From Mycolicibacterium hassiacum DSM 44199 (lineage in GTDB: Bacteria; Actinomycetota; Actinomycetes; Mycobacteriales; Mycobacteriaceae): a stretch of DNA of 64,000 bases. The stretch covers positions 1,488,001-1,552,000 of the forward strand of contig NZ_LR026975.1 of the NCBI RefSeq assembly GCF_900603025.1, in the 5' to 3' direction. The first letter of the stretch is position 1; every line of letters begins with the position of its first letter. Shown here piece by piece: positions 1-64,000 of the stretch. A program made the position numbers and the translations under genes. The notes beneath the pieces were generated by a model. It saw only the letters and a list, made by a program, of their open reading frames with translations. It searched no databases and was not told the DNA's origin.

Positions 1-702
1 CCGGTGACCGACTGGCTGGATCAGCGTGATCCCGGCTGGAAGGCCACCATCGAGTTCGTCGCGATCGACATGTCGGTCACCTACGCCAACGCTGCGCGCC
101 AAGCGTTGCCGCACGCGAAGCTGATCGTCGATCGGTTTCATCTGGTCAAGCGGGCCAACGAAATGGTCGATGAGGTCCGGCGCCGCACTACCCAAGCCCA
201 CCGTTTGCGCCGCGGACGCAAAAGCGACCCCGAATGGATCAACCGGCGCCGGCTGCTGCGCGCCGCTGAGCGATTGACCGATGAGCAACGCCACAAGCTG
301 TTCGTGAAACTGACCTCAGCGGACCCCAATGGCGACATCGCCGCCGCCTGGATCGCCAAAGAGCTCCTACGAGATGTGTTGGCCTGCACCGCCCGTGGCG
401 GATTGACCTACGAGATCCGCGATGCGCTGTACCGGTTCTACACGTTCTGCGCCGCCTGCTCGGTGCCCGAGATCAGCAAGCTTGCCCGCACCATCTCAGC
501 ATGGCAGGAGCCGATGATCCTGGCCATCCAGACCGGACTGTCCAACGCCCGCAGCGAAGGCTACAACCGCATCATCAAACACGTCGGCCGCATCGCCTTC
601 GGATTCCGCAACCCAGAAAACCAACGCCGCCGAGTACGGTGGGCCTGCACCCGCCAATCCCGGCGGACGCCACCCAGCACCAAGCAGGTACGCCCCTGCT
701 AA
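1..702 (+). CDS. ISL3-family transposase (5' end outside window)
   Basis: This is the C-terminal 233 or so residues of a DDE transposase of the ISL3 family, the enzyme that cuts and joins its own element. The frame is open from base 1, so the GTG at base 4 is internal rather than a start. Recognisable blocks are VAIDMS (one catalytic Asp), VDRFHLVKRAN and, near the end, NARSEGYNRIIKHVGR followed by GFRNPENQRRR, the usual C-terminal ISL3 signature with the last catalytic Glu. The natural-looking C-terminus lies a few bases before the terminal repeat. The catalytic residues in view are intact, so activity cannot be excluded. Confidence 0.85.
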   Translation, partial: PVTDWLDQRDPGWKATIEFVAIDMSVTYANAARQALPHAKLIVDRFHLVKRANEMVDEVRRRTTQAHRLRRGRKSDPEWINRRRLLRAAERLTDEQRHKLFVKLTSADPNGDIAAAWIAKELLRDVLACTARGGLTYEIRDALYRFYTFCAACSVPEISKLARTISAWQEPMILAIQTGLSNARSEGYNRIIKHVGRIAFGFRNPENQRRRVRWACTRQSRRTPPSTKQVRPC

Positions 703-714
703 CTCGGAAGAGCC
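1..714 (+). mobile_element. ISL3-family insertion sequence, right part only
   Basis: The left part lies outside the window. The visible part is the transposase gene plus about 12 bases ending in AACTCGGAAGAGCC. Read from outside inward this gives GGCTCTTCCGAGTT, typical of ISL3-family terminal repeats, so the element probably ends near base 714. Host sequence resumes directly with an NRPS coding fragment. The 8-base target duplication expected for the family cannot be checked without the left end. Confidence 0.7.
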
Positions 715-718
715 CGTA

Positions 719-1093
719 TTGCGGATGTGCAACATCGAGGTGCCGGACCAGGACGAGCCACTGACGGTCGAACAGGCCGAAGCCCTGCTGCGCGAACACG
801 CGGCGGTGGAGTTCCGCCGCTACACCTATCTGCGCGACCTGATCGTCGGCAACATCAACACCAACAGGGGGCTCTACCGCGACTACCAGCCGGAGATCTA
901 CGACGGCGACATGGTCGTCTTCACCGCGGTGGGCGAGACCGAGACCGGCCCGTCGGCGACCGAGAGTTGGCGCCCGTACGTCACCGGCGACATCGCCGAG
1001 TACCGGGTCGACTGCATCCACGCCGATATGCTCACCGTTGAATCCGTCGCCAAGTACGGTGAGCAGTTGCGCCGGATCCTGCGCGGCGACTGA
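719..1093 (+). pseudogene. NRPS C-terminal thioesterase remnant, cut by the ISL3 element
   Basis: About 124 codons resemble the end of a type I thioesterase domain that releases products from non-ribosomal peptide synthetases. Features are an alpha-helical lid-like stretch (LTVEQAEALL), a long charged segment, and the closing block SWRPYVTGDIAEYRVDC followed by HADMLTVES, which matches the SWRPYVTG...H.DM tail of NRPS thioesterases. The Ser and Asp of the catalytic triad would lie upstream and are absent. The fragment starts within 5 bases of the IS end, so the parent gene was interrupted or deleted by the insertion. The nominal TTG start has no ribosome binding site. It is treated as a dead remnant; the parent synthetase is not in this window. 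Confidence 0.6.
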
Positions 1094-1167
1094 CCCGTTG
1101 ACGCTGCAGCCATGGCGCAGAAGTGCGGGTGGCCAACGCCGTAGCCGCAGACTCAACGCGCCGGCGC

Positions 1168-3099
1168 TCAGGTGTCGACGATGTTCTCCGGGTGCAGCAT
1201 CTCGGCGTAGCGCAGCTGTTCGGGGATACCGAACCCGTCCACCAGCAACTCCGCGTAGGGCCGCAGATTGCGGCAGCGTTCGTTGATCCCGCGGGTGACG
1301 GCCTTCGCGCGCTCGGTGGACAGGAACCGGTGCTCCATGTACCAGGCGCGGTCCCGCTCGAACACCGACAACGCGTACAGATCGCACACCATGCTCAGAA
1401 TGCGCCGGGCCTCCTCGTCCTCGCACGCCTCGATCCCCGCGACGAACGCCTCGAGAACGACCCGTTCGATGTGCGCCCGGGCGGCGTGCAACACATGGTC
1501 CTGCACCGCGTTGAACGCGTCGAACTCGTCCATCTCCTTGGACTTGCCCTGCAGCCGCCGCGCCAGCGTGGAGATCATGTACTCCTCGCGGTCCTCGAAC
1601 ATCTTGACCTGAGTGCCGCGGTTGAACAGGCTGCCCTCCTCCTCGTTGTCCTGGCGGGTGTCGAGGATGGTCTGGATGATCGTCTCCGCCGCGGTGCGTT
1701 TGAGCACCCGCTCCCCGGCGTAGTTGGCCGCGAACCGCACCCACTCGACCGGGCTCATCCCCTTGATGTCGTCGGCGTACTCGGTGAGCAGCTGTTTGGC
1801 GACGAGCTGCAGCAGCACGTGATTGTCGCCCTCGAACGTGGTGAACACATCGGTGTCGCCGCGCAGCGCGATGAGCCGGTTCTCGGCCAGATACCCGGCG
1901 CCGCCGCAGGCCTCGCGGGCCTCCTGGATCGCGCGGGTCGCATGCCAGGTGGCGATCGCCTTCAGCCCGGCCGCACGCGCCTCCAGCTCGCGTTGCTCCT
2001 CCGGATCGGGTTCCTCGACGGTCTGCAGATCGTGGCATTTGGCCACCAGCTCGTTCTGTGCGAACTGCAGCGCATACGACTCGGCGATCAACGGCAGCAG
2101 CCGGCGCTGGTGCACCAGATAGTCCATGATCAGCACCTCGCCGCCGTCCGGGCGGTCGAACTGACGGCGCTGCAACGCATACCGCGTCGCGATGTCCAGC
2201 GCCACCCGGGCCGCGGCCGCCGCGGCCCCGCCGACCGTGACCCGGCCGCGCACCAGGGTGCCGAGCATGGTGAAGAACCGCCGTCCCGTGCTCTCGATCG
2301 GCGACGAGTAGTTGCCCGCCTCGTCGACGTCGCCGTACCGGTTGAGCAGGTTCTCCCGCGGGACCCGGACGTGATCGAACTGGATCCGGCCGTTGTCGAC
2401 CCCGGGCAGGCCGCCCTTGTACGCGCAGTCGCCGGTGGTCACCCCCGGCAGGTCGTTGCCCTGCTCGTCGCGGATCGGCACCAGAAAGCAGTGCACCCCG
2501 TGGTTCTGCCCGTCCGGGGTGATCAACTGCGCGAAAACCGCTGCCACCCGCGCGGTTTCGGCTGCCCCGCAGATGTAGTCCTTGCGCGACGTGGCGGTGG
2601 GGGAGTCGATGACGAATTCGCGGGTGGCCGGATCGTAGGTCGCGGTGGTCTCGATCGACTGGACATCGCTGCCGTGCCCGGTCTCGGTCATCGCGAAACA
2701 GCCGAGCAGATCGAGGTCGATGATCTGCCGCACATAGGCCTGATGGTGACGTTCGGTACCCAGGTTCTCGATCGCCCCACCGAACAGACCCCACTGCACA
2801 CCGGCCTTGACCATCAGCGACAGATCGCTCATGGCCAGCATCTCGATGCGGGTTATCGCGGCGCCGACGTCGCCGTTGCCGCCGTGCTCCTTGCGGAAGC
2901 CGTCCTCGGCGGCGCCCTGGGCGGCCATGATCCGCAGCTGCTCGGCCACCTTGGTGCGGGCGATCACGGTGTTCGGGGTGTAGTGCGGTTTGAAGACCTC
3001 GGTGGACAGCTGTTCGCGCGTCGCGTTCTTCACATCGCGCCAGCGCCCGTCGAGCGCATTGCGCAGATGATCGGCGGTGGTGATGACGTCTCGACCCAT
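1168..3099 (-). CDS. Acyl-CoA oxidase/dehydrogenase family protein, FadE-like
   Basis: A 643-residue flavoprotein of the acyl-CoA dehydrogenase superfamily, longer than the usual 380-400 residues and organised like acyl-CoA oxidases. It has an N-terminal helical domain, the FAD/acyl middle domain with CFAMTETGHGSDVQSIE (about residues 140-155), a central C-terminal helical domain with YALQRRQFD and the EACGGAGYLAENR block with the catalytic region, then an extra C-terminal ACOX domain. Expected reaction: alpha,beta-desaturation of an acyl-CoA. The ATG at 3099 is chosen because upstream in-frame starts would overlap the divergent gene at 3203. It is monocistronic, with about 100 bases to its divergent neighbour. 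Substrate unknown. Confidence 0.85.
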   Translation of the reverse strand: MGRDVITTADHLRNALDGRWRDVKNATREQLSTEVFKPHYTPNTVIARTKVAEQLRIMAAQGAAEDGFRKEHGGNGDVGAAITRIEMLAMSDLSLMVKAGVQWGLFGGAIENLGTERHHQAYVRQIIDLDLLGCFAMTETGHGSDVQSIETTATYDPATREFVIDSPTATSRKDYICGAAETARVAAVFAQLITPDGQNHGVHCFLVPIRDEQGNDLPGVTTGDCAYKGGLPGVDNGRIQFDHVRVPRENLLNRYGDVDEAGNYSSPIESTGRRFFTMLGTLVRGRVTVGGAAAAAARVALDIATRYALQRRQFDRPDGGEVLIMDYLVHQRRLLPLIAESYALQFAQNELVAKCHDLQTVEEPDPEEQRELEARAAGLKAIATWHATRAIQEAREACGGAGYLAENRLIALRGDTDVFTTFEGDNHVLLQLVAKQLLTEYADDIKGMSPVEWVRFAANYAGERVLKRTAAETIIQTILDTRQDNEEEGSLFNRGTQVKMFEDREEYMISTLARRLQGKSKEMDEFDAFNAVQDHVLHAARAHIERVVLEAFVAGIEACEDEEARRILSMVCDLYALSVFERDRAWYMEHRFLSTERAKAVTRGINERCRNLRPYAELLVDGFGIPEQLRYAEMLHPENIVDT

Positions 3100-3202
3100 T
3101 TCTCGACGGTATCCGTTTCCCGACCTCGGCAAACGTGGTTGAGCAAAGGGGCCGGCAAAGTGGGGGTAAGCAAGGCAAACCTGGCTGGACCGGGACCCGG
3201 TC

Positions 3203-3964
3203 GTGGCGTTCAATCGTCTGGTGGTCGATGAGAAGGTGAAGGCGCCGACCGGGGTACCGCACGTCAGCTCCCACCGGCACGCCGATGTCTCCGGTGGGTG
3301 GCTGCGGGCGGCGACGTTCGGTGCGATGGACGGCCTGGTCAGCAACACCGCGCTGATCGCCGGTGTGGCGGCCGCCGCCAGCGCTCACGTGGTGATGATC
3401 AGCGGCATCGCCGGCATGCTGTCCGGCGCGTTCTCGATGGCGCTCGGCGAGTACACCTCGGTCACCACCGCCAACGAGCAGATCGAATCGGAGGAACGGG
3501 TCGAGCGGCGGGCCTTCCGCATCCACCCGAAGGCCGAGCAGGCCGAACTGGTGAGCATGTTGGAGACCATGGGGATGACGCGCGAGACCGCAGAGAAGGC
3601 GGCCGCCGAGGTGCACCAGGATGTGGACCGCGCGGTGAACTTCCACCTGGTGCAGGAACTCGGCATCGACCCCACCGAGAAACCCTCGCCGTTGGTGGCC
3701 GCCGGCTCGTCGTTCGTGATGTTCGCGATCGGTGCCGTGATCCCGCTGATCCCGTATCTGCTCGGGTTCGAGTCACTGTGGCCGGGCCTGGCCTGCGGCG
3801 GGCTCGGCCTGCTCATCGCCGGCGGGGTGGCGGCCCGCTTCACCAAGAAGCGGGTGTGGGTCGCCGCGCTGCGGCAGCTCGCGCTCGGCTCCGTGGCCAT
3901 CGCGGCGACCTACTTCGTCGGCTCCCTGGTCGACATGCTGCTCGGCAACGGGTCCGCCGGGTAG
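3203..3964 (+). CDS. VIT1/CCC1-family membrane transporter
   Basis: A 253-residue membrane protein of the VIT1/CCC1 family (Fe2+/Mn2+ transporters and relatives). The N-terminus carries the family pattern WLRAATFGAMDGLVSNTALIAG, then a hydrophobic helix and GMLSGAFSMALGEYTSV, the Gly/Ser-rich second helix. A charged cytoplasmic helical section (about residues 90-150, with many Glu and EAEKA-type heptads) corresponds to the metal-binding domain of plant VIT1. Three more hydrophobic segments follow, giving about five helices. The start is GTG at 3203; a second GTG at 3221 is possible. Direction of transport (export to periplasm) is inferred from the family. Confidence 0.85.
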   Translation: MAFNRLVVDEKVKAPTGVPHVSSHRHADVSGGWLRAATFGAMDGLVSNTALIAGVAAAASAHVVMISGIAGMLSGAFSMALGEYTSVTTANEQIESEERVERRAFRIHPKAEQAELVSMLETMGMTRETAEKAAAEVHQDVDRAVNFHLVQELGIDPTEKPSPLVAAGSSFVMFAIGAVIPLIPYLLGFESLWPGLACGGLGLLIAGGVAARFTKKRVWVAALRQLALGSVAIAATYFVGSLVDMLLGNGSAG

Positions 3965-3970
3965 CCCGGC

Positions 3971-4966
3971 CTAACCGAGCCTGTCGGCGGCGAAGCGGAT
4001 TGCCGCCGCGTGGTATTCGGCCCGCCGCCGGTTGCCCACCAGAAAGCTCGGCGGGGCCAGGAACCCGGTCTCGGGCAGCCGGGTGCGGCCGGCCAGCATC
4101 TCTGCGGCCTGGGCCGAATCGCCGCACACCGCACACGCCCACAGCATCTCGTCGGTGACGTGTTCGGCGATGCGGTCCGGACGCTTGCTGCGGAACGTCT
4201 CCCGGATCGCGGCGACCTGATCCTGCCAGCCGTGCAACTCGACCAGCGAATCGTAGGTGCGCACGGTGAGGTAGAACGCCACCTGCAGCTTGGCCTCGCG
4301 AATCGCGCGCTGCGGATCGGCGTCGTCGATCGCGGTGATCACCCAGCCCCACCGCTTCAGCGACTGCGGGTCGCGGCCCCGCTCCGCCGCGCCGGCCGCC
4401 AGTGCCGGATCCACCACCTCGGTCCACCACCGGTCGGTGAACAGCCCGTGCCCGAGCACCCCGTCGGCCGTCGCACCCACGGTGTGCAACATCCGCCGGT
4501 TGAACGCCCCGATCAGGATCGGCACCTCGAGCCGGCCCAGCACCGGGGCGAGGATATCGGCCCTGATCGAGTAGAACTCGCCGGAGTACTCGATGCGCTC
4601 GCCGTTCTCGGCGTGCAGGAACGCCCGGATCACCTCCACCAGTTCGGCCATCCGCCGCGCGGGCCGGCCGGCGTCCACCCCGAACCAGTCCCGGTTCATC
4701 CGCGGGGTGCCGGCGCCGAGCCCGAGGAACACCCGGCCGGGCGCGAGCTTGTCGAGGTGGCGCACCGACGACGCGTGCACGAACGGCGACCGGGCGAACG
4801 CGTAGACGATGCCCGGCCCGATCGCCGCGGATTTCGTCGAGGCCATCTCCGCGCAGGTGATGTAGCCGTTGAGGTCGGCGAACTCACCGGAGCAGAACGC
4901 GGCGGCGCCGGCGGCCTCCGCCTGTGCCGCCGACTCGGCGCCCGGCCATGGCAATCCCCATCTCAC
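3971..4966 (-). CDS. LLM-class F420-dependent oxidoreductase
   Basis: A luciferase-like monooxygenase family TIM barrel of 331 residues, most likely using coenzyme F420 as in other mycobacterial members. Visible blocks: the N-terminal beta strand RWGLPWPGAESA, IGPGIVYAFARSPFVHA, GRVFLGLGAGTPRMNRDWFG, the PVLIGAFN-like strand and GVLGHGLF. The chosen GTG at 4966 begins right at the first strand; an upstream GTG at 5005 would add 13 polar residues. It is divergent from the CoA-transferase gene at 5099 and shares its promoter region, so it may belong to the same catabolic unit. Substrate cannot be assigned. Confidence 0.8.
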   Translation of the reverse strand: MRWGLPWPGAESAAQAEAAGAAAFCSGEFADLNGYITCAEMASTKSAAIGPGIVYAFARSPFVHASSVRHLDKLAPGRVFLGLGAGTPRMNRDWFGVDAGRPARRMAELVEVIRAFLHAENGERIEYSGEFYSIRADILAPVLGRLEVPILIGAFNRRMLHTVGATADGVLGHGLFTDRWWTEVVDPALAAGAAERGRDPQSLKRWGWVITAIDDADPQRAIREAKLQVAFYLTVRTYDSLVELHGWQDQVAAIRETFRSKRPDRIAEHVTDEMLWACAVCGDSAQAAEMLAGRTRLPETGFLAPPSFLVGNRRRAEYHAAAIRFAADRLG

Positions 4967-5037
4967 GTTGTCTTCGACCCTTCCCGACTCATGGTTGCGA
5001 CGCACGCCCTCGCGGCGGCCACGTCAGCCAAGACGCT

Positions 5038-5065
5038 TGATACTCTCAAGACGATTTGAGTATCA
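5038..5065. promoter_or_regulatory. Inverted repeat, probable regulator site between divergent genes
   Basis: TGATACTC and GAGTATCA form perfect 8-base arms separated by 12 bases. The site lies between the divergent LLM oxidoreductase and CoA-transferase genes, about 34 bases before the GTG at 5099. The dimension suits a TetR-family dimer. A related half (TTTGATACTG) occurs ahead of the second CoA-transferase gene near 15433, suggesting a shared regulator, possibly the cluster's TetR at 16727. Function is inferred. Confidence 0.5.
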
Positions 5066-5098
5066 CACGGTCTATCTGTCAGGGAAGGACGACCCCAC

Positions 5099-6310
5099 GT
5101 GACCGACGTTCTTGCTGGGTATCGCGTCGTTGAGCTGGCGTCGTGGACATTCGTTCCGTCCGCCGGCGCGGTACTGGCCGACTGGGGTGCCGATGTCATC
5201 AAGATCGAGCACCCGGAGACCGGCGACCCGCAACGGGGGCTGATCAGCAGCGGCCTGGTGCCCGGCGACAAGGGCGTCAACCACTTCATCGAGCAGCCCA
5301 ACCGTGGCAAGCGCAGCATCGGGCTGGACACCTCGACGCCGGAGGGGCTGCAGGTGCTGATGAAGCTGGTCGAGACCGCCGACGTGTTCCTGACCAACCT
5401 GCTGCCCGAATCGCGCCGGCGCATGGGCGTCGACGTCGAGCACGTGCGGGCGCGCAACCCGAAGATCATCTACGCCCGCGGCCACGGCTACGGACCCAAG
5501 GGCGACGCGGCCGACCGGGGCGGCTACGACCTGGCCTCCTACTGGGCCCGCGGCGGTATCGGTGACGCCTACGCCCCGCACGACGGCGGCTATCCGCCCT
5601 TCCAGCGCGCCGCGTTCGGGGACCTCTACGGAGGTCTGGCGATCGCCGCCGGCATCACCGCGGCCCTGCTCAAACGCGAACGCACCGGTGAACCGTCGGT
5701 GGTCGACGTATCGTTGCTCAACGCCGCGATCTGGCAGCTCGGGATGGACATCGTCGGCGCCGGTGTCCTCGGCGCCGATCTGCCCAAGTTCCCGCTGACC
5801 CAGATGCCCAACCCGGCGGTCAACCTGTACCGGACCCGTGACGGGCGCTATCTGGCGTTCGTGCTGCTGCAGGGCGACCGGTTCTGGGCCGACTTCTGCA
5901 CCCGGCTGGGCCGACCGGACCTGATCACCGACGAGCGCTACGTCGACTCGGCCGCCCGGTTCGTCAACCGCGAGCAGTGCATCACCGAGCTGCGCGAGAT
6001 CTTCGCCGCGCAGGATCTCGCGCACTGGGAGAAGGCCTTCGAGGGGTTCGACGGGGTGTGGGACGTGGTGCGCACCGCCCGTGAGGTGCACGACGACCCA
6101 CAGGTCATCGCCAACGGCTACCTGCCGCGCACCGTCGACGCCAACGACAACGAGTTCGCGCTGGCGGCCAGCCCGGTCCAGTTCGACGAGACCCCGCTGC
6201 GGCTGACCCGCGCGCCCGGCCACGGCGAGCACACCGACGACCTGCTCGGCGAACTCGGCTACCCGCCGGACGACATCATCGATCTGAAGGTGAAAAACGT
6301 TGTTCTGTAA
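5099..6310 (+). CDS. CaiB/BaiF family III CoA-transferase (first of two)
   Basis: A 403-residue formyl-CoA transferase-type enzyme that moves CoA from one acyl-CoA to a free acid via an aspartyl-CoA thioester intermediate. Seen: N-terminal Rossmann-like half with TFVPSAGAVLADWGADVIK (residues 17-35), NRGKRSIGLD (68-77), and the catalytic Asp at about 175 in FGDLYGGL. Length fits the family. The start is GTG with AGGGAAGG 9 bases upstream. It begins a run with the double acyl-CoA dehydrogenase 27 bases downstream. It is close kin of the CoA-transferase at 15504 (same PSAGAVLADWG and NRGKRSIGL blocks), so the two may act as a pair or on successive intermediates. Confidence 0.85.
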   Translation: MTDVLAGYRVVELASWTFVPSAGAVLADWGADVIKIEHPETGDPQRGLISSGLVPGDKGVNHFIEQPNRGKRSIGLDTSTPEGLQVLMKLVETADVFLTNLLPESRRRMGVDVEHVRARNPKIIYARGHGYGPKGDAADRGGYDLASYWARGGIGDAYAPHDGGYPPFQRAAFGDLYGGLAIAAGITAALLKRERTGEPSVVDVSLLNAAIWQLGMDIVGAGVLGADLPKFPLTQMPNPAVNLYRTRDGRYLAFVLLQGDRFWADFCTRLGRPDLITDERYVDSAARFVNREQCITELREIFAAQDLAHWEKAFEGFDGVWDVVRTAREVHDDPQVIANGYLPRTVDANDNEFALAASPVQFDETPLRLTRAPGHGEHTDDLLGELGYPPDDIIDLKVKNVVL

Positions 6311-6337
6311 CGTCTTCGAAGGCAAAGGCGGTAATCG

Positions 6338-8584
6338 GTGACCGGCAACGAGGACTGGCGGCCCCGCCTGCAGCGGCTGCTGGAGGACTACAAACAGCGA
6401 CCCCGGCCGAAGGGCGACCGCATCGAGGCGGCCCGCGCCTGGCACGCCGAATTGGTCGACAACGGGCTGGCCGCTCCAGGATGGCCCAAATCGGTTGGCG
6501 GGCTTGAGCTCTCGCTGGAGGATCAGCTCGACTACTACCGGATGATGACCGCGGCCGGTGCGCCGCCGCATCCCTGCCCGCTGTCGTTCATCGTCGCGCC
6601 CACCCTGATCATGCACGGCACGCAGGCCCAGAAGGACCGCTTCCTGCGGCCTCTGCTGCGCGCCGACGAGTTCTGGTGCCAGGGCTTCTCCGAGCCGGGT
6701 GCGGGCAGCGATCTGGCGTCGCTGTCGACCCGGGCGGTCCGCGACGGCGACGTGTACCGGGTCACCGGCCAGAAGGTGTGGACGACGATGGCCGACCGCG
6801 CCGACTGGATGTTCGCCCTGGTGCGCACCGGGCCCGCCGGACGCAGCGCCGACGGCATCAGCTACCTGCTGATCCCGATGAACAGCCCCGGCATCACCGT
6901 GCGGCCGCTGCGCGACATCAGCGGCGCCGCGCATTTCGCCGAGGTGTTCTTCGACGACGTCGCGGTGCCGGTGGAGAACCTGGTGGGCGAGGAGGGCCGC
7001 GGCTGGGACATCATGCGCACCTCGCTGGGGCACGAACGCGCGACGGCCTTCCTGGCCGACGAGTTCAAGTACCGCAACACCGTCGACCGCGTCGTGCGAC
7101 TGCTCGTCGAGCAGGGACTGGCCGACGATCCGCTGGTGCGCCAGGACATCGCCCGTCTGGAGTCCGGTGTGCAGACCATCGCCGCCAACAGTGCGCGGGC
7201 GCTGGCGGCGGTGCTGCGCGGCGAGGACCCGGGCGGGGTCGCCTCGGTGAACCGGCTGGTCAAATCCGAGTTCGAACAGCGGCTGCACGCGCTGGGGTTG
7301 CGTGCGCTGGGTCCGCACGGCGCGCTCGGCAGCCGCGCCGAGAACGCCGTCGACAACGGCCGGTGGAGCTACGGGTACCTGATGAGCCGGGCCACCACGA
7401 TCGGCGCGGGAACCGCGGAGATCCAACGCAACACGATCGCCGAGGCGGTGCTCGGGCTGCCGTCGCATCGCGGTGAGAAGACCCGCCCGCCGGCCGTCGA
7501 CCCGGGTGATCCGCTCGCCCCGCCGGAAGACGAGGAGCGTGAACTGCGCGAGGTGCTGGCCAAGGCGCTGGCCGGCTGTGTGGACGTCGAGGCGCTGCTG
7601 GACCGCAACCGCCCGATCGACGCCTGGGACCGGTCGGCGTGGAACGCGCTGGTCGAATTCGGCCTGCCCGGGCTGGCGGTCGACGAATCGCTGGGCGGCG
7701 CGGGGGCTCGGCCGCGGCTGCTCTACGCCGCGATCGAGGAGGCCGCCAAGGCGCTGACCCCCGCACCCCTGGTGCCGACCGTCACCGCTGTGGCGCTCGC
7801 GCAGCACGCGAACGCCACCGACATACTGCGCCGGATCACCGGCGGGGCGACCGCCGCGGTCGCGATCCCGGTGGACGACTCCGGCTGGAGCATCACGAAT
7901 CTGCCCCACTGGGACGGCCGGCACCTCCGCGGTGAGATCCCGGTGGCGGCCGGCGCACCGGCCGCCGAGGTGCTGCTGGTCGCGGCCCGCGGCGCCGAAC
8001 CGGTGCTGCTCGCGGTCGAACCCGGCGCCGAAGGGGTGACCGTGTCCGCGGTGCAGCCGCTGGATCTCACCGCCACCGTGGCCGCGGTCCGGTTCGACAC
8101 GGAAGCCGCCACGGTGCTGGCCGCGGGGGAGCTCGCCGAGGCCGCGCTGGCGGCCGCCCGGCGCACCGCGGTGCTGGCCGTCGCCGCCGACTCGGTCGGG
8201 GTGGCGGCACGCGCCGTGGCGATGGCCGTGCAGTGGGCCGGCGAGCGTGAACAGTTCGGCCGAAAGATCGGTTCGTTCCAGGCGATCTCGCATCGCTGCG
8301 CGGATATGGCCGTGGCGCTGGAGGGCGCACGCAGTCAGGTCCTGGCGGCCGCCGAGGCCGACAGCGATCCGCTGGTCGACCTCGCCGCCGCCGAGGCGTT
8401 CGACGCGGCGGTCGGCGCTGCCGAGGCCAACATCCAGATCCACGGCGGGATCGGCTTCACCTGGGAACACCCCGCACACCTGTTGCTGCGCCGGGCCCGG
8501 GCCAACGCGGTGCTCGTCGGGCGCGCCGAGGCGCTGCGCGACCGGGCGGCCAGGCACATCCTGCAGGCACGGAAGGAGAACTAG
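6338..8584 (+). CDS. Double-length acyl-CoA dehydrogenase (two fused FadE domains)
   Basis: A 748-residue protein made of two tandem acyl-CoA dehydrogenase units. The first (about 1-385) has WCQGFSEPGAGSDLASL, the flavin-contacting VTGQKVWTT and a C-terminal GAGTAEIQRNTIAE block. The second (about 400-748) is shorter in its middle domain and ends with QIHGGIGFTWEH. Such head-to-tail fusions are known among mycobacterial FadE proteins for steroid side chains (FadE34 type), where a dimer of fusions replaces an alpha2beta2 tetramer. It sits between the CoA-transferase and a single-domain FadE, 2 bases from the latter, so co-transcription is likely. Substrate is inferred to be a bulky or branched acyl-CoA. 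Confidence 0.85.
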   Translation: MTGNEDWRPRLQRLLEDYKQRPRPKGDRIEAARAWHAELVDNGLAAPGWPKSVGGLELSLEDQLDYYRMMTAAGAPPHPCPLSFIVAPTLIMHGTQAQKDRFLRPLLRADEFWCQGFSEPGAGSDLASLSTRAVRDGDVYRVTGQKVWTTMADRADWMFALVRTGPAGRSADGISYLLIPMNSPGITVRPLRDISGAAHFAEVFFDDVAVPVENLVGEEGRGWDIMRTSLGHERATAFLADEFKYRNTVDRVVRLLVEQGLADDPLVRQDIARLESGVQTIAANSARALAAVLRGEDPGGVASVNRLVKSEFEQRLHALGLRALGPHGALGSRAENAVDNGRWSYGYLMSRATTIGAGTAEIQRNTIAEAVLGLPSHRGEKTRPPAVDPGDPLAPPEDEERELREVLAKALAGCVDVEALLDRNRPIDAWDRSAWNALVEFGLPGLAVDESLGGAGARPRLLYAAIEEAAKALTPAPLVPTVTAVALAQHANATDILRRITGGATAAVAIPVDDSGWSITNLPHWDGRHLRGEIPVAAGAPAAEVLLVAARGAEPVLLAVEPGAEGVTVSAVQPLDLTATVAAVRFDTEAATVLAAGELAEAALAAARRTAVLAVAADSVGVAARAVAMAVQWAGEREQFGRKIGSFQAISHRCADMAVALEGARSQVLAAAEADSDPLVDLAAAEAFDAAVGAAEANIQIHGGIGFTWEHPAHLLLRRARANAVLVGRAEALRDRAARHILQARKEN

Positions 8585-8586
8585 GC

Positions 8587-9768
8587 GTGGAATACGGTAT
8601 GGGCGCACATCTCGACGAGTTCCGCGCGGAGGTCCGGCGGTTCATCGCCGAGAACGCGCCGGACATCCCGCCCCGCGCCGGGGTGCGCAGCGCCGCCGAC
8701 GAACACGAGGACCGGCTGCTCAGCGAGTGGACCGCGCGCCTGTTCGAGGCGGGGTACATCGGTGCGGACTGGCCGGAGGAGTACGGCGGGCGCCCCGGCT
8801 GGACCGAGGAACACAGCATCATCGTCGGGGAGGAACTGGCCCGGGCCCGGGTGCCCGGCCTGTCCAGTGGCTGTGTGCTGGCGTCTCACGCCCTGATCAG
8901 ATTCGGCACCGACGCGCAGAAACAACGGCACCTGCCGGCCATCCGCGCCGGGCGCGAGAAGTGGTGTCAGCTGTTCAGCGAACCCGAGGCGGGCAGCGAC
9001 CTGGCGTCCCTGCGCACCCGCGCGGTGCGCGACGGTGAGGTGTACCGGGTCACCGGCCAGAAGGTGTGGACGACCGACGGCCACTGGGCGCAGTTCGGTT
9101 ACCTGTTGGCGCGCACCGATCCCGACGCCCCCAAACATAAGGGCATCAGCGCGTTCATCCTCGACATGTCGACTCCGGGGGTGACGGTGCGCCCATTGCG
9201 GGAGCTGACCGGCACCTCGGACTTCAACGAGGTGTTCTTCGACAATGTCGAGGTTCCGGCCGAGAACATGATCGGCGCACCCGGCCAGGGCTGGATGATC
9301 GCCAACGTGTCGCTGGCCCATGAACGCAGCAACGTCGGTGCGATCGTGGTGCGGTTGCGGATGGGGCTGGAGGCGCTGACCGACCTGGCCCGCCGGATCC
9401 GGATCGACGGGCGCCCGGCGATCGAAAGCGACCGGGTGCGCGAGGCGCTGGGCAGGTTCGCCGCCGAGATCGAGGCGCTCTCCGCGCTCACCTACGCCAA
9501 CATCACCCGCTTCACCCGCGGCACCGAGCGTCCGCACGACGCCGCGATGGCCAAGCTGATGTTCAGCGAGCTCAACCTCGAAATGACTACGTTCGCGGTG
9601 GATCTCGCGGGCGAGGACGGCGTGCTGGCCGAGGACGACCCGAACGTCCCCGACGGTGGCCGCTGGCAGGACGAATGGCTCTACGCCCGCGCGTTCACCA
9701 TCGCCGGGGGCAGTTCGGAGATCATGCGCAACCTGATCGCCGAGCGGGGTCTGGGATTACCCCGCTAG
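8587..9768 (+). CDS. Acyl-CoA dehydrogenase (FadE)
   Basis: A 393-residue single-domain acyl-CoA dehydrogenase. The middle domain shows WCQLFSEPEAGSDLASL and VTGQKVWTTDGHWA; the C-terminal domain ends with FTIAGGSSEIMRNLIAERGLGLPR, the usual flavin/tetramer-contact block. Start is GTG at 8587 with AAGGAGAA 5-12 bases upstream; an in-frame ATG lies at 8599. It follows the double dehydrogenase by 2 bases. Its stop overlaps by 4 bases the stop of the opposing dehydrogenase at 9765. This pair (one full-length, one short) looks like the two subunits of an alpha2beta2 steroid-type dehydrogenase such as FadE28/FadE29; that pairing is inference. Confidence 0.85.
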   Translation: MEYGMGAHLDEFRAEVRRFIAENAPDIPPRAGVRSAADEHEDRLLSEWTARLFEAGYIGADWPEEYGGRPGWTEEHSIIVGEELARARVPGLSSGCVLASHALIRFGTDAQKQRHLPAIRAGREKWCQLFSEPEAGSDLASLRTRAVRDGEVYRVTGQKVWTTDGHWAQFGYLLARTDPDAPKHKGISAFILDMSTPGVTVRPLRELTGTSDFNEVFFDNVEVPAENMIGAPGQGWMIANVSLAHERSNVGAIVVRLRMGLEALTDLARRIRIDGRPAIESDRVREALGRFAAEIEALSALTYANITRFTRGTERPHDAAMAKLMFSELNLEMTTFAVDLAGEDGVLAEDDPNVPDGGRWQDEWLYARAFTIAGGSSEIMRNLIAERGLGLPR

Positions 9769-10733
9769 GCGACCAGCGCGGCGCGGTGTTCGGTGACGGT
9801 GCCGTCCATCGCGGCGTCGACCTTGATCCGACGGAGCAGCAGATGCAGGTCATGTTCCCAGGTGAAGCCGATCCCGCCGTGCACCTGCAGCGCCAGGCCG
9901 GCCACCTCGGTGGCTGCCGCCTTGGCGTACGCCGCGGCCGCCGAGGCGGTGCGCGACCGCTCGGGACCGTCGGTGTCGAGCGCCAGTGCGGCCGCCCACA
10001 GCACCGACCGGCCGGCCTCGACCCGCAGCGTCATGTTGGCGCAGTGGTGTTTGACCGCCTGGAAGGAGCCGATCGGGACCCCGAACTGGTGGCGCTGCCC
10101 GGCGTATTCGACCGTCATGTCCACCAGCCGCGCCGCGGCGCCGAGCGCATCGATCGCACGGTGCACCGCAAGCGCGTCGCGCACCGCGGCCACCGTGCCG
10201 GTGGGCAGCGGAATACGTTGCGCCCCGGTGTCGTTGAGCTTCGGTCGGGACCACGACCGGGTCAGGTCCAGCGTCGACATGGGCACCAGCTCCGGGCGGC
10301 GCAACACGATCGCGGTCTCGGCGTCACCGGTGTGCTCCACCGCCAGCACCCCGGCCAGGTCGGCGGCCATCGGCACCGGGCTGCCGAGTTCGCCGGCGGT
10401 GCGGGTCAGCCCCCACAGTTCATCGTCGCCGACGTCCACCCCCAGCCGGTCCAGCACCGCGGCCGCGACGGCGGCGTCGGCCAGCGGCAGCGAGCTCGCC
10501 GCGCGGCCGTGCTCCTCGCCGAGCACGGCCAGATCGACGTGCGAACCGCCCATGTCCTCGGTGAGCAGCGCCAGCAGACCCGACTGTGCGGCGTGTTCGA
10601 CCGCGGCCGGATCCACCGTCACCGGGGCGTGGTCGAGCGTGGCGCGTACCCGGGCGATCGGATCGTGGCGCTGCAACCAGGTCCGCTCGGCGGCGGCGAG
10701 TTGCTCCTGTTCGGGGCTGATGCCGAAATCCAT
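9765..10733 (-). CDS. Short acyl-CoA dehydrogenase-like subunit (FadE)
   Basis: A 322-residue acyl-CoA dehydrogenase family protein with a shortened middle domain. The N-terminus MDFGISPEQEQLAAAERTW is the classic first helix; the C-terminus has GQRHQFGVPIGSFQAVKHH and LQVHGGIGFTWEHDLHLLLR. The usual SEPGAGSD middle motif is absent, as in the partner subunits of heteromeric mycobacterial dehydrogenases. It is transcribed towards the FadE at 8587 and shares a divergent promoter region, with a strong palindrome, with the acyl-CoA ligase at 10817. Probable role: partner of the neighbouring FadE in beta-oxidation. Confidence 0.8.
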   Translation of the reverse strand: MDFGISPEQEQLAAAERTWLQRHDPIARVRATLDHAPVTVDPAAVEHAAQSGLLALLTEDMGGSHVDLAVLGEEHGRAASSLPLADAAVAAAVLDRLGVDVGDDELWGLTRTAGELGSPVPMAADLAGVLAVEHTGDAETAIVLRRPELVPMSTLDLTRSWSRPKLNDTGAQRIPLPTGTVAAVRDALAVHRAIDALGAAARLVDMTVEYAGQRHQFGVPIGSFQAVKHHCANMTLRVEAGRSVLWAAALALDTDGPERSRTASAAAAYAKAAATEVAGLALQVHGGIGFTWEHDLHLLLRRIKVDAAMDGTVTEHRAALVA

Positions 10734-10762
10734 TCGATGACCCTTTGTCGATTGACCTATTT

Positions 10763-10788
10763 AATTCAGTGAAATATTTTACTGAATT
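10763..10788. promoter_or_regulatory. 26-base near-perfect palindrome, operator candidate
   Basis: AATTCAGT and ACTGAATT flank GAAATATTTT; only one pair in the centre breaks perfect symmetry. It is very AT-rich against its surroundings and lies between the divergent FadE (10733) and acyl-CoA ligase (10817) starts, so one regulator could control both. A TetR-type dimer pair is plausible; the cluster encodes TetR proteins at 16727 and 18679. Confidence 0.65.
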
Positions 10789-10816
10789 GATCAACCGATG
10801 TGAACAGGACTGAAAG

Positions 10817-12331
10817 ATGAACCTCACCGAAGCGCTCGACCGGCTGTGGCAGGCCGACGATGATGCGCGCACGGTGCAGTACCGGGGTCGTTGGTACGCC
10901 TGGTCCGAAATCCGTTCGCTCACCGAACAACTCGACAACGCGCTGACCGCTGCGGGATGCGGCGCCGGCGGGCGCGTCGCGGTGGTGCTCGGCAACCGGC
11001 CCGAGTCGGTTGCGGTGCTGATCGCGGTGCTGCGCGGCGGCCGCACCCTGGTCACGCTCAGCCCGCTGCAACCGCCGGCCCGGCTGGCCGCCGACCTGGC
11101 CGCGACCGGAGTTCGATACGTTCTTGCCCCACAACAACTCTGGGATGAGCCGGCGTTCACCGAGGCGGTCGCCGGGCTGGGTGCCACCGGTTGGCGGGTG
11201 GACGGCACCGAGGTCGAACGGCGAGCGGCCGGACAGTCCGCCGAGCCGGGGGACGGTCGGGTGGCCATCGAGATGCTCACCTCCGGTACCACCGGTCCGC
11301 CGAAGCGAATTCCGTTGACCCGCCGCCAACTCGAGGCGGCGCTGGCGGCGGCCACCGCTTACGGCGGCAAGTCCGCGGCGGCGCCGGTGCCGCTGTCGGG
11401 CGCAGCCACCATCGTGCCGATCCCGATCGTGCACATTGGCGGCATGTGGGCCCTGATCACCTCACTGGCCAACGCCCGGCCGATCGCCCTGCTGGACCGG
11501 TTCACCGTCGAGGCGTGGCACGCCGCGGTGCTCGAGCACCGGCCGGTTCTGGTCGGGCTGCCGCCGCCGGCGATCCGTGCGGTGCTCGAGGCCGATCTGC
11601 CGCGGGAGGATCTCAGCTCCATCCGCGCGATCAATTCGGGAACCGCCCCGGTCGATCCGGCGATGGTCGACCAGTTCCACGAGAAGTACGGCATCCCGAT
11701 CCTGATCGTCTACGGGGCCACCGAGTTCTCCGGCGCGGTGGCGGGCTGGTCCATCAAGGACTTCCGCGAGCGGTGGGGCACCCGACACGGCAGCGTCGGC
11801 CGGGCCTTTCCCGGGGTTCGGCTGCGCATCGTCGACGAGGACGGCAACGAGCTGCCCACCGGACGGACCGGCCGGCTGCAGGTGTCCGCGCCGCAGGCGA
11901 GTTCGGCCGCGGACGGCACCGAGTGGGTCACCACCAGCGATCTGGCTCATCTCGACGCCGACGGGTTCCTCTACATCGACGGGCGCGCCGACGACGTCAT
12001 CGTGCGGGGCGGGTTCAAGGTCGCCCCGGACACCGTGGCCCGCGCGCTGCGCACCCATCCCGCGGTGCGGGACGCGGCGGTGGTGGGCCGGCCCGACAAG
12101 AGGCTGGGCCAGGTACCGGTGGCGGCGGTGGAACTGCGCGGCGGCGCGACGGTCACCGGCGAGGAACTGCGCGCGCACTGCCGCGACGCGCTTACCCCCT
12201 ACGAGGTGCCCACCGTCGTGCACGTCCTCGACGCGCTGCCCCGCGGCGCGGCGCTGAAGGTCGATCGCCAACAGCTGATCTCGCTGATCGAGAAACGGGA
12301 GAGATCGCCGGAGTCCCTCGCCGGCAACTGA
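10817..12331 (+). CDS. Acyl-CoA ligase, AMP-binding (FadD-like)
   Basis: A 504-residue member of the ANL adenylate-forming family that activates a carboxylic acid with ATP to acyl-AMP and then acyl-CoA. The P-loop motif EMLTSGTTGPPKRIPLT is at about residues 152-168, the adenine-binding IVYGATEFSG at about 295-304, and the hinge/C-terminal block SDLAHLDADGFLYIDGRADD at about 375-394. The C-terminal catalytic Lys is expected in PRGAALKVDRQQL. Start ATG. It opens an operon with the SDR (23 bases on) and the MaoC-like protein. Acid specificity unknown. Confidence 0.85.
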   Translation: MNLTEALDRLWQADDDARTVQYRGRWYAWSEIRSLTEQLDNALTAAGCGAGGRVAVVLGNRPESVAVLIAVLRGGRTLVTLSPLQPPARLAADLAATGVRYVLAPQQLWDEPAFTEAVAGLGATGWRVDGTEVERRAAGQSAEPGDGRVAIEMLTSGTTGPPKRIPLTRRQLEAALAAATAYGGKSAAAPVPLSGAATIVPIPIVHIGGMWALITSLANARPIALLDRFTVEAWHAAVLEHRPVLVGLPPPAIRAVLEADLPREDLSSIRAINSGTAPVDPAMVDQFHEKYGIPILIVYGATEFSGAVAGWSIKDFRERWGTRHGSVGRAFPGVRLRIVDEDGNELPTGRTGRLQVSAPQASSAADGTEWVTTSDLAHLDADGFLYIDGRADDVIVRGGFKVAPDTVARALRTHPAVRDAAVVGRPDKRLGQVPVAAVELRGGATVTGEELRAHCRDALTPYEVPTVVHVLDALPRGAALKVDRQQLISLIEKRERSPESLAGN

Positions 12332-12354
12332 GTTCACCAGAGAAAGGCACACAC

Positions 12355-13203
12355 ATGGGTCGAGTACAAGACAAGGTCGTCCTGATCACCGGTGCGGCGC
12401 GCGGGCAGGGCCGCAGCCACGCCGTGCGGCTCGCCGAGGAGGGCGCCGACATCATCCTGTTCGACATCTGCCACGACATCGAGACCAACGACTATCCACT
12501 GGCCACCCCGCACGATCTCGAGGAGGCCAAGCTGGAGGTGGAGAAGACCGGGCGGCGCGCCTACGCCGCCGAGGTCGACGTGCGGGACAAGCCCGCGCTG
12601 GTCGACGCCCTGAAGGCGGCGGTCGACGAGTTCGGCCGGCTCGATGTGGTGGTGGCCAACGCCGGCATCTGCCCGCTGGGTGATCAGCCGGTCACCGCGT
12701 TCGCCGACGCGTTCGACGTCGACTTCATCGGCGTGGTCAACACCGTGCACGCCGCCCTGCCGTATCTGAAGGAGGGGGCGTCGATCATCACCACGGGTTC
12801 GGTCGCCGGGCTCATCGCCGGCACCCAGCCGCCCGCGACCGGTGGCCCGATGGGCCCGGGCGGGGCCGGCTACTCGTTCGCCAAGCAGTTGGTCGACGCC
12901 TACACCCGCCAGATCGCGATCCAGTTGGCGCCCAAGTCCATTCGTGCCAACGTGATCCACCCGACGAACTGCAACACCGACATGCTCAACAGCAAGCCGA
13001 TGTACCGGCAGTTCCGGCCCGATCTGGAGAACCCCACCCGCGAGGACGCGATGCTGGCGTTCCCGATGATGCAGTCGATGCCGGTGCCGTACGTGGAACC
13101 CGGCGACGTGTCGGCCGTGGTGGTGTTCCTGGCCTCCGACGAATCGCGCTACATCACCGGCAGCCAGTTCAAGGTCGACGCCGGCGCGATGCTGAAGTTC
13201 TGA
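12355..13203 (+). CDS. Mycofactocin-type SDR dehydrogenase (carveol dehydrogenase-like)
   Basis: A 282-residue short-chain dehydrogenase. TGAARGQGRSHAVRLAEEGA is the NAD-binding TGxxxGxG region in the form typical of the mycofactocin-coupled subfamily; FDICHDIETNDYPLATP is the insertion that also marks that group, and GYSFAKQ supplies the catalytic Tyr and Lys. Members hold NAD permanently and pass electrons to the redox peptide mycofactocin, often oxidising secondary or terpene alcohols. Start ATG with AGAAAGG upstream. It lies between the ligase and the MaoC-like gene, fitting oxidation of a P450-made alcohol before CoA activation; this order is inference. Confidence 0.85.
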   Translation: MGRVQDKVVLITGAARGQGRSHAVRLAEEGADIILFDICHDIETNDYPLATPHDLEEAKLEVEKTGRRAYAAEVDVRDKPALVDALKAAVDEFGRLDVVVANAGICPLGDQPVTAFADAFDVDFIGVVNTVHAALPYLKEGASIITTGSVAGLIAGTQPPATGGPMGPGGAGYSFAKQLVDAYTRQIAIQLAPKSIRANVIHPTNCNTDMLNSKPMYRQFRPDLENPTREDAMLAFPMMQSMPVPYVEPGDVSAVVVFLASDESRYITGSQFKVDAGAMLKF

Positions 13204-13215
13204 GAGGAGACTCCG

Positions 13216-14511
13216 ATGAGCACCACGAACAGCACCGACAACGAGACCGCGGTCATCGAGGGCCGCATCACCGACGAGGACATCGAGCGCGCCAAGGCCC
13301 AGATCGGCATCCCGGTGTACTCCCGGGACGTGCCGTGGAACAAGGTGCCGACGTCGGACTCCATCAGCCACTTCGCCTGGGGCTGCGGCGACGACAACCC
13401 GCTGTTCCACGACCCGGCCTACGGAGCCAACACCCGCTGGCACGACCAGATCGCCTCGCCGACCTTCCCGATCGCCACCGGCCTGGACCAGACCCCGAAG
13501 TTCACCGACCCGGAACGCAAGAAGCTGTTCCGTGGCCTGTTCCGGGGCACCGGCAAGTACTACTCCGGGGTGAAGTGGACCTGGTATCAGCCGGTCTATC
13601 CGGGCCGGCCGGTGCTGCAGGAGAACTACACCCTCGACGTCGAGGTCAAGGAGAGCCAATTCGCCGGCGGCCGGTCGGTCAAGGAGACGTTCCGCTACCT
13701 CTACGTCGACATCAGCGGCAACCCGATCGCCACCCGTGACGAGTCCTACATCAACGCCGAACGCCACGGCAGCAAGAAGGCCGGCAAGTACTCCCACATC
13801 GAGCGGCAGCGGTGGACCCCCGAGCAGCTCGAGGAGATCGAGAAGACCTACGAGGCCGAGCAGCGCCGCGGCGCCGATCCACGGTGGTGGGAGGACGTCA
13901 ACGTCGGCGACGAGCTGCCCACCGTGGTCAAGGGCCCGCTGACGGTCGTCGACATCATCAGCATGCACATGGGTTGGGGCTGGGGCGGATACGGCGTCGG
14001 CCCGCTGAAGTACGCCCATCAGTTGCGCAAGCGGATGCCGGCGTTCTTCGTCCCGGACCAGTACGGGGTGCCCGACATCGTGCAGCGGCTGCACTGGGAC
14101 GCCGACCGCGCCGCCGAGCTCGGACTGCCGGCACCGTACGACTACGGCCAGATGCGCGCCGCGTGGATCACCCACCTGCTCACCAACTGGATCGGTGACG
14201 ACGGCTGGCTCACCGAGATGGACATCCAGATGCGCGGGTTCAACTACCACGGCGACGTGCACTGGTGCCGGGGCCGGGTTGTCGCCAAGGGGGAGACGCC
14301 CGACGACCCGGTCACCATCGAGGTGTCGGCCACCAACCAGCGCGACGAGACCACCACCAAGGGCACCGCCAAGGTGCTGCTGCCGTCCCGCAAGACGGGC
14401 GCGGTGGTGCTGCCGGTGCCCGACGTCGACCTGAGGCGGCGCGGCGCCAAGGTGGCCTCCCGGGTGAAGGGCAAGGTGGGGGAGGAGCTGCGCCGGCTGT
14501 ACGGCGAGTAG
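13216..14511 (+). CDS. MaoC-like/FAS1-type hydratase domain protein
   Basis: A 431-residue protein with two hot-dog folds. The N-terminal half (FAWGCGDDNPLFHDPAY, about residues 55-71) matches MaoC/FAS1-like dehydratase domains. The second half contains WWEDVNVGDELP (about 215-226) and continues into a dehydratase-like fold with MDIQMRGFNYHGD and VEVSATNQRDETTTKGTA. Probable role: (R)-specific hydration of an enoyl-CoA. It starts 12 bases after the SDR stop with GAGAGGAG upstream, so it is translated from the same message. The usual MaoC catalytic Asp/His pair is not certain by eye. Confidence 0.75.
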   Translation: MSTTNSTDNETAVIEGRITDEDIERAKAQIGIPVYSRDVPWNKVPTSDSISHFAWGCGDDNPLFHDPAYGANTRWHDQIASPTFPIATGLDQTPKFTDPERKKLFRGLFRGTGKYYSGVKWTWYQPVYPGRPVLQENYTLDVEVKESQFAGGRSVKETFRYLYVDISGNPIATRDESYINAERHGSKKAGKYSHIERQRWTPEQLEEIEKTYEAEQRRGADPRWWEDVNVGDELPTVVKGPLTVVDIISMHMGWGWGGYGVGPLKYAHQLRKRMPAFFVPDQYGVPDIVQRLHWDADRAAELGLPAPYDYGQMRAAWITHLLTNWIGDDGWLTEMDIQMRGFNYHGDVHWCRGRVVAKGETPDDPVTIEVSATNQRDETTTKGTAKVLLPSRKTGAVVLPVPDVDLRRRGAKVASRVKGKVGEELRRLYGE

Positions 14512-14516
14512 CCGCC

Positions 14517-15290
14517 CTACCGGATCCGCGGCGGCCGGTTGCGCCGCGGATCCGGGCCCTGCGCTCCGACATTGCCGATGTGGGTGTAGGACATGCCGTG
14601 GCGCTGGGCCAGCGACGGGGCGAGGTCGCGCGCCTCCCACATCGCCCGCACCGTGCCCTGGATGCCCTGCGGTCGGCGGGCGGCGATCTCGGCGGCGAGT
14701 TCGAGGGCGTGCGAACGCAATCGGTCGTCGGGCACCACCTCGGTGACCAGCCCGATGCGCAGAGCGGTCTGCGCCGAGATGCGTTCCTCGTTGCCCATCA
14801 GCGCCCAGCGCATCACCTCGCCGTAGGGCACGCCCAGCGCCAGCATGCCCATCGGTTCGAGTGCGGAGACGATGCCGGCGTTGGCGTGCGGGTCGAAGAA
14901 CACCGTGCTCTCCGCGCAGATCGCGAAATCGCACTCGTTGACGAAGTACATCGCCCCGCCGGCCACCAGGCCGTGCAGCGCGGCGATCACCGGTTTCCAC
15001 ACCTTGTGGCTCTTCGGGCCCAGCACCGAACCGGGATCCTCCTGATTGAAGATGGGCTCATCGGCCCACCAGACCCCCTCGGAGACATCGATTCCGGTGC
15101 AGAACGCCCGGTCACCGTTGGCGCACAACACCACGACGCGGATGTCGTCGTCCTCGCGCACGTGCCGCCACAGGCCGATTAGCTCCTCGGACATCCTGCG
15201 GTTGAAGCTGTTCATCTTCTCCGGCCGGTTCAGCGCGATGGTGGCGACGTGGTCGCGCACGGTGAACTCGATGGTCTCCAGTTCGGTCAT
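14517..15290 (-). CDS. Enoyl-CoA hydratase/isomerase family protein
   Basis: A 257-residue crotonase-fold protein. Seen: ATIALNRPEKMNSFNRRM at the N-terminus, the oxyanion-hole strands DRAFCTGIDVSEG and AALHGLVAGGAMYFVNECDF, and FFDPHANAGIVSALEPMGML, where crotonases carry a catalytic Glu. The second Glu is likely in ALEPMG. The ATG at 15290 is chosen; the open frame continues upstream to 15353 but without homology. It converges on the MaoC-like gene with 5 bases between stops and is divergent from the second CoA-transferase. Confidence 0.8.
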   Translation of the reverse strand: MTELETIEFTVRDHVATIALNRPEKMNSFNRRMSEELIGLWRHVREDDDIRVVVLCANGDRAFCTGIDVSEGVWWADEPIFNQEDPGSVLGPKSHKVWKPVIAALHGLVAGGAMYFVNECDFAICAESTVFFDPHANAGIVSALEPMGMLALGVPYGEVMRWALMGNEERISAQTALRIGLVTEVVPDDRLRSHALELAAEIAARRPQGIQGTVRAMWEARDLAPSLAQRHGMSYTHIGNVGAQGPDPRRNRPPRIR

Positions 15291-15503
15291 GTGTGCACCT
15301 CCGATGGTTGGCCGCGCGGGTCGAGCGAGCACCCTGACGGCTCGGCTCAGCAAGCCGACTCAGCAAACGCTTTCGCCCCGGTGAGAACGGCTGAAAAAGT
15401 GAACTGATTCGGGGCTTCCATTTCCGTCTCAATTTGATACTGTAGCCGACAACCCGTTGCGCAGTGTGCGTCGATTCACATCGGGTGGGAGGATCTGACG
15501 GCG

Positions 15504-16730
15504 ATGGACAAGCCTCTCGCAGGCGTACGTGTTCTGGAAGTCGCGCAGTTCACCTTCGTTCCGTCGGCGGGCGCGGTGCTGGCCGACTGGGGCGCCGAGG
15601 TCATCAAGGTCGAGAACCCGATCACCGGCGACGGTCAGCGCGGGCTGGCCACCGTGCTGGGCCACGGCACCGGAATCGACAAGTCCGCGTTCGTCCCGGT
15701 GGTGGAGGGCCCCAACCGTGGCAAACGCAGCATCGGCCTGGAACTGGGCCTCGCCGAGGCGCGCCCGGTGCTCGACGAGTTGATCCGCCGCAGCGATGTG
15801 TTCCTGACCAACTACCTGCCCACGGTCCGGGCGAAACTGCGCATCGACGTCGAGGACGTGCGCCGGATCAACCCGAACATCATCTACGTCATCGGCAGCG
15901 GGTACGGCACCCAGGGGCCGGACCGGGAGACTGGAGCCTATGACTCGACCGCGTTCTGGGCGCGCGGCGGCAGTGCCGACGGGGTGACCCCGGCGGGTGC
16001 CGGCGAGTCGGCGTTCATGCCCGCCGGCGGTTACGGCGACAACATCGGCGGTCTGGCCATCGCGGGCGGGGTGGCCGCCGCGCTGTACGGCCGCCAGGTC
16101 ACCGGTGAACCGTCGGTGCTGGACGTCTCGCTGTTGGCGGTCGGCGCCTGGGCCACCCAGTTCACCGTCAACATGGCGCTGCAGGCCGGGGGACCGCTGC
16201 CCAAACTCGACGCCAAGACCCAGACCTGCAATCCGCTGACCGGCAGTTACCGCACCGCCGACGGGCGCTACATCCAGCTGGCCATGCTGCAGCCCACCCG
16301 GCACTGGCCGGAGTTCTGCCGGCTGATGCGCATGGACGAGTACGCCTTCGATCCGCGGTTCGCCACCATGGAGGCGCTGGCCGAGAACATCGACGCCGCG
16401 GTCGAAATCGTCGAGAAGGCGATCGGCAGCCGAACGCTGGCCGAATGCGCGCGGCTGCTCGACTACGGCACCGGACCGTGGGCGGTGGTGCAGGACAGCT
16501 GGGAGGTCGGCAACGACGAGGCGCTGAGGGCCAATGGCCGGATCGCCGAGGTGATCGACGCCGCGGGCAAGGCCCAGAAGCTCGTCGCCAACCCGGTCAA
16601 GTTCGACGACGGCAGGCTCACCCTGCGCCGGGCCCCGCAGTTCGCCGAACACACCGACGAGATCCTGCGTGAGCTCGGGTTCGACGAGGACACCCTCACC
16701 GAGTTGAAATTCACCGGGGCGATCGCATGA
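15504..16730 (+). CDS. CaiB/BaiF family III CoA-transferase (second of two)
   Basis: A 408-residue family III CoA-transferase: TFVPSAGAVLADWGAEVIKV at residues 17-36, PNRGKRSIGLE at 70-80, catalytic Asp at about 179 in GGYGDNIGG. It shares more blocks with the 5099 gene than expected for the family at large, suggesting duplication within this cluster. It overlaps the following TetR gene by 4 bases (ATGA), so the regulator is translationally coupled to it. The upstream 210-base region is shared with the divergent enoyl-CoA hydratase. Confidence 0.85.
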   Translation: MDKPLAGVRVLEVAQFTFVPSAGAVLADWGAEVIKVENPITGDGQRGLATVLGHGTGIDKSAFVPVVEGPNRGKRSIGLELGLAEARPVLDELIRRSDVFLTNYLPTVRAKLRIDVEDVRRINPNIIYVIGSGYGTQGPDRETGAYDSTAFWARGGSADGVTPAGAGESAFMPAGGYGDNIGGLAIAGGVAAALYGRQVTGEPSVLDVSLLAVGAWATQFTVNMALQAGGPLPKLDAKTQTCNPLTGSYRTADGRYIQLAMLQPTRHWPEFCRLMRMDEYAFDPRFATMEALAENIDAAVEIVEKAIGSRTLAECARLLDYGTGPWAVVQDSWEVGNDEALRANGRIAEVIDAAGKAQKLVANPVKFDDGRLTLRRAPQFAEHTDEILRELGFDEDTLTELKFTGAIA

Positions 16731-17419
16731 CCGCCGAGATCGTCGGCGGCGACGACGATTACATCAAGGCGAAACTGCTTCGTGCCGCCGAGGAGGAGTT
16801 CATCGAGAACCCCGAGGGCGGCGTGCAGATGGAGGCGATCGCCAAACGCGCCGGGGTGTCCCGCGCCACCGCGTTCCGCCGGCTGGGCAGCATTTCCGAG
16901 GTGGTCGTGCAGGTGGCGCTGCGCCGGTCGCAGCGCCACATCGCGGCGGTCAAGGAATTGATGGCCGCCGAGACCGGGGCGCTGGCCAAGATCGAGGCCG
17001 CGCTGATCTATACCGCGCGCGAACTGCCGACCGACGCCTCGATCGCCGCGCTCATCGCCCAGCACTCCACCGCCGCCAACGATCCGCGGGTGCACGAGCA
17101 GGCGGTCGGGGCGATGGGTGAGGTGGTGCGCGAGGGTCAGCTCACCGGCGAGATCCGCACCGACGTCGGGGTCGACGACCTGGTCAATTTCCTTGTAGAG
17201 CAGACGTATCTGGCCGCCGAGTCGGTGGACCGCTCGGAGGCCAATGTGCGCAAGCGGTTTCGGACATTCGTCGTTCCCGCCATCGAGGCGCGCGACGGCC
17301 CCGGCGGCGAGTTGCTCGCCAGGGCACGGGAACTGCAGCAGGCAATGGCCTCCGCCATGGCAGCGGCCCAGGAACTGACCGAACTGATGGAGAAAGGACA
17401 GCGTGATGACAACCAGTGA
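16727..17419 (+). CDS. TetR/AcrR-family transcriptional regulator
   Basis: A 230-residue regulator. The N-terminal helix-turn-helix is VQMEAIAKRAGVSRATAFRR (about residues 33-52) followed by LGSISEVVVQVALRR; the rest is the helical ligand-binding domain. It is embedded in the catabolic operon, overlapping the CoA-transferase by 4 bases and the P450 by 14-17 bases, so it probably senses a pathway intermediate and represses this cluster. Candidate sites are the inverted repeats at 5038 and 10763. Confidence 0.85.
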   Translation: MTAEIVGGDDDYIKAKLLRAAEEEFIENPEGGVQMEAIAKRAGVSRATAFRRLGSISEVVVQVALRRSQRHIAAVKELMAAETGALAKIEAALIYTARELPTDASIAALIAQHSTAANDPRVHEQAVGAMGEVVREGQLTGEIRTDVGVDDLVNFLVEQTYLAAESVDRSEANVRKRFRTFVVPAIEARDGPGGELLARARELQQAMASAMAAAQELTELMEKGQRDDNQ

Positions 17420-18617
17420 GCAACAGGTGGGGCAATGCCCGGTCTCCAACTTCGAGTTGATGGGCATCAACGGTCCGGCCCTGACCGGCTTCTCCCAGAT
17501 CGACGCGCTGCAGGACAAGGCGCGCCCGTTCCTGCAGAACACCGAGGGTGAGCACAAGTATTGGATCTTCACCGACTACAAGACGATCCTCGATGGTCTG
17601 CAGCATCCCGAGCTGTGGTCGAGCAGCGTGATCGTGCCCACCGATCCGAACCCGCCCTACAAGTGGATTCCGGTGATGCTCGATCCGCCGGAGCACACCA
17701 AGTGGCGTCAGGTGCTGGCCGAGTACTTCTCGCCCGGCCGCACCCGCAGCATGCGTGAGCAGCAGCACGAGCTCGCCGCCGGCATCGTCGAGAAGATCGC
17801 CGCCAAGGGCGAATGCGATTTCGTGAAAGAGGTGGCCCGGGTGTTCCCGTCGACCATCTTCCTCGACATCATGGGGATGCCGGTCGACAAGCTCGACGAG
17901 TTCCTGGAGTGGGAGGACAAGATCCTGCACCAGGTGGGTGCCGACGAGGCGTCGCTGGCGGTGCGCATGGAGGGCATGGGCCAGGTGATCACTTACTTCC
18001 AGACGCTGATCGCCGAGCGCCGGGCCAACCCCGACCCGGACGCCCAGGACATCGTCAGCGCCGCGCTCAACTGGAAGATCGACGGCGAACCGGTCAAGGA
18101 CGAGGACCTGCTCAACTGCATGCTGCTGCTGTTCATGGCCGGTCTGGACACGGTGGCCAACCAGATGTCCTACAGCATGCTGCATCTGGCCACCCACCCG
18201 GATGACCGGGCCCGCATCGTCGCCGACCCGTCGGTGATCCCCAATGCCGTCGAGGAGTTCCTGCGGGTGTACCCGATCGTGCAGACCGCCCGGAAGGCCA
18301 CCCGCGACATGGAGTTCCACGGCTGCAAGGTCAAGGCCGGTGACATGGCGCTGTTCCCGCTGGCCGCCGCCGGACGCGACGAGACGATGTTCCCGGATGC
18401 CCGCAAGGTGGACCTCGATCGCGGCATCACCCGCCACATCTCGTTCAGCGCCGGCCCGCACCGCTGCCTCGGTTCGCACCTGGCGCGCCAGGAGCTGGCC
18501 ATCATCATCGAGGAGTGGCACAAGCGCATCCCGAACTACACGCTCGCCGGGGAGACCAGCGAGCACGGAGGCGGCGTCATCGGGATCGATACCCTCAAAC
18601 TGCGCTGGGACAGCTGA
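17406..18617 (+). CDS. Cytochrome P450 monooxygenase
   Basis: A 403-residue soluble bacterial P450. I-helix oxygen-binding motif FMAGLDTVANQ, ExxR in EEFLRVYP, and haem ligand loop FSAGPHRCLGSHLAR with the Cys thiolate. Expected to hydroxylate a hydrophobic substrate using ferredoxin electrons; no ferredoxin gene is adjacent. The ATG at 17406 (AAAGGA 6 bases upstream) is preferred to the GTG at 17403. It overlaps the TetR gene out of frame and is the last gene of the cluster, ending at a strong terminator. Likely first enzyme of the pathway; family number not assigned. Confidence 0.9.
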   Translation: MTTSEQQVGQCPVSNFELMGINGPALTGFSQIDALQDKARPFLQNTEGEHKYWIFTDYKTILDGLQHPELWSSSVIVPTDPNPPYKWIPVMLDPPEHTKWRQVLAEYFSPGRTRSMREQQHELAAGIVEKIAAKGECDFVKEVARVFPSTIFLDIMGMPVDKLDEFLEWEDKILHQVGADEASLAVRMEGMGQVITYFQTLIAERRANPDPDAQDIVSAALNWKIDGEPVKDEDLLNCMLLLFMAGLDTVANQMSYSMLHLATHPDDRARIVADPSVIPNAVEEFLRVYPIVQTARKATRDMEFHGCKVKAGDMALFPLAAAGRDETMFPDARKVDLDRGITRHISFSAGPHRCLGSHLARQELAIIIEEWHKRIPNYTLAGETSEHGGGVIGIDTLKLRWDS

Positions 18618-18630
18618 GATTCCGGACGAA

Positions 18631-18664
18631 ACGGTGCCGGCGGTCAACAGACCGCCGGCACCGT
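18631..18664. terminator. Bidirectional stem-loop terminator
   Basis: Perfect 15-base stem (arms 18631-18645 and 18650-18664) around the loop AACA, between the converging P450 and TetR genes 14 bases from each. No T-tract follows, as is common for mycobacterial terminators. Confidence 0.8.
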
Positions 18665-18678
18665 CGTATCGGCCGACG

Positions 18679-19293
18679 TCAGGCGGGGGCCAACGGCGCC
18701 AAGATGATCGTGATCATGCGCCGCACCCGATCCTCGTCGAGCACCGGGCTGATCTCCGGCGCCAGCCACACACTGCCGTAGAACCGCACCAGCAGCTCGG
18801 CCATCGCCTCGGTGTCGGCGGTGACGCCGAGTTGCTCTGCGGCCCGGTCCAGCATCCGCTTCACCCCGGTGCGCTGGTACTTCGCGATGCGCGGATCGGC
18901 GTACAGGCCCAGGGCGCTCTCGTCCTCGACGAGCCGGCGACCGACGGGGTGGGTGCGGACGATGCGGACCATCTCCATCGACAGCTCGACGACTCGCTGG
19001 TACGGGTCGTCGATGGCGCCCGCCTTGGCGATGAACTCCTTGGTGAGCCGGCGCAGTTCGCGGGCGATCGCCTGACGGATCAGGTCGTCCTTGGACTCGA
19101 AGCGGCGGAACACCGTGGCCCGTCCCACCCCGGCCGCGCGGGCGACGTCGTCGACGGTCATCCGGTCCATCCCGTACCGCGTCAGGCAGCGCAGCGTGGC
19201 CTCGAGAATCGCGGTATCCGACGTATCACGTTCGAGGGGACGTGCGGTGAGCGCCTCGGCGACGATGTGGCCGGCCTTCGAGGTGGGACTCAT
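18679..19293 (-). CDS. TetR-family transcriptional regulator
   Basis: A 204-residue TetR protein. DNA-binding region MTVDDVARAAGVGRATVFRRF (about residues 45-65) then SKDDLIRQAIAREL; the C-terminal ligand domain ends LDEDRVRRMITIILAPLAPA. The ATG at 19293 gives a normal N-terminus; longer versions would run into the MFS gene. It lies 49 bases after the MFS stop on the same strand, so it may be co-transcribed with MarR and MFS or control the neighbouring P450 cluster. Confidence 0.85.
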   Translation of the reverse strand: MSPTSKAGHIVAEALTARPLERDTSDTAILEATLRCLTRYGMDRMTVDDVARAAGVGRATVFRRFESKDDLIRQAIARELRRLTKEFIAKAGAIDDPYQRVVELSMEMVRIVRTHPVGRRLVEDESALGLYADPRIAKYQRTGVKRMLDRAAEQLGVTADTEAMAELLVRFYGSVWLAPEISPVLDEDRVRRMITIILAPLAPA

Positions 19294-19342
19294 AGTCGAT
19301 GACGGTATCACCCGTCTCACCAGCGCGAGGTGTGGCGATGCG

Positions 19343-20551
19343 CTAGCGGGCCGACGCGACCACGCCGGATTGCTCGCCGGATTGCTCGCCGGGTTGCTCG
19401 GCGGCGGTGTGGTGGCCGACGAGATGGCGACGGCTGACGGCCAGCACACCCGCGGCGGCCAGCACCGCCGCGGCGCCCACCCAGTACGGCAGGTGCACGT
19501 TGACCTGCTCGCCGAGCCGTCCCGCCAGCCACGGCGCCAGCGCTGCGCCGGCGAACCGCACGAAGCTGTAGGCGGCCGAGGCCACCCCGCGTTCGACCGG
19601 CGCGGCGGTCATCACGGTCTCGGTGATCAGCGTGTTGTTGATGCCGATGAACACACCGGCGACCACCACGCACGCCGCGAGCACCGATTTGGTGTCGGTG
19701 CCGAGTGCCATCACCGCCAGGGTGGCGGCCAGCGCCACCAGGTTGACCAACAGCACCGGCAGCGTGCCGAATCGGTCCTGCAACCGGGGTGCGACCAGCA
19801 CCGAGGAGATCGCCAGCGCCACCCCCCAGCCGAAGAAGATCAGCCCGATCTGATGGGCGGTCATGTCCAGCGGGAACGGGGTGAACGCCAGCAGCGTGAA
19901 GAAGCCGAAGTTGTACAGCAGCGAGGTGACGCCCACCCCGAGCAGCCCGGGATGCCGCAGCGCGCGGAACGGGTCCGCCAGCGACGTCGCGTGGGCGGGC
20001 CGTGGGGTGGCCGGCAACAGCCAGGCCGTCGCCAGCAGCGCCACCGTCATGAGCACCGAGACCCCGAAGAACGGCCCGCGCCACGAGATCGAGCCGAGCA
20101 CGCCGCCGACCAGCGGCCCGACCGCGATACCCAAACCGAGCGCGGCCTCGTAGAGGATGATCGCCTGCGCCACCGAACCGCGCGCCGAGCCGACGATGGT
20201 GGCCAGCGCGGTCGCGATGAACAACGCGTTGCCCAGCCCCCACAGCGCGCGCCAGCCGACGATCTCCATCACGGTGTCGGACAGGCCCGCCAGCCCGGCG
20301 CCGGCGATGATGACCGCCAACCCGATCAGCAGCGTGCGCTTGGCCCCGATCCGCGACGCGACCGCGCCGGTGACCAGCATGGCCACGCCCATCACCGCCA
20401 TATAGCTGGTGAACAGCAGCGACACCTGTGACGGTGTCGCGTCGAGGGTTTCGGCGATCGGTTTGAGAATCGGGTCGACCAGGCCGATGCCCATGAACGT
20501 CACCACGCAGGCGAACGCAACGGCCCAGACGGCTTTGGGTTGGCGCCACAT
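19343..20551 (-). CDS. MFS transporter (drug efflux type)
   Basis: A 402-residue major facilitator protein with 12 hydrophobic segments. The loop 2-3 motif is SRIGAKRTLLIGL and the antiporter-type motif C appears as EAALGLGIAVGPLVGG (about residues 135-150), pointing to proton-driven export. The last 20 residues carry a short repeated EQPGEQSGEQSG encoded by 12-base tandem repeats. It follows the MarR gene by 48 bases, the usual arrangement of a MarR-controlled exporter. Confidence 0.85.
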   Translation of the reverse strand: MWRQPKAVWAVAFACVVTFMGIGLVDPILKPIAETLDATPSQVSLLFTSYMAVMGVAMLVTGAVASRIGAKRTLLIGLAVIIAGAGLAGLSDTVMEIVGWRALWGLGNALFIATALATIVGSARGSVAQAIILYEAALGLGIAVGPLVGGVLGSISWRGPFFGVSVLMTVALLATAWLLPATPRPAHATSLADPFRALRHPGLLGVGVTSLLYNFGFFTLLAFTPFPLDMTAHQIGLIFFGWGVALAISSVLVAPRLQDRFGTLPVLLVNLVALAATLAVMALGTDTKSVLAACVVVAGVFIGINNTLITETVMTAAPVERGVASAAYSFVRFAGAALAPWLAGRLGEQVNVHLPYWVGAAAVLAAAGVLAVSRRHLVGHHTAAEQPGEQSGEQSGVVASAR

Positions 20552-20599
20552 AGGGGCGATGGCTCCTTTTCGGTTGTCGGTGTGTTCGGATTCGCGCTG

Positions 20600-21037
20600 T
20601 CAGCGCGTGGTGACCGGCGCGGACGCCTCATCGAGCAGCCGGCGCAGAATGCCGACCGCGGTGGCCAGCGTCGCGCGTTCCTCGGGGGTGAGGCGTTCCA
20701 GGTACGGGTCGATGGCGGCGCCTCGTTGCACCCTGGCCTGTCTCAGCGTCTCCACGCCCTTGGGGGTGATGCGGATCAGCACCGCCCGCCCGTCACTCGG
20801 GTCGACGGTGCGCGACACCAGGCCGGCCTCCTCGAGGCGGCGCACCTGGTTGGTCATCGTCGGCTGCGAGCAGTGGTCGAGCGCGGCCAGATCGGAGATC
20901 CGGGCCTCGCCCTGGTCCTCGATCGTCGACAGCAACCGGGCCTGGGCGAACGGCAACGGCAGCCGGGCCCGCTGGGTGGCCAGCCGGTTGAGTCGCGCCA
21001 CCACCGCCAGCAGATCGGCACCGAGCCCCTGAGACAT
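20600..21037 (-). CDS. MarR-family transcriptional regulator
   Basis: A 145-residue winged-helix regulator. The recognition region is ISDLAALDHCSQPTMTNQVR followed by RLEEAGLVSR and the wing DPSDGRAVLIRITPKG. It matches in position the MarR-like gene Rv2327 that is divergent from the ECF transporter gene in M. tuberculosis. The ATG at 21037 lies 7 bases after the -10 box, so the transcript is probably leaderless. It likely represses itself and perhaps the MFS gene behind it and the divergent ECF operon. Confidence 0.85.
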   Translation of the reverse strand: MSQGLGADLLAVVARLNRLATQRARLPLPFAQARLLSTIEDQGEARISDLAALDHCSQPTMTNQVRRLEEAGLVSRTVDPSDGRAVLIRITPKGVETLRQARVQRGAAIDPYLERLTPEERATLATAVGILRRLLDEASAPVTTR

Positions 21038-21044
21038 GCCGCCG

Positions 21045-21073
21045 ATCTTACATAGCTTTACTATGCGACTCAA
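21045..21073 (-). promoter_or_regulatory. marR promoter with operator inside the spacer
   Basis: On the minus strand: -35 TTGAGT (21073-21068), a 17-base spacer, -10 TAAGAT (21050-21045), then 7 bases to the ATG at 21037. The spacer holds the inverted repeat CATAG-N5-CTATG (21051-21065), so a bound dimer would block the promoter. This fits autorepression. Confidence 0.7.
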
Positions 21074-21121
21074 AAGCGGAGGTCAGCGTGCCGCCACCGG
21101 GGCAACTGGCAGAATCGTGCA

Positions 21122-23164
21122 ATGACCGCGACCGGGGGTTCGATCGGGGGCCGACGCACCGGTTCGCTGCATCCGGGCGAACTCGCGCAGGCCTCGGTCA
21201 TGGCGGCCCTGTGTGCGGCCACCGCGATCATCTCCGTCGTCGTTCCGTTCGCCGGCGGGCTGGCCCTGCTGGGAACCGTGCCGATGGGGCTGCTGGCCTA
21301 CCGCTACCGGTTGCGGGTGCTGATCACCGCGACCGTCGCCGGGTCGATCATCGCGTTCCTGGTCGCCGGGCTCGGCGGCTTCATGACCGTGCTGGACTGC
21401 GCCTACATCGGCGGGCTGGCCGGCATCGTCAAACGCCACCGCCGCGGCACCCCGACGGTTCTGGTCAGTGCGCTGGTCGCCGGCGCGCTGTTCGGTCTCG
21501 CGGTGGTGGCGGCGCTCGCCGTGCTGAGCCGGTTGCGGCATCTGATCTTCGCGACCATGACCGCCAACGTCGAGGGCCTGGCCGCGATGCTGTCGCGGGT
21601 CCCGCAGTTGCAGGGTGCCGCCGATGTGCTGCGCAACGGTTTCGCCGTCGCGCTGCAGTACTGGCCGGTGCTGTTGTTCGGGATGGGCGTCCTGTCGATC
21701 ACCGTGGTCAGCCTGCTCGGCTGGTGGGCGCTGTCGCGGGTGATGGGCCGCCTGGCCGGCATCCCCGACGTGCACAAACTCGAACCCGGTTGCGACACCG
21801 GGCCGATCGCGCCGGTGCCCGTCCGGCTGCGCGACGTGCGGTTCCGCTACCCGGGTGCCGACCGGGACGCGCTGGGCCCGGTGTCGCTGAGCGTCGAACC
21901 GGGCGAACACCTCGCGGTCACCGGCCCGAACGGTTCCGGGAAGACGACGCTGATGCTGCTGCTCGCCGGGCGCGCACCCACCGCCGGCACCATCGAGCGC
22001 CCCGGCGCGGTGGGGCTGGGCCGCATCGGCGGGACCGCGGTGATCATGCAGCACCCCGAAAGCCAGGTGCTGGGCACCCGGGTGGCCGACGACGTGGTGT
22101 GGGGGCTGCCTCCCGGAACCGCTACCGACGTGGACGAACTGCTCGCCGAGGTCGGGCTCGACGGGTTGGCCGACCGCGACACCGGCGGGCTGTCCGGCGG
22201 CGAGCTGCAGCGGCTGGCGGTCGCGGCCGCGCTCGCCCGGGAACCGTCGCTGCTGATCGCCGACGAGGTGACCAGCATGGTCGACCAGGACGGCCGGGAG
22301 GCGCTGCTGAAGGTGCTGTCCGGGCTGACCCGCCACCACCGGATGGCGCTGGTGCACATCACCCACTACGACAGCGAGGCCGACGCCGCCAACCGCACCG
22401 TCGACCTCACCGGCAGCGCCGGTGGCGACGACAACACCGAGATGGTCCCGACCGCACCGGTGCCCGCGCAGTCCCCGCCGGCCGAGCCCGCCGGTGCCCC
22501 GGTGCTCGAACTGATCGGCGTCAGCCACGTGTACGCCGACGGAACCCCCTGGGCCACAACGGCATTGCGGGACATATCGTTCACCGTCGGCGAGGGCGAG
22601 GGGCTGCTGATCCACGGGCTGAACGGGTCGGGCAAGTCGACGCTGGCGTGGATCATGGCGGGGCTGACCGTGCCGACCGAGGGTCAGGCCCTGCTCGACG
22701 GCGCCCCGGTGTGGGATCAGGTCGGCGCGGTGGGGATCTCATTTCAGGCCGCGCGGTTGCAGTTGATGCGCAGCCGGGTGGACCTCGAGGTCGCCGCGGC
22801 CGCCGGATTCTCCGCGCGCGACCGCGATCGGGTGGCGCGGACGCTGGCCACCGTCGGCCTGGATCCGGCGCTGGCAGACCGGCGCATCGACCAGCTCTCC
22901 GGCGGGCAGATGCGCCGGGTGGTGCTGGCCGGTCTGCTCGCCCGCTCCCCGCGGGTGCTGGTGCTCGACGAGCCGCTGGCCGGCCTGGACGCGGTCAGCC
23001 AGCGGGGTCTGCTGCGGCTGTTGGAGGATCTGCGCCGCGACGGGTTGACGATCGTGGTGATCTCACACGACTTCTCGGGTCTGGACGGAGTGTGCACCCG
23101 CACCCTGCGGCTGCGCGACGGGAAGCTGTGCCCGGACCGGACCGCCGCCGGAGGGGTGGCATGA
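21122..23164 (+). CDS. ECF transporter fusion: S component plus two ATPases (Rv2326c-like)
   Basis: A 680-residue fusion. Residues 1-220 are a six-helix membrane part resembling an ECF substrate-binding S component. The first ATPase (about 235-440) has Walker [10 protein letters not shown], signature [11 protein letters not shown] and Walker B LLIADE; the second (about 460-680) has [20 protein letters not shown] and VLVLDE. With the EcfT protein downstream it forms a complete energy-coupling-factor importer for a vitamin or metal; the substrate is unknown. Architecture and divergent MarR match M. tuberculosis Rv2326c/Rv2327. The stop TGA originally overlapped the ecfT ATG, but an IS110 now sits at that point. 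Confidence 0.9.
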
Positions 23165-23193
23165 CACTTCCTGAGTCAACCCCTACGCAGTTT

Positions 23194-24423
23194 TCATGCT
23201 GCGGTGTGCAGTTTTTGTACGGCACCGTGCCGGGCGGGGTCGTAGGGGCTTTGGTCGTGCCAGCAGCGGTAGATGACGCGAATCCAGGCGCGGGCGAGGA
23301 TTCGCACGGCGTGGGGGTGGTCGTGTCCGCGCGCGCGGGCTCGGTTGTAGATGTCGGCTGCCCAAGTGCTTTGGTGTCGGCTGTTGTCAGCGAAGGTGGT
23401 CAGTGCTCGGCGGAAGCGTTTGTTGCATGCCCAGCGGAAGTGCACGGCGTGTTGTTTGCCGGAAGATTTGGTGACGGGAGTGACCCCGGCCAGGGCGGCC
23501 ACGGCGTCGGGACCGTCGTAGGCTGCACGGGAGTCGCCCCACTCGGCGAGCACCTGGGCGGCGTTGATCTGACCCGACCTTGGCAGCGACGTGAAGACCT
23601 CGGCGTCCGGGTGCTCCCCGAGGCGGGCGATGACGGATCGGTCGAGGGCCTTGCCTGCGCTGTTGAGCGCCTCGATGACGCTGACGAGGGCCAGCACGAC
23701 GTCGCGGACGGCGATAGTCAGGACGGGATCGGTGGTGCCTGCGGGTGCGCTGCGCAGCCGGGTCAACAGTTCTTTGACTGGTCGTCGACCGGAATAGGAA
23801 TGCTTGACAAGGAACGCAGCCAAGCGTTTCTCTCCGAGTCGAGCGGCGCTGGCCGCGGTGGGATAGCGACGCAGGAACGCCAGGCTGATTGGAGATTCGA
23901 CGTCGGCGAAGATCGCTTTGGCGCCAGGCCAGTGATCATCGAGCAGGGCGCTGAGTTGGTTGGTGGCCGCCACCCGCATGGCGACAACGTCGTCGCGGGT
24001 GCGGACCACCGTGCGCAGCGCCTTGGTCGACGAACTGTACGGGGCTGCGGGGCGCAGTCGATGGTGGCGCAAGCGCAGGTATTCGGCGATCACCAGGGCG
24101 TCACCGGCATCAGACTTGGCGCCGGAGATGACTTCGCCGTCCCGCCACGTTTTGATGGCGTTCGGGGATACCGGGATGACCGGGTGGCCGGCTTCGAGCA
24201 GCAGGTCGACCAGCCGCCCATTGGGTCGTTCGATCCCGATGTGCACATCGGCGGGATCGCCGAACTTGGACAGTTTGCGAATCAGTGTGGCGATGCCATC
24301 GGCAGTATGGTCAATCATGAACTGCGCCAGTATCTTTCCCACTGCGGACAGCACGCACACGGCATGAGTGGCGGCAGCCCAGTCCAACCCGACGTAGATG
24401 ATTTCTGCGGTTTCCTCGGACAA
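23194..24423 (-). CDS. IS110-family DEDD transposase/recombinase
   Basis: A 409-residue recombinase. The N-terminal RuvC-like domain has the four acidic residues D14 (VGLDWA), E65 (GIERPNG), D105 and D108 (SDAGDALVIAEYL). The C-terminal Tnp_20 domain carries the serine region GVTPVTKSSGKQH at about 313-325, expected to give the nucleophile, followed by FRWACNKRFRRALTTFADNS. All key residues are present, so it may be active. Start is TTG at 24423 with GAGGAGAT just upstream. It works with the RNA encoded immediately upstream on the same strand to bring target and donor together. Confidence 0.9.
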   Translation of the reverse strand: MSEETAEIIYVGLDWAAATHAVCVLSAVGKILAQFMIDHTADGIATLIRKLSKFGDPADVHIGIERPNGRLVDLLLEAGHPVIPVSPNAIKTWRDGEVISGAKSDAGDALVIAEYLRLRHHRLRPAAPYSSSTKALRTVVRTRDDVVAMRVAATNQLSALLDDHWPGAKAIFADVESPISLAFLRRYPTAASAARLGEKRLAAFLVKHSYSGRRPVKELLTRLRSAPAGTTDPVLTIAVRDVVLALVSVIEALNSAGKALDRSVIARLGEHPDAEVFTSLPRSGQINAAQVLAEWGDSRAAYDGPDAVAALAGVTPVTKSSGKQHAVHFRWACNKRFRRALTTFADNSRHQSTWAADIYNRARARGHDHPHAVRILARAWIRVIYRCWHDQSPYDPARHGAVQKLHTAA

Positions 24424-24459
24424 CGAATCTCCTCAAGGTGGCAGCGACGACGCGGCGAG

Positions 24460-24605
24460 GGGGTCGACCACCGGACGGTCACTAACTGGCGCTCTGCGGC
24501 GCGTCTTCCTGATGCCGGTCTGCGACTCCGGGAGGGCCGAGGGCGGCGGTGTCATGCTGGCCCTCTACGAGCGACCGCACCTGGCCGTCACCTCGGCCCC
24601 CGCCG
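24460..24605 (-). ncRNA. Candidate bridge RNA of the IS110 element
   Basis: Read on the minus strand. First hairpin: outer 9-base stem GGGCCGAGG/CCTCGGCCC (24599-24591 with 24542-24534). Inside it, GCGGTC (24578-24573) equals the left target flank plus core, and GCATGAC (24557-24551) is the reverse complement of core plus right flank GTCATGC. Between them GCTC/GGGC can pair. Second hairpin: ACCGG/CCGGT stem (24519-24515 with 24474-24470). Inside it, TCAGGAAG (24512-24505) equals the element's right end, and TAGTGAC (24484-24478) is the reverse complement of GTCACTA at its left end; GCGC/GCGC closes the tip. The order target loop then donor loop is that of the IS621 bridge RNA. Exact RNA ends are unknown. 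Confidence 0.75.
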
Positions 24606-24656
24606 AGTCCCTTCAACGAACACCCATCAGGCATCCGCAATAAGGATGGTGCCCTA

Positions 24657-25496
24657 GTGACCGCCCCGGCCCGCGGGCGGGCTCGCCGGCCGGTGGTGCT
24701 GTTGCGGCCGGTACCCGGCGACACCGTCATCCACCGGCTGTGGGCGGGCACCAAACTGCTGTCGGTGGCGGTGATCGGCGCGGTGCTGACCTTCTATCCC
24801 GGGTGGGTGCCGATCGGGTTGGTGGCGCTGCTGCTGGCGGTGGCGATACGGCTGGCGCACATCCCGCGCGGCACGGTGCCGACGATCCCGCGCTGGCTGT
24901 GGGTGCTGCTGGTGCTCGGCGGGGTCACCGCGGCGTTCGCCGGCGGCAGCCCGGCGGTCTCGGTGTTCTCGATCGACCTCGAACTAGGCGGGCTGCTGAA
25001 CTTCCTGCGCATCACCGCGCTGTCGGTCGTGCTGCTGGGCCTGGGCGCGATGGTGTCGTGGACCACCAACGTCGCCGACATCGCCCCGGCCGTCGCGACG
25101 CTCGGCCGCCCACTGCGGGTGCTGCGCATCCCGGTCGACGAGTGGGCCGTGTCACTGGCGTTGGCGCTGCGCGCCTTTCCGATGCTCATCGACGAGTTCC
25201 GGGTGCTGTCCGCCGCGCGCAGCCTGCGGCCCCGCGACGTCGACGGGCCCCGCGGCGGACGCTATCGGCGTTGGTGGCTCGGGGTGATCGACCTGTTGGC
25301 GGCCGCGATCACCGTCGCGCTGCGGCGCGCCGACGAGATGGGCGATGCGATCACCGCGCGCGGCGGCGCCGGCCAGATCTCGGCCGCGCCGTCGCGGCCC
25401 GAGCGCGCCGACTGGGTGGCCATGGCGGTGGTGTTCGCGGTGTGCGCGCTGGGGGTGGTGCTCGAGCTGACGGTGTGGGGCACCAGCGCCCGCTGA
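24657..25496 (+). CDS. ecfT: ECF transporter transmembrane component EcfT (Rv2325c-like)
   Basis: A 279-residue membrane protein, the T subunit that couples the ATPases to the S component. It begins [21 protein letters not shown], has about five hydrophobic segments, and in the cytoplasmic coupling region contains AARSLRPRD and [17 protein letters not shown], equivalent to the paired Ala-Arg motifs of EcfT. The start is GTG at 24657; in the uninterrupted operon it was probably ATG. The last bases of the IS110 supply AAGGAT about 10 bases upstream as a new ribosome binding site, so translation may survive the insertion. Confidence 0.85.
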
Positions 25497-25616
25497 CCCT
25501 GCGTTGACTCTGCGTCCAGGGTGCTCGCCACTCGCACTTTCGCGCCCTGAGTGCAATCTCAACACCCCGCCATGTCGGCGTCTGGCTCGCCGCGACCCGC
25601 GGTTACCGTGGTGGGC

Positions 25617-27134
25617 GTGACCGGACAACGTCGAGTCGATGCCGACTTCCTCGATCTGCCCCGCCACGAGCTGGCGGACGCGGCGTTGTCGGCGGCCAAG
25701 GCTGCCGGCGCCGGCCACGCCGACCTGCGGATTCACGCGATCACCACCGAGAGCCTGCGGCTGCGCGACGGCGTGCTGGAGACCGCGGTGACCGACCGCG
25801 AGATCGGGCTGGCGGTGCGGGTGATCGTCGACGGTACCTGGGGATTCGCCTCGCACGCCGAGCTCGCGCCCGCCACCGCCGCCGAGACCGCGCGCCGGGC
25901 GGTGCAGGTGGCCCGCACCCTGGCCCCGCTGAACGCCGAGCGGATCGAGTTGGCCGACGAGCCGGTCTACGCCGACGTGTTCTGGGTGTCGGACTACCGC
26001 ATCGACCCGTTCGAGGTGCCCGCCGCCGACAAGATCGCCGTGCTCGGCGACTACTCCGGGCGGCTGCTGGCCGCCGACGGGGTCGACCACGTCTCGGCGT
26101 ATCTGTACGCGGTCAAGGAGCAGACCTTCTACGCCGACACGTTCGGCTCGTCGATCACCCAGCAGCGGGTGCGGCTGATGCCGGTGCTGGAGGCGGTCAC
26201 CGTCGACGCGGCCGCGGGCAGCTTCGAGACCATGCGCACGCTGGCCCCGCCGACCGCGCGGGGCTGGGAGGCCGTCGCCGGTGACGGGGTGTGGAACTGG
26301 ACCGACGAGCTGGCGCAGATCCCGACCCTGCTGGCTGAGAAGGCCAAGGCGCCCAGCGTCACACCCGGGCCCACCGATCTGGTGATCGACCCGTCCAACC
26401 TGTGGCTGACCATCCACGAATCCATCGGGCACGCCACCGAATACGACCGCGCGATCGGCTACGAGGCAGCGTATGCGGGCACCAGCTTCGCCACCCCGGA
26501 CAAGCTCGGCTCGATGCGTTACGGCTCGCCGGTGATGAACGTGACCGCCGACCGCACCGTGCCCCACGGGCTGGCCACCGTCGGCTACGACGACGAGGGG
26601 GTGCAGGCGCAGAGCTGGGATCTGGTGCGCGACGGCATCTTCGTCGGCTATCAGCTGGACCGGGTGTTCGCCCCGCGGCTGGGCGTGGCGCGCTCCAACG
26701 GCTGCTCCTACGCCGACTCGCCGCACCATGTGCCGATCCAGCGGATGGCCAACGTGTCGCTGCAGCCCGCCCCCGAGGACATCAGCACCGAGGACCTGAT
26801 TGCCCGGGTCGACGACGGCATCTACATCGTCGGCGACAAGTCGTGGTCGATCGACATGCAGCGCTACAACTTTCAGTTCACCGGGCAGCGGTTCTACCGG
26901 ATCCGCAACGGCCGGCTGCAAGGGCAGCTCCGCGACGTGGCCTATCAGGCGACGACGACGGAGTTCTGGGGGTCGATGGAGGCCGTGGGCGGGCCGTCGA
27001 CGTGGGTGCTCGGCGGCGCGTTCAACTGCGGCAAGGCCCAGCCCGCGCAGGTCGCCGCCGTCAGCCACGGCTGTCCCTCGGCGCTGTTCCGGAAGGTGAA
27101 CGTGCTCAACACCAAGACCGAGGCGGGGCGGTAG
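25617..27134 (+). CDS. tldD: TldD-family metalloprotease subunit (Rv2315c-like)
   Basis: A 505-residue member of the TldD/PmbA family. The zinc-protease motif is HESIGHATE (HExxxH, about residues 266-274), preceded by DPSNLWLTI and followed by a Gly/Tyr-rich segment. In enterobacteria TldD and TldE form a heterodimer that cleaves unfolded peptides, including microcin B17 precursor and CcdA. The GTG at 25617 is chosen; an earlier in-frame ATG at 25551 adds 22 low-homology residues. It is joined directly to the partner gene with no gap. Confidence 0.85.
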   Translation: MTGQRRVDADFLDLPRHELADAALSAAKAAGAGHADLRIHAITTESLRLRDGVLETAVTDREIGLAVRVIVDGTWGFASHAELAPATAAETARRAVQVARTLAPLNAERIELADEPVYADVFWVSDYRIDPFEVPAADKIAVLGDYSGRLLAADGVDHVSAYLYAVKEQTFYADTFGSSITQQRVRLMPVLEAVTVDAAAGSFETMRTLAPPTARGWEAVAGDGVWNWTDELAQIPTLLAEKAKAPSVTPGPTDLVIDPSNLWLTIHESIGHATEYDRAIGYEAAYAGTSFATPDKLGSMRYGSPVMNVTADRTVPHGLATVGYDDEGVQAQSWDLVRDGIFVGYQLDRVFAPRLGVARSNGCSYADSPHHVPIQRMANVSLQPAPEDISTEDLIARVDDGIYIVGDKSWSIDMQRYNFQFTGQRFYRIRNGRLQGQLRDVAYQATTTEFWGSMEAVGGPSTWVLGGAFNCGKAQPAQVAAVSHGCPSALFRKVNVLNTKTEAGR

Positions 27135-28511
27135 ATGATCGGGGCGCAGAAGGTGGTCGAGCTCGCGCTGGCCGAGGCGCGCCGGCTGGGCCGGGCCGAC
27201 GAGACGATCGTGTTGGTGTCGGACCGCTCGGACGCGTCGCTGCGCTGGGCCAACAGCTCGATGACCACCAACGGGGAGTCGGTGCGCCGCCACACGACAG
27301 TGATTTCGATTGTGCGCAAAGGCGATAAGGCGCACGTGGGGTCGGTGCGCTCCAGCGAGGTGGACCCGTCGGCGATCGCCGGGCTGGTGGCCGCCTCGCA
27401 GGAGGCCGCACACGCCGCGCCCGAGGCGCGCGATCCGGCTCCGGCGCTGTACGGCGGCGCGGACCCCGACGACTGGGACGACCCGGTCCCGCACACCAGC
27501 GTGTCGGCGTTTCTGGGGCTGGCGGGCAGCCTGACCGCGCGCGGTTTCGGCGGCGCCGATCAGCTCTACGGGTTCGCCCGCCACGAGGTGGAGACGATTT
27601 TTTTGGCCACCTCCACCGGGCTGCGGCGCCGGCACATCCAGCCGACCGGTGCGGTGGAGATCAACGCCAAACGCGGGGACGCCAGCGCCTGGGCCGGTTT
27701 CAGCACGGCCGATTTCGAGGACGTGCCCGCCGATTCGATGCTGGAGCGGCTGTCGACGCGGCTGGGCTGGGCGCAGCGCACGGTGGAGCTGCCGCCGGGG
27801 CGTTACCAGACGATCCTGCCGCCGTCGGCGGTGTCGGACCTGATGATCTATCTGTGGTGGTCGATGGAGGGCCGGGGTGCGCAGGAGGGCCGCACCGCGT
27901 TGTCGGCGCCCGGCGGCGGCACCCTGGTGGGGGAGCGGCTCACCGAGCTGCCGATCACGCTGTACTCCGACCCGTACGCCGAGGGGCTGGCGTGCACCCC
28001 GTTCGTGACCGCGGCGGCCTCCTCGGAGCGGGTGTCGGTGTTCGACAACGGCCTGGAGATCGGGCGGGTCGACTGGATCCGCGACGGGGTGATCAACGCG
28101 CTGGCCTACCCGCGGGCGGCGGCCGCGGAGTTCGGTGCGCCGGTGACGGTGTCGGCGGACAACCTGCTGATGACCGGCGGGTCGGCGAGCCTGGCCGACA
28201 TGATCGCGAACACCGAGCGGGGTCTGCTGCTGACCACGCTGTGGTACATCCGCGAGGTCGACCCGGCGGTGCTGCTGCTGACCGGGCTGACCCGCGACGG
28301 GGTGTACCTGATCGAGGACGGTCGGGTGACCGCTGCGGTGAACAACTTCCGGTTCAACGAGAGCCCGCTGGACCTGCTGCGCCGCGCCACCGAGGTCGGG
28401 GCGATCGACCGCACCCTGCCGCGGGAGTGGAGCGACTACGTGACCCGGGTGGCCATGCCGCCGCTGCGGATCCCCGACTTCCACATGTCGTCGGTCAGCC
28501 AGGCCCAGTGA
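27135..28511 (+). CDS. tldE: TldE/PmbA-family partner subunit (Rv2314c-like)
   Basis: A 458-residue TldE-type protein. It lacks the HExxxH motif, as expected for the non-catalytic half of the TldD-TldE heterodimer, and has the family blocks WANSSMTTNGESV near the N-terminus, GRYQTILPPSAV in the middle and LLMTGGSASLADMI towards the end. The ATG follows the tldD stop without a gap, so the two are translated together. It is the last host gene before the tRNA-associated integrative element. Confidence 0.85.
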   Translation: MIGAQKVVELALAEARRLGRADETIVLVSDRSDASLRWANSSMTTNGESVRRHTTVISIVRKGDKAHVGSVRSSEVDPSAIAGLVAASQEAAHAAPEARDPAPALYGGADPDDWDDPVPHTSVSAFLGLAGSLTARGFGGADQLYGFARHEVETIFLATSTGLRRRHIQPTGAVEINAKRGDASAWAGFSTADFEDVPADSMLERLSTRLGWAQRTVELPPGRYQTILPPSAVSDLMIYLWWSMEGRGAQEGRTALSAPGGGTLVGERLTELPITLYSDPYAEGLACTPFVTAAASSERVSVFDNGLEIGRVDWIRDGVINALAYPRAAAAEFGAPVTVSADNLLMTGGSASLADMIANTERGLLLTTLWYIREVDPAVLLLTGLTRDGVYLIEDGRVTAAVNNFRFNESPLDLLRRATEVGAIDRTLPREWSDYVTRVAMPPLRIPDFHMSSVSQAQ

Positions 28512-28583
28512 GGCCGACCCGGTGACGGGCGGGTCTCGGTTGAGCCCGGTTCGGGTCGTGGCACGATGGATGCCGCGATCCCG

Positions 28584-28626
28584 GGGGCGGTAGCTCAGTT
28601 GGTCAGAGCTGCGGACTCATAATCCG
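28584..28626 (+). repeat. attL core: orphan 5' half of tRNA-Met
   Basis: The 43 bases match positions 1-43 of the complete tRNA at 34059 exactly, up to the 3' side of the anticodon stem, then diverge. The old host promoter (TTGAGC at 28540, CACGAT at 28562, 16-base spacer) probably still transcribes this half, which cannot form a tRNA. Confidence 0.85.
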
Positions 28627-28740
28627 GTGTTCCTGCTACTTCTTAACAATGAGTGTTTACGAACAGTTCTGAAAAATGAAGTCTGACCTGCGGTTTTACT
28701 ACCGAACATTGCCGAATGCGTACAGTGGTTGCTGACACCA

Positions 28741-28761
28741 CTGCGGTATCCACTGCGGTAT
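28741..28761 (+). repeat. Left pair of CTGCGGTAT repeats, candidate integrase arm sites
   Basis: CTGCGGTAT occurs at 28741-28749 and 28753-28761, 12 bases apart, 115 bases inside attL. The same 9-mer pair occurs at 33976-33995 inside attR. An inverted repeat CAGTGGT-N7-ACCACTG (28723-28743) overlaps the first copy. Paired short direct repeats on both arms are what tyrosine integrases of the lambda/L5 type bind with their N-terminal domain; the assignment is inference. Confidence 0.6.
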
Positions 28762-28826
28762 TTGACGAAAGTCGAGTTTGCTGGAGCGGTGTCTACCGGC
28801 GCCTACCAAAGAGGTTGGAGGACAAC

Positions 28827-28871
28827 ATGAATCATCAGAACGGCCCAGTTGAACGTAAGGTCGAGTCATGA
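28827..28871 (+). CDS. 14-residue leader peptide candidate
   Basis: A short frame (MNHQNGPVERKVES) with a good ribosome binding site, TTGGAGGAC, 4 bases upstream of its ATG. Its stop overlaps the next start as ATGA, so the downstream gene at 28868, which has no obvious site of its own, is probably translated by coupling. No attenuator structure is evident. Confidence 0.5.
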   Translation: MNHQNGPVERKVES

Positions 28872-29119
28872 GTGGACAGTTCATACCTGTTGATCGGCCT
28901 GCGTACGCACTCAACGGGGACTGGGAGCTTGTCCTCCTAGCCGAGTACTCCAGATTGATCTACGTGAACTGCTGGCGTTGCAACCGGCAGCTCGGACTCA
29001 AGTTCCTCTCCGATGAGCTCGTTCCCGATGAGGAATGTGATCGAGCCTTAGATGATCATCTGGTGGAAATGGGATGGGGAAAGATCGACGGAGCGGATAC
29101 GTGTCCGGATTGCTTGTAA
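28868..29119 (+). CDS. Small cysteine-pair protein in the integrative element
   Basis: An 83-residue protein of unknown function. NCWRCNRQLG in the middle and DTCPDCL at the end give two CxxC pairs about 45 residues apart, enough to bind one zinc ion. The rest is acidic (ELVPDEECDRALDDHL). It resembles the many small zinc-ribbon proteins of actinobacteriophages in style, but I recognise no family. It is the first gene inside attL, transcribed inward, and ends before a strong stem-loop at 29296. Confidence 0.6.
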   Translation: MSGQFIPVDRPAYALNGDWELVLLAEYSRLIYVNCWRCNRQLGLKFLSDELVPDEECDRALDDHLVEMGWGKIDGADTCPDCL

Positions 29120-29295
29120 TTGCCGAAAATTAATGAAAGGCTGGATTTCGTTTGCGTACCAGTCAAGCCGACCAGCCAAGGTTTGGCCATCCCGAAGAAC
29201 ATGGATGTGATTTACGCCTCATTTTTCGACGTTCTTATTGACACATTTTCGAAAGGTCGTTACACTAATTTTTTAACAGAGAACGGAAAAAAATA

Positions 29296-29314
29296 GGGCC
29301 GCTTGAAGCGGCCC
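29296..29314 (+). terminator. Stem-loop terminator after the CxxC protein gene
   Basis: GGGCCGC-TTGAA-GCGGCCC: perfect 7-base G/C stem with a 5-base loop, preceded by an A-tract and followed by TTAGTTCTAT. It lies 177 bases after the stop at 29119. Confidence 0.75.
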
Positions 29315-29592
29315 TTAGTTCTATAATATATGTATACACTATTATGTATACAGTTTTTTATAACAGTCATTTTAGTTCTATCTTTTATATATGTATACAC
29401 TATTATGTATGCAGTTTTTTATAACAGTCATTTTAGTTCTAACATTCTTAGTATAACCGTTTTTTGTTCAAAACTCCTTAGTTCTATAATATATGTATAC
29501 ACTATTATGTATACATTATTAGTATACAGTTTTTTATAACAGTCATTTTAGTTCTAACGTTCTTAGTATAACCGTTCTTTGTTCAAAACTAA
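29315..29592. repeat. AT-rich compound tandem repeats with TGTATACA boxes
   Basis: Two unit types both begin TTAGTTCTA. Type A: 29315-29371, 29372-29432 and 29478-29547 (57, 61 and 70 bases). Type B: 29433-29477 and 29548-29592 (45 bases each). The order is A-A-B-A-B. Each A carries two boxes of the palindrome TGTATACA (one copy TGTATGCA), centres 14 bases apart, then GTTTTTTATAACAGTCATTTT-like tails; each B carries CTTAGTATAACCGTT. GC content is far below the host's. Possible roles: iterons of an origin or partition site, or a nucleation site for the silencer Lsr2; none is shown. Confidence 0.85.
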
Positions 29593-29651
29593 TTCTCTAA
29601 TCCGTAACTGTTAATCCGTTACTTCTTAGAGGGGCGTTTTCGCCGATGAGA

Positions 29652-29713
29652 ATTCTCACGAGGATTCTCACGCGATTCTCACCGCATCCTGGGGATTCTC
29701 ATCGGGATTCTCA
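29652..29713. repeat. Five ATTCTCA direct repeats
   Basis: Copies at 29652, 29664, 29675, 29695 and 29707 (7 bases each), spaced 12, 11, 20 and 12 bases, about one or two helical turns. A degenerate sixth copy lies at 29728. They sit just past the stop of the membrane protein gene. An iteron-like protein-binding array is possible; function unknown. Confidence 0.65.
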
Positions 29714-29731
29714 TTGCATTCATTTCGATTC

Positions 29732-30520
29732 TTACGACAGGTTGTCGTCGAGTTCCCTGGACCACTCTCGATCGGACTGGCCAAGCCGTCCGGATCGCAG
29801 CACCCATGACAGGGCAGCGGCGACCGCCCAGCTCATGACGCACATGTACAGACTCGCCTGCGCCAGTGTGTCGAGCTTGAGCGTGGTGACGATGTGCAGG
29901 GCCATGAAAACGATGGCCATGACGTAGAACGTCACAGCAGCGATGTAGGCGTTGATCGCTCGGCCGTGGCTGGCGTCCGTGGTACGCAACTTTGTCAACA
30001 CTCTCAGGGCGCACAGGCACAGGTACAGGCTCAGCCCCAGGATGAGCATCCAGTAGGTAATGAGCCATCCTCCTGGTGGGCCGATATTGACAACTTCCCC
30101 GCCGGCATTGATGTCGTCGAAGTTGAGGACCCACATGCGGGTCTCCGGGGCCATGCAGAACGAGTAGAGGATGATCGGATAGAGGATGGTGAGTGGTTGG
30201 ATCACCCACAGCGTGTATATGCATGAGACCGCTTCGCTGTCACCAAACCTCACCAGAAACATGTAGACCATGATGCTGCACCAGACGAGGATGAGTGTGT
30301 GGCCGAAGAGGTCCTCGACGTTCCATCTGCCGAAAATCTTGTAGAGGATCGGCCCGAGGTGGGCGGACGAGTGCGGACTGGTCAGGTATGCCGCGCTCGA
30401 TGCGGAGATTGTGGCAATGGTCGGGGCAAGTTCCCACTGGCGCTTGATCGCTGATCGTCTGATCCAGAGCCCCAGGCCGGCGGTGATGAGTGCGGCGATC
30501 AGCAGGAGGTCTGTCGGCAT
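29732..30520 (-). CDS. Multi-pass membrane protein of the element
   Basis: A 262-residue protein with about seven hydrophobic segments (roughly 4-20, 33-47, 70-92, 100-123, 152-172, 190-212, 222-240) and a charged C-terminus (GQSDREWSRELDDN). No enzymatic motif. The style (GRWNVEDLFGHTLILVW after the second helix) recalls the MAB_1171c/DUF6545 membrane proteins found beside helix-turn-helix genes in actinobacteria, but it is shorter and I am not sure. It follows the repressor on the same strand by 133 bases, so it is probably expressed in the integrated state; superinfection exclusion is a plausible but unproven role. Confidence 0.65.
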   Translation of the reverse strand: MPTDLLLIAALITAGLGLWIRRSAIKRQWELAPTIATISASSAAYLTSPHSSAHLGPILYKIFGRWNVEDLFGHTLILVWCSIMVYMFLVRFGDSEAVSCIYTLWVIQPLTILYPIILYSFCMAPETRMWVLNFDDINAGGEVVNIGPPGGWLITYWMLILGLSLYLCLCALRVLTKLRTTDASHGRAINAYIAAVTFYVMAIVFMALHIVTTLKLDTLAQASLYMCVMSWAVAAALSWVLRSGRLGQSDREWSRELDDNLS

Positions 30521-30582
30521 GTTTCCTCAGCCGAGGGGTGTCGTCGTCTGCTTTCGGTCTCTGGGAGACCTGAGCAGCGCTA

Positions 30583-30642
30583 CCCGCTCGGCACCTCCTT
30601 TCTACGCGGGAGCGGGTATGGACTTAGGGGGTGCCGAGCGGG
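30583..30642 (-). other. Inverted repeat between repressor and membrane protein genes
   Basis: Arms CCCGCTCGGCACC (30583-30595) and GGTGCCGAGCGGG (30630-30642), 13 bases, perfect, with a 34-base loop. It lies between the two genes of the presumed repressor operon. It could attenuate read-through into the membrane gene or bind a regulator. Confidence 0.65.
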
Positions 30643-30653
30643 CCGGGGGCTCA

Positions 30654-31022
30654 TCAGGGCGGGGGAACCTCCCGGCGTCGCTGTAGTTCGGCAAACCGAA
30701 CTCTACTCTTTTTTTTTACGTCTTCGATAGTTTTCACTTTTTCGGCAACCTTGGTGGCGAAGGGGCCGTTGAGGAATCCCTCGAAGTCGTCCGGCCCTAT
30801 CAGGCCAAACCGTGCCATCAGGTCGAGCGGGTTGAGGCCCAGGGCTAGGCCAATGAGTCTGCACTCCTCCGCGTTGGGGAAGTCGTCCGCCATGGACCTC
30901 CGCTCGAACGTGGAGCGGCTGATCCCCAGCACGGGGTGCAGCTCACCGATGGTCACTTGTCTGTTGAGCAGGTACGTCAGGACAACCATAAAACTGCGTC
31001 CGCTTGCATCTGTGCGCGCCAT
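30654..31022 (-). CDS. Phage-type helix-turn-helix repressor
   Basis: A 122-residue protein. The helix-turn-helix is VTIGELHPVLGISRSTFERR (about residues 23-42), followed by a helical NAEECRLIGLALGLNPLDLMARFGLI and a basic C-terminal tail. Size and layout resemble small immunity repressors of temperate mycobacteriophages. The ATG at 31022 lies 7 bases after a -10 box, so the message is probably leaderless; an upstream GTG at 31061 would fall in the operator. It probably keeps the element quiescent and represses its own promoter. Confidence 0.75.
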   Translation of the reverse strand: MARTDASGRSFMVVLTYLLNRQVTIGELHPVLGISRSTFERRSMADDFPNAEECRLIGLALGLNPLDLMARFGLIGPDDFEGFLNGPFATKVAEKVKTIEDVKKKSRVRFAELQRRREVPPP

Positions 31023-31029
31023 ACTCAGA

Positions 31030-31061
31030 ACCGTACAGGGTGTGTTGTCTTGAGACAACAC
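31030..31061 (-). promoter_or_regulatory. Repressor promoter and 20-base operator
   Basis: Minus strand: -35 TTGTCT (31058-31053), 17-base spacer, -10 TACGGT (31035-31030), 7 bases to the ATG. A perfect inverted repeat GTGTTGTCT-TG-AGACAACAC (31042-31061) covers the -35 and most of the spacer. This fits negative autoregulation by the adjacent repressor. Confidence 0.75.
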
Positions 31062-31200
31062 TTATACGGCCCGACCGTTTCGTTGGAAACCGAAGCTCAG
31101 TTACGGCATCTGACCTGCGATGATGTAATTTCATCGATGTAGTCTTGATCTGATTGATCATTCGTGCAGATCAGGAGCTTGAGAAATTTGTACGAATGAC

Positions 31201-31229
31201 TTGCAATTTTGACGGATCGCGACTACTGT
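31201..31229 (+). promoter_or_regulatory. Promoter candidate for the small zinc-ribbon gene
   Basis: -35 TTGCAA (31201-31206), 17-base spacer, -10 TACTGT (31224-31229). The leader of about 80 bases contains a small hairpin CTGAGC-N5-GCTCAG (31252-31268) before the gene at 31318. Confidence 0.5.
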
Positions 31230-31317
31230 GCCAGTCGTGGCCGTCAGTGATCTGAGCCTCCCGCTCAGGTCGATGGTGGTCCGCCGATGAAGTAGTAGCC
31301 ATCCCTGGGAGGCGACT

Positions 31318-31467
31318 ATGGTCACTAGGTTCTTCACCATTTGTCAGCGTTGCGATGCCACGTACACCCTTCCGCGTTGGAGCGGGCCCTGGGTCTGCCC
31401 GGAGTGCAAGCGTGGCGAAGATCTGGCCCGAGCCGTCAGCCGCACGCTGGAGCGGATGGCTAGTTGA
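31318..31467 (+). CDS. 49-residue zinc-ribbon-like protein
   Basis: A small basic protein with two cysteine pairs, ICQRCDATY and WVCPECKRG, 18 residues apart: a compact zinc-ribbon pattern. The C-terminus is helical and basic (LARAVSRTLERMAS). Ribosome binding site CTGGGAGG lies 5 bases before the ATG, and a promoter lies at 31201. Its 3' 124 bases overlap the tail of the HicA-like gene on the other strand. Function unknown; small zinc-ribbon proteins are common in actinobacterial mobile elements. Confidence 0.6.
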   Translation: MVTRFFTICQRCDATYTLPRWSGPWVCPECKRGEDLARAVSRTLERMAS

Positions 31468-31700
31468 CCGGGCATAGCGGTGGTTATCTGCAGACCGCTT
31501 CGCCGCAAAATGGCAATGCTGTTTTTGTGTGAGCGATGGTCGCTCGGCGTGACGGCAAGGCATCCAACTAGCTTCCCGTCGAGATAAACTTTATAGTGCC
31601 TTCCTTTGCCCTTTTTGCATTTGACAGTGCCGCCAGCGGCCACAATCTGCCGGATCAGCTCTCTGGTCTCTTTGCGTCCGGTGCGTACTACGTTCCCCAA
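31344..31700 (-). CDS. HicA-like toxin (mRNA interferase fold)
   Basis: The first 70 residues match HicA/YcfA-type double-stranded-RNA-binding-fold toxins: ETRELIRQIVAAGGTVKCKKGKGRHYKVYLDGKLVG, where the conserved His is in GRHYKV, then TPSDHRSHKNSIAILRRSGL. The start is TTG with AAGGGGAAC upstream. The last 45 or so residues (rich in Arg and Ser) look like read-through and lie opposite the zinc-ribbon gene, so the functional C-terminus may be reduced. No HicB antitoxin gene is adjacent, so this is an orphan. Phage proteins of this fold are not always toxins. Confidence 0.6.
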   Translation of the reverse strand: MGNVVRTGRKETRELIRQIVAAGGTVKCKKGKGRHYKVYLDGKLVGCLAVTPSDHRSHKNSIAILRRSGLQITTAMPGQLAIRSSVRLTARARSSPRLHSGQTQGPLQRGRVYVASQR

Positions 31701-31728
31701 ATTCGTTCCCCTTGATACGAAATGTCGA

Positions 31729-31902
31729 TCATAGTTCCCCTTCCAGCAGGTTCTCCGCTTTATTCAGTTCTTTGGGACGTTCCTCAGTTTCATGCAGTCG
31801 TTTAACGATGGTCACCCGCTCCTGAATCAGTTGATTTTTCTCCAGTCGAACTGCCCTCTGAAGATCCCCTGGAGAATACGGTCCTATCCTGCGCCGCGTC
31901 AT
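31729..31902 (-). CDS. 57-residue protein overlapping the end of the small membrane protein gene
   Basis: A frame begun by ATG at 31902 with GCGGGGAGC just upstream, reading MTRRRIGPYSPGDLQRAVRL and then a charged helix rich in Glu and Lys, ending LLEGEL. Its composition looks more like a real coiled helix than the overlapping tail of the membrane protein in the other frame. It overlaps that gene by about 100 bases. Either it is a separate translationally linked gene, or a frameshift links the two frames. Confidence 0.45.
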   Translation of the reverse strand: MTRRRIGPYSPGDLQRAVRLEKNQLIQERVTIVKRLHETEERPKELNKAENLLEGEL

Positions 31903-32278
31903 CGCTCCCCGCTACCAGCCATATTCCAGTTCCCTGCAGCTCCCTTGGGGGCTGATACTTACCGTATATGCCTTCAAGTTTCCCCTGGCGAAGTAGATCA
32001 TCTTGACGTTTAGCTTCCGCAATGAGTCTCTCTAGTTTGCGCTGCTTCTGAAGCTTGTCAACCCGTTTATTGTGCCGGTAAACATCGACAATTTCTTTGA
32101 TGCAGAAAAGGAGAAGGGCAATCAGGCCAATGGCCAGGGCAACTAGAATGATCCACCAATAATGGTAGGCAAATGCCGGTACAACGAACATCAAAAAGAA
32201 AACCGTGCCGAAGCCCATCTTCTTTTTAGCGGGCTGCATATAAACCACATGATATTGGACATTATCGTGGTCACTCAT
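31802..32278 (-). CDS. Small membrane protein with charged C-terminal helix
   Basis: A 158-residue protein: a short N-terminus (MSDHDNVQYHVVYMQP), then two adjoining hydrophobic segments (about residues 22-36 and 38-60), then a strongly charged helix (RVDKLQKQRKLERLIAEAKR, about 70-89). The last 40 residues are Ser/Gly-rich and overlap another reading frame. Its ATG overlaps the stop of the upstream 62-residue frame by 8 bases, indicating coupled translation. No family recognised; likely an inner-membrane accessory protein of the element. Confidence 0.6.
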   Translation of the reverse strand: MSDHDNVQYHVVYMQPAKKKMGFGTVFFLMFVVPAFAYHYWWIILVALAIGLIALLLFCIKEIVDVYRHNKRVDKLQKQRKLERLIAEAKRQDDLLRQGKLEGIYGKYQPPRELQGTGIWLVAGSDDAAQDRTVFSRGSSEGSSTGEKSTDSGAGDHR

Positions 32279-32459
32279 TGGTTGCCTCGTTAATCTCCGC
32301 AATTTGTTTCGCCAACAGAGAAGCCTCAATTGCTACGTATTCTGGAGTCCAGTGACGGACCGGGGTGCAGAAACTAGAAATGGCGCGTTGTTGACTGACC
32401 AAATACGGATCAAATTCCGATGGCCAGTAATCATTGAAATGCGCGGTATCGAATCCCAC
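32271..32459 (-). CDS. 62-residue frame following the excisionase-like gene
   Basis: It starts at a GTG inside the excisionase-like gene in another frame and ends overlapping the small membrane protein start. The translation (MGFDTAHFNDYW, then a segment rich in aromatic residues, then SLLAKQIAEINEATNE) looks like genuine protein. It may be an independent small gene or the true C-terminus of the excisionase after a frameshift near 32460. Confidence 0.45.
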   Translation of the reverse strand: MGFDTAHFNDYWPSEFDPYLVSQQRAISSFCTPVRHWTPEYVAIEASLLAKQIAEINEATNE

Positions 32460-32596
32460 CCACGGGTGAAGTGTGGACCTCGACCAATAGAACGCCAGTG
32501 CCGCACTGTGGAGATCGGAGCGCGGACCAGTTCAGCGAACTCTTCCAGGGTTATTAACGACGGACTGGTCGGGGTGGGTGAATGCAGAGTGTTCAT
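32333..32596 (-). CDS. Excisionase-like helix-turn-helix protein
   Basis: The N-terminal part has LITLEEFAELVRAPISTVRH followed by WRSIGRGPHF, the MerR/excisionase-type winged-helix pattern in which a basic recognition helix precedes a GxGP turn. Length in this frame is 87 residues, but after about residue 45 the sequence loses the look of the family while another frame takes over. The ATG at 32596 has GAGGGGAG upstream. It is divergent from the integrase, the usual place for a directionality factor controlling excision. Confidence 0.6.
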   Translation of the reverse strand: MNTLHSPTPTSPSLITLEEFAELVRAPISTVRHWRSIGRGPHFTRGWDSIPRISMITGHRNLIRIWSVNNAPFLVSAPRSVTGLQNT

Positions 32597-32616
32597 AGCT
32601 CCCCTCGACAAACAAA

Positions 32617-32644
32617 TCGATAGAACTAGCCGAACGTTGCTCAA
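32617..32644 (-). promoter_or_regulatory. Promoter candidate for the excisionase-like gene
   Basis: Minus strand: -35 TTGAGC (32644-32639), 16-base spacer, -10 TATCGA (32622-32617), about 20 bases to the ATG at 32596. The 230 bases between this gene and the integrase hold no other gene. Confidence 0.45.
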
Positions 32645-32825
32645 CCGGGGGAGTCGGCGGAAACGTTCTACCGAGAAGCCTACGACTGCGCCTCGTGAAT
32701 CACGAATAGGAGCGACGAGAAGTGTGACTGCGGTCACGGGTCGCACGGTCGGATACTCGACTGCCGTCACATACTCGCGCAGCGGACTTTCTGCGGTACG
32801 CTCCGCCGCATGAAACGGAACGTGC

Positions 32826-34028
32826 GTGTCGGCGTCGAGGACCGCTGGACCCGCCGCATCCAAAGACGAGCACGGCAACACCGTCACCGTGGACTCACCC
32901 CTCAAGGGCAAGGTGGCGCGCTGGCGAGTCCGATGGGTGGACCGCAGCGGGATGGAGCACACCAAGAGCTTCAAGATCAAACCCGACGCCCAGCGGTTCG
33001 CGAACAAGATCACCGCCGAACTCGAGAACGAAGAGTTCGTCAGCCCCCGCCCCCCGGACACCTTCGGCGAGATCGCGGAGAAGTGGTTCGCTACCAAGTC
33101 CCACCGCAAGCCCAAGACGCGGGCCGGGTACCGGGAGCTACTCGACAACATCGTCCTACCCCGGTGGGGCGATGTCCCGGTCGCCAAGATCACCTACGAG
33201 GACTACCTGGAGTGGTTGGGGTCACTGTCAGCCGGCGGCTCGCAGAAGGGCCAACCGCTGTCGGCCAGTCGGGTCACTCAGGCCCACCAGGTTGCGGGCG
33301 CGGTACTCAAGTACGCGGTCAATACCGGCAAGATTCGCACCAATGTGGCGCACAAAATCAAGCGCAGCGAGGATCTGCCCCCGCCACAGGAACGGGAACG
33401 GGTCTATTTGTCCCAACAGCAGCTCATACGGCTCGCAAAAGCGATGGGCCGGTATGAAACCCTCACCCTGGTACTCGGCTACTGCGGAATCCGCTTCGGA
33501 GAGGCGGCTGCATTGCGGGTGCGGCACGTGCGGGACCAGACTCTGGTCATTCATTCCTCGGCCACTAATGTTCGGGGCATGGGCATTGTGGAGACCTCCA
33601 GCACAAAATCGCACAAGCCGCGCATAGTGCCGGTTCCGGGGCCGATCTGGGAACGTTTGATGCAGGAGCTGCCCGAATCGCAGGATGCGCTCGTGTTCCC
33701 CTCCTATTTGGGCAGGGACAGATATCTTCCGATTGAGGAATTCCGCTGTGCGCTCGACAGGGCGAAAGCGGAGGTGGGAATCAACCCCCGCATGAGCCCG
33801 CACGACCTGCGCCACACGGCGGCGTCCCTAGCCATCAGGGAGGGGGCCAACGTGAAGGCTCTACAGCGGATGCTGGGCCACGCCTCGGCGGCGATCACGC
33901 TCGACCGGTACTCGCACCTGTTCGACGAGGACCTGACCGCGCTGGCGAACCGCATGGGCAAGGCCCTGGAGACTGCTGCGGTATCTCTGCGGTATGAGGA
34001 GAATCAGCAAACGCGTATAGTTAGCTAG
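32826..34028 (+). CDS. Tyrosine-family site-specific integrase
   Basis: A 400-residue integrase with the full catalytic set: R223 (GIRFGEA), K261 (TKSHKPR), H326 and R329 in HDLRHTAAS, H352 in MLGHAS, and the nucleophile Y362 in DRYSHLF. An N-terminal AP2-like arm-binding part (ARWRVRWVDRSG) and a SAM-like core-binding domain (TFGEIAEKWFAT onward) precede it. It catalyses integration at the tRNA core 30 bases downstream. Its last codons contain one pair of the CTGCGGTAT repeats. The GTG start has only a weak ribosome site. Confidence 0.9.
   Translation: MSASRTAGPAASKDEHGNTVTVDSPLKGKVARWRVRWVDRSGMEHTKSFKIKPDAQRFANKITAELENEEFVSPRPPDTFGEIAEKWFATKSHRKPKTRAGYRELLDNIVLPRWGDVPVAKITYEDYLEWLGSLSAGGSQKGQPLSASRVTQAHQVAGAVLKYAVNTGKIRTNVAHKIKRSEDLPPPQERERVYLSQQQLIRLAKAMGRYETLTLVLGYCGIRFGEAAALRVRHVRDQTLVIHSSATNVRGMGIVETSSTKSHKPRIVPVPGPIWERLMQELPESQDALVFPSYLGRDRYLPIEEFRCALDRAKAEVGINPRMSPHDLRHTAASLAIREGANVKALQRMLGHASAAITLDRYSHLFDEDLTALANRMGKALETAAVSLRYEENQQTRIVS
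33976..33995 (+). repeat. Right pair of CTGCGGTAT repeats, candidate integrase arm sites
   Basis: CTGCGGTAT at 33976-33984 and 33987-33995, 11 bases apart, inside the 3' end of the integrase gene and 64 bases before attR. It mirrors the pair at 28741 on the other arm. Confidence 0.6.
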
Positions 34029-34058
34029 AAAATGTAAAACACCATGTAGAACCCACAA

Positions 34059-34101
34059 GGGGCGGTAGCTCAGTTGGTCAGAGCTGCGGACTCATAATCC
34101 G
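34059..34101 (+). repeat. attR core (5' half of the tRNA)
   Basis: Exact 43-base match to 28584-28626. The strand exchange must have happened somewhere within this segment, which ends inside the 3' strand of the anticodon stem. Confidence 0.85.
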
Positions 34102-34132
34102 TAGGTCGCGGGTTCGAGCCCCGCCCGCCCCA
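34059..34132 (+). tRNA. tRNA-Met (CAT anticodon), complete copy at attR
   Basis: A full cloverleaf of 74 bases: acceptor GGGGCGG/CCGCCCC, D arm with GCTCAGTTGGTCAGAGC, anticodon stem GCGGA/TCCGT with loop CTCATAA, T arm GCGGG/CCCGC with loop TTCGAGC, discriminator A. The CCA end is not fully encoded (ACCG follows). A CAT anticodon could also be the lysidine-modified tRNA-Ile; the loop and overall sequence favour elongator Met. Bases 1-43 are the integration core, so everything upstream, including any promoter, is element DNA. TATAGT at 34016 is a possible -10. Confidence 0.9.
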
Positions 34133-34237
34133 CCGAAGACGCATCGCATGGAAGCCGTGCGCATCCTGTGCATAACCGCGGCGTAGCCGTACCGCTGTTC
34201 GGACGCGATCAGAGAGCACCGGGCTAAGCGGTTGAGG

Positions 34238-34624
34238 CTAAGCGACTCTCGTCAACAGCAGCGCTGCTTCGTTATAGGGCCACAGCCGGTAGAACGGTCG
34301 AGACCCCGGTGTCACGACATCCACCGCCTCAGCCTTGCTCACGAGCTTCGGGTCGCCCAGCTCGATCGCCTTGCCGCGCTTGTTCAGCACTGTCGGTCCG
34401 CCGGCCAACACATTCTTCACCCAGTCGGTCTGTGGTCCGTAGCCGACGAGAAAGGCGAAGCCGTCCCGGGTCGGGAAGACGAGGAGCGGCGTTCGATACC
34501 GCTTGCCCGACTTGCGGCCGGTGTGCTCGAGAGTCCCCAGGCCCGGAAGCCACGGGGTGAGGGAGCGGGCCACCGGATTGGTCACCCGCCGGTTGAAGTT
34601 CGCGACACCTCTCGGCACTCGCAT
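34238..34624 (-). CDS. Deazaflavin-dependent nitroreductase-family protein (DDN-like)
   Basis: A 128-residue split-barrel protein of the F420-dependent DDN family, which in mycobacteria reduces quinones and activates nitroimidazoles. The family block LEHTGRKSGKRYRTPLLVFP (about residues 32-51) binds the F420 phosphate and tail; DGFAFLVGYGPQTDWVKNVL and PFYRLWPYNE follow. Length is usual for the shorter members. It is the first host gene right of the tRNA. A long palindrome lies immediately upstream of its start. Confidence 0.85.
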   Translation of the reverse strand: MRVPRGVANFNRRVTNPVARSLTPWLPGLGTLEHTGRKSGKRYRTPLLVFPTRDGFAFLVGYGPQTDWVKNVLAGGPTVLNKRGKAIELGDPKLVSKAEAVDVVTPGSRPFYRLWPYNEAALLLTRVA

Positions 34625-34643
34625 GACACCCTCCCCGTCTGCA

Positions 34644-34702
34644 ACGGAATAGCATTCCCGGTCGTGATTTCGGCGCGATAACGACCGGGAATGCTATTCC
34701 GT
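34644..34702. repeat. Long palindrome, copy 1
   Basis: Perfect 22-base arms (34644-34665 and 34681-34702) around a 15-base loop. The outer part reads CGGAATAGCATTCC, then CGGTCGT. Copy 2 at 63751 has the same arm and loop lengths but a paired base change. Here it lies between divergent genes, so it is not a simple terminator for them. Confidence 0.9.
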
Positions 34703-34906
34703 CGTGCGGGGGTGGGGCAGCCTTTCGTCGATCCGGCCAGATATCGGCTCACGGTGATTTCAACCCTGGCCCCGGGCCCGCCAACGATGTGAAGCTGGGG
34801 TTCGTGGTCTGTAGTCGCTGAGGAACCGTCCGGCCGCGCCGACACCGCGCACCGACGATCGCGACCCCCGTATTCGATCTCCACCCCCGAATCCCCAGGA
34901 AGGACT

Positions 34907-35662
34907 GTGGCTGTGGCTGCTCCCGTCGAAACCGCCGCTCGGATCACTCCGCTGGAGCCGATCGAGCTCGACCCGAAGGACTTCCCGCCCACCAACGGCG
35001 GGTCGATCCCGCCGCTGGCCAAGCACTGGCAGCAGCTGGACTTCCGCGAGATATTGTCCCGCCCGGCGGCGTTTCTGTCGGTGAGCCAATCGAATTCGGT
35101 CTACAAGCCGGGTGGGGTGCAGTACGCCGAGGGGCACGCGTTCCGCGGCAGCCTGGAGGCCACCGTCAAGGCGGTCAAGGCCGCGCGGGCGGCGAAGAAC
35201 TTCGTGTCGTTCAACTGGATCGGCTATTCGGTGTTCCGCGACGACTACCCGAAGACCGACTTCGACCGGGTGCAGTACGCCGGCTGGACCGGCCATATCG
35301 ACGCCACGCCGGAACAGATCGCCTGGGACAACGAGCTCGTGCCCGAGCTGCGGGAGCTGGTGCGTCCCGGCGACAACGAGCTGTTCGAGACCGCGCTGCA
35401 GACCGCGTTCGTCGGCACCGACCTGCCCGGTAGGCTGGCCCGGCATAAGGTGGAGGTGATCGTGCTGACCGGAATCCACCTGGACTGGTGCATCGAGGGC
35501 AATGCCCGCGCCGCACGCGACCACGGGCTGCTGCCGATCGTCATCGGGGACGCCACCGGTGCGGCTCGCCCGGATCAGGAACCGGCGGCCTTCGAGCGCA
35601 TCAACAACTACTTCGCGCCGGTGATCACCTCGGACCAGTTCGTGGACTGGCTCCAGCGCTGA
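34907..35662 (+). CDS. Isochorismatase-family cysteine hydrolase
   Basis: A 251-residue protein with the C-terminal isochorismatase-like hydrolase fold. The catalytic Cys lies in TGIHLDWCIEGNARAARDHG (about residues 189-208), matching the family TG...C...TAR pattern, and GDATGA follows. The substrate pocket differs from nicotinamidase, so the amide or ester cleaved is unknown. The first 60 residues are a poorly conserved extension (PPTNGGSIPPLAKHW). Start GTG with AGGAAGGA upstream. No operon partner: the next gene faces it 6 bases away. Confidence 0.8.
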   Translation: MAVAAPVETAARITPLEPIELDPKDFPPTNGGSIPPLAKHWQQLDFREILSRPAAFLSVSQSNSVYKPGGVQYAEGHAFRGSLEATVKAVKAARAAKNFVSFNWIGYSVFRDDYPKTDFDRVQYAGWTGHIDATPEQIAWDNELVPELRELVRPGDNELFETALQTAFVGTDLPGRLARHKVEVIVLTGIHLDWCIEGNARAARDHGLLPIVIGDATGAARPDQEPAAFERINNYFAPVITSDQFVDWLQR

Positions 35663-35668
35663 CGGCCG

Positions 35669-36256
35669 CTAGGCGGACTGCCCGGGCAGGTTGATGCGCG
35701 GCAGCCGGTCGGTGTCGGTGTCGGCCTGCTCCATCAGGGTCCGAGCCCGGGCCTCGGCGGCCAGCGCCCGGGCCTCGGCCGCCTCGGCGTGTGTCCGGAA
35801 TCGTTCCGCCCGGGCCCGCGCGGCCGCGGCCTCGGCCAGTGCCTGCGCGACCGGGTCGTCGACCATGTCGCGCGGCGCGTGCAGGTAGACCTCCACCCGG
35901 CGTTCGGCGTCGCGCCGTTTCTCGGCGTAGTGCTCGAGGACGACGAGCCCCACACAGGCCAGGATCAGCAGCGGCACGAACACGTACGGGAAGGTGGCCA
36001 CCGCCGCGAGACCGACGACGATCAGCGGCACCGCGATGGCGACCGCGCCCCACGGATAGCGCTCGATGAATGCCAGCATCCGCAGATGGGCGGTGATCGC
36101 GGACTGCCCCCACGCCCGGATCTCGGGTTTGTCGCGGAACCTGTGCCACGACCGGATGATCGACTCCACGAGACCTCCCTTCGCGGAGACGTTGTCCGAC
36201 CATTGTGACTCGGCCTGCGGCCGCTGGGTCGGGGTTGGTCGCTGCGGATCAGTCAC
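35669..36256 (-). CDS. Membrane protein with Ala-rich coiled-coil tail
   Basis: A 195-residue protein. Two hydrophobic segments form a hairpin (about residues 70-86 and 90-106), preceded by a charged soluble part (SIIRSWHRFRDKPEIRAWG) and followed by a long Ala/Arg/Glu-rich helix (about 112-180), likely a coiled coil. No family recognised. It lies 7 bases from the peptidase S51-like gene on the same strand, which is upstream, so the two are probably co-transcribed. Confidence 0.65.
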   Translation of the reverse strand: MTDPQRPTPTQRPQAESQWSDNVSAKGGLVESIIRSWHRFRDKPEIRAWGQSAITAHLRMLAFIERYPWGAVAIAVPLIVVGLAAVATFPYVFVPLLILACVGLVVLEHYAEKRRDAERRVEVYLHAPRDMVDDPVAQALAEAAAARARAERFRTHAEAAEARALAAEARARTLMEQADTDTDRLPRINLPGQSA

Positions 36257-36263
36257 GGCTCGG

Positions 36264-36977
36264 TCACAGATCGGGGTCCTCGGGCATCAGCAGATTATGG
36301 ACGAGCTCGTTGCCCTCGAGTCGGAACTCGTGCGCGGGTCGGCGCAGCGGTTCGAACGACAGATCGGGATGCACGACCACACCGCCGCCGGCGGGAATAC
36401 CCAGGCCGGACACCGCGCCGTCGAGCCGCTGGATCGCGCCGATCAGCCGCGACCAGCCGCCCTGGTCGTCGTGGGTGTCGATGACCATCGGCACGAGGTG
36501 GAACACATCGAACAACCGCCCCGGGGACCCCTCGGCCGCCTCCACGACGCCGTAGCGCCCGAGTTGGACCGCGCCCGCGGAGACCCCGACCAGGACCGCG
36601 CCGCTCGCGTAGCGGTCCAGGATCACCTCCTTCATGCCGGTGCGCTCGAAGGTCTCCCAGCCGCGGCGCACATCGCCGCCGGCCAGCACGATCAGCTGGG
36701 CGTGCCGCAGGAACGCGCGGTCCTCGTTGTCGAACGCCGAGCGGATCATCCGCCGCTCGGCGACCCGAACCCCCTCCAGGGCTGCTTCAAAAAGTTCGTA
36801 GTATTCGGGCTGGTCGCCGTTGGAGGCGCCGATATAGGCGGCGCGGACCGGCTCGTCGCGGGGCAGCCCGTCCAGCGCGGTGTCCAGCAGCAGCCGTCCG
36901 CGGTGCCGCCAGAACAGCAGTTGGCTGTCGGCCAGCAGATACAGCGGCCGGACCGAATCGCCCGAGTCGTTGGTCAC
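36264..36977 (-). CDS. Peptidase S51 / cyanophycinase-like protein
   Basis: A 237-residue protein with a glutamine amidotransferase-like fold. The nucleophile elbow GVSAGAV puts Ser at 133, and ADSQLLF, GGDVRRGWE and IDTHDDQGG supply the other expected family positions. S51 members are dipeptidase E or cyanophycinase; no cyanophycin synthetase is nearby, so peptide or modified amino acid hydrolysis is more likely. The first gene of a two-gene unit with the downstream membrane protein. Confidence 0.75.
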   Translation of the reverse strand: MTNDSGDSVRPLYLLADSQLLFWRHRGRLLLDTALDGLPRDEPVRAAYIGASNGDQPEYYELFEAALEGVRVAERRMIRSAFDNEDRAFLRHAQLIVLAGGDVRRGWETFERTGMKEVILDRYASGAVLVGVSAGAVQLGRYGVVEAAEGSPGRLFDVFHLVPMVIDTHDDQGGWSRLIGAIQRLDGAVSGLGIPAGGGVVVHPDLSFEPLRRPAHEFRLEGNELVHNLLMPEDPDL

Positions 36978-37029
36978 CTACCCACTGTGGCAGAACCGCC
37001 GGAGTCGGCGCCGACGGGGCGCGCCTCGG

Positions 37030-38718
37030 CTACCGCAGCGGGCGCAGCACCACCACCCCGGGCACCGTGCCCAGGTATTCGCGCAGCGGGGTGTCGACCA
37101 CCCGCATGTCGGCCGGCAGCGACGACGCGTTGCGCAACACCGGTCCCTGCGGTGTGTTGACGACGATGCCGACGTGGGTGACGTCGAGTCCGCCGTCGGT
37201 GGCGTACGCGCCCAGGTAGTCGCCGGTGCGCAGCCCGGCCAGCACGGAGTCGTCGACCCGGTCGCTGGGCAGGTAGCTGACGGTGCGCGCGACCACCGGC
37301 AGCCCGGGCAGATACCACCCGCCGGAGTCCTTCTGGTTGAGCTGCTTGTGCACCGCGACGGCGTCGGGGCTCAGGCTGGCGGTGATGTCGGTGGCCACCG
37401 GCGGGCTGGTCGCGGCCCAGTCGGTGAAGAAGTGTTTGCGGTTCGCAAACGACACGGCCCCGTCGCGGTAGCGGACCTCGGTCAGCGCGGCGAAGAACTC
37501 CTCGCGGGTGGTGGCGCGTTTGGCCGCCTCCACATGGTCGGCGAAGGTGAAACAGTCGACCTGCTCGAGGTTCGCGACGAGTTGTTCGGGCACATCCGCC
37601 GAACCGATGAGAGTGTTTGCGCGGTAAGGGGTTCCGAGGAACTCGCGGGACAGCGACTCGGATCGGGACACCGGATCTGTGGTCCGCCGCGTGACGGTCA
37701 GCAGCCGGTCGAGCCGCTGCTCGCTGCCCGGTGACAGCTCGGCAACCGGTTTCCCTTGAGCAGCAAGGTAACTCGTCACTGATACGCGTTCGCCTGCCTG
37801 GTAGCCGACGGGCAACAGCACGTCACCGACGGTGGTCTTGTAGTAGACCTGCCAGCGGTGGTAGGCGGGGAAGGCCGCGGGGTCGGCGGCCATCGCCGCC
37901 GCGTAGGCCTCGACCGCCCGCACGTAGTGATCGGAGTTGTTGTAGCGCCACAGCGCGTGCGCGCGGTCGGTGGCGAAACCGTTGGCCGCCAGGTAGCGCC
38001 CGGCCGCCAGGATGGCGTCACGCGGGGAGTTGATGTCACCGCCCTCGCCGTAGGCGGCGAAGGTGGACGGCAGGAACTGCATAGGGCCCTGCGCGCCGGC
38101 GGTGCTCACGCCCGCGATGCGCCCGAACGCTGTTTCGACGAAGTTGATCGCCGCCAGGTACTGCCAGCCGACCCCGGTGGCGCTCTCGGCCTCGCGGTAG
38201 TAGCGCATCAGCTCGTCGGCGGGGGTGGGGTCGACGATGCGCCAGGCCGGCAGGGTGTCCTGGGCGGTGCCCTCGCTCAGCGCGGTCAGGTGGCGGCGGG
38301 CCGCCACGTTGAGGTCGTAGATCTCCCGCAGCTCCGCCGGGATGCGCGGCCGCGCGATCGGATCCCACTCCGGGTGCCGGCCCAGCGCGCGGTAGGCCGC
38401 CTGCTGGCGGTGCGCGGCGGCGGTCAGTACCGACTCCGGGGACGCCGGATCGCGCAGCGCCCGCTCGTCGGCGACCAGGTCGTCGGCCAGCTGCACCGGG
38501 TCGGAGGCCAGCTCGCGGCGGGGCTCCGGGGTCGGCGCCGCGACCGGCGCCCGCGCGCTCGGCTCGGTCGTCGGTGTGGGCTCGGACGGGGCGGGGGAGC
38601 GGGAGCAGCCGCCTAGCACCACCGCGACCCCGAGCAGCGCGGCGGCGAGCAGCGTGGCGGGGGACGACACGACACGTGGTGCGGGCCGGCCCGAACGCCG
38701 GGAGCGTGAGATCGTCAT
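37030..38718 (-). CDS. Lipoprotein: lytic transglycosylase fused to DUF1460 amidase
   Basis: A 562-residue exported protein. Signal peptide with lipobox VVLGGC, Cys at 38. A Pro/Thr-rich linker (40-70) precedes a transglycosylase domain (about 165-295) with the catalytic Glu at about 195 in FVETAFGR and GAQGPMQFLPSTF, as in SLT-type murein transglycosylases. The C-terminal half (about 335-562) is a DUF1460 (NlpC/P60-superfamily) domain with FLGTPYR, nucleophile Cys 389 in VDCFTFADHVEA, and a His in DVTHVGIVV. Together they could cut both the glycan strand and the stem peptide of peptidoglycan. The fusion is unusual. Transcribed alone, divergent from the FadE at 38828. Confidence 0.8.
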   Translation of the reverse strand: MTISRSRRSGRPAPRVVSSPATLLAAALLGVAVVLGGCSRSPAPSEPTPTTEPSARAPVAAPTPEPRRELASDPVQLADDLVADERALRDPASPESVLTAAAHRQQAAYRALGRHPEWDPIARPRIPAELREIYDLNVAARRHLTALSEGTAQDTLPAWRIVDPTPADELMRYYREAESATGVGWQYLAAINFVETAFGRIAGVSTAGAQGPMQFLPSTFAAYGEGGDINSPRDAILAAGRYLAANGFATDRAHALWRYNNSDHYVRAVEAYAAAMAADPAAFPAYHRWQVYYKTTVGDVLLPVGYQAGERVSVTSYLAAQGKPVAELSPGSEQRLDRLLTVTRRTTDPVSRSESLSREFLGTPYRANTLIGSADVPEQLVANLEQVDCFTFADHVEAAKRATTREEFFAALTEVRYRDGAVSFANRKHFFTDWAATSPPVATDITASLSPDAVAVHKQLNQKDSGGWYLPGLPVVARTVSYLPSDRVDDSVLAGLRTGDYLGAYATDGGLDVTHVGIVVNTPQGPVLRNASSLPADMRVVDTPLREYLGTVPGVVVLRPLR

Positions 38719-38827
38719 CGATCCTCCTGCCTGGTCGACCCAAACCTACGTGTCCGGACCTCACCGTAACGGCCGCGGCCCGCCCGTCGTCGGCACTACG
38801 GTGAAGCCGGCACCCGAGGAGGCCCGT

Positions 38828-40108
38828 ATGGCGTGGGATTTCAGCACCGAGCCGGAGTTCCAGGAAAAGCTCGACTGGGTCAAGTGGTTCTGCGAGGAGA
38901 AGGTCGAACCGCTCGACCACGTGTTCCCGCACGCGGTGCGCTCACCGATCCCGGCGGTGAAAGCCTATGTGCGCGAACTGCAGCAGGAGGTGAAAGACCA
39001 AGGACTGTGGGCGATTTTCCTCGGCCGCGAACTCGGCGGCCCGGGATACGGGCAGGTCAAACTCGCCCTGCTCAACGAGATCATCGGCCGCTATCCGGGT
39101 GCGCCGCAGATGTTCGGCGCCTCCGCCCCCGACACGGGAAACATCGAGATGCTGGCCGCGTACGGCACCGAGGAGCAGAAGCGACGCTGGCTGCAGCCGC
39201 TGCTCGACCAAGAGATCTTCTCGGCCTTCTCGATGACCGAACCGCAGGGCGGCAGTGATCCCAGCCTGTTCAAGACGCACGCGGTGCGTGACGGCGACGA
39301 GTGGGTCATCAACGGTGAGAAGTGGTTCACCTCGGCCGGACGCGTCGCCGACATCCTGTTCGTGATGTGCACCAACGGGATGTTCGTGGTGCCCCGGGAC
39401 ACCCCGGGCGTGGAGATCATGCCCGAGCCGCGCAACCACAACCACATCATCTACCGCGACGTGCGGGTGCCGCTGGATCACCTGATCGGCCCGCCGGACG
39501 GGGCGCGGGTGCTGGCGCAGCGGCGGCTGGGCGGTGGGCGCATCCACCACGCGATGCGCACCGTCGCGCAGTGCAACCTCGCGTTCGACATGATGTGCGA
39601 GCGGGCGCTGAGCCGTCAGTCGCACGGCAAGGTGATCGCCGAACACCAGATGGTGCAGGAGAAGATCGCCGAGTCCTACGCGATGATCAGGATGCTGCGG
39701 TTGTTCGTGCTCGAGACCGCGTGGAAGATCGACCGGACCTCCACGAAGGATGCGCGCACCGAGATCGCGGCGGTCAAGTTCACCATGGCCAAGGTGTTGC
39801 GCGAGGTGTCCTACAACGCGCTGCACATCCTCGGGGCGCTCGGCACCACCGACCTCACCCCGATCCACGCGATGTACGCCAACGCGCCGGCCATGGGCAT
39901 CGCCGACGGCGTCGACGAGGTGCACAAGGCCACCGTCGCCCGGCGGGTGCTGCGTGACTACACCCCGCACGAGGGGTACTTCCCGACCGAGTTCCTGCCC
40001 CGCAAACGCGAGGAGGCGCGCCGCAAACTGCAGCCGATCCTCGACGCGCGGCCCGAACTGGCGGCCGCCGCGGATCAGTACGCCAAGCACTTCTCCCGGC
40101 GGCGGTGA
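38828..40108 (+). CDS. Acyl-CoA dehydrogenase (FadE)
   Basis: A 426-residue acyl-CoA dehydrogenase. SAFSMTEPQGGSDPSLF is the middle-domain acyl/flavin motif and VINGEKWFTSAGR the next strand; the C-terminal domain has ILGALGTTDLTPI and ends with a basic extension. It resembles the group annotated as aminoglycoside phosphotransferase-associated or ACAD10/11-like dehydrogenases in length and start, but the partner kinase is not here. The ATG at 38828 has GAGGAGG upstream. It appears monocistronic. Confidence 0.85.
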   Translation: MAWDFSTEPEFQEKLDWVKWFCEEKVEPLDHVFPHAVRSPIPAVKAYVRELQQEVKDQGLWAIFLGRELGGPGYGQVKLALLNEIIGRYPGAPQMFGASAPDTGNIEMLAAYGTEEQKRRWLQPLLDQEIFSAFSMTEPQGGSDPSLFKTHAVRDGDEWVINGEKWFTSAGRVADILFVMCTNGMFVVPRDTPGVEIMPEPRNHNHIIYRDVRVPLDHLIGPPDGARVLAQRRLGGGRIHHAMRTVAQCNLAFDMMCERALSRQSHGKVIAEHQMVQEKIAESYAMIRMLRLFVLETAWKIDRTSTKDARTEIAAVKFTMAKVLREVSYNALHILGALGTTDLTPIHAMYANAPAMGIADGVDEVHKATVARRVLRDYTPHEGYFPTEFLPRKREEARRKLQPILDARPELAAAADQYAKHFSRRR

Positions 40109-40247
40109 GGTCCGCGGGAACCGGGTGAACAGGTCCTCCGACCAGCCACCCGGTGCGTCGGCGCCGGTGAGGTCGGCCGTCAGCGGATGGTCGCCGAGAC
40201 CCGAAGTGCGCGTCATCTCCCGATCAGGTCGCGCCTAGGCTGACGGC

Positions 40248-40436
40248 ATGAAGATCGCCATCGCGATTCTCGGGGTGATCGTGGCGCTGCTCGGGGTGCT
40301 GTTCACGCTGCAGGGGGTCGGTGTCGTCGGTGGCAGCCCGATGAGCAACACCATGACCTGGACGGTGCTGGGCCCGATCATCGCGCTGATCGGGGTCGGG
40401 CTGGCCGCCGGCGGGTGGGCCGGGCGCGACCGCTGA
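40248..40436 (+). CDS. Small two-helix membrane protein
   Basis: 62 residues with two hydrophobic helices (about 3-22 and 38-58) joined by GVGVVGGSPMSNTMTW. Proteins with this GxxGGSxMSN loop occur widely in actinobacteria as small uncharacterised membrane proteins. It stands alone, with about 140 bases on either side. Confidence 0.7.
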   Translation: MKIAIAILGVIVALLGVLFTLQGVGVVGGSPMSNTMTWTVLGPIIALIGVGLAAGGWAGRDR

Positions 40437-40598
40437 GCCGCGGTGTAACGCGACCGGGTCGCTGTGGCGATGAACCCTGCAGAACGGAGGGTCGCTGCGG
40501 CGGCTTCTGTTTCCAGGCATGGCACGGGGGCGTTGTGGGACTGGTGACAGCGGTCGGCGCTGCGGCTCTATTTGGAGACCGTAAGGAGTTGACGCACC

Positions 40599-42482
40599 AT
40601 GCGTGCACCGCTGCAGTGCTGCACCAGGCATCAGTTCTGCACCAGGCGAGGTGTGGCCGCCGCGCTGGCGACCGGCGTCGTGATCTCACTGACCGCGCTG
40701 ACCGGCGGAATCGCGCCCGCGTTGGCGCAGCCGGACGGCGGTTCGGGTGTGGAGACGACCGTGGTGCCCGCGCCGCCGAAACCGGGCCGGGGCGGCGGTG
40801 GCCCGTCGTCCGACGACGGCGGCGGTTCCGGTGGTTCGGGCGGTCCCGGTGGGATGAGCCCGGGGGGCCCGGGCCAGGGACCCAAGCGCAACACCCCGGA
40901 TCAACCGCAGCCTCCTCAGCCGCCGGCATCGCAGCCGCAGGTCCAGGAGCCGCAGCCCCCGGCGGTGCAGGCGCCGCCGGTGCAGGGCCCGGCGGGGCCC
41001 GACCAGCCGACGGCGACCACCGTCGCGCCGCCGCCGCGCACCGTGGTCACCCCGGCCCAGCCGCCGCAGGCAAAGACCCAGCCGCCGCAGGCAAAGACCC
41101 AGCCGCCGCAGGCAGACACCCAGCCCGGGTCCGACTCGACGCCGACGTCGCAGCAGAGCACCCAGACCCGCCGGGGCGGTACCCCCGCCGGCGAGCCGAG
41201 CGCGGCCGTCGAGACCCCGGCCAAGGGCGTCGCGCCGCAGGTGTCGGGGACCGCGGGCCCCGAGGACAAAGCCGACGACAAGACCGGGGCGGGGGAGGAG
41301 CCCTCGGGCGACGAGCGGACCTCGCAGCGCAAGGCGGCCGATGAGTCGACCGCCAAGGATCCCGAGGAGTCGGCCACCAAGCAGCCCGACGGGTCGACCG
41401 CGCGGAAACCCGGCGAGTCCGGCGACAAGAACACCGAGGACGCCACCAGCGCCGACAGCGACGACAAGACCGGTGAGGCGTCGGACGACAAGCGGGAATC
41501 CGACCGCCCGACGGTGTCGATCCTGCAGGCCGCCAAGGAGATCGAGACCATCGAGCCGCAGCAGCTCGAGGCTCCCGAGGAGGACGTGAAACTGGCCCGC
41601 CGCGCGGAGCCGATCTTCGCGGCCGAACCCACGCCGGCGCCCGAGGAGGAGGTCGCGAAGTTCGCGAACTCGATCGAGACCAGCCTCGAGCTGCCGGGCC
41701 TGAAGTTCAACACCAGCGCCCGCAGCACGGTCGAGATCGATCCGCCGGTCGAACTGGTCAGCCGGGTGCGGCAGTGGCGTCCGGAGTGGATCGAGTACGA
41801 CGAGTACTACCGGCCGATCGTGATCAACCCGTATCGGGCCCCGGTGCGGATCGTCTACGTCTACGACATGCGCCCGCGGGTGGTGATCATTCCGCCGCTG
41901 TCGCGGATCGTGATCGACGCGGCCCGGTACGCGGCCTACAGCTTCACCGCCGCCCTGCTGGCGCCGGTGAACGCGGCGATCGACACGCTGCAGACCATCA
42001 CCGAGGTGGCCGTGGGCACCTTTTTCGGCGGCGGCTACTACCCGGGTGTCGGCATGCCGCTGCCGCCGCCACCGCCGCCGGTGGTGCGCTACGACAACGT
42101 GCCGGTGCTGGTGCGCTACTCGAACGCCACCTACGAGCCGTTCCGGGTGCGCCAGATCATCGACGTCGGCGACGACCCGGTGTTCGGTGAGCGCAAGGCG
42201 CTACTCGACGGCGCCACCCCGGTGTGGGGTGTGTGGACCCAGTCACCGGCCGGCGAGCGGGTGTTCGAGGTGCACCGCACCCAACAGTTCCCGGGCCTGG
42301 ACCAGCCCGCCGAGGCGCCGCTGCCCGGCGACTACCGGCTGCGGTTGGCCGCTGACCAGTCACCGACCGGGGTGACCGGCCGCGACATCTTCCTGATGGT
42401 GTCGGCGGGGGTGATCGGCACCCTCGGGTTCGGCGCCATCGCGCTGGCGATCTATCTCGGGCGCCGCCGCCCGGAGTACTGA
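40599..42482 (+). CDS. Exported proline-rich protein with C-terminal membrane anchor
   Basis: 627 residues. An N-terminal signal peptide (about 1-43, ending IAPALAQ) is followed by 290 residues of low-complexity Gly, Pro, Gln then Asp/Glu/Lys sequence, including AKTQPPQ repeated twice and then ADTQPG, encoded by 21-base tandem repeats near 41069-41131. A folded part (about 380-590) is rich in Val, Tyr, Pro (YYRPIVINPYRAPVRIVYVY), and a final hydrophobic segment (RDIFLMVSAGVIGTLGFGAI onward) precedes a short RRRPEY tail. Probably anchored outside the membrane reaching into the cell wall. No family recognised. Confidence 0.75.
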   Translation: MRAPLQCCTRHQFCTRRGVAAALATGVVISLTALTGGIAPALAQPDGGSGVETTVVPAPPKPGRGGGGPSSDDGGGSGGSGGPGGMSPGGPGQGPKRNTPDQPQPPQPPASQPQVQEPQPPAVQAPPVQGPAGPDQPTATTVAPPPRTVVTPAQPPQAKTQPPQAKTQPPQADTQPGSDSTPTSQQSTQTRRGGTPAGEPSAAVETPAKGVAPQVSGTAGPEDKADDKTGAGEEPSGDERTSQRKAADESTAKDPEESATKQPDGSTARKPGESGDKNTEDATSADSDDKTGEASDDKRESDRPTVSILQAAKEIETIEPQQLEAPEEDVKLARRAEPIFAAEPTPAPEEEVAKFANSIETSLELPGLKFNTSARSTVEIDPPVELVSRVRQWRPEWIEYDEYYRPIVINPYRAPVRIVYVYDMRPRVVIIPPLSRIVIDAARYAAYSFTAALLAPVNAAIDTLQTITEVAVGTFFGGGYYPGVGMPLPPPPPPVVRYDNVPVLVRYSNATYEPFRVRQIIDVGDDPVFGERKALLDGATPVWGVWTQSPAGERVFEVHRTQQFPGLDQPAEAPLPGDYRLRLAADQSPTGVTGRDIFLMVSAGVIGTLGFGAIALAIYLGRRRPEY

Positions 42483-42571
42483 TTGGTCGCAGGCGGGCGG
42501 CGCCACGGACCTCGTGGCGCCGCCCGAGCTCGCGGTGGTCGAGGCCCTGATGCGCGGACCCACCTGATCGA

Positions 42572-44197
42572 TCACCGCCGGTCGGCGCGCACCCGTGGAC
42601 GCTGCGGCGGCACCGCAGCCAGCAGCGCGCGGGTGTACTCGTGCTCCGGAGCGGCGAAAAGCTCAGCGGCGGGCCGATATTCGACCGCAGCGCCGTCGCG
42701 CAGCACCAGCACCTCGTGGCTCATCCGCTGCACCACGGCCAGGTCGTGGGCGATGAACAGGTACGTCAGCCCGAGCTCGGACTGCAGCCGCGACAACAAC
42801 CCCAGCATCCGCGCCTGCACCGAGACGTCCAGCGAGGCGGTGGCCTCGTCGAGGATCAACAACTCGGGCTCGCCGGCCAGCGCGCGGGCTAGGCTGACCC
42901 GCTGGCGTTCCCCGCCGGACAGTTCATGCGGGTAGCGGTCGGCGAAAACAGCCGGCAGGCCGACCAGTTCGAGCAGTTCCGCGATCCGGCGGCGGCGTGC
43001 GGTCCGACCCCGGGCCAGCCGGTGCACCCGCAACGGTTCGGCAATCGAGTCCCCTACGCGCATCCGCGGGTTGAGCGAGGCGAACGGGTCCTGAAACACC
43101 AGCGCCACCCGCCGGCGCAGCGCTCTGGCGGCGGCGCCGCGCGCCCCGATCAGGTCGGCACCGTCGAGCGTGGCGGTGCCGGCGTCCGGACGCACCAGCC
43201 CGGTCAGCGCCGCCGCCACCGTGGACTTACCCGACCCGGATTCGCCGACCAGGCCCAGGGTCCGGCCGCGGCGCACGGAGAACGACAGATCACGCACCGC
43301 GTGCACCCGCGTGCGGCCGACCGGCGTGTGTACATCGAAACGCACATCCAGGCCGTCCACCACCAGCAGCGGTTCGGCGTCGGTGTCACCGACGGGAGGT
43401 GCGGAGGATCCGATCACCGGCCGGGCTTCGAGCAGCTCGGCCGTATAGGGGTGCTGCGGGTGATCGAAGACCCGCAGCACGCTCGCCTGCTCCACCGCCG
43501 CCCCGTCGCGCAGCACGGTGACATCGTCGGCGACCTGGCCGATGACCCCGAGGTCGTGGCTGATCCACACCACCGCGGTACCGGTATCCCGCTGCAGGTC
43601 GCGCACCAGCTCGATGATCTGCGCCTGGGTGGTCACATCGAGTGCGGTGGTCGGCTCGTCGGCGACCAGCAGTTCCGGGTCGCAGGCCATCGCGATCGCG
43701 ATCATCACCCGCTGGCGCTGCCCACCCGAGAGCTGATGCGGATAGGAGTGCAACCGCGCCTGCGGATCGGGCAGCCCCACCGCCGCGAGCAGCTCCAGCG
43801 CCCGGCCCTGGGCCTGTCGCCGCGTCATATTGCGGTGCGTCTCAAGTGATTCGGTGATCTGGCGGCCGACGGTCAACAGCGGGTTCAGGGACGTGCCGGG
43901 ATCCTGGAACACGAACCCGATCCGTCCGCCGTGGACGGTGCGCAGGGTGCGCGCACCGGCACCGACGAGTTCGACGGTGCCCGGCGAACCGGTGAGGGTG
44001 CTGGTGCCGGTGACGACGGCACCGGGTGCGTCGAGCAGACCGGTCGCGGCCAGCACGGTCAGCGACTTGCCCGAGCCGGATTCGCCGACGATGCCCAGCG
44101 TCTGTTCGCGGTGCACCTCGAAGGAGACCCCGTGCACGATCTCGCGGGCGCCGATGCGCACCCGTAACCCGCGCACCGCGAGCGTCGGCGCGCTCAC
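42572..44197 (-). CDS. Peptide ABC transporter, double ATPase (DppD-DppF type fusion)
   Basis: 541 residues with two complete ABC domains. First: Walker A GESGSGKS, signature [11 protein letters not shown], Walker B LLVADE. Second: [25 protein letters not shown]. This is the fused form of the two ATPases of oligopeptide/dipeptide or nickel importers, as in mycobacterial OppD. It ends the operon binding protein - permease - permease - ATPase, overlapping the upstream permease by 4 bases. Confidence 0.9.
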
Positions 44198-45069
44198 GGT
44201 CGGCTCCCGGGCTGTCTGCGGGCCTCGATCAGGGTCCGCCGCCGGGGGTCGAGCACATCGCGCAGCCCGTCACCGAGCAGGTTGAACGCGAGCACGGTGA
44301 CGACGATCGCGGCGCCGGGGAACACCGCCATCCACCACGCCATCGTCACGAAGCCCTGGGCGTCGAAGATCATCCGGCCCAGTGACGGCTGCGGCGGCTG
44401 AATACCCAGGCCGAGAAAACTCAGGGCGGCTTCGGACAGGATCGCGAACGCCAGCGACAGCGAGGTCTGCACCACCAGCGGTCCGGCGATATTGGGCAGC
44501 ACATGCCGGCGCAGGATGTACAGCGGGCCGGTGCCCATGCTGCGCGACACCGCCACATACGGTTCCACCCGCACACCGAGCGTGCCGGCCCGCGCCACCC
44601 GCGCGAAGATCGGGACGTAGACGATGCCGATCGCCAGCATGGTCGTGGCCGTCCCGGGCCCGAGGATCGCCACCACGGCCAGTGCGAGCAGCAGCACCGG
44701 GAACGCGAACATCACGTCGACGACCCGCATCACGACCGCGTCCAGCCAGCCGCCGACATAACCCGCCGCCACCCCCAACGTGACCCCGACGGTCGCGGCG
44801 AACGCCACGCTGACCACCGCGACCCGGAGCGACGCCTGGATCGCCACCAGCACCCGGGACAACACGTCGCGGCCCAGCTCGTCGGTGCCGAACCAGTGTG
44901 TGCCGCTGGGGGATTGCAGCGCGTCGGGCACGTTGACGTCGTTGACCCCGTACGGCGCGAGCCAGGGCGCGGTCACCACGACCACCGCCAGCAGCAGCAA
45001 CGCCACCGCGCTGGCGGCCGTCACCGGATTGACCGCCAGCAGCCGCCACGACGACACCCGGGTGGTCAC
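44194..45069 (-). CDS. Peptide ABC transporter permease (DppC-like)
   Basis: 291 residues with an N-terminal hydrophobic segment and the BPD_transp_1 fold: WFGTDELGRDVLSRVLVAIQ (a DppC/OppC hallmark) then five more helices, with the EAA loop YVAVSRSMGTGPLYILRRHVLPN. The GTG at 45069 gives the expected length and overlaps the DppB stop by 4 bases (GTGA). It pairs with DppB to form the channel. Confidence 0.9.
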   Translation of the reverse strand: MTTRVSSWRLLAVNPVTAASAVALLLLAVVVVTAPWLAPYGVNDVNVPDALQSPSGTHWFGTDELGRDVLSRVLVAIQASLRVAVVSVAFAATVGVTLGVAAGYVGGWLDAVVMRVVDVMFAFPVLLLALAVVAILGPGTATTMLAIGIVYVPIFARVARAGTLGVRVEPYVAVSRSMGTGPLYILRRHVLPNIAGPLVVQTSLSLAFAILSEAALSFLGLGIQPPQPSLGRMIFDAQGFVTMAWWMAVFPGAAIVVTVLAFNLLGDGLRDVLDPRRRTLIEARRQPGSRP

Positions 45070-46034
45070 GACAGCCGGATCCTCGGGTCGATCACCGCGT
45101 AGAGCACGTCCACGATGAGGTTGACGAGCAGAAACAGCGCCCCGATCAGCAGCACCGCGCCCTGGATCACCGGGTAGTCGCGGGCGGCGACCGCGTGATA
45201 GACCAGCCGCCCGAGCCCGGGCCAGGCGAACACCACCTCGACCACGATCACCCCGGACAGGATCGTGGCCAGCTGGATGCCGGTGATCGTCAGCACCGGG
45301 ACCAGCGCGTTGCGCACGATGTGCCGCACGGTCACGACGCGCGGCGGCAGCCCTTTGGACCGGGCGGTACGGACGAAGCCGGACGCGGCGACCTCCAGCA
45401 CCGCCGAGCGCACATAGCGGGTCAGGATCGCCGCCGCGACCAGACCGACGGTCAGCGCCGGTAACACGATATGGCGCAACCATCCTGCGGGATCCTCGGT
45501 CAGCGGCCGGTAACCGGAGGTGGGCAGCCAGCCCAGGGTGGAGGCGAACACCGCGATGAGCAGGATCCCCAGCCAGAAGTCGGGCACCGACACCCCGAAC
45601 TGGCTGGCGACCCGGATGAGCGCATCGCTGGGCCGGCCCGCCCGCAGCGCCGAGAGGATCCCGGCCGGCAGGGCGATCGCCAAGGCGATGAGGATGCCCA
45701 CCGCCGCCAGCGACACCGTGGCCGGCAGCCGTTCGAGCAGGACCACCGTGACCGGATCGCCGTTGCGGAAGCTGACCCCGAGATCGCCGGTCACCGCCGC
45801 GGAGACGTAGTGGACGAACTGGGTGGGCAGCGGTTCGTCCAGCCCGCTGGCCGCACGCAGCGCGGCGTAGGCCTCCGGGGTGTAGCGGGCGCCCAGCGCG
45901 ATCCGCACCGGATCACCGGGAACCAGGTGCATCAGCGTGAACACCGCGACCAGTACCCCGAACAGCACCACCGCCGAGTACGCGAGCCGGCGCAGCACGA
46001 ACCGCAGCACCGGATGCGTCAGCAGGCGCCTCAC
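45066..46034 (-). CDS. Peptide ABC transporter permease (DppB-like)
   Basis: 322 residues: RFVLRRLAYSAVVLFGVLVA is the first helix and HLVPGDPVRIALG the DppB/OppB hallmark; the EAA loop is FVRTARSKGLPPRVVTVRHI. The GTG at 46034 overlaps the binding-protein stop by 4 bases and gives a normal N-terminus, so translation is coupled along the operon. Confidence 0.9.
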   Translation of the reverse strand: MRRLLTHPVLRFVLRRLAYSAVVLFGVLVAVFTLMHLVPGDPVRIALGARYTPEAYAALRAASGLDEPLPTQFVHYVSAAVTGDLGVSFRNGDPVTVVLLERLPATVSLAAVGILIALAIALPAGILSALRAGRPSDALIRVASQFGVSVPDFWLGILLIAVFASTLGWLPTSGYRPLTEDPAGWLRHIVLPALTVGLVAAAILTRYVRSAVLEVAASGFVRTARSKGLPPRVVTVRHIVRNALVPVLTITGIQLATILSGVIVVEVVFAWPGLGRLVYHAVAARDYPVIQGAVLLIGALFLLVNLIVDVLYAVIDPRIRLS

Positions 46035-47587
46035 GGGGCGCTCCCGTGCGCCAGGGTCGCGGTGCGAAACCGCACGGCGCCGTCGCGGCGCGATTCGAAT
46101 CCGGTCAGCGCCGGGCTCCACGCCTGGATCACCGCCGAGTTGTACAGGAAGACGTAGCTCACCTGATCGGCGATGCGCGTCGCAGCCTCCGCGTAGATCC
46201 GCCGGCGGGCTTGGTGATTCATCTCGACCCGGCCCGCGTCGAGCAGGCGGTCGACCTGCGGGTCGGAGAACCTCTGCGCATTGCTGGTGCCGTTGGTGTG
46301 GTGCTGGGCGTAGTAGAAGTCGTCCGGATCGATGTTGCCCAGCCAGCCCATCATCAACATGTCGAAGTTGCCGGTGTTCTGCTCGTCGAGCCAGGTGGCG
46401 AAGTCCACCGTGCGGATGCGCACGGTGATACCGAGCGGCGCCAGGTTGTCCGCGATCACCTGGGCGGCGGTCACCGTCTCCGGATAGTCGGCGGTGACCA
46501 GCATGTCCAGCTCGGCCCGCTCAACACCGGCCTGCGCCAACAGCTCTCGGGCGGTGCCGAGGTCGCGGTGGTAGCGGTGATAGTCGGTGAACCACGGGTT
46601 GCCGTGCGGGATGGCGAGCTGATTGGCTTCCGCGGTGCCGTAGCTGGTCACCTGCACGATCGCGTCGCGGTCGACCGCGTACGCGATCGCCTGGCGCACC
46701 CGCACATCGCTCCACGGCCGACGGGCGTTGTTGAGCGCCAGATACCAGTAGTCGTTGCTCGCGGTCACCGCGAGGCGCACCGAGTCGTCGTTGCGCAGCT
46801 GCGCCACCCGCTGCGGCGGAACCGAGTCGGTCCAGTCGATCTCGCCCGCCTGCAGCGCCGACAGCGCCGTCGACGGTTCGGGGATGAACCGGAACACCAC
46901 CCCCGCCACGCCGGGACGCCCGCCCCAGTAGGCCGCATTGGCCCGCAGGGTGATCGAGTCGCCGCTCGCGCGGTCGGCGAACGCGAACGGTCCGGTGCCG
47001 ATCGGGTGGGTGGCGATCTGCCCGCTTTCCACGTTGCGGCGCGACACGATCGCCATGCCCTTGTAGCCGCCGATGTTGGTCAGCAGGTTCGGGGTCGGCC
47101 GGTGCACCCGGATGACGACGGTGCGCGCATCGGCGGCGCGCACGTCGGCCACCGCGCTGAACCGGTCGGCGGTCGCGAGCCGCTCGTCGATGATCCGGCG
47201 GTAGGAGTACACGACGTCCTCGGCGGTCAACGGGCTGCCGTCGTGGAACGTGACGCCCGACCGCAATCGGAACGTCCAGGTCAGCTGATCGGGGCTGACC
47301 GTCCACGACTCGGCCAGGGCCGGGCGCATCTCTAGGTTCGCGTCCGGCGCGACCAGGGTGTCGAAGACGTTCTCCAACACCTCGAAGGAGAAGTACGCGG
47401 TGGTCTTGTGCGGGTCGAGCTGATCGGGCTCGCCGGCGATGGCGGCAATCAGATAGCCCGCGCGATCACCACCGAGGCTCACCCGTTGGCCGGTGGAGCA
47501 GCCCGCGACCAGCACCACCAGCACCATCAGCAGCGCGACCGGGGCGAGCGCGGCACCGGCCCCGGCGGCGCTCGCCCGTGTCCTCAT
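46031..47587 (-). CDS. Peptide ABC transporter substrate-binding lipoprotein
   Basis: 518 residues of the SBP_bac_5 family. Signal peptide with lipobox LVAGCS (Cys about 30), then AGEPDQLDPHKT, VSPDQLTWTFRLRSGVTFHDG (signature region about 90-110) and QAIAYAVDRDAIV. First gene of the four-gene importer operon. It probably binds peptides or another short amphiphilic solute; the ligand is not deducible. Confidence 0.9.
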   Translation of the reverse strand: MRTRASAAGAGAALAPVALLMVLVVLVAGCSTGQRVSLGGDRAGYLIAAIAGEPDQLDPHKTTAYFSFEVLENVFDTLVAPDANLEMRPALAESWTVSPDQLTWTFRLRSGVTFHDGSPLTAEDVVYSYRRIIDERLATADRFSAVADVRAADARTVVIRVHRPTPNLLTNIGGYKGMAIVSRRNVESGQIATHPIGTGPFAFADRASGDSITLRANAAYWGGRPGVAGVVFRFIPEPSTALSALQAGEIDWTDSVPPQRVAQLRNDDSVRLAVTASNDYWYLALNNARRPWSDVRVRQAIAYAVDRDAIVQVTSYGTAEANQLAIPHGNPWFTDYHRYHRDLGTARELLAQAGVERAELDMLVTADYPETVTAAQVIADNLAPLGITVRIRTVDFATWLDEQNTGNFDMLMMGWLGNIDPDDFYYAQHHTNGTSNAQRFSDPQVDRLLDAGRVEMNHQARRRIYAEAATRIADQVSYVFLYNSAVIQAWSPALTGFESRRDGAVRFRTATLAHGSAP

Positions 47588-47763
47588 CGCATCATCCTCG
47601 CGGTCGGCTGCCCCCGTTTCTACCCGCCGGCGGGGCGCCGCGAAACCGGGCCGGGAACCGGACGCTGTCCGGCCGTGACGCGCTGACCGGGTCGAAGCCT
47701 CGACGCGGCGGTGTGCACACTGGGATACTCGATGACCGTTCACCTCGGCTGAAGGGATGCACA

Positions 47764-48324
47764 GTGAGGATCATCCGCGGGCTCGCCAAGGCCGTCTGCT
47801 GCGTCGCGCTGGGAGTCGTCCCGCTGGTCTTCGGGGGTGTTTCCGCGCAGGCGCAGGGGCCAAACGCCAAGGCCCCGGGTGTGCTCGAGGGCATCTACGA
47901 CGTGACCCTGGCCGGTCAGGGCACCAAGGAGTGGGAGATCTTCCCGCTGTGCGTGCCGGTCGTCGGTGACCTGCGCGAACCGCTCACCCTGCCGCTCGGC
48001 TGCCGGTTGAAGATCACCCCGCAGGGTGAACAGGGCGCGGAGGCGGTCCTGGTCGGCGGACGGTGGACGTTCGAGTACAACGAGTTCAACAAGAGCGACG
48101 CGGTGAAGTGCCCGGACGGGACCACCGCGGGCCAGCGGGAGATCTACCAGGTCGACGCCGCCACCCTCACCGGGGAGCTGCAGATCATCCGCGGTGCGGT
48201 GTGCGGCTGGGAGCCGACCATGTTCTCGATCCCGCTGACCATGGTCTACAAGCGCCCACTGCCTATCCCGATCAACCAGTACCCGCTGGTCTGCGAGCCC
48301 GGCGGCCTGCGCCTCTGCCGCTAG
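47764..48324 (+). CDS. Small secreted protein, function unknown
   Basis: 186 residues with a signal peptide (about 1-31, VFGGVSAQAQ) and a mature domain with four or more Cys (FPLCVPVVG, LGCRLK, VKCPDG, GAVCGW), likely disulphide-bonded. The style matches small exported mycobacterial proteins without known function. The GTG at 47764 starts exactly before the basic n-region RIIRGLAK. It ends 1 base before the DUF4185 gene, so the two are co-transcribed. Confidence 0.7.
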   Translation: MRIIRGLAKAVCCVALGVVPLVFGGVSAQAQGPNAKAPGVLEGIYDVTLAGQGTKEWEIFPLCVPVVGDLREPLTLPLGCRLKITPQGEQGAEAVLVGGRWTFEYNEFNKSDAVKCPDGTTAGQREIYQVDAATLTGELQIIRGAVCGWEPTMFSIPLTMVYKRPLPIPINQYPLVCEPGGLRLCR

Positions 48325-48325
48325 C

Positions 48326-49411
48326 GTGCCCGCTCGTCGGGCGGTGACCCGCCCGCTCGGCAAGGTGGCCGACGTGACCGGGCCGGGCCGCACCGACCGC
48401 TGGGGCGTCACCTGCACCGACCTCGGCGCCTCGGTGACCGCGCCGGACGGGCGGCTGGTGTCGGTGTTCGGCGACACCTTCTCCGGGCGCCGGGTCGGGC
48501 AGGGGGACTGGCGTTCACCCGTGGTGCTGATCGGCACCGGCGACGCCGCCACGCCGATCGTCTACGAGCGGGCCGGCGGTCCCGATCCCGACTACGCCCG
48601 CCAGCTGTGGCACTACGTGCACGACGACGCGTCCACCGGCTGGACCCGCGGCGGCATCAGCACCGTGATCCCGTCGGATCTGCTGCGTGTGGGTGATGCG
48701 CTGTATCTGCACGCGATCGTCAACCGCGGGCTCGGCACCGTGCTGTGGACCGAGATCTGGCGCTCCGACGACTGCGGGGTGTCCTGGCATCCCACCGGTG
48801 CGACGTTTCCCGCCGAACTGCACCGCGGGCACGCGCAGTGCTGGTCCTGGGACTACGACCCCGGCGGCGACTGGGTGTACGTGGCGGCCACCGGGTTCCA
48901 GCGCGACAAGGGCATCGTGTTGATGCGGGTGCGTCCCGCCGACATCGCGCGTCCGGCGCGCTACCAGTGCTGCGTCCGTGTCAACGGGCGGTGGCGGTGG
49001 CGCACCGGCGGTGTCGCCACCCCGGTCACCCCGGCCGGGGAGACCTGGGGCGAGCTGACGTTTCGCCGTGTCGGACAAGGCAAGTGGATCCTCGGCGGAT
49101 TCCTGTCCTCGGAGTACGCGCTGGGCTACCGGGTCATCGCCGCACCGACCGCCGACCTGCGTTCGGTACCGGTGCAGAAACCGGTGACCGGGTGCGCTTG
49201 GCGCGACGAGGATCACCGGCGTAATCGGGTCGCCCAACTCTACGGCGGGTATCTGTTGCCCGGATCGCAGCCCGGCCCCGCAGGGGTCGGGCTGATCGTG
49301 TCGCAGTGGCACACCCGCGACGGCTGGCCGTACCGGGTGATGCAGTTCCGGGCGCGGCTGCGCGACACCGCCGCACCGGCGGGCGGAACCGGTGACCACC
49401 CGCCCGACTGA
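48326..49411 (+). CDS. DUF4185-domain protein
   Basis: 361 residues. Blocks such as DRWGVTCTDLGASVTAPDG, SVFGDTFSG, RGGISTVIPSDL and LYGGYLLPGS are characteristic of DUF4185, predicted to form a five-bladed beta-propeller related to glycosidases. No signal peptide is seen although relatives are often secreted. It follows the small secreted protein by one base. Catalytic role unproven. Confidence 0.75.
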   Translation: MPARRAVTRPLGKVADVTGPGRTDRWGVTCTDLGASVTAPDGRLVSVFGDTFSGRRVGQGDWRSPVVLIGTGDAATPIVYERAGGPDPDYARQLWHYVHDDASTGWTRGGISTVIPSDLLRVGDALYLHAIVNRGLGTVLWTEIWRSDDCGVSWHPTGATFPAELHRGHAQCWSWDYDPGGDWVYVAATGFQRDKGIVLMRVRPADIARPARYQCCVRVNGRWRWRTGGVATPVTPAGETWGELTFRRVGQGKWILGGFLSSEYALGYRVIAAPTADLRSVPVQKPVTGCAWRDEDHRRNRVAQLYGGYLLPGSQPGPAGVGLIVSQWHTRDGWPYRVMQFRARLRDTAAPAGGTGDHPPD

Positions 49412-49526
49412 CGAGGACCTTCGGCCCTAACCGTCCCGCTGCGTCCCGGCGATCCTCTATTGCGCGGCTCTATTGTGCTGCTCAATTGCGCTGCGATGAA
49501 GTGCCACACGGGCGTTGAGGGAAGTC

Positions 49527-49778
49527 ATGACACGACACGAGTACAGGTTTCTGTCCGGGATGTTCGCCGCCTTCACCGTCGAGCACGTGGTTGTCGCCAT
49601 GTACATCGCGCAGGGCATCGGCGAGAAGTCGCAGGCACTGAACGGGAACTGGGGAGCCGACTGGGGAGCCGGAGCCCTGTGGTTCGCCGCGGTCGTCTAC
49701 TTCGTCGTCAGCGTGTGGCTCGGCTGTCTCGGTTGGCGCGCGCCGAGACCCGCGCCCGACGCGCACGCGCCCCGATAA
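49527..49778 (+). CDS. Small membrane protein
   Basis: 83 residues with two hydrophobic segments (about 7-27 and 48-68) and an unstructured Pro-rich tail. The ATG at 49527 with TTGAGGGAAG upstream is preferred to the GTG at 49515. No family recognised. Confidence 0.55.
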   Translation: MTRHEYRFLSGMFAAFTVEHVVVAMYIAQGIGEKSQALNGNWGADWGAGALWFAAVVYFVVSVWLGCLGWRAPRPAPDAHAPR

Positions 49779-49844
49779 CCCCAGCGAAATAACCCACCGC
49801 CGGAATGCCGCCGCGAATCCTGTCGTGCCGCCTAGGGTGAGGGC

Positions 49845-50924
49845 GTGACCGCCGAGAAGCGCATCGTCGTATGGGGCACCGGGTTCGTGGGCCGGATGGT
49901 GATCCCGGAGATTCTCGCCCACCCGCTGTTCGAGTTGGTCGGTGTCGGCGTGAGCAATCCCGCCAAGGTCGGCCGCGACGTCGGCGAGATCTGCGGACTC
50001 GACGCCCCGGTGGGAGTGCGGGCCACCGATGACGCCGACGCCCTGATCGCGCTGCGCCCGGATGCGTTGGTGCACTACGGGCCCACCGCCGCACACGCTG
50101 CCGACAACATCGCGCTGATCACCAGGTTCCTGCGGGCCGGCATCGATGTCTGCTCGACGGCGATGACCCCCTGGGTGTGGCCGTCGATGCATCTCAACCC
50201 GCCCGAGTGGATCGAGCCGATCTCCGCCGCCTGCACCGAGGGTGGGGCGTCGTGCTTCACCACCGGTATCGACCCCGGCTTCGCCAACGACCTGTTCCCG
50301 ATGACGCTGATGGGCCTGTGCTCGGAGGTGCGCCGGGTCCGCGCCTGCGAACTGCTCGACTACACCAACTACGAGGGCGACTACGAGTTCGAGATGGGCA
50401 TCGGCCGCCCGCCGGAGTACCGGCCGCTGCTGCAGAACCCCGATGTGCTGGTGATGGCTTGGGGTGCAACGGTTCCGATGATCGCTCACGCCGCCGGCAT
50501 CGAACTCGACGAGATCACCACCACCTGGGACAAGTGGGTGACCCCGACCGAACGCCACAGCGCCAAGGGCGTCATCGCCCCCGGCAACGTCGCCGCGGTG
50601 CGGTTCACCATCAACGGAATTTACCGCGGCGAAACCCGGATCCAGCTCGAGCACGTCAACCGGATCGGCCTCGATGCCGCCCCGGACTGGCCCACGGGCA
50701 CCCAGAACGACGTCTACCGGGTCGAAATCGACGGCACACCAAGTATTTTCCAGGAGACCGCGTTCCGGTTCACCGACGGTTCCGGCCGCGATGCGGCCGC
50801 GGCCGGCTGTCTGGCGACCGGGCTGCGCGCGCTCAACGCGGTCCCGGCGGTCAACGACCTACCGCCCGGTTGGGTGACCGCACTCGACCTGCCGCTGATA
50901 CCGGGACGGGGAACGATCCGCTGA
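49845..50924 (+). CDS. Dihydrodipicolinate reductase-like NAD(P) dehydrogenase
   Basis: 359 residues. The N-terminal Rossmann fold begins RIVVWGTGFVGRMVIPEIL; HYGPTAAHA and TAMTPWVWPSMH follow. It belongs to the family of large DapB-like or amine dehydrogenase-like proteins common in mycobacteria, distinct from true DapB (which is about 250 residues). It probably reduces or oxidises an imine or similar substrate with NAD(P)H. Start GTG. The Hsp70-like gene begins 21 bases after it. Confidence 0.75.
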   Translation: MTAEKRIVVWGTGFVGRMVIPEILAHPLFELVGVGVSNPAKVGRDVGEICGLDAPVGVRATDDADALIALRPDALVHYGPTAAHAADNIALITRFLRAGIDVCSTAMTPWVWPSMHLNPPEWIEPISAACTEGGASCFTTGIDPGFANDLFPMTLMGLCSEVRRVRACELLDYTNYEGDYEFEMGIGRPPEYRPLLQNPDVLVMAWGATVPMIAHAAGIELDEITTTWDKWVTPTERHSAKGVIAPGNVAAVRFTINGIYRGETRIQLEHVNRIGLDAAPDWPTGTQNDVYRVEIDGTPSIFQETAFRFTDGSGRDAAAAGCLATGLRALNAVPAVNDLPPGWVTALDLPLIPGRGTIR

Positions 50925-50945
50925 ATGCCGCTACCCTCTTGAGTC

Positions 50946-52784
50946 GTGATGGCAGACGGGGTGGGCCTCTCGATCGGCACCAGCCGGCTGACCGCCGTGG
51001 TGGTGGGTCGGAGCGCGCTGCGCCGGTCACCGGTGCTCACCCGCTACCCGCACCGGCCGGCCGAGGTCGGGGTGCCCGGGGAGAACCCCAACCTCACCGA
51101 GCAGGGGCTGGTCATCACCGACTTCGTCGACCGGGTGGGCGACCCGGTCGGCATCGTGGCCGCCGACGGCTCGACCCATCACGCCGACGCGGTGCTCGCC
51201 GATGCGCTGCGCGCGATGCTCTACGGCCTGGGCAACGGGCGTCCGCCGGCCGGTCCGGTGGGGGTGAGCCATCCCGCCCACTGGCGCCGGCCGGCCGTTG
51301 ACGCGCTGCGCAACGCGCTGGCCCGGGTCGGCGAGTTCGCCGGTCCGCCGCCGGTGTCTGTACAGTCGGACGCCGTCGCGGCGCTGACGGCGTTGCAGGA
51401 CGACCCGGGGCTGCCCGGCAGCGGCATCGTGGCGCTGTGCGACTTCGGCGGCACCGGCACCAACGTGACGCTGGCCGATGCGGGCGCCGGGTTCACCCCG
51501 CTGGGCCCGACCCAGCGGCACACGGACCTGTGCGGCGATCTGCTCGATCAGGCATTGCTCACCCACGTCATCGAGGGGCTCGCCGCGGCGGGAACCGTCG
51601 ATCTGTCCTCGACGTCGGCGATCGGCTCGCTGAGTCGGCTGCGGGCCGAATGTCGCGCCGCCAAGGAGCGGTTGTCGACCGCCACGGTGACCACGCTGAC
51701 CGTCGAGGTCCCCGGTCACCGCAGCGAGGTGCGGCTGACCCGCAACGAACTCGACGACCGGCTGCGCGGACCGCTCGACGACTTCGCCGTGGTGCTGCAG
51801 CAGGAGATGGAGCGCTACGGCGTGCGCCAGTTCGCCGCGGTCGCGACGGTCGGCGGCGGGGCGCGCATTCCGCTGGTGACTACGACGCTGTCGGAGAAGT
51901 TCCGCGCGCCGGTGATCACCTCCGCCTTCCCGGAGTTGTCGGCGGCGATCGGCGCCGGGCTGATCGCGGCGCGCGGCCCCGCCGACGTCGGTGCCACCAT
52001 GGCGGTCCCGGCGGCCGGGATCGCCGCGGGTGCCGCCGGGTTGGCCGAGGCTGCCGGGCCCGGCGACGCCACCATGAAGGCGCCCGAGGTCACGCCTGAC
52101 GAGACGGCGCAGTCGAGCACCTTCCGCGCGCTGGCGTGGTCGGAGGCCGACGACGTTCCCGACGTGGCGCCCGCCGACTCCTACGCTTACGCCGGCCCGT
52201 ACGAGGTCGGCGCCCCCGCGGACGTGCGGCCCGACATCCGGTTCGACCGCGACGACTACGACGCGCTGCCACCTCCGCCGACGCCCTGGTACCGCAGGCC
52301 GGAGGTGCTGGTCGGCGCCGGTGCGCTGGTGGTGCTGGCCGCCGTGGGCGCCACCCTGCTGCTGCTGCGGGGCGGCGGTGACGCCACCACGCCCGAGCCG
52401 ACACCGGCGACCACCTCGGCCGCGCCGGAGCAGCCCGCGCAGGCCCCGGCGCCGGAGCCGGAGCAACGGGCCCCGGTCACCCAGGCGCCGCGGACGGTCA
52501 CCCAGGTGGTGCCGCCGCCGCAGACCAGGACCGCCACCCGGCAACCGGCGCCGGCCGGCCCGCCGCCCGAGCAGCCGCTGCCGCCCAGCGAGGAGGCTCC
52601 GCCACCGGCCACCCAGGAACCGCCGGCCGAGGAACCGCCGTCGCAGACCCAGACGCCCACGTGGACGCCGCCTACCTGGACCCCGCCGACGTGGACCCCG
52701 CCCAAGCCGCCGTATTCGACGGTGCCCGGATTGCCGTGGGTGCCCGCACCGCCGGGGCTGCCCGGTCAGCAGTCGCAGCCCTAG
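50946..52784 (+). CDS. Hsp70-like ATPase with membrane anchor and Pro-rich tail (Rv2264c-like)
   Basis: 612 residues. The first 340 residues have an actin/Hsp70 ATPase fold: VGLSIGTSRLTAVVV (phosphate 1), ALCDFGGTGTNVTLADAG (phosphate 2) and AVATVGGGARIPLV (adenosine). The usual Hsp70 peptide-binding domain is missing; instead there is an acidic linker, one transmembrane helix (about 455-475) and a 130-residue outer tail rich in Pro, Thr, Gln with PTWTPPTWTPP repeats. This layout is typical of mycobacterial surface-anchored Hsp70 relatives; role unknown. Position relative to mscR suggests it is the Rv2264c counterpart. Confidence 0.75.
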   Translation: MMADGVGLSIGTSRLTAVVVGRSALRRSPVLTRYPHRPAEVGVPGENPNLTEQGLVITDFVDRVGDPVGIVAADGSTHHADAVLADALRAMLYGLGNGRPPAGPVGVSHPAHWRRPAVDALRNALARVGEFAGPPPVSVQSDAVAALTALQDDPGLPGSGIVALCDFGGTGTNVTLADAGAGFTPLGPTQRHTDLCGDLLDQALLTHVIEGLAAAGTVDLSSTSAIGSLSRLRAECRAAKERLSTATVTTLTVEVPGHRSEVRLTRNELDDRLRGPLDDFAVVLQQEMERYGVRQFAAVATVGGGARIPLVTTTLSEKFRAPVITSAFPELSAAIGAGLIAARGPADVGATMAVPAAGIAAGAAGLAEAAGPGDATMKAPEVTPDETAQSSTFRALAWSEADDVPDVAPADSYAYAGPYEVGAPADVRPDIRFDRDDYDALPPPPTPWYRRPEVLVGAGALVVLAAVGATLLLLRGGGDATTPEPTPATTSAAPEQPAQAPAPEPEQRAPVTQAPRTVTQVVPPPQTRTATRQPAPAGPPPEQPLPPSEEAPPPATQEPPAEEPPSQTQTPTWTPPTWTPPTWTPPKPPYSTVPGLPWVPAPPGLPGQQSQP

Positions 52785-52798
52785 CGGCCGCGCGCGGT

Positions 52799-53887
52799 CT
52801 AGACCGGGCGGTGCCGCTTGGTCAGCACCACCACCGCCATCGGGATCTGCTGTTCCTCGGGATCGGCGGCCATGCGTTGCGCCACGCCGGTCTCGAGCCG
52901 GTCGAAGAACTGCGGAACGCGCGGATCGGTGCGGCCGCCGTCGAGGCCGATGGCGAGCGCGTTGAACACCGCCGCGCGCAGGAACGCCGCCCACCGGGCA
53001 CCGAAGGCTCTGGCGTCCCCGTCGACGCGGTACTGCGCCCAGAACCGGTCCGGCGCGTTGAACACGTCGATGTGTTCGATCTCGAGTTGTTCGAACCGTC
53101 CGCGCGGCGCGAACGGGGAGGCGAAATCGGCGGCGCTGCGGCCGACCACCGGAATGCACATCCGGTGCAGTTCGTCGTCACTGATCAAACCGCTTGCGCG
53201 GAGCTCCTCGAGCGCATCGAGCAGACCGGCCAGCAGGGAGCGGTAGCCGAACTCGCCGTCGTCACCGACGCCCATCGTGATGACCACCAGCCGCCCGTCC
53301 TTGCGCAACTCCCGCCCGCGGAAGGCGATGAACTCGTGCCAGTCGCGCGCGGCGACCCGGGCGTGGGCGGCCCGCACCGCGTCGCCGCGGCAGTAGGCCA
53401 CGGCGATGTGATCGGGTACGGGTGCGGGAACCTTGCTCAGCCACTGGATCGCCCAGGAGCTCCAGCCCAGCATCACGCTGCTCGACGGCAGGATCTGCTC
53501 GTAGAAGGAGCGCCCGACCGCGGAGGCGAATGTTCCGGAGTCCTCGGCCAGATAGCTGTCCGGATCCTCGGCGAGGGTGCGGAACAGCGCGGTGAAGTCG
53601 TTGTCGGGAACGTCGGTGTGCACCACCAGGATCGAGTGGTCCGAGCGGGTTCGCCGCCGCAGCGTCGATATTGCCGCACCGACCGGCAGCAGTGCGTTGT
53701 GTCCGGTGGCCGCACCGTAGTCGGCGATGACGATCGGCTGCGGCGCGGCCGGCACCGGCACCGTCGCGGCGGCCTCGGTGAACCGCGCGATGGCCTCGGG
53801 CAGACCGGCCGCCTGCAGCCGCGAACTCGCGGCGTAGCCGGCGCTGCCTTTGGGTTCGGGGCGCACGACGATGCTGGATTCGAACAT
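52799..53887 (-). CDS. SABATH-family carboxyl methyltransferase
   Basis: 362 residues resembling the SAM-dependent carboxyl methyltransferase (SABATH) family best known from plants (salicylate, jasmonate, indole-acetate methyl esters). Seen: IVIADYGAATGHNALL (SAM-binding, about residues 50-65), SILVVHTDVPDNDFTALF, SSWAIQWLSKVP and ALEELRASGLISDDELHR. It would methylate the carboxyl of a small acid. The ATG at 53887 is chosen. It is monocistronic, convergent with the Hsp70-like gene, and is not part of the Rv2264c-Rv2249c order, so it may be acquired. Confidence 0.7.
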   Translation of the reverse strand: MFESSIVVRPEPKGSAGYAASSRLQAAGLPEAIARFTEAAATVPVPAAPQPIVIADYGAATGHNALLPVGAAISTLRRRTRSDHSILVVHTDVPDNDFTALFRTLAEDPDSYLAEDSGTFASAVGRSFYEQILPSSSVMLGWSSWAIQWLSKVPAPVPDHIAVAYCRGDAVRAAHARVAARDWHEFIAFRGRELRKDGRLVVITMGVGDDGEFGYRSLLAGLLDALEELRASGLISDDELHRMCIPVVGRSAADFASPFAPRGRFEQLEIEHIDVFNAPDRFWAQYRVDGDARAFGARWAAFLRAAVFNALAIGLDGGRTDPRVPQFFDRLETGVAQRMAADPEEQQIPMAVVVLTKRHRPV

Positions 53888-53980
53888 CGCGACCTCCCCA
53901 GCTGTGCCAACCAGTACCGACGGTAGTCCACGACAGGATTTGTGTCTCGGGACCCTACCGGCGCATGCGAAACTGCGGCC

Positions 53981-54547
53981 ATGAGCCTCGCACCGCGCAC
54001 CGCGATCGTAAGCTCGGTCGGCACGGTGGTGGTGTCCGCGCTCGGGTTCGTCGTGGTGCTTCTGTTGAACGCGTTCGTGCTCGACGACTACGACGCCTTC
54101 GGGGAAGTCGACATCCCGGGGACGGCGAGTCTGGAGCTGCCCGCCGGCGAGGTGACCGTCAACTTCCACACCGTGGTGCGGCAAAGCCAGGCCGACGGCG
54201 CCCTGCCGGTGCCGGAACTGCAGATGTCGATCACTCCGCCGGAGGGTGTCGCCGAAGCCGAAGTGATTCCGAGTCCCGGTGCCACGACGACGATCAACAG
54301 CGACGCCTGGGTGCGGGTGTGGCAGGTGCGCACCCGGGCGGCCGGCGTCCACCGGATCGCCACTGACGGCGCGGTCGACGGCTACATCGCCCCGCGGCTG
54401 GCCTTCGGCCGCGACGACACCCGGGCCTGGCTGGCATGGGTGTTCGGCGCCGGGTTCGGTGTGGGGATGATCGCGCTGGGCCTCGCCGTGTTCTGGCACA
54501 TCCGTACCACCAGTTCGGCGAACACCGGCGAACGCGGGCCGGACTGA
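53981..54547 (+). CDS. Two-helix membrane protein with extracytoplasmic domain
   Basis: 188 residues: an N-terminal helix (about 10-30), a soluble beta-rich domain (about 35-140, ITPPEGVAEAEVIPSPG) facing outside, and a C-terminal helix (about 146-168) with a short polar tail. Function unknown. It lies between the methyltransferase and the mscR pair, and stops 20 bases before the converging hydrolase. Confidence 0.6.
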   Translation: MSLAPRTAIVSSVGTVVVSALGFVVVLLLNAFVLDDYDAFGEVDIPGTASLELPAGEVTVNFHTVVRQSQADGALPVPELQMSITPPEGVAEAEVIPSPGATTTINSDAWVRVWQVRTRAAGVHRIATDGAVDGYIAPRLAFGRDDTRAWLAWVFGAGFGVGMIALGLAVFWHIRTTSSANTGERGPD

Positions 54548-54566
54548 ACGGAGTGCGGCCGGGGCG

Positions 54567-55196
54567 TCAGTAGCCCCGCGCCACCCACTCGTCGTAGTGG
54601 ACGATCTCGTCGCCGATCGTGGTCGAGTCGCCGTGACCGGTGTAGACGACGGTCTCGCCGGGCAGCTTGCCCAGCCGGCCGGAGATCGACTCGAGGATCG
54701 TGGGGAAGTCCGAGTACGAGCGGCCCGTCGCACCCGGCCCGCCCTGGAACAGGGTGTCGCCGCTGAACACCGCGTTGAGTTCCGGCGCGTACCAGCACAC
54801 CGAGCCGGGGGAGTGCCCCGGGGTGTGCAGCGCCTTGAGTTCGGTGCCGGCCACCCGCAGCGTGTCCCCGTCGGCGACACCGCGGAAATCCTTGTCCGGG
54901 TGCGTCATCCGCCACAGCACGTCGTCGCCGGGATGCATCAGCACCGGCGCGTCCAACTCGACGCCGAGCTGGGGGGCGACGGTGACATGGTCGTTGTGGC
55001 CGTGGGTGCACACCACCGCCACCACGTGCCGGTTTCCGACGGCCGCCCTGATGGGCGCGGCGTCGTGGGCGGCGTCGAAGACGATCACTTCCTTGTCGTC
55101 GCCGACCAGCCAGATGTTGTTGTCGACCTCCCAGGTGCCGCCGTCGAGGCTGAAGGTGCCGTGGGTGACGACGCGCTGAATGTGCCCGGCGCTCAC
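54567..55196 (-). CDS. Metallo-beta-lactamase-fold hydrolase paired with mscR (Rv2260-like)
   Basis: 209 residues of the MBL-fold hydrolase family: THGHNDH is the HxHxDH metal motif, [10 protein letters not shown] and SGDTLF supply further ligands, and GHGD the last. The GTG at 55196 overlaps the mscR stop by 4 bases, so it is translated with it. In mycobacteria this pair suggests hydrolysis of the thioester made by MscR (S-formylmycothiol), completing formaldehyde detoxification; that step is inferred. Confidence 0.85.
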
Positions 55197-56278
55197 AGCA
55201 CCACCACCGATCGCAGCACCTCGCCGCGGTGCATTTTCTCGAACGCGGCCTCGATGTCGCCCAGCCCGATGCGTTCGGTGACGAACTTGTCCAGCGGCAG
55301 CCGGCCCTGCAGATGCAGGTCGACCAGGGTGGGGAAGTCGCGTTCGGGCAGGCAGTCGCCGTACCACGACGACTTGAGCGACCCGCCCCGGGAGAAGAAG
55401 TCGATCAGCGGCATCTCCAGCTTCATGTCGGGCGTCGGAACACCCACCAGCACAACGGTTCCCGCGAGATCACGGGCGTAGAACGCCTGCTTCCAGGTCT
55501 CCGGCCGGCCCACCGCGTCGATCACCACGTCGGTGCCGAAACCATCGGTCAGCTCCTGGATCGCCTCCACCACATCGGTGGTGCGGGCGTTGATGGTGTG
55601 GGTGGCGCCGAACTGGCGGGCCCACTCGAGCTTCTTGTCGTCGGTATCGACCGCGATGATCTTCTTGGCGCCGACCAGCGCCGAACCCGCGATCGCCGCA
55701 TCGCCCACACCGCCGCAGCCGATCACCGCCACGGTGTCGTCGCGGCTGACCCCACCGGTGTTGATCGCCGCGCCGATGCCGGCCATCACGCCGCAGCCCA
55801 GCAGCCCGGCGACGGCCGGGTCGACCGACGGATCGACCTTGGTGCACTGGCCCGAGTGCACCAGCGTCTTCTCGATGAACGCCCCGATGCCCAGCGCGGG
55901 GGTCAGCTCGGTGCCGTCGGTCAGCGTCATCTTCTGGGCCGCGTTGAAGGTGTCGAAGCACAGGTGCGGCCGGCCGCGCTTGCAAGCCCGGCACTGACCG
56001 CACACCGCACGCCAGTTGAGGATCACGAAATCGCCGGGCTCGACGCTGGTCACACCCGCACCGACCGCTTCGACGACGCCGGCCGCCTCGTGCCCGAGCA
56101 GGAAAGGAAACTCGTCGTTGATGCCGCCCTCTCGGTAGTGCAGGTCGGTGTGGCACACCCCGCAGGCGGTGACCTTGACCACCGCCTCACCCGGACCGGG
56201 GTCGGGGACGACCACATCCACGACCTCGACTGGTTCTCCCTTCTTGCGTGAGATCACGCCGCGCACCGTTTGGCTCAT
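55193..56278 (-). CDS. mscR: S-(hydroxymethyl)mycothiol dehydrogenase / S-nitrosomycothiol reductase
   Basis: 361 residues of the zinc alcohol dehydrogenase superfamily. Catalytic zinc ligands are in CGVCHTDL and GHEAAGVVE; the structural zinc uses the four Cys of [15 protein letters not shown]. The NAD-binding [15 protein letters not shown] is at about residues 185-200. Near-identical layout to Rv2259 (MscR/AdhE2). It oxidises the formaldehyde-mycothiol adduct and can reduce S-nitrosomycothiol. First gene of a two-gene operon with the MBL hydrolase. Confidence 0.9.
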
Positions 56279-56453
56279 GCGTACAACTTAACCGGTACCG
56301 GCCGAATCTTCACGCTCAGGGAACATCGATTCACGAGAGGAAACGCAAGTCCCGGCCGAACGGGTCTGGAGAAAATTCTCGGCTCGGGCGTGAACCAACC
56401 GGTGGGTCCGTCCGTCGTGCCGAGTGATCATCCACTCGACGAAAGGGCTACCG

Positions 56454-57547
56454 ATGACCCTCACCACCGATTCCCGTACCCGCAACGATATTTCGGCCGC
56501 CGAGACGGCGGAGGCGTTCGCCGAACGCATGATCGGCGTCATCGACGCCGCCAGCCTCGCGCTGCTGATGTCGATCGGTCACCAGACCGGGCTGTGGGAC
56601 ACCCTCGCCGGCCTGCCGCCGTCCACCAGCGCACAGATCGCCGGCGCCGCCGGGCTCAACGAGCGCTACGTGCGGGAATGGCTCGGCGGGGTGGTGACCG
56701 CCCGGGTGGTCGACTACGACCCCGCGGCCGGCGTACACCCTGCCGGCGCAGCGGGCGGAGGTGCTGACCCGGGCCGCCGGACCCGACAATCTTGCCCGGC
56801 TCGCGCAGTACATCCCGCTGCTCGGCGAGGTGGAGCAGCGGATCATCGAATGCTTCCGCTCCGGCGGCGGGCTGCCGTACTCGGAATACCCCCGGTTCCA
56901 GGCGCTGATGGCCGAGGAGAGCGGGGACGTGTTCGATGCCGCGCTCATCGACGTCGTGCTGCCGATGGTCGACGGCGCCCACGAACTGCTGCGCGCGGGA
57001 GCGGACGTGGCCGACATCGGCTGCGGCAGCGGGCATGCGATCAACCTGATGGCCCGGGCGTTCCCGGCGAGCCGGTTCACCGGCTACGACTTCTCGCCGG
57101 ACGGGCTGGCGGCCGGCCGCGCCGAGGCCGCGCAGCTGGGGCTGACCAACGCCACGTTCGTCGCGGCCGATGTCGCACGGCTCGACATCGCCGAGAATTA
57201 CGATTTGATAACGGTTTTCGATGCGATCCACGACCAGGCGGATCCGGCGGCGGTGTTGGCCAACATCCATCGCGCGTTGCGCCCGGGCGGCCGACTGCTG
57301 ATGGTCGACATCAAGGCGTCGTCGCGGCTGGAGGACAACATCGGCAAACCCCTGGCCACGCACCTGTACACGATGTCGACCATGCACTGCATGAGCGTGT
57401 CGCTGAGCAGTGGCGGTGCCGGGCTCGGCACCTGTTGGGGCCATCAGCTGGCGACGTCGATGCTGGCCGACGCGGAGCTTCACCGACGTGCAGTGCCGCG
57501 AGATCGAATCCGACCCGATCAACAGCTACTACGTGGCCCGCAAGTAA
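56454..57547 (+). pseudogene. Methyltransferase with N-terminal helix-turn-helix (Rv2258c-like), two frameshifts
   Basis: Three reading frames in series give one continuous protein of about 363 residues. Frame one (56454 to about 56733): dimer/HTH part with MLSIGHQTGLW-like sequence and [20 protein letters not shown]. Frame two (about 56734 to 57475): [16 protein letters not shown] and the SAM motif [20 protein letters not shown]. Frame three (57476 to 57547): [20 protein letters not shown] and the stop TAA. Shifts fall near 56733 and 57475. Two independent shifts suggest a pseudogene; sequencing error is the alternative. Position next to mscR matches Rv2258c. Confidence 0.75.
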
Positions 57548-57557
57548 CCTCGGCGCG

Positions 57558-58382
57558 ATGAGCGCGCTCGATGTCATCGCCGACTGGCCCGTCACCAACG
57601 CTGCCGCCGCGGTGATCGGGCCGTCCGGTGTGTTGGCCGAATACGGCGACGCGCGGCGGCGTTTCGCGTTGGCGTCGGTCACCAAACCACTGGCGGCGCG
57701 CGCCGCGCTCATCGCGGTCGAGGAGGGTGCGGTGGAGCTGGACACCCCGGCCGGGCCGCCGGGCGCGACGGTGCGGCATCTGCTGGCCCACACCGCGGGC
57801 TACTCGATGCAGGAGGCCACCACCGTCGCCCGGCCCGGCCGCCGGCGGGTCTACTCGAACTACGGTTTCGCGGTGCTGGCGCAGACGATCGAGCAGGCGA
57901 CCGGGATCGAGTTCACCCGGTACCTGACCGAGGCGGTGTTCGACCCGCTCGGGATGGCCGACACCACGCTCGACGGCGGCGCGGCCGCCGCCGGGTACGG
58001 CGCGGTGTCGACGGTCGCCGACCTCGCCCGGTTCGCCGGCGATTTGCTGCGTCCGGTCACGGTGTCGGCGCAACTGCACGCCGAGGCGACCTCGGTGCAG
58101 TTTCCCGGCCTGGATGGGGTGCTGCCCGGGTTCGGCGTGCAGCGCCCCAACGACTGGGGGCTGGGGTTCGAGATCCGCGACGCCAAATCGCCGCACTGGA
58201 CCGGGTCGGCCAACTCGCCGGCGACCTACGGGCACTTCGGCCAGTCCGGGACGTTCCTGTGGGTCGACCCGGTCGCCGATCTGGCCCTGGTGGTGCTCAC
58301 CGACCGGGCGTTCGGCGACTGGGCGTACGCGCCGTGGCCGGCGTTAGCTGATGAAGTCCTGAGAGAATTCGGGGCGGACTAG
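57558..58382 (+). CDS. Beta-lactamase/class C-like serine hydrolase (Rv2257c-like)
   Basis: 274 residues of the beta-lactamase/transpeptidase-like fold. Nucleophile in SVTK (SxxK, about residue 40), YSN (YxN, about 98), and HFG in place of the KTG box near residue 225. No signal peptide, so it is probably a cytoplasmic esterase or peptidase rather than an antibiotic-degrading enzyme. It begins 10 bases after the methyltransferase remnant. Confidence 0.8.
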
Positions 58383-58488
58383 CGCAACATGCGCATCACA
58401 AGGCACAATGGAAACGCATGACATGGCTGTAATTCGGTTTCGCCAGGTCGTTGGGGAAGACGTCCCTCGTGGAGCCGAAGGAGCAGCT

Positions 58489-59001
58489 ATGCGTGCAGCG
58501 AACCAATTCGCCGACGCGACGACAGGTGTGGTGTACATCCACTCCTCTCCCGCGGCGGTATGCCCGCATGTCGAGTGGGCGTTGTCGTCGACCCTCAACG
58601 CGCGGGCGAACCTGAAGTGGACGCCCCAGCCGGCGATGCCGGGGCAGCTGCGTGCTGTCACCAACTGGGTCGGACCGGTGGGTACCGGGGCGCAGCTCGC
58701 CAACGCGCTGCGCGCCTGGTCGGTGCTGCGCTTCGAGGTGACCGAGGATCCGAGCCCGGGCGTGGACGGCCACCGGTGGTGCCACACCCCGCAGCTGGGG
58801 CTGTGGAGCGGGCCGATGAGCGCCAACGGCGACGTGATGGTCGGCGAGATGCGACTGCGCGCGCTGATGGCCGAGGGGCCCGATGTGCTGTTCAGCGAGC
58901 TGGACACCGTGCTGGGCACCGCCTGGGACGAGGCGCTGGAACCGTTCCGCGACGGCGGCGAGGGTGCGGAGGTCAGCTGGCTGAGCCGCAGCGTCGGCTG
59001 A
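58489..59001 (+). CDS. DUF3145 protein (Rv2256c-like)
   Basis: 170 residues: NQFADATTGVVYIHSSPAAV begins the conserved domain, VEWALSST and LKWTPQPAMPGQ follow. DUF3145 is restricted to actinobacteria and has no assigned role. The ATG at 58489 with AAGGAG 5 bases upstream is clearly better than the upstream ATGs at 58408 and 58423. Confidence 0.8.
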   Translation: MRAANQFADATTGVVYIHSSPAAVCPHVEWALSSTLNARANLKWTPQPAMPGQLRAVTNWVGPVGTGAQLANALRAWSVLRFEVTEDPSPGVDGHRWCHTPQLGLWSGPMSANGDVMVGEMRLRALMAEGPDVLFSELDTVLGTAWDEALEPFRDGGEGAEVSWLSRSVG

Positions 59002-59033
59002 CCTGATAGGGGATCAGCGTCGGCGGGCCGGGG

Positions 59034-59978
59034 TCAGGACCTTGGGGTGAGGATCCGCAGTGCCCCCGGCACCGCCGACACCTGCACCGGCAACGGGCAC
59101 ACGTACTCGCCGTCGGCGTAGGCGTTGATCCCGGGACAGTCGACGGTGACCGTGTGCGCCCGTTCGGTGCGCACCTCGTCGAGCTCGACGTGGGTGCCTT
59201 TGAACACCGTGGGGAACAGCCGGACCAGTTTGGTGCGCGACGCCGTCGCCACCATCGTCACGTCGAGCAGCCCGTCGCCCGGGTCGGCGTGCGGGCAGAT
59301 CCGCATCCCGCCGCCGTAGCTGCGGGTGTTGCCGAGCGCCGCCAGCGTCAACTCGGTCTCCAGTTCACGCCCGTCGAAGCTCAGCCGGAACGGCAGCAGC
59401 CGCAGTTTCGACAGCTCCGCGACCATGGCCAGGTTGTAGCGCATCCGCCCGTGCGGCCAGCGCATCCGGTTGGTGCGGTCGGTGACCAGCGAGTCGAACC
59501 CGGCCGCCATCACCGTGCCGAACCATCTGTCGGTGCCGTCGGCGCCCCGGATGCGGCCCAGGTCGATGACGCGAGTGCCGGCGCCGTCGGCGCCGAGGAT
59601 GGCGTCGGCGACGACGTCGGCGGCGGCCTCCGGATCCTTGGTGGGGATACGGAATTCGCGCGCATGGTCGTTGCCGGTGCCGGCCGGGATAATGCCCAGC
59701 GGGACCTCGCCCTGAGCCAGCACCTGCAGCGCGAGCGACACGATCCCGTCCCCGCCGACCACCACCAGCGCGTCCATCCCGCGGTCCAGCGCCGCCTCGA
59801 CCAGCCGGCGGGCGTGATCGGCGTCGGTGCCGGCGATCGCGACCACATCCACCCCGCGGCGCTGCAGCCGGGCCACCGCGCGCTCGGCGGCGTGCGGGGC
59901 GCTGCCGTGCCCGGACGCGGGATTGGTCAACAGTGTCACCCGGGCGGTCCCGCTTGATGTCCCGCTCGATGTGGTCAT
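59034..59978 (-). CDS. Diacylglycerol kinase-family lipid kinase (Rv2252-like)
   Basis: 314 residues. Catalytic GGDG loop in VVVGGDGIVSLALQ (about residues 73-86) and GIIPAGTGNDHARE; the C-terminal domain ends with DCPGINAYADGEYVCPLP. Rv2252 was reported to phosphorylate diacylglycerol and affects phosphatidylinositol mannoside levels, so this protein probably recycles diacylglycerol to phosphatidate at the membrane. The ATG at 59978 overlaps the FAD oxidase stop by 4 bases (ATGA): one operon. Confidence 0.85.
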   Translation of the reverse strand: MTTSSGTSSGTARVTLLTNPASGHGSAPHAAERAVARLQRRGVDVVAIAGTDADHARRLVEAALDRGMDALVVVGGDGIVSLALQVLAQGEVPLGIIPAGTGNDHAREFRIPTKDPEAAADVVADAILGADGAGTRVIDLGRIRGADGTDRWFGTVMAAGFDSLVTDRTNRMRWPHGRMRYNLAMVAELSKLRLLPFRLSFDGRELETELTLAALGNTRSYGGGMRICPHADPGDGLLDVTMVATASRTKLVRLFPTVFKGTHVELDEVRTERAHTVTVDCPGINAYADGEYVCPLPVQVSAVPGALRILTPRS

Positions 59979-61597
59979 GGAATCAGCTTGCCCGGGTTGA
60001 GGATTCCCTTCGGATCGAGCGCGGCCTTCACCGCACGCAGCACCGTGACGCCGAGCTCGCCGACCTCGTCGTGCATCCACGGCCGGTGATCGGCGCCGAC
60101 CGCGTGGTGATGGGTGATGGTGCCGCCGTTGCGCATGATCGCATCGGAGGCGGCGGCTTTGGCCCGCTGCCACTGTTCGATCGGGTTACCGCGCTGCCCG
60201 GCGACGACGGTGAAGTACAGCGAGGCCCCGGTCGGATACACATGCGAAATGTGGCACAGCACCAGCGCTTGCGTGCCCGATTCGGCCAGCGAACCGGTCA
60301 GCGCCTCGGTGACCGCGCGTTTGAGCACCGGCACGTTCGACCAGTTGGTCGCGGTCTCCAGCGTCTCGCACAACGCGCCCGCCGACAGCAGCGAGTCCCG
60401 CAGATACGGTGCGTTGAACCGGCCGTGCTCCCAGTCCCGGGCGGGCTGCTCGCCGAGTGAGGTGCCGCCGGCGGCGGCCAGCACCGCCCGGGTCTCCTCG
60501 TGGCGGCTCGCGACGTGCGCCTCGGTGCCCTCGAACACCGTGATCGCCAGGCACCCGCCGGTGATCTGCTGCTCACCGATGCGCTCGGTGGTGGCGAGGT
60601 TGACCGCGGTCTCGGCCTCGTCGGACAGCCTGATCACGGTCGGCCCGGTGCCGGTCTGGACCACCGCGCGCAGTGCGTCGGCCCCGGTCGCGAAGTCCGG
60701 GAACGACCAGGCCTCGTAGCGGGTGGCCGCGGGTACCGGGTGGACCCGGACCCGTACCCGGGTGATGATCCCGAACACCCCTTCCGACCCGATCAGCAGC
60801 TGCCGCAGATCCGGCCCGGCCGCCGACTCGGGGGCCCGGCCCAGCTCCAGCACCCCGGCCGGGGTGACCGCCCGCAGTCCGCGGACCATGTCGTTGAACC
60901 GTCCGTAGCCGGCCGATCCCTGACCCGACGAGCGGGTCGCGGCGAATCCGCCGATGGTGGCGAACTGGAAGCTCTGCGGGAAATGGCCCAGCGAGAACCC
61001 GCGCTCGCCGAGCAGCTGTTCGGCCTGCGGTCCGGTCAGCCCGGCTTCGAGCTCGGCCTCGCCGGAGATCTCGTCCAGCGCGGTCAGCCGGTTCAGCCGC
61101 CGCAGATCCAGGCTGACCACGGCGGCGAACCGCCCGCGAATCGGGTCCAGCCCGCCGACCACGCTGGTGCCGCCGCCGAACGGCACGATCGCGATGCCGT
61201 GCTCGCCGCAGTACGCCAGGATCGCGGCGATCTCGTCCTCATCGGCGGGCAGCAGCACCGCGTCCGGGGCGTCCTGCACGCCGGGATGGCGGCGCCGCAG
61301 CAGATCCAGCGTGGACTTGCCGCCCGCGTGCAGCAGCCGGTCGGCGTCGCCGACCCGGCAGTACCGGTCGCCGACGATCGCCGCCAGGCCCGCGCGGTGG
61401 GTTTCGGACAGCGCCGACGGGCGGACCCGCACCTCGGTCAGGTCCGGCTCGGGTGCCGGGGTGCCGTCGACGCCGAGGGCCTGCTTGAGCAGTGCCCGGA
61501 TGCCGTCGCTGAGTGGTCTGGCCTGGGCCGGATCGCCCCAGGCGTTCCACTTCATCGGGGGTAACAGGTCGGTCGGTCGGTCATCCGGAGCCGTCAT
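59975..61597 (-). CDS. FAD-linked oxidase, alkyl-DHAP synthase-like (Rv2251-like)
   Basis: 540 residues of the VAO/PCMH flavoprotein fold. The FAD pyrophosphate loop is IVPFGGGTSVVGGLDP (about residues 145-160); ATIGGFAATRSSGQGSAGYG supplies the second FAD loop. C-terminal MHDEVGELG...KGILNPGKL is the FAD-oxidase C-terminal cap as in alkyldihydroxyacetonephosphate synthase and glycolate/lactate oxidases. It shares an operon with a lipid kinase and neighbours GlpD, pointing to glycerol- or lipid-linked metabolism. Confidence 0.8.
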   Translation of the reverse strand: MTAPDDRPTDLLPPMKWNAWGDPAQARPLSDGIRALLKQALGVDGTPAPEPDLTEVRVRPSALSETHRAGLAAIVGDRYCRVGDADRLLHAGGKSTLDLLRRRHPGVQDAPDAVLLPADEDEIAAILAYCGEHGIAIVPFGGGTSVVGGLDPIRGRFAAVVSLDLRRLNRLTALDEISGEAELEAGLTGPQAEQLLGERGFSLGHFPQSFQFATIGGFAATRSSGQGSAGYGRFNDMVRGLRAVTPAGVLELGRAPESAAGPDLRQLLIGSEGVFGIITRVRVRVHPVPAATRYEAWSFPDFATGADALRAVVQTGTGPTVIRLSDEAETAVNLATTERIGEQQITGGCLAITVFEGTEAHVASRHEETRAVLAAAGGTSLGEQPARDWEHGRFNAPYLRDSLLSAGALCETLETATNWSNVPVLKRAVTEALTGSLAESGTQALVLCHISHVYPTGASLYFTVVAGQRGNPIEQWQRAKAAASDAIMRNGGTITHHHAVGADHRPWMHDEVGELGVTVLRAVKAALDPKGILNPGKLIP

Positions 61598-61634
61598 GAG
61601 TTACAGTATTACAGAACATGTCAACACGTAACTC
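61598..61634. promoter_or_regulatory. Inverted repeat over the divergent tetR/FAD oxidase starts
   Basis: GAGTTAC (61598-61604) and GTAACTC (61628-61634), 23 bases apart, cover the entire 20-base gap and the first codons of the TetR gene. With starts this close both messages are probably leaderless, and one operator would control both. Confidence 0.5.
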
Positions 61635-62196
61635 TGATTCGGCCACCATCGAGGACCGCATTCTCGATGCGGCGGCCGACTGTGTGCTGGCCTTCGGTGT
61701 GGACCGGGTCATGCTGGCCGAGATCGCGCGCCGCGCCGGGGTCAGCCGGCCGACGGTCTATCGGCGCTGGCCCGACACCCGGGCGGTGCTGGCCGCGCTA
61801 CTGACCCGGCGGATCGTCGGGGTGCTTGACGCAGCGCCGAGCCGTGGGGTGGGGCGCGCAGCGCTGGTGGAGCGGATCGTGACGATCGCCGAGCGGCTGC
61901 GCGCCGACGAGGTGGTGATGTCGGTGCTGCGGAAGGCCCCCGACCTGGCGATGGTCTACATCGCCGAACGGATGGGCACCAGCCAGCAGATCCTGCTCGA
62001 CGCCGTCGCGGCCGACATCAAGCTCGCCCAGGAGCAGGGCAGTGTCCGGCCCGGCGAGCCGCGTCGGCTGGCGGCCATGTGCCTGCTGATCACCCAGTCG
62101 GCGATCCAGTCGGCGCAGATCGTCGCCCCGATGTTGGACGCCGACGAGCTGGCCGTCGAACTGGCCCACTCACTGAACGGATACCTGCGACCGTGA
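61618..62196 (+). CDS. TetR-family regulator (Rv2250c-like)
   Basis: 192 residues; HTH MLAEIARRAGVSRPTVYRRW (about residues 33-52) then PDTRAVLAALLTRR. The ligand domain is small. Divergent from the FAD oxidase-lipid kinase operon by 20 bases and directly ahead of glpD, so it likely controls both. Confidence 0.85.
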   Translation: MSTRNSDSATIEDRILDAAADCVLAFGVDRVMLAEIARRAGVSRPTVYRRWPDTRAVLAALLTRRIVGVLDAAPSRGVGRAALVERIVTIAERLRADEVVMSVLRKAPDLAMVYIAERMGTSQQILLDAVAADIKLAQEQGSVRPGEPRRLAAMCLLITQSAIQSAQIVAPMLDADELAVELAHSLNGYLRP

Positions 62197-62198
62197 CC

Positions 62199-63758
62199 AT
62201 GTCCCGAGCGCCGATGAGCACCACCGCCCTCAATGCCGCCCGCCGCACCGCCGAGCTGAGCGCGCTGGCCGACGGCCGCGCCGTCGACGTCGTCGTGATC
62301 GGCGGCGGCATCACCGGCGCCGGCATCGCGCTGGACGCCGCCAGCCGTGGGCTGCGGGTGGCGCTGGTGGAGAAACACGATCTGGCCTTCGGCACCAGCC
62401 GGTGGAGCTCCAAGCTCGTTCACGGCGGGTTGCGGTATCTGGCGACCGGCAACGTCGGGATCGCCCGGCGCAGCGCGGTCGAACGCGGAATCCTGATGAC
62501 CCGCAACGCCCCTCACCTTGTGCGGGCGATGCCGCAGCTGGTGCCGCTGCTGCCGTCGATGAGCACGGTGTCGCGGGCGCTGGTGCGAGTGGGTTTTCTG
62601 GCCGGCGACGGGCTGCGCCGGCTCGCCGGCACGCCCGCGTCGGTCCTGCCGCGGTCGCGGCGCATCGACGCCGCCCGGGCGGCGCAGCTGGCGCCCACGG
62701 TGCGCCGCGACGGGCTCGACGGCGCCTACCTCGCCTACGACGGCCAGCTCATCGACGACGCCCGGCTGGTCACCGCCGTGGCACGCACCGCCGCCCAGCA
62801 CGGCGCGATGATCCTTACCCGGGTCGCCGCCTCGGAGGCCACCGCGACGGCGGTGCGGCTGACCGACCAGCTGACGGGGGAGTCGTTCGAGGTCACCGCG
62901 CGGGCGGTGATCAACGCCGCCGGGGTGTGGGCGGGCGAGGTCGACCCGTCGATCACGCTGCGGCCCAGCCGCGGAACGCATCTGGTGTTCGACGCGGCGG
63001 CGTTCGGCAACCCCACCGCCGCGCTGACCATCCCGATTCCCGGCGAGCTCAACCGGTTCGTGTTCGCGATGCCCGAACAACTCGGCCGGGTCTACCTCGG
63101 CCTCACCGACGAGGAGGCGCCCGGGCCGGTGCCCGATGTCCCGGAGCCGACACCGCAGGAGATCGCGTTCCTGCTCGACACCGTCAACACCGCGCTCGAT
63201 GTGACGCTGAGCGAATCGGATGTGATCGGCGCGTTCGCCGGCCTGCGGCCGCTGGCCGACACCGGGGAGGGCCGCACCGCGGATCTGTCCCGCGAGCACG
63301 TGGTGCGCGTGTCGCCGGCCGGGGTGATCAGCGTGGTCGGCGGCAAGCTCACCGAGTACCGGTACATGGCCGAGGATGTGCTGAACCGGGCGATCGAGCT
63401 GCGCGGGCTGACCGCCGGGGTGTGCCGCACCCGCAATCTGCCGCTGGTCGGCGCGCCGGCGAATCCCGTTGCGACGCTTCGCGCTACGGACGTCGCGGAG
63501 ATGCCGGGGTCGCTGGTGGCCCGCTTCGGGGCGGAGGCGCCGAACGTCATCGCCGCGGCGAGCTGCGCGCGGCCGACCGAACCGGTGGCCGAGGGGCTCG
63601 ACGTGATCCGCGCGGAGTTCGAGTACGCGGTCACCCACGAGGGCGCGCTGACCGTCGACGACATCCTCGACCGGCGCACCCGCATCGGACTGGTCGCCGA
63701 GGACCGGCAGCGGGCCGCCGCGGCGGCGGAGGAGATCCTGGCGTCGGCAACGGAATAG
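62199..63758 (+). CDS. glpD: FAD-dependent glycerol-3-phosphate dehydrogenase (Rv2249c/GlpD1-like)
   Basis: 519 residues. FAD motif VVVIGGGITGAGIALDAA (about residues 30-47), FGTSRWSSKLVHGGLRYLAT, and GLRPLADTGEGRTADLSREH with the C-terminal cap GKLTEYRYMAEDVL. It oxidises sn-glycerol-3-phosphate to DHAP at the membrane and reduces menaquinone. The ATG at 62199 lies 3 bases after the TetR stop; a GTG at 62193 would overlap it by 4. The stop codon TAG belongs to the left arm of the palindrome at 63751. Confidence 0.85.
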   Translation: MSRAPMSTTALNAARRTAELSALADGRAVDVVVIGGGITGAGIALDAASRGLRVALVEKHDLAFGTSRWSSKLVHGGLRYLATGNVGIARRSAVERGILMTRNAPHLVRAMPQLVPLLPSMSTVSRALVRVGFLAGDGLRRLAGTPASVLPRSRRIDAARAAQLAPTVRRDGLDGAYLAYDGQLIDDARLVTAVARTAAQHGAMILTRVAASEATATAVRLTDQLTGESFEVTARAVINAAGVWAGEVDPSITLRPSRGTHLVFDAAAFGNPTAALTIPIPGELNRFVFAMPEQLGRVYLGLTDEEAPGPVPDVPEPTPQEIAFLLDTVNTALDVTLSESDVIGAFAGLRPLADTGEGRTADLSREHVVRVSPAGVISVVGGKLTEYRYMAEDVLNRAIELRGLTAGVCRTRNLPLVGAPANPVATLRATDVAEMPGSLVARFGAEAPNVIAAASCARPTEPVAEGLDVIRAEFEYAVTHEGALTVDDILDRRTRIGLVAEDRQRAAAAAEEILASATE

Positions 63759-63807
63759 CATTCCTGGTCGTTGATCCGGCGATCTGACGACCAGGAATGC
63801 TATTCCG
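63751..63807. repeat. Long palindrome, copy 2
   Basis: Perfect 21-base arms (63751-63771 and 63787-63807) around a 15-base loop; outer part CGGAATAGCATTCC as in copy 1, then TGGTCGT where copy 1 has CGGTCGT, with the matching change in the other arm. Here it sits at the 3' ends of glpD and a leftward gene remnant and gives both their TAG stops, fitting a bidirectional terminator. Confidence 0.9.
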
Positions 63808-63950
63808 GCGAAGGGGCCGCACGCTGCACGCGGCTGACGACGTAGTCGGGTTCGAAACCGACGCGCCGACAAGCGTCCATCAGCGCCTCGGTGTAATACG
63901 ACATCCCCGGCGGCCACTGGATCACCGGCCGGACCGGCTTCGCCGACGGC
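63800..63950 (-). pseudogene. C-terminal gene remnant, possibly of a regulator
   Basis: Fifty codons open on the minus strand after a stop at 63951-63953: VRPVIQWPPGMSYYTEALMD, then ACRRVGFEPDYVVSRV, ending with TAG from the palindrome. The ACRRVGFEP block resembles the ligand-binding domain of LysR regulators. No start or upstream domain remains. Low certainty. Confidence 0.3.
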
Positions 63951-63987
63951 GGCTACACCACCCGCTGCAAACGCCCCGCACCCGAAA

Positions 63988-64000
63988 ACGGAATAGCATT
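63988..64000. repeat. Long palindrome, copy 3 (cut by window edge)
   Basis: ACGGAATAGCATT at the right edge equals the start of copies 1 and 2. The rest lies outside the window. Confidence 0.6.

Follow-up and report, generated by a model that had tools for sequence, protein, structure and literature searches.

The window, as we call the whole 64,000-nucleotide stretch of DNA analysed here, carries on its minus strand an IS110-group insertion sequence of 1,496 bp including the right core (23163..24658), delimited by comparing the flanks of 10 copies, with its left end at 24658 and its right end at 23163. It separates two host genes read on the plus strand: upstream, a gene for ABC ATPase domains that has kept its stop codon (21122..23164; Pfam ABC_tran in two stretches, 3.2e-49), and downstream, the gene for the T component of a CbiQ-type ECF transporter, which now begins with GTG (24657..25496; Pfam CbiQ, 1.3e-34). 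The element encodes a DEDD recombinase (23194..24423, minus strand) of 409 aa when read from the TTG given by the ORF tool, a start codon that is uncertain. This protein matches Pfam DEDD_Tnp_IS110 (4.8e-37) and Transposase_20 (7.9e-14), scores 180.7 bits against NCBIfam transpos_IS110 (cut-off 140) and has PDB relatives in ISCro4 (9t56) and IS621 (8wt6); both IS110 domains (PF01548 and PF02371), together with a length within the ~300-460 aa of the group, place it among the IS110 recombinases. Near the right end, a TTGACT noticed by eye (23174..23179, minus strand) is a putative −35-like element that would face the left end in a circle, and TTGAC is also present in relatives.

The host genome (5.27 Mb, one contig) holds 10 near-identical copies of the element at seven distinct sites, one site being common to four copies. 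Every copy (10/10) has GGTC to its left and GTCATG to its right, and comparison of these flanks gives the core GTC at both the right junction (23163..23165, minus strand) and the left junction (24659..24661, minus strand).

A bridge RNA with four guide segments

The bridge RNA occupies 24469..24610 on the minus strand, as two hairpins with internal loops defined by a consensus structure and by covariation. All four guide segments announced by the original prediction were found at their minus-strand places; besides the sequence itself, the two target guides are identified by the covariation of guides with flanks, and the two donor guides by their match to the element's own ends. The left target guide is GTGCGGTC (24573..24580; previously given as GCGGTC, 24578-24573). 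The right target guide, GCATGAC (24551..24557), includes the start codon ATG and is the reverse complement of GTCATGC, i.e. core plus right target, while the right donor guide, TAGTGAC (24478..24484), is the reverse complement of GTCACTA, i.e. core plus left end. The left donor guide, TCAGGAAG (24505..24512), is the one segment of the four in which the core is absent: it copies 8 nt of the right end and stops one base before the core (TCAGGAAGT|GTC), so that the identity to the right end claimed for this segment holds over these 8 nt, one base short of a core that it excludes.

Among 18 close relatives, the consensus structure of region 24469-24610 is two hairpins with the guide segments in the internal loops. 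In this alignment 97.0% of the cells are paired, 11 of 37 pairs are compensated and 28 cells change on both sides, against 4.3 and 9.0, respectively, in shuffles; none of 500 shuffles attains the observed values, and sliding the partner columns by 1-3 removes most of the signal. In the sister clade (17 elements, with ~45% protein identity to the window recombinase), 96.9% of the cells are paired, 16 of 46 pairs are compensated (8.1 in shuffles) and 50 cells change on both sides (13.7 in shuffles). The conserved structure in homologues that had been set as a test is thus present in both clades, and a two-hairpin bridge RNA with the order, strand logic and stems of that of IS621 is supported by covariation in the stems as well as between guides and flanks. 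Folded alone, the window sequence has no excess stability (z −0.18 and −0.47), and an Rfam search gave no match; the structural evidence therefore comes from covariation only. A 5′ hairpin, CATCC...GGATG, considered as an explanation of the conserved CACCATCCTT, was dropped, being broken in L022, L023 and L025. The donor-loop cap carries insertions of 12 or 15 bases at six loci (L062, L065, L066, L073, L158 and L163), multiples of three that would keep the antisense frame described below.

Guides change together with targets and element ends

We compared guides and flanks between elements, with expectations taken from flanks shuffled within a clade. In this set, the guides or flanks of 18 loci were entered or corrected by hand, and only loci with both a guide and a flank were used; the guides of L043 were dropped after a wrong pattern match, and the left flank of L024 was not used. 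Among 48 distinct pairs, agreement between the right target guide and the flank reaches 47, 48 and 41 at +2, +3 and +4, respectively (34.1, 27.2 and 20.8 expected; reached by 0 of 4000 shuffles). Position +1 matches in 47 of 48 and hardly varies, which makes it uninformative, and there is no excess at +5 (1/48, 0.3 expected) or +6 (13, 14.2 expected); all seven letters of the guide match the flank in 38 of the 48 pairs. The left target guide agrees more laxly than the right one, yet above shuffles: 28, 24, 21, 30 and 20 of 45 pairs match at −2 to −6 (22.3, 13.6, 13.6, 18.8 and 12.5 expected, reached by 19, 0, 3, 0 and 3 of 4000 shuffles), with no excess at −7 (7 matches, 9.5 expected). A mean of 3.5 of 6 bases match in the 41 pairs of the start type (see below), and all six bases beside the core match in the four reset elements counted as distinct pairs. 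The flanks of other copies therefore fit the target guides, and guides covary with flanks between elements, as the original prediction would have it. Nor were identical loops found at unrelated sequences, the outcome by which it had proposed to be judged: all seven distinct sites in the host genome read GGTC|ATG.

The donor side was compared within each element. The right donor guide, taken as the 7-mer that fits best past base 120 of the left end, is exact in 33 of 36 elements, over five left-end forms, and mismatched in L029, L053 and L072. A left donor run of 7-9 nt lies at the donor loop in 26 of 36 elements and is unclear in four; the other six have no run of at least 6 (L019, L020, L026, L057, L058 and L166). 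Single-base misfits occur in both directions, L029 and L054 combining the left end GTCGCTA with the guide TAGTGAC, and L053 combining GTCACTA with TAGCGAC.

The core shifts together in target, donor end and guides, from GTC in the close clade to CTC in the sister clade. A core within GTC, as first proposed, thus holds for this clade and gives way to CTC in the other, and from what the two cores share the crossover may lie in TC. The cores of both clades differ from that of IS621, which we take to be the dinucleotide CT. Overall, comparison of sequences supports an element of the IS110 group that transposes by bridge-RNA-guided recombination.

The usual address is a translation start

On the gene strand, the target is in most cases a translation start of the form N(A/G)TG-ACC, which becomes N(A/G)TG-AGC in the sister clade. 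Each of the seven own sites reads C-ATG-ACC on this strand. At six of them the downstream frame matches Pfam CbiQ, Pirin, BrxC/D, ABC permease, DUF4233 or a CRP-type regulator, and the seventh lies inside a Mutator-type transposase. The latter is shared by four copies with identical flanks (L010-L013; G000:C1:4295693, 2920786, 2897314 and 2442715), all at one internal ATG-ACC, a mobile element inside a mobile element; a copy in a second species (G183, L148) has the same flanks. The ATGA overlap of two ECF genes, first taken as the target, does exist at the window site, as a special case of a more general target, a gene start with or without overlap. When 11 element-free homologous loci are aligned from residue 1 of the CbiQ gene of the window, three read ATGACC there (L172, L174 and L175) and two GTGACC (L171 and L176); in the other six, the alignment sets in a few residues away.

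Start-type sites whose flanks were of sufficient length numbered 38, and a coding-frame classifier scored 26 of them as gene-start-like; in a background of 277 kb of other sequence, it did so for 37 of 256 instances of [CG]ATGA[CG]C (Fisher p 1.4e-11) and, with the GTG form of this motif, for 47 of 514. A Shine-Dalgarno-like motif precedes 24 of the 38 start-type sites and 50 of 280 in the background. Twelve of the 38 are not start-like by the classifier (L010, L021, L029, L030, L057, L065, L071, L156, L158, L162, L164 and L165). An earlier, stricter classifier called start-like 24 of 47 among all sites and 3 of 10 CATGACC in the window; its limits were relaxed afterwards and the background enlarged. 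Of the sites of nine elements whose guides are of another kind, the classifier accepts one (L070).

The guides themselves point to the same address. In those of the start type, variation affects the bases that precede the start codon, and the codon is either ATG or GTG; when GTG replaces ATG in the right guide, the flank follows at four of five loci (L030, L154, L155 and L163, not L041). ATG or GTG stands in the start register in 15 of 20 distinct right guides, the remaining ones being those of L058, L060, L069, L070 and L074. L069 is ambiguous, with the guide CTGATGG but a site with the left core that reads ATGAGC, and the L058 site is TTG, an alternative start, which is not start-like by the classifier. 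Together with these non-start guides, four sister elements (L063, L064, L067 and L068) aimed at a tandem repeat show that guides can be reset. This repeat, TTCGCGCAAGCGCTCATC, has a 33-bp period and is found at G000:C1:2812154-2812237 (L167 and L168).

Insertion exchanges one start codon for another

The element splits the host gene just after its ATG, before the second codon, and its transposase runs antisense to that gene. Of the two target guides, the right one includes the start codon and the left one the bases that directly follow it. The right end preserves the host's own Shine-Dalgarno sequence and the original ATG (23161..23163, plus strand), identified with the help of element-free homologues, and at the window site also the TGA of the upstream gene that this ATG overlaps (23162-23164). 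The left end, read outward, is AATAAGGATGGTGCCCTAGTGACC: it brings a Shine-Dalgarno-like AAGGA (24642..24646, plus strand), recognized in the sequence and in the left tips of relatives, followed by a GTG in frame with the host gene. This new start (24657..24659, plus strand) overlaps a TAG (24655-24657) in the sequence TAGTG. Close-clade elements usually have TAGTGAC at the left tip, and those of the sister clade CAGTGAG. Among the variants, L030 has TAATGAC, hence an ATG, with its right donor guide altered to match; L072 also has ATG, L166 has TAGTGAG, and L029 has GCG in place of GTG.

An antisense frame is open through the whole element

From the host ATG, a frame of 498 codons (23161..24657, plus strand) crosses the recombinase gene in register, then the bridge-RNA gene, and ends at the left tip on a stop that overlaps the new start, TAG in the close clade (TAGTG) and TGA in the sister clade (GTGA). 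The same stretch of DNA carries three layers, a structured guide RNA, a transposase and an open antisense frame; the first reading of this element had recovered the bridge RNA and missed both the frame and the exchange of start codons.

Among 30 elements of the start type, the frame extends unbroken as far as the tip in 23; it does so in none of the four reset elements with both ends measured (L058, L069, L070 and L074), and it is kept open without a start target in the four repeat-aimed elements. These tests omit L060; L064 and L068, with their tandem-repeat target, were mis-measured in the tip count, and their values come from a separate measurement. The failures show a split or deleted recombinase reading (L018, L026 and L071), a left-end length out of frame (L019 and L020), an altered recombinase end (L041) or a duplicated right end (L029, judged from its twin L054). 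In 29 of 38 elements, the length is 2 modulo 3. In the left ends (235-358 nt; last three codons excluded from the count), 30 of 32 elements are free of stops in the antisense frame, namely 26 of 28 of the start type and all four repeat-aimed ones. The two remaining antisense frames are interrupted by stops in 28 and 31 of the 32, and all three sense frames in most elements. In four reset elements, the left-end antisense frame has stops in three.

Within the recombinase gene, the codons TTA, CTA and TCA are those whose complements are stops. We counted codons in place of a synonymous-shuffle test within the transposase, which is uninformative for most elements because the avoided codons are wholly absent. 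In 27 recombinase genes (10,776 codons, leaving out eight damaged start-type copies and five reset ones), TTA and CTA account for 0 of 1,074 Leu codons and TCA for 0 of 502 Ser codons. Neighbouring rare codons do occur (CTT 32, TTG 93, TCT 15, AGT 27), and other A-ending codons are in use (GCA 8.4%, CCA 8.9%, GGA 14.8%). Five host genes have TCA in 9 of 161 Ser codons and TTA or CTA in 0 of 234 Leu codons; at the host rate, the absence of TCA would have a probability of ~3e-13 if codons were independent, a figure too strong given shared descent. Seven distant or reset IS110 genes (L058, L059, L074, L075, L077, L078 and L080) have TTA or CTA in 24 of 284 and TCA in 22 of 156; the reset elements L060, L069 and L070, kept out of this group, lack all three codons as well. 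The eight damaged start-type copies have two CTA in 2,732 codons, one each in L018 and L071. These patterns of stops and codons indicate that selection is keeping the antisense frame open.

Discussion

We propose that guided insertion into start codons is combined here with a translational bypass that spares the host gene and its operon, a reading to which we give a probability of roughly two in three. The guides would be set on translation starts, so that the element enters between ATG and the second codon. The operon would be transcribed through the insertion, and ribosomes loaded at the host start would translate the antisense strand to its end, which would prevent Rho-dependent polarity; at TAGTG (GTGA in the sister clade), they would stop and reinitiate on the interrupted gene. 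The element would thus settle, at little cost, in gene starts, which are very common targets, and what is selected would be the open frame more than the protein it encodes. The frame, in short, probably lets the host keep translating through the element.

The most serious alternative, although an unlikely one in our view, is that a functional protein is encoded by the antisense frame, in the way that hed of IS900 has been named as a gene, and that start targeting serves its translation. A frame kept open in two lineages would fit, as would the dependence of hed on host expression described in the part of the IS900 literature drawn on here (PMC8141618). At the level of amino acids, the signal is mixed. 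In the left end of 12 elements, the changed/silent (dN/dS-like) ratio, which RNA constraint complicates, is 1.01 in the antisense frame and 0.99 and 0.65 in the other two antisense frames, as for residues that look unconstrained. Antisense identity at shared residues exceeds that from random synonymous choice in all 29 pairs compared (L024 and L031 left out): it is 0.54-0.66 vs 0.51-0.54 in 24 pairs with the window element (excess 0.01-0.14) and 0.69-0.77 vs 0.56-0.59 in five sister pairs (excess 0.10-0.18), suggesting that some protein constraint may act on the antisense product. However, this excess over what the transposase accounts for is small and common to the codons themselves: same-codon identity is raised in those 29 pairs too, so that shared descent may explain it, and the antisense amino acids look weakly constrained at most. 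Further against a working protein, searches with the product give nothing in Pfam at E 1 and a best E of 0.17 in NCBIfam; blastp against the IS900-like frames finds no clear homologue (best E 0.13), i.e. the frames of the two lineages lack clear similarity; and the frame ends precisely where the host gene now starts, an overlap for which protein coding alone gives no reason.

It is quite improbable, though less so than the last option below, that translated antisense transcription serves mainly the element itself, silencing transposase and bridge RNA while it is integrated, the open frame being selected for a stable antisense RNA; the frame does span the transposase and bridge-RNA genes, but this would leave the AAGGA, the new start codon at the tip and the stop/start overlap unexplained. 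We give almost no credence to an ordinary bridge-RNA element whose start sites are surviving insertions and whose open frame comes from high G+C codon usage: long antisense frames do occur elsewhere in the window, the five host genes likewise have no TTA or CTA (0/234) and 12 of 38 start-type sites are not start-like, but the start codon is present in the guides themselves, TCA is found in host genes (9/161) and not here (0/502) where other A-ending codons are used, and the non-coding left end is likewise free of stops in this frame, as it is not in the other two antisense frames.

If guided insertion with translational bypass is correct, a frame of ~500 codons would be selected for its openness and not for its protein, which would also explain the hed frame of IS900. 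That this amounts to a class of RNA-guided transposons made to do next to no harm, with guides directed at the most frequent safe address that a genome offers, the start codon, with the whole element including the guide-RNA gene open in antisense, and with host ribosomes that restart on the interrupted gene, seems to us an even bet. Natural bridge RNAs would gain a biological purpose that can be read from sequence, namely which address is chosen and why. For engineering, these elements may offer guides of natural origin that direct insertion to start codons and bring a restart with them, as well as recombinases naturally adapted to GTC or CTC cores.

Comparison with known systems

The window element resembles the IS621/IS110 group with bridge RNA, as presented in the parts of PMC11208160 used here, in its DEDD recombinase with PF02371, its left-end bridge RNA with two internal loops, its guide order and strand logic, and a core within most guides. 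Start-codon guides, a whole-length antisense frame and start exchange are features of the window element that we did not meet in those parts of the IS621 account (PMC11208160). In the seekRNA systems ISEc21/IS1111, an RNA from the non-coding region likewise selects the target, and natural reprogramming is reported; the targets described in the sections consulted are other sequences, with no start-codon system among them (PMC11187229). In the open-licence PubMed Central literature we found no work joining bridge RNA with start codons, and prior work may exist elsewhere.

The closest parallel is IS900 of Mycobacterium avium subsp. paratuberculosis. In the portion of PMC8141618 considered here, which cites Doran 1997, its antisense frame hed is left without a described function, and its target motif is given as CATGNNNNNNTCTCCTT (PMC8141618). 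From that portion, IS900 belongs, like the window element, to the IS110 family, aims at translation-initiation signals and has an antisense frame over the whole element. IS900-like left ends are present in 9 of 396 genomes of the genus searched, and the copies L191-L202 are spread over several species. Of 14 IS900-like loci, 11 were examined for the frame (L192, L203 and L204 left out): eight have an antisense frame of 480-481 codons ending at the tip, L191 and L193 are open past the tip, and L194 is broken. As in the window element, the transposase of these copies (L191-L202) avoids TTA, CTA and TCA, none of which occurs in ten IS900-like genes (five distinct; 242 Leu and 111 Ser codons). A whole-length antisense frame dependent on host signals is therefore common to both; the motif CATGNNNNNNTCTCCTT with a split Shine-Dalgarno sequence is not, the window target being CATGACC with a split start codon. 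The IS900-like copies split the Shine-Dalgarno sequence and supply the antisense-frame ATG and a new Shine-Dalgarno sequence, whereas the window element splits the start codon and supplies GTG. As the antisense products of the two lineages have no clear similarity, the arrangement would be either old or have arisen twice. The translational bypass proposed here offers a testable answer for the role of hed. The group, IS110, is a known one; what is new, as read from these genomes, is the start-codon address, the start exchange and a whole-length antisense frame under selection.
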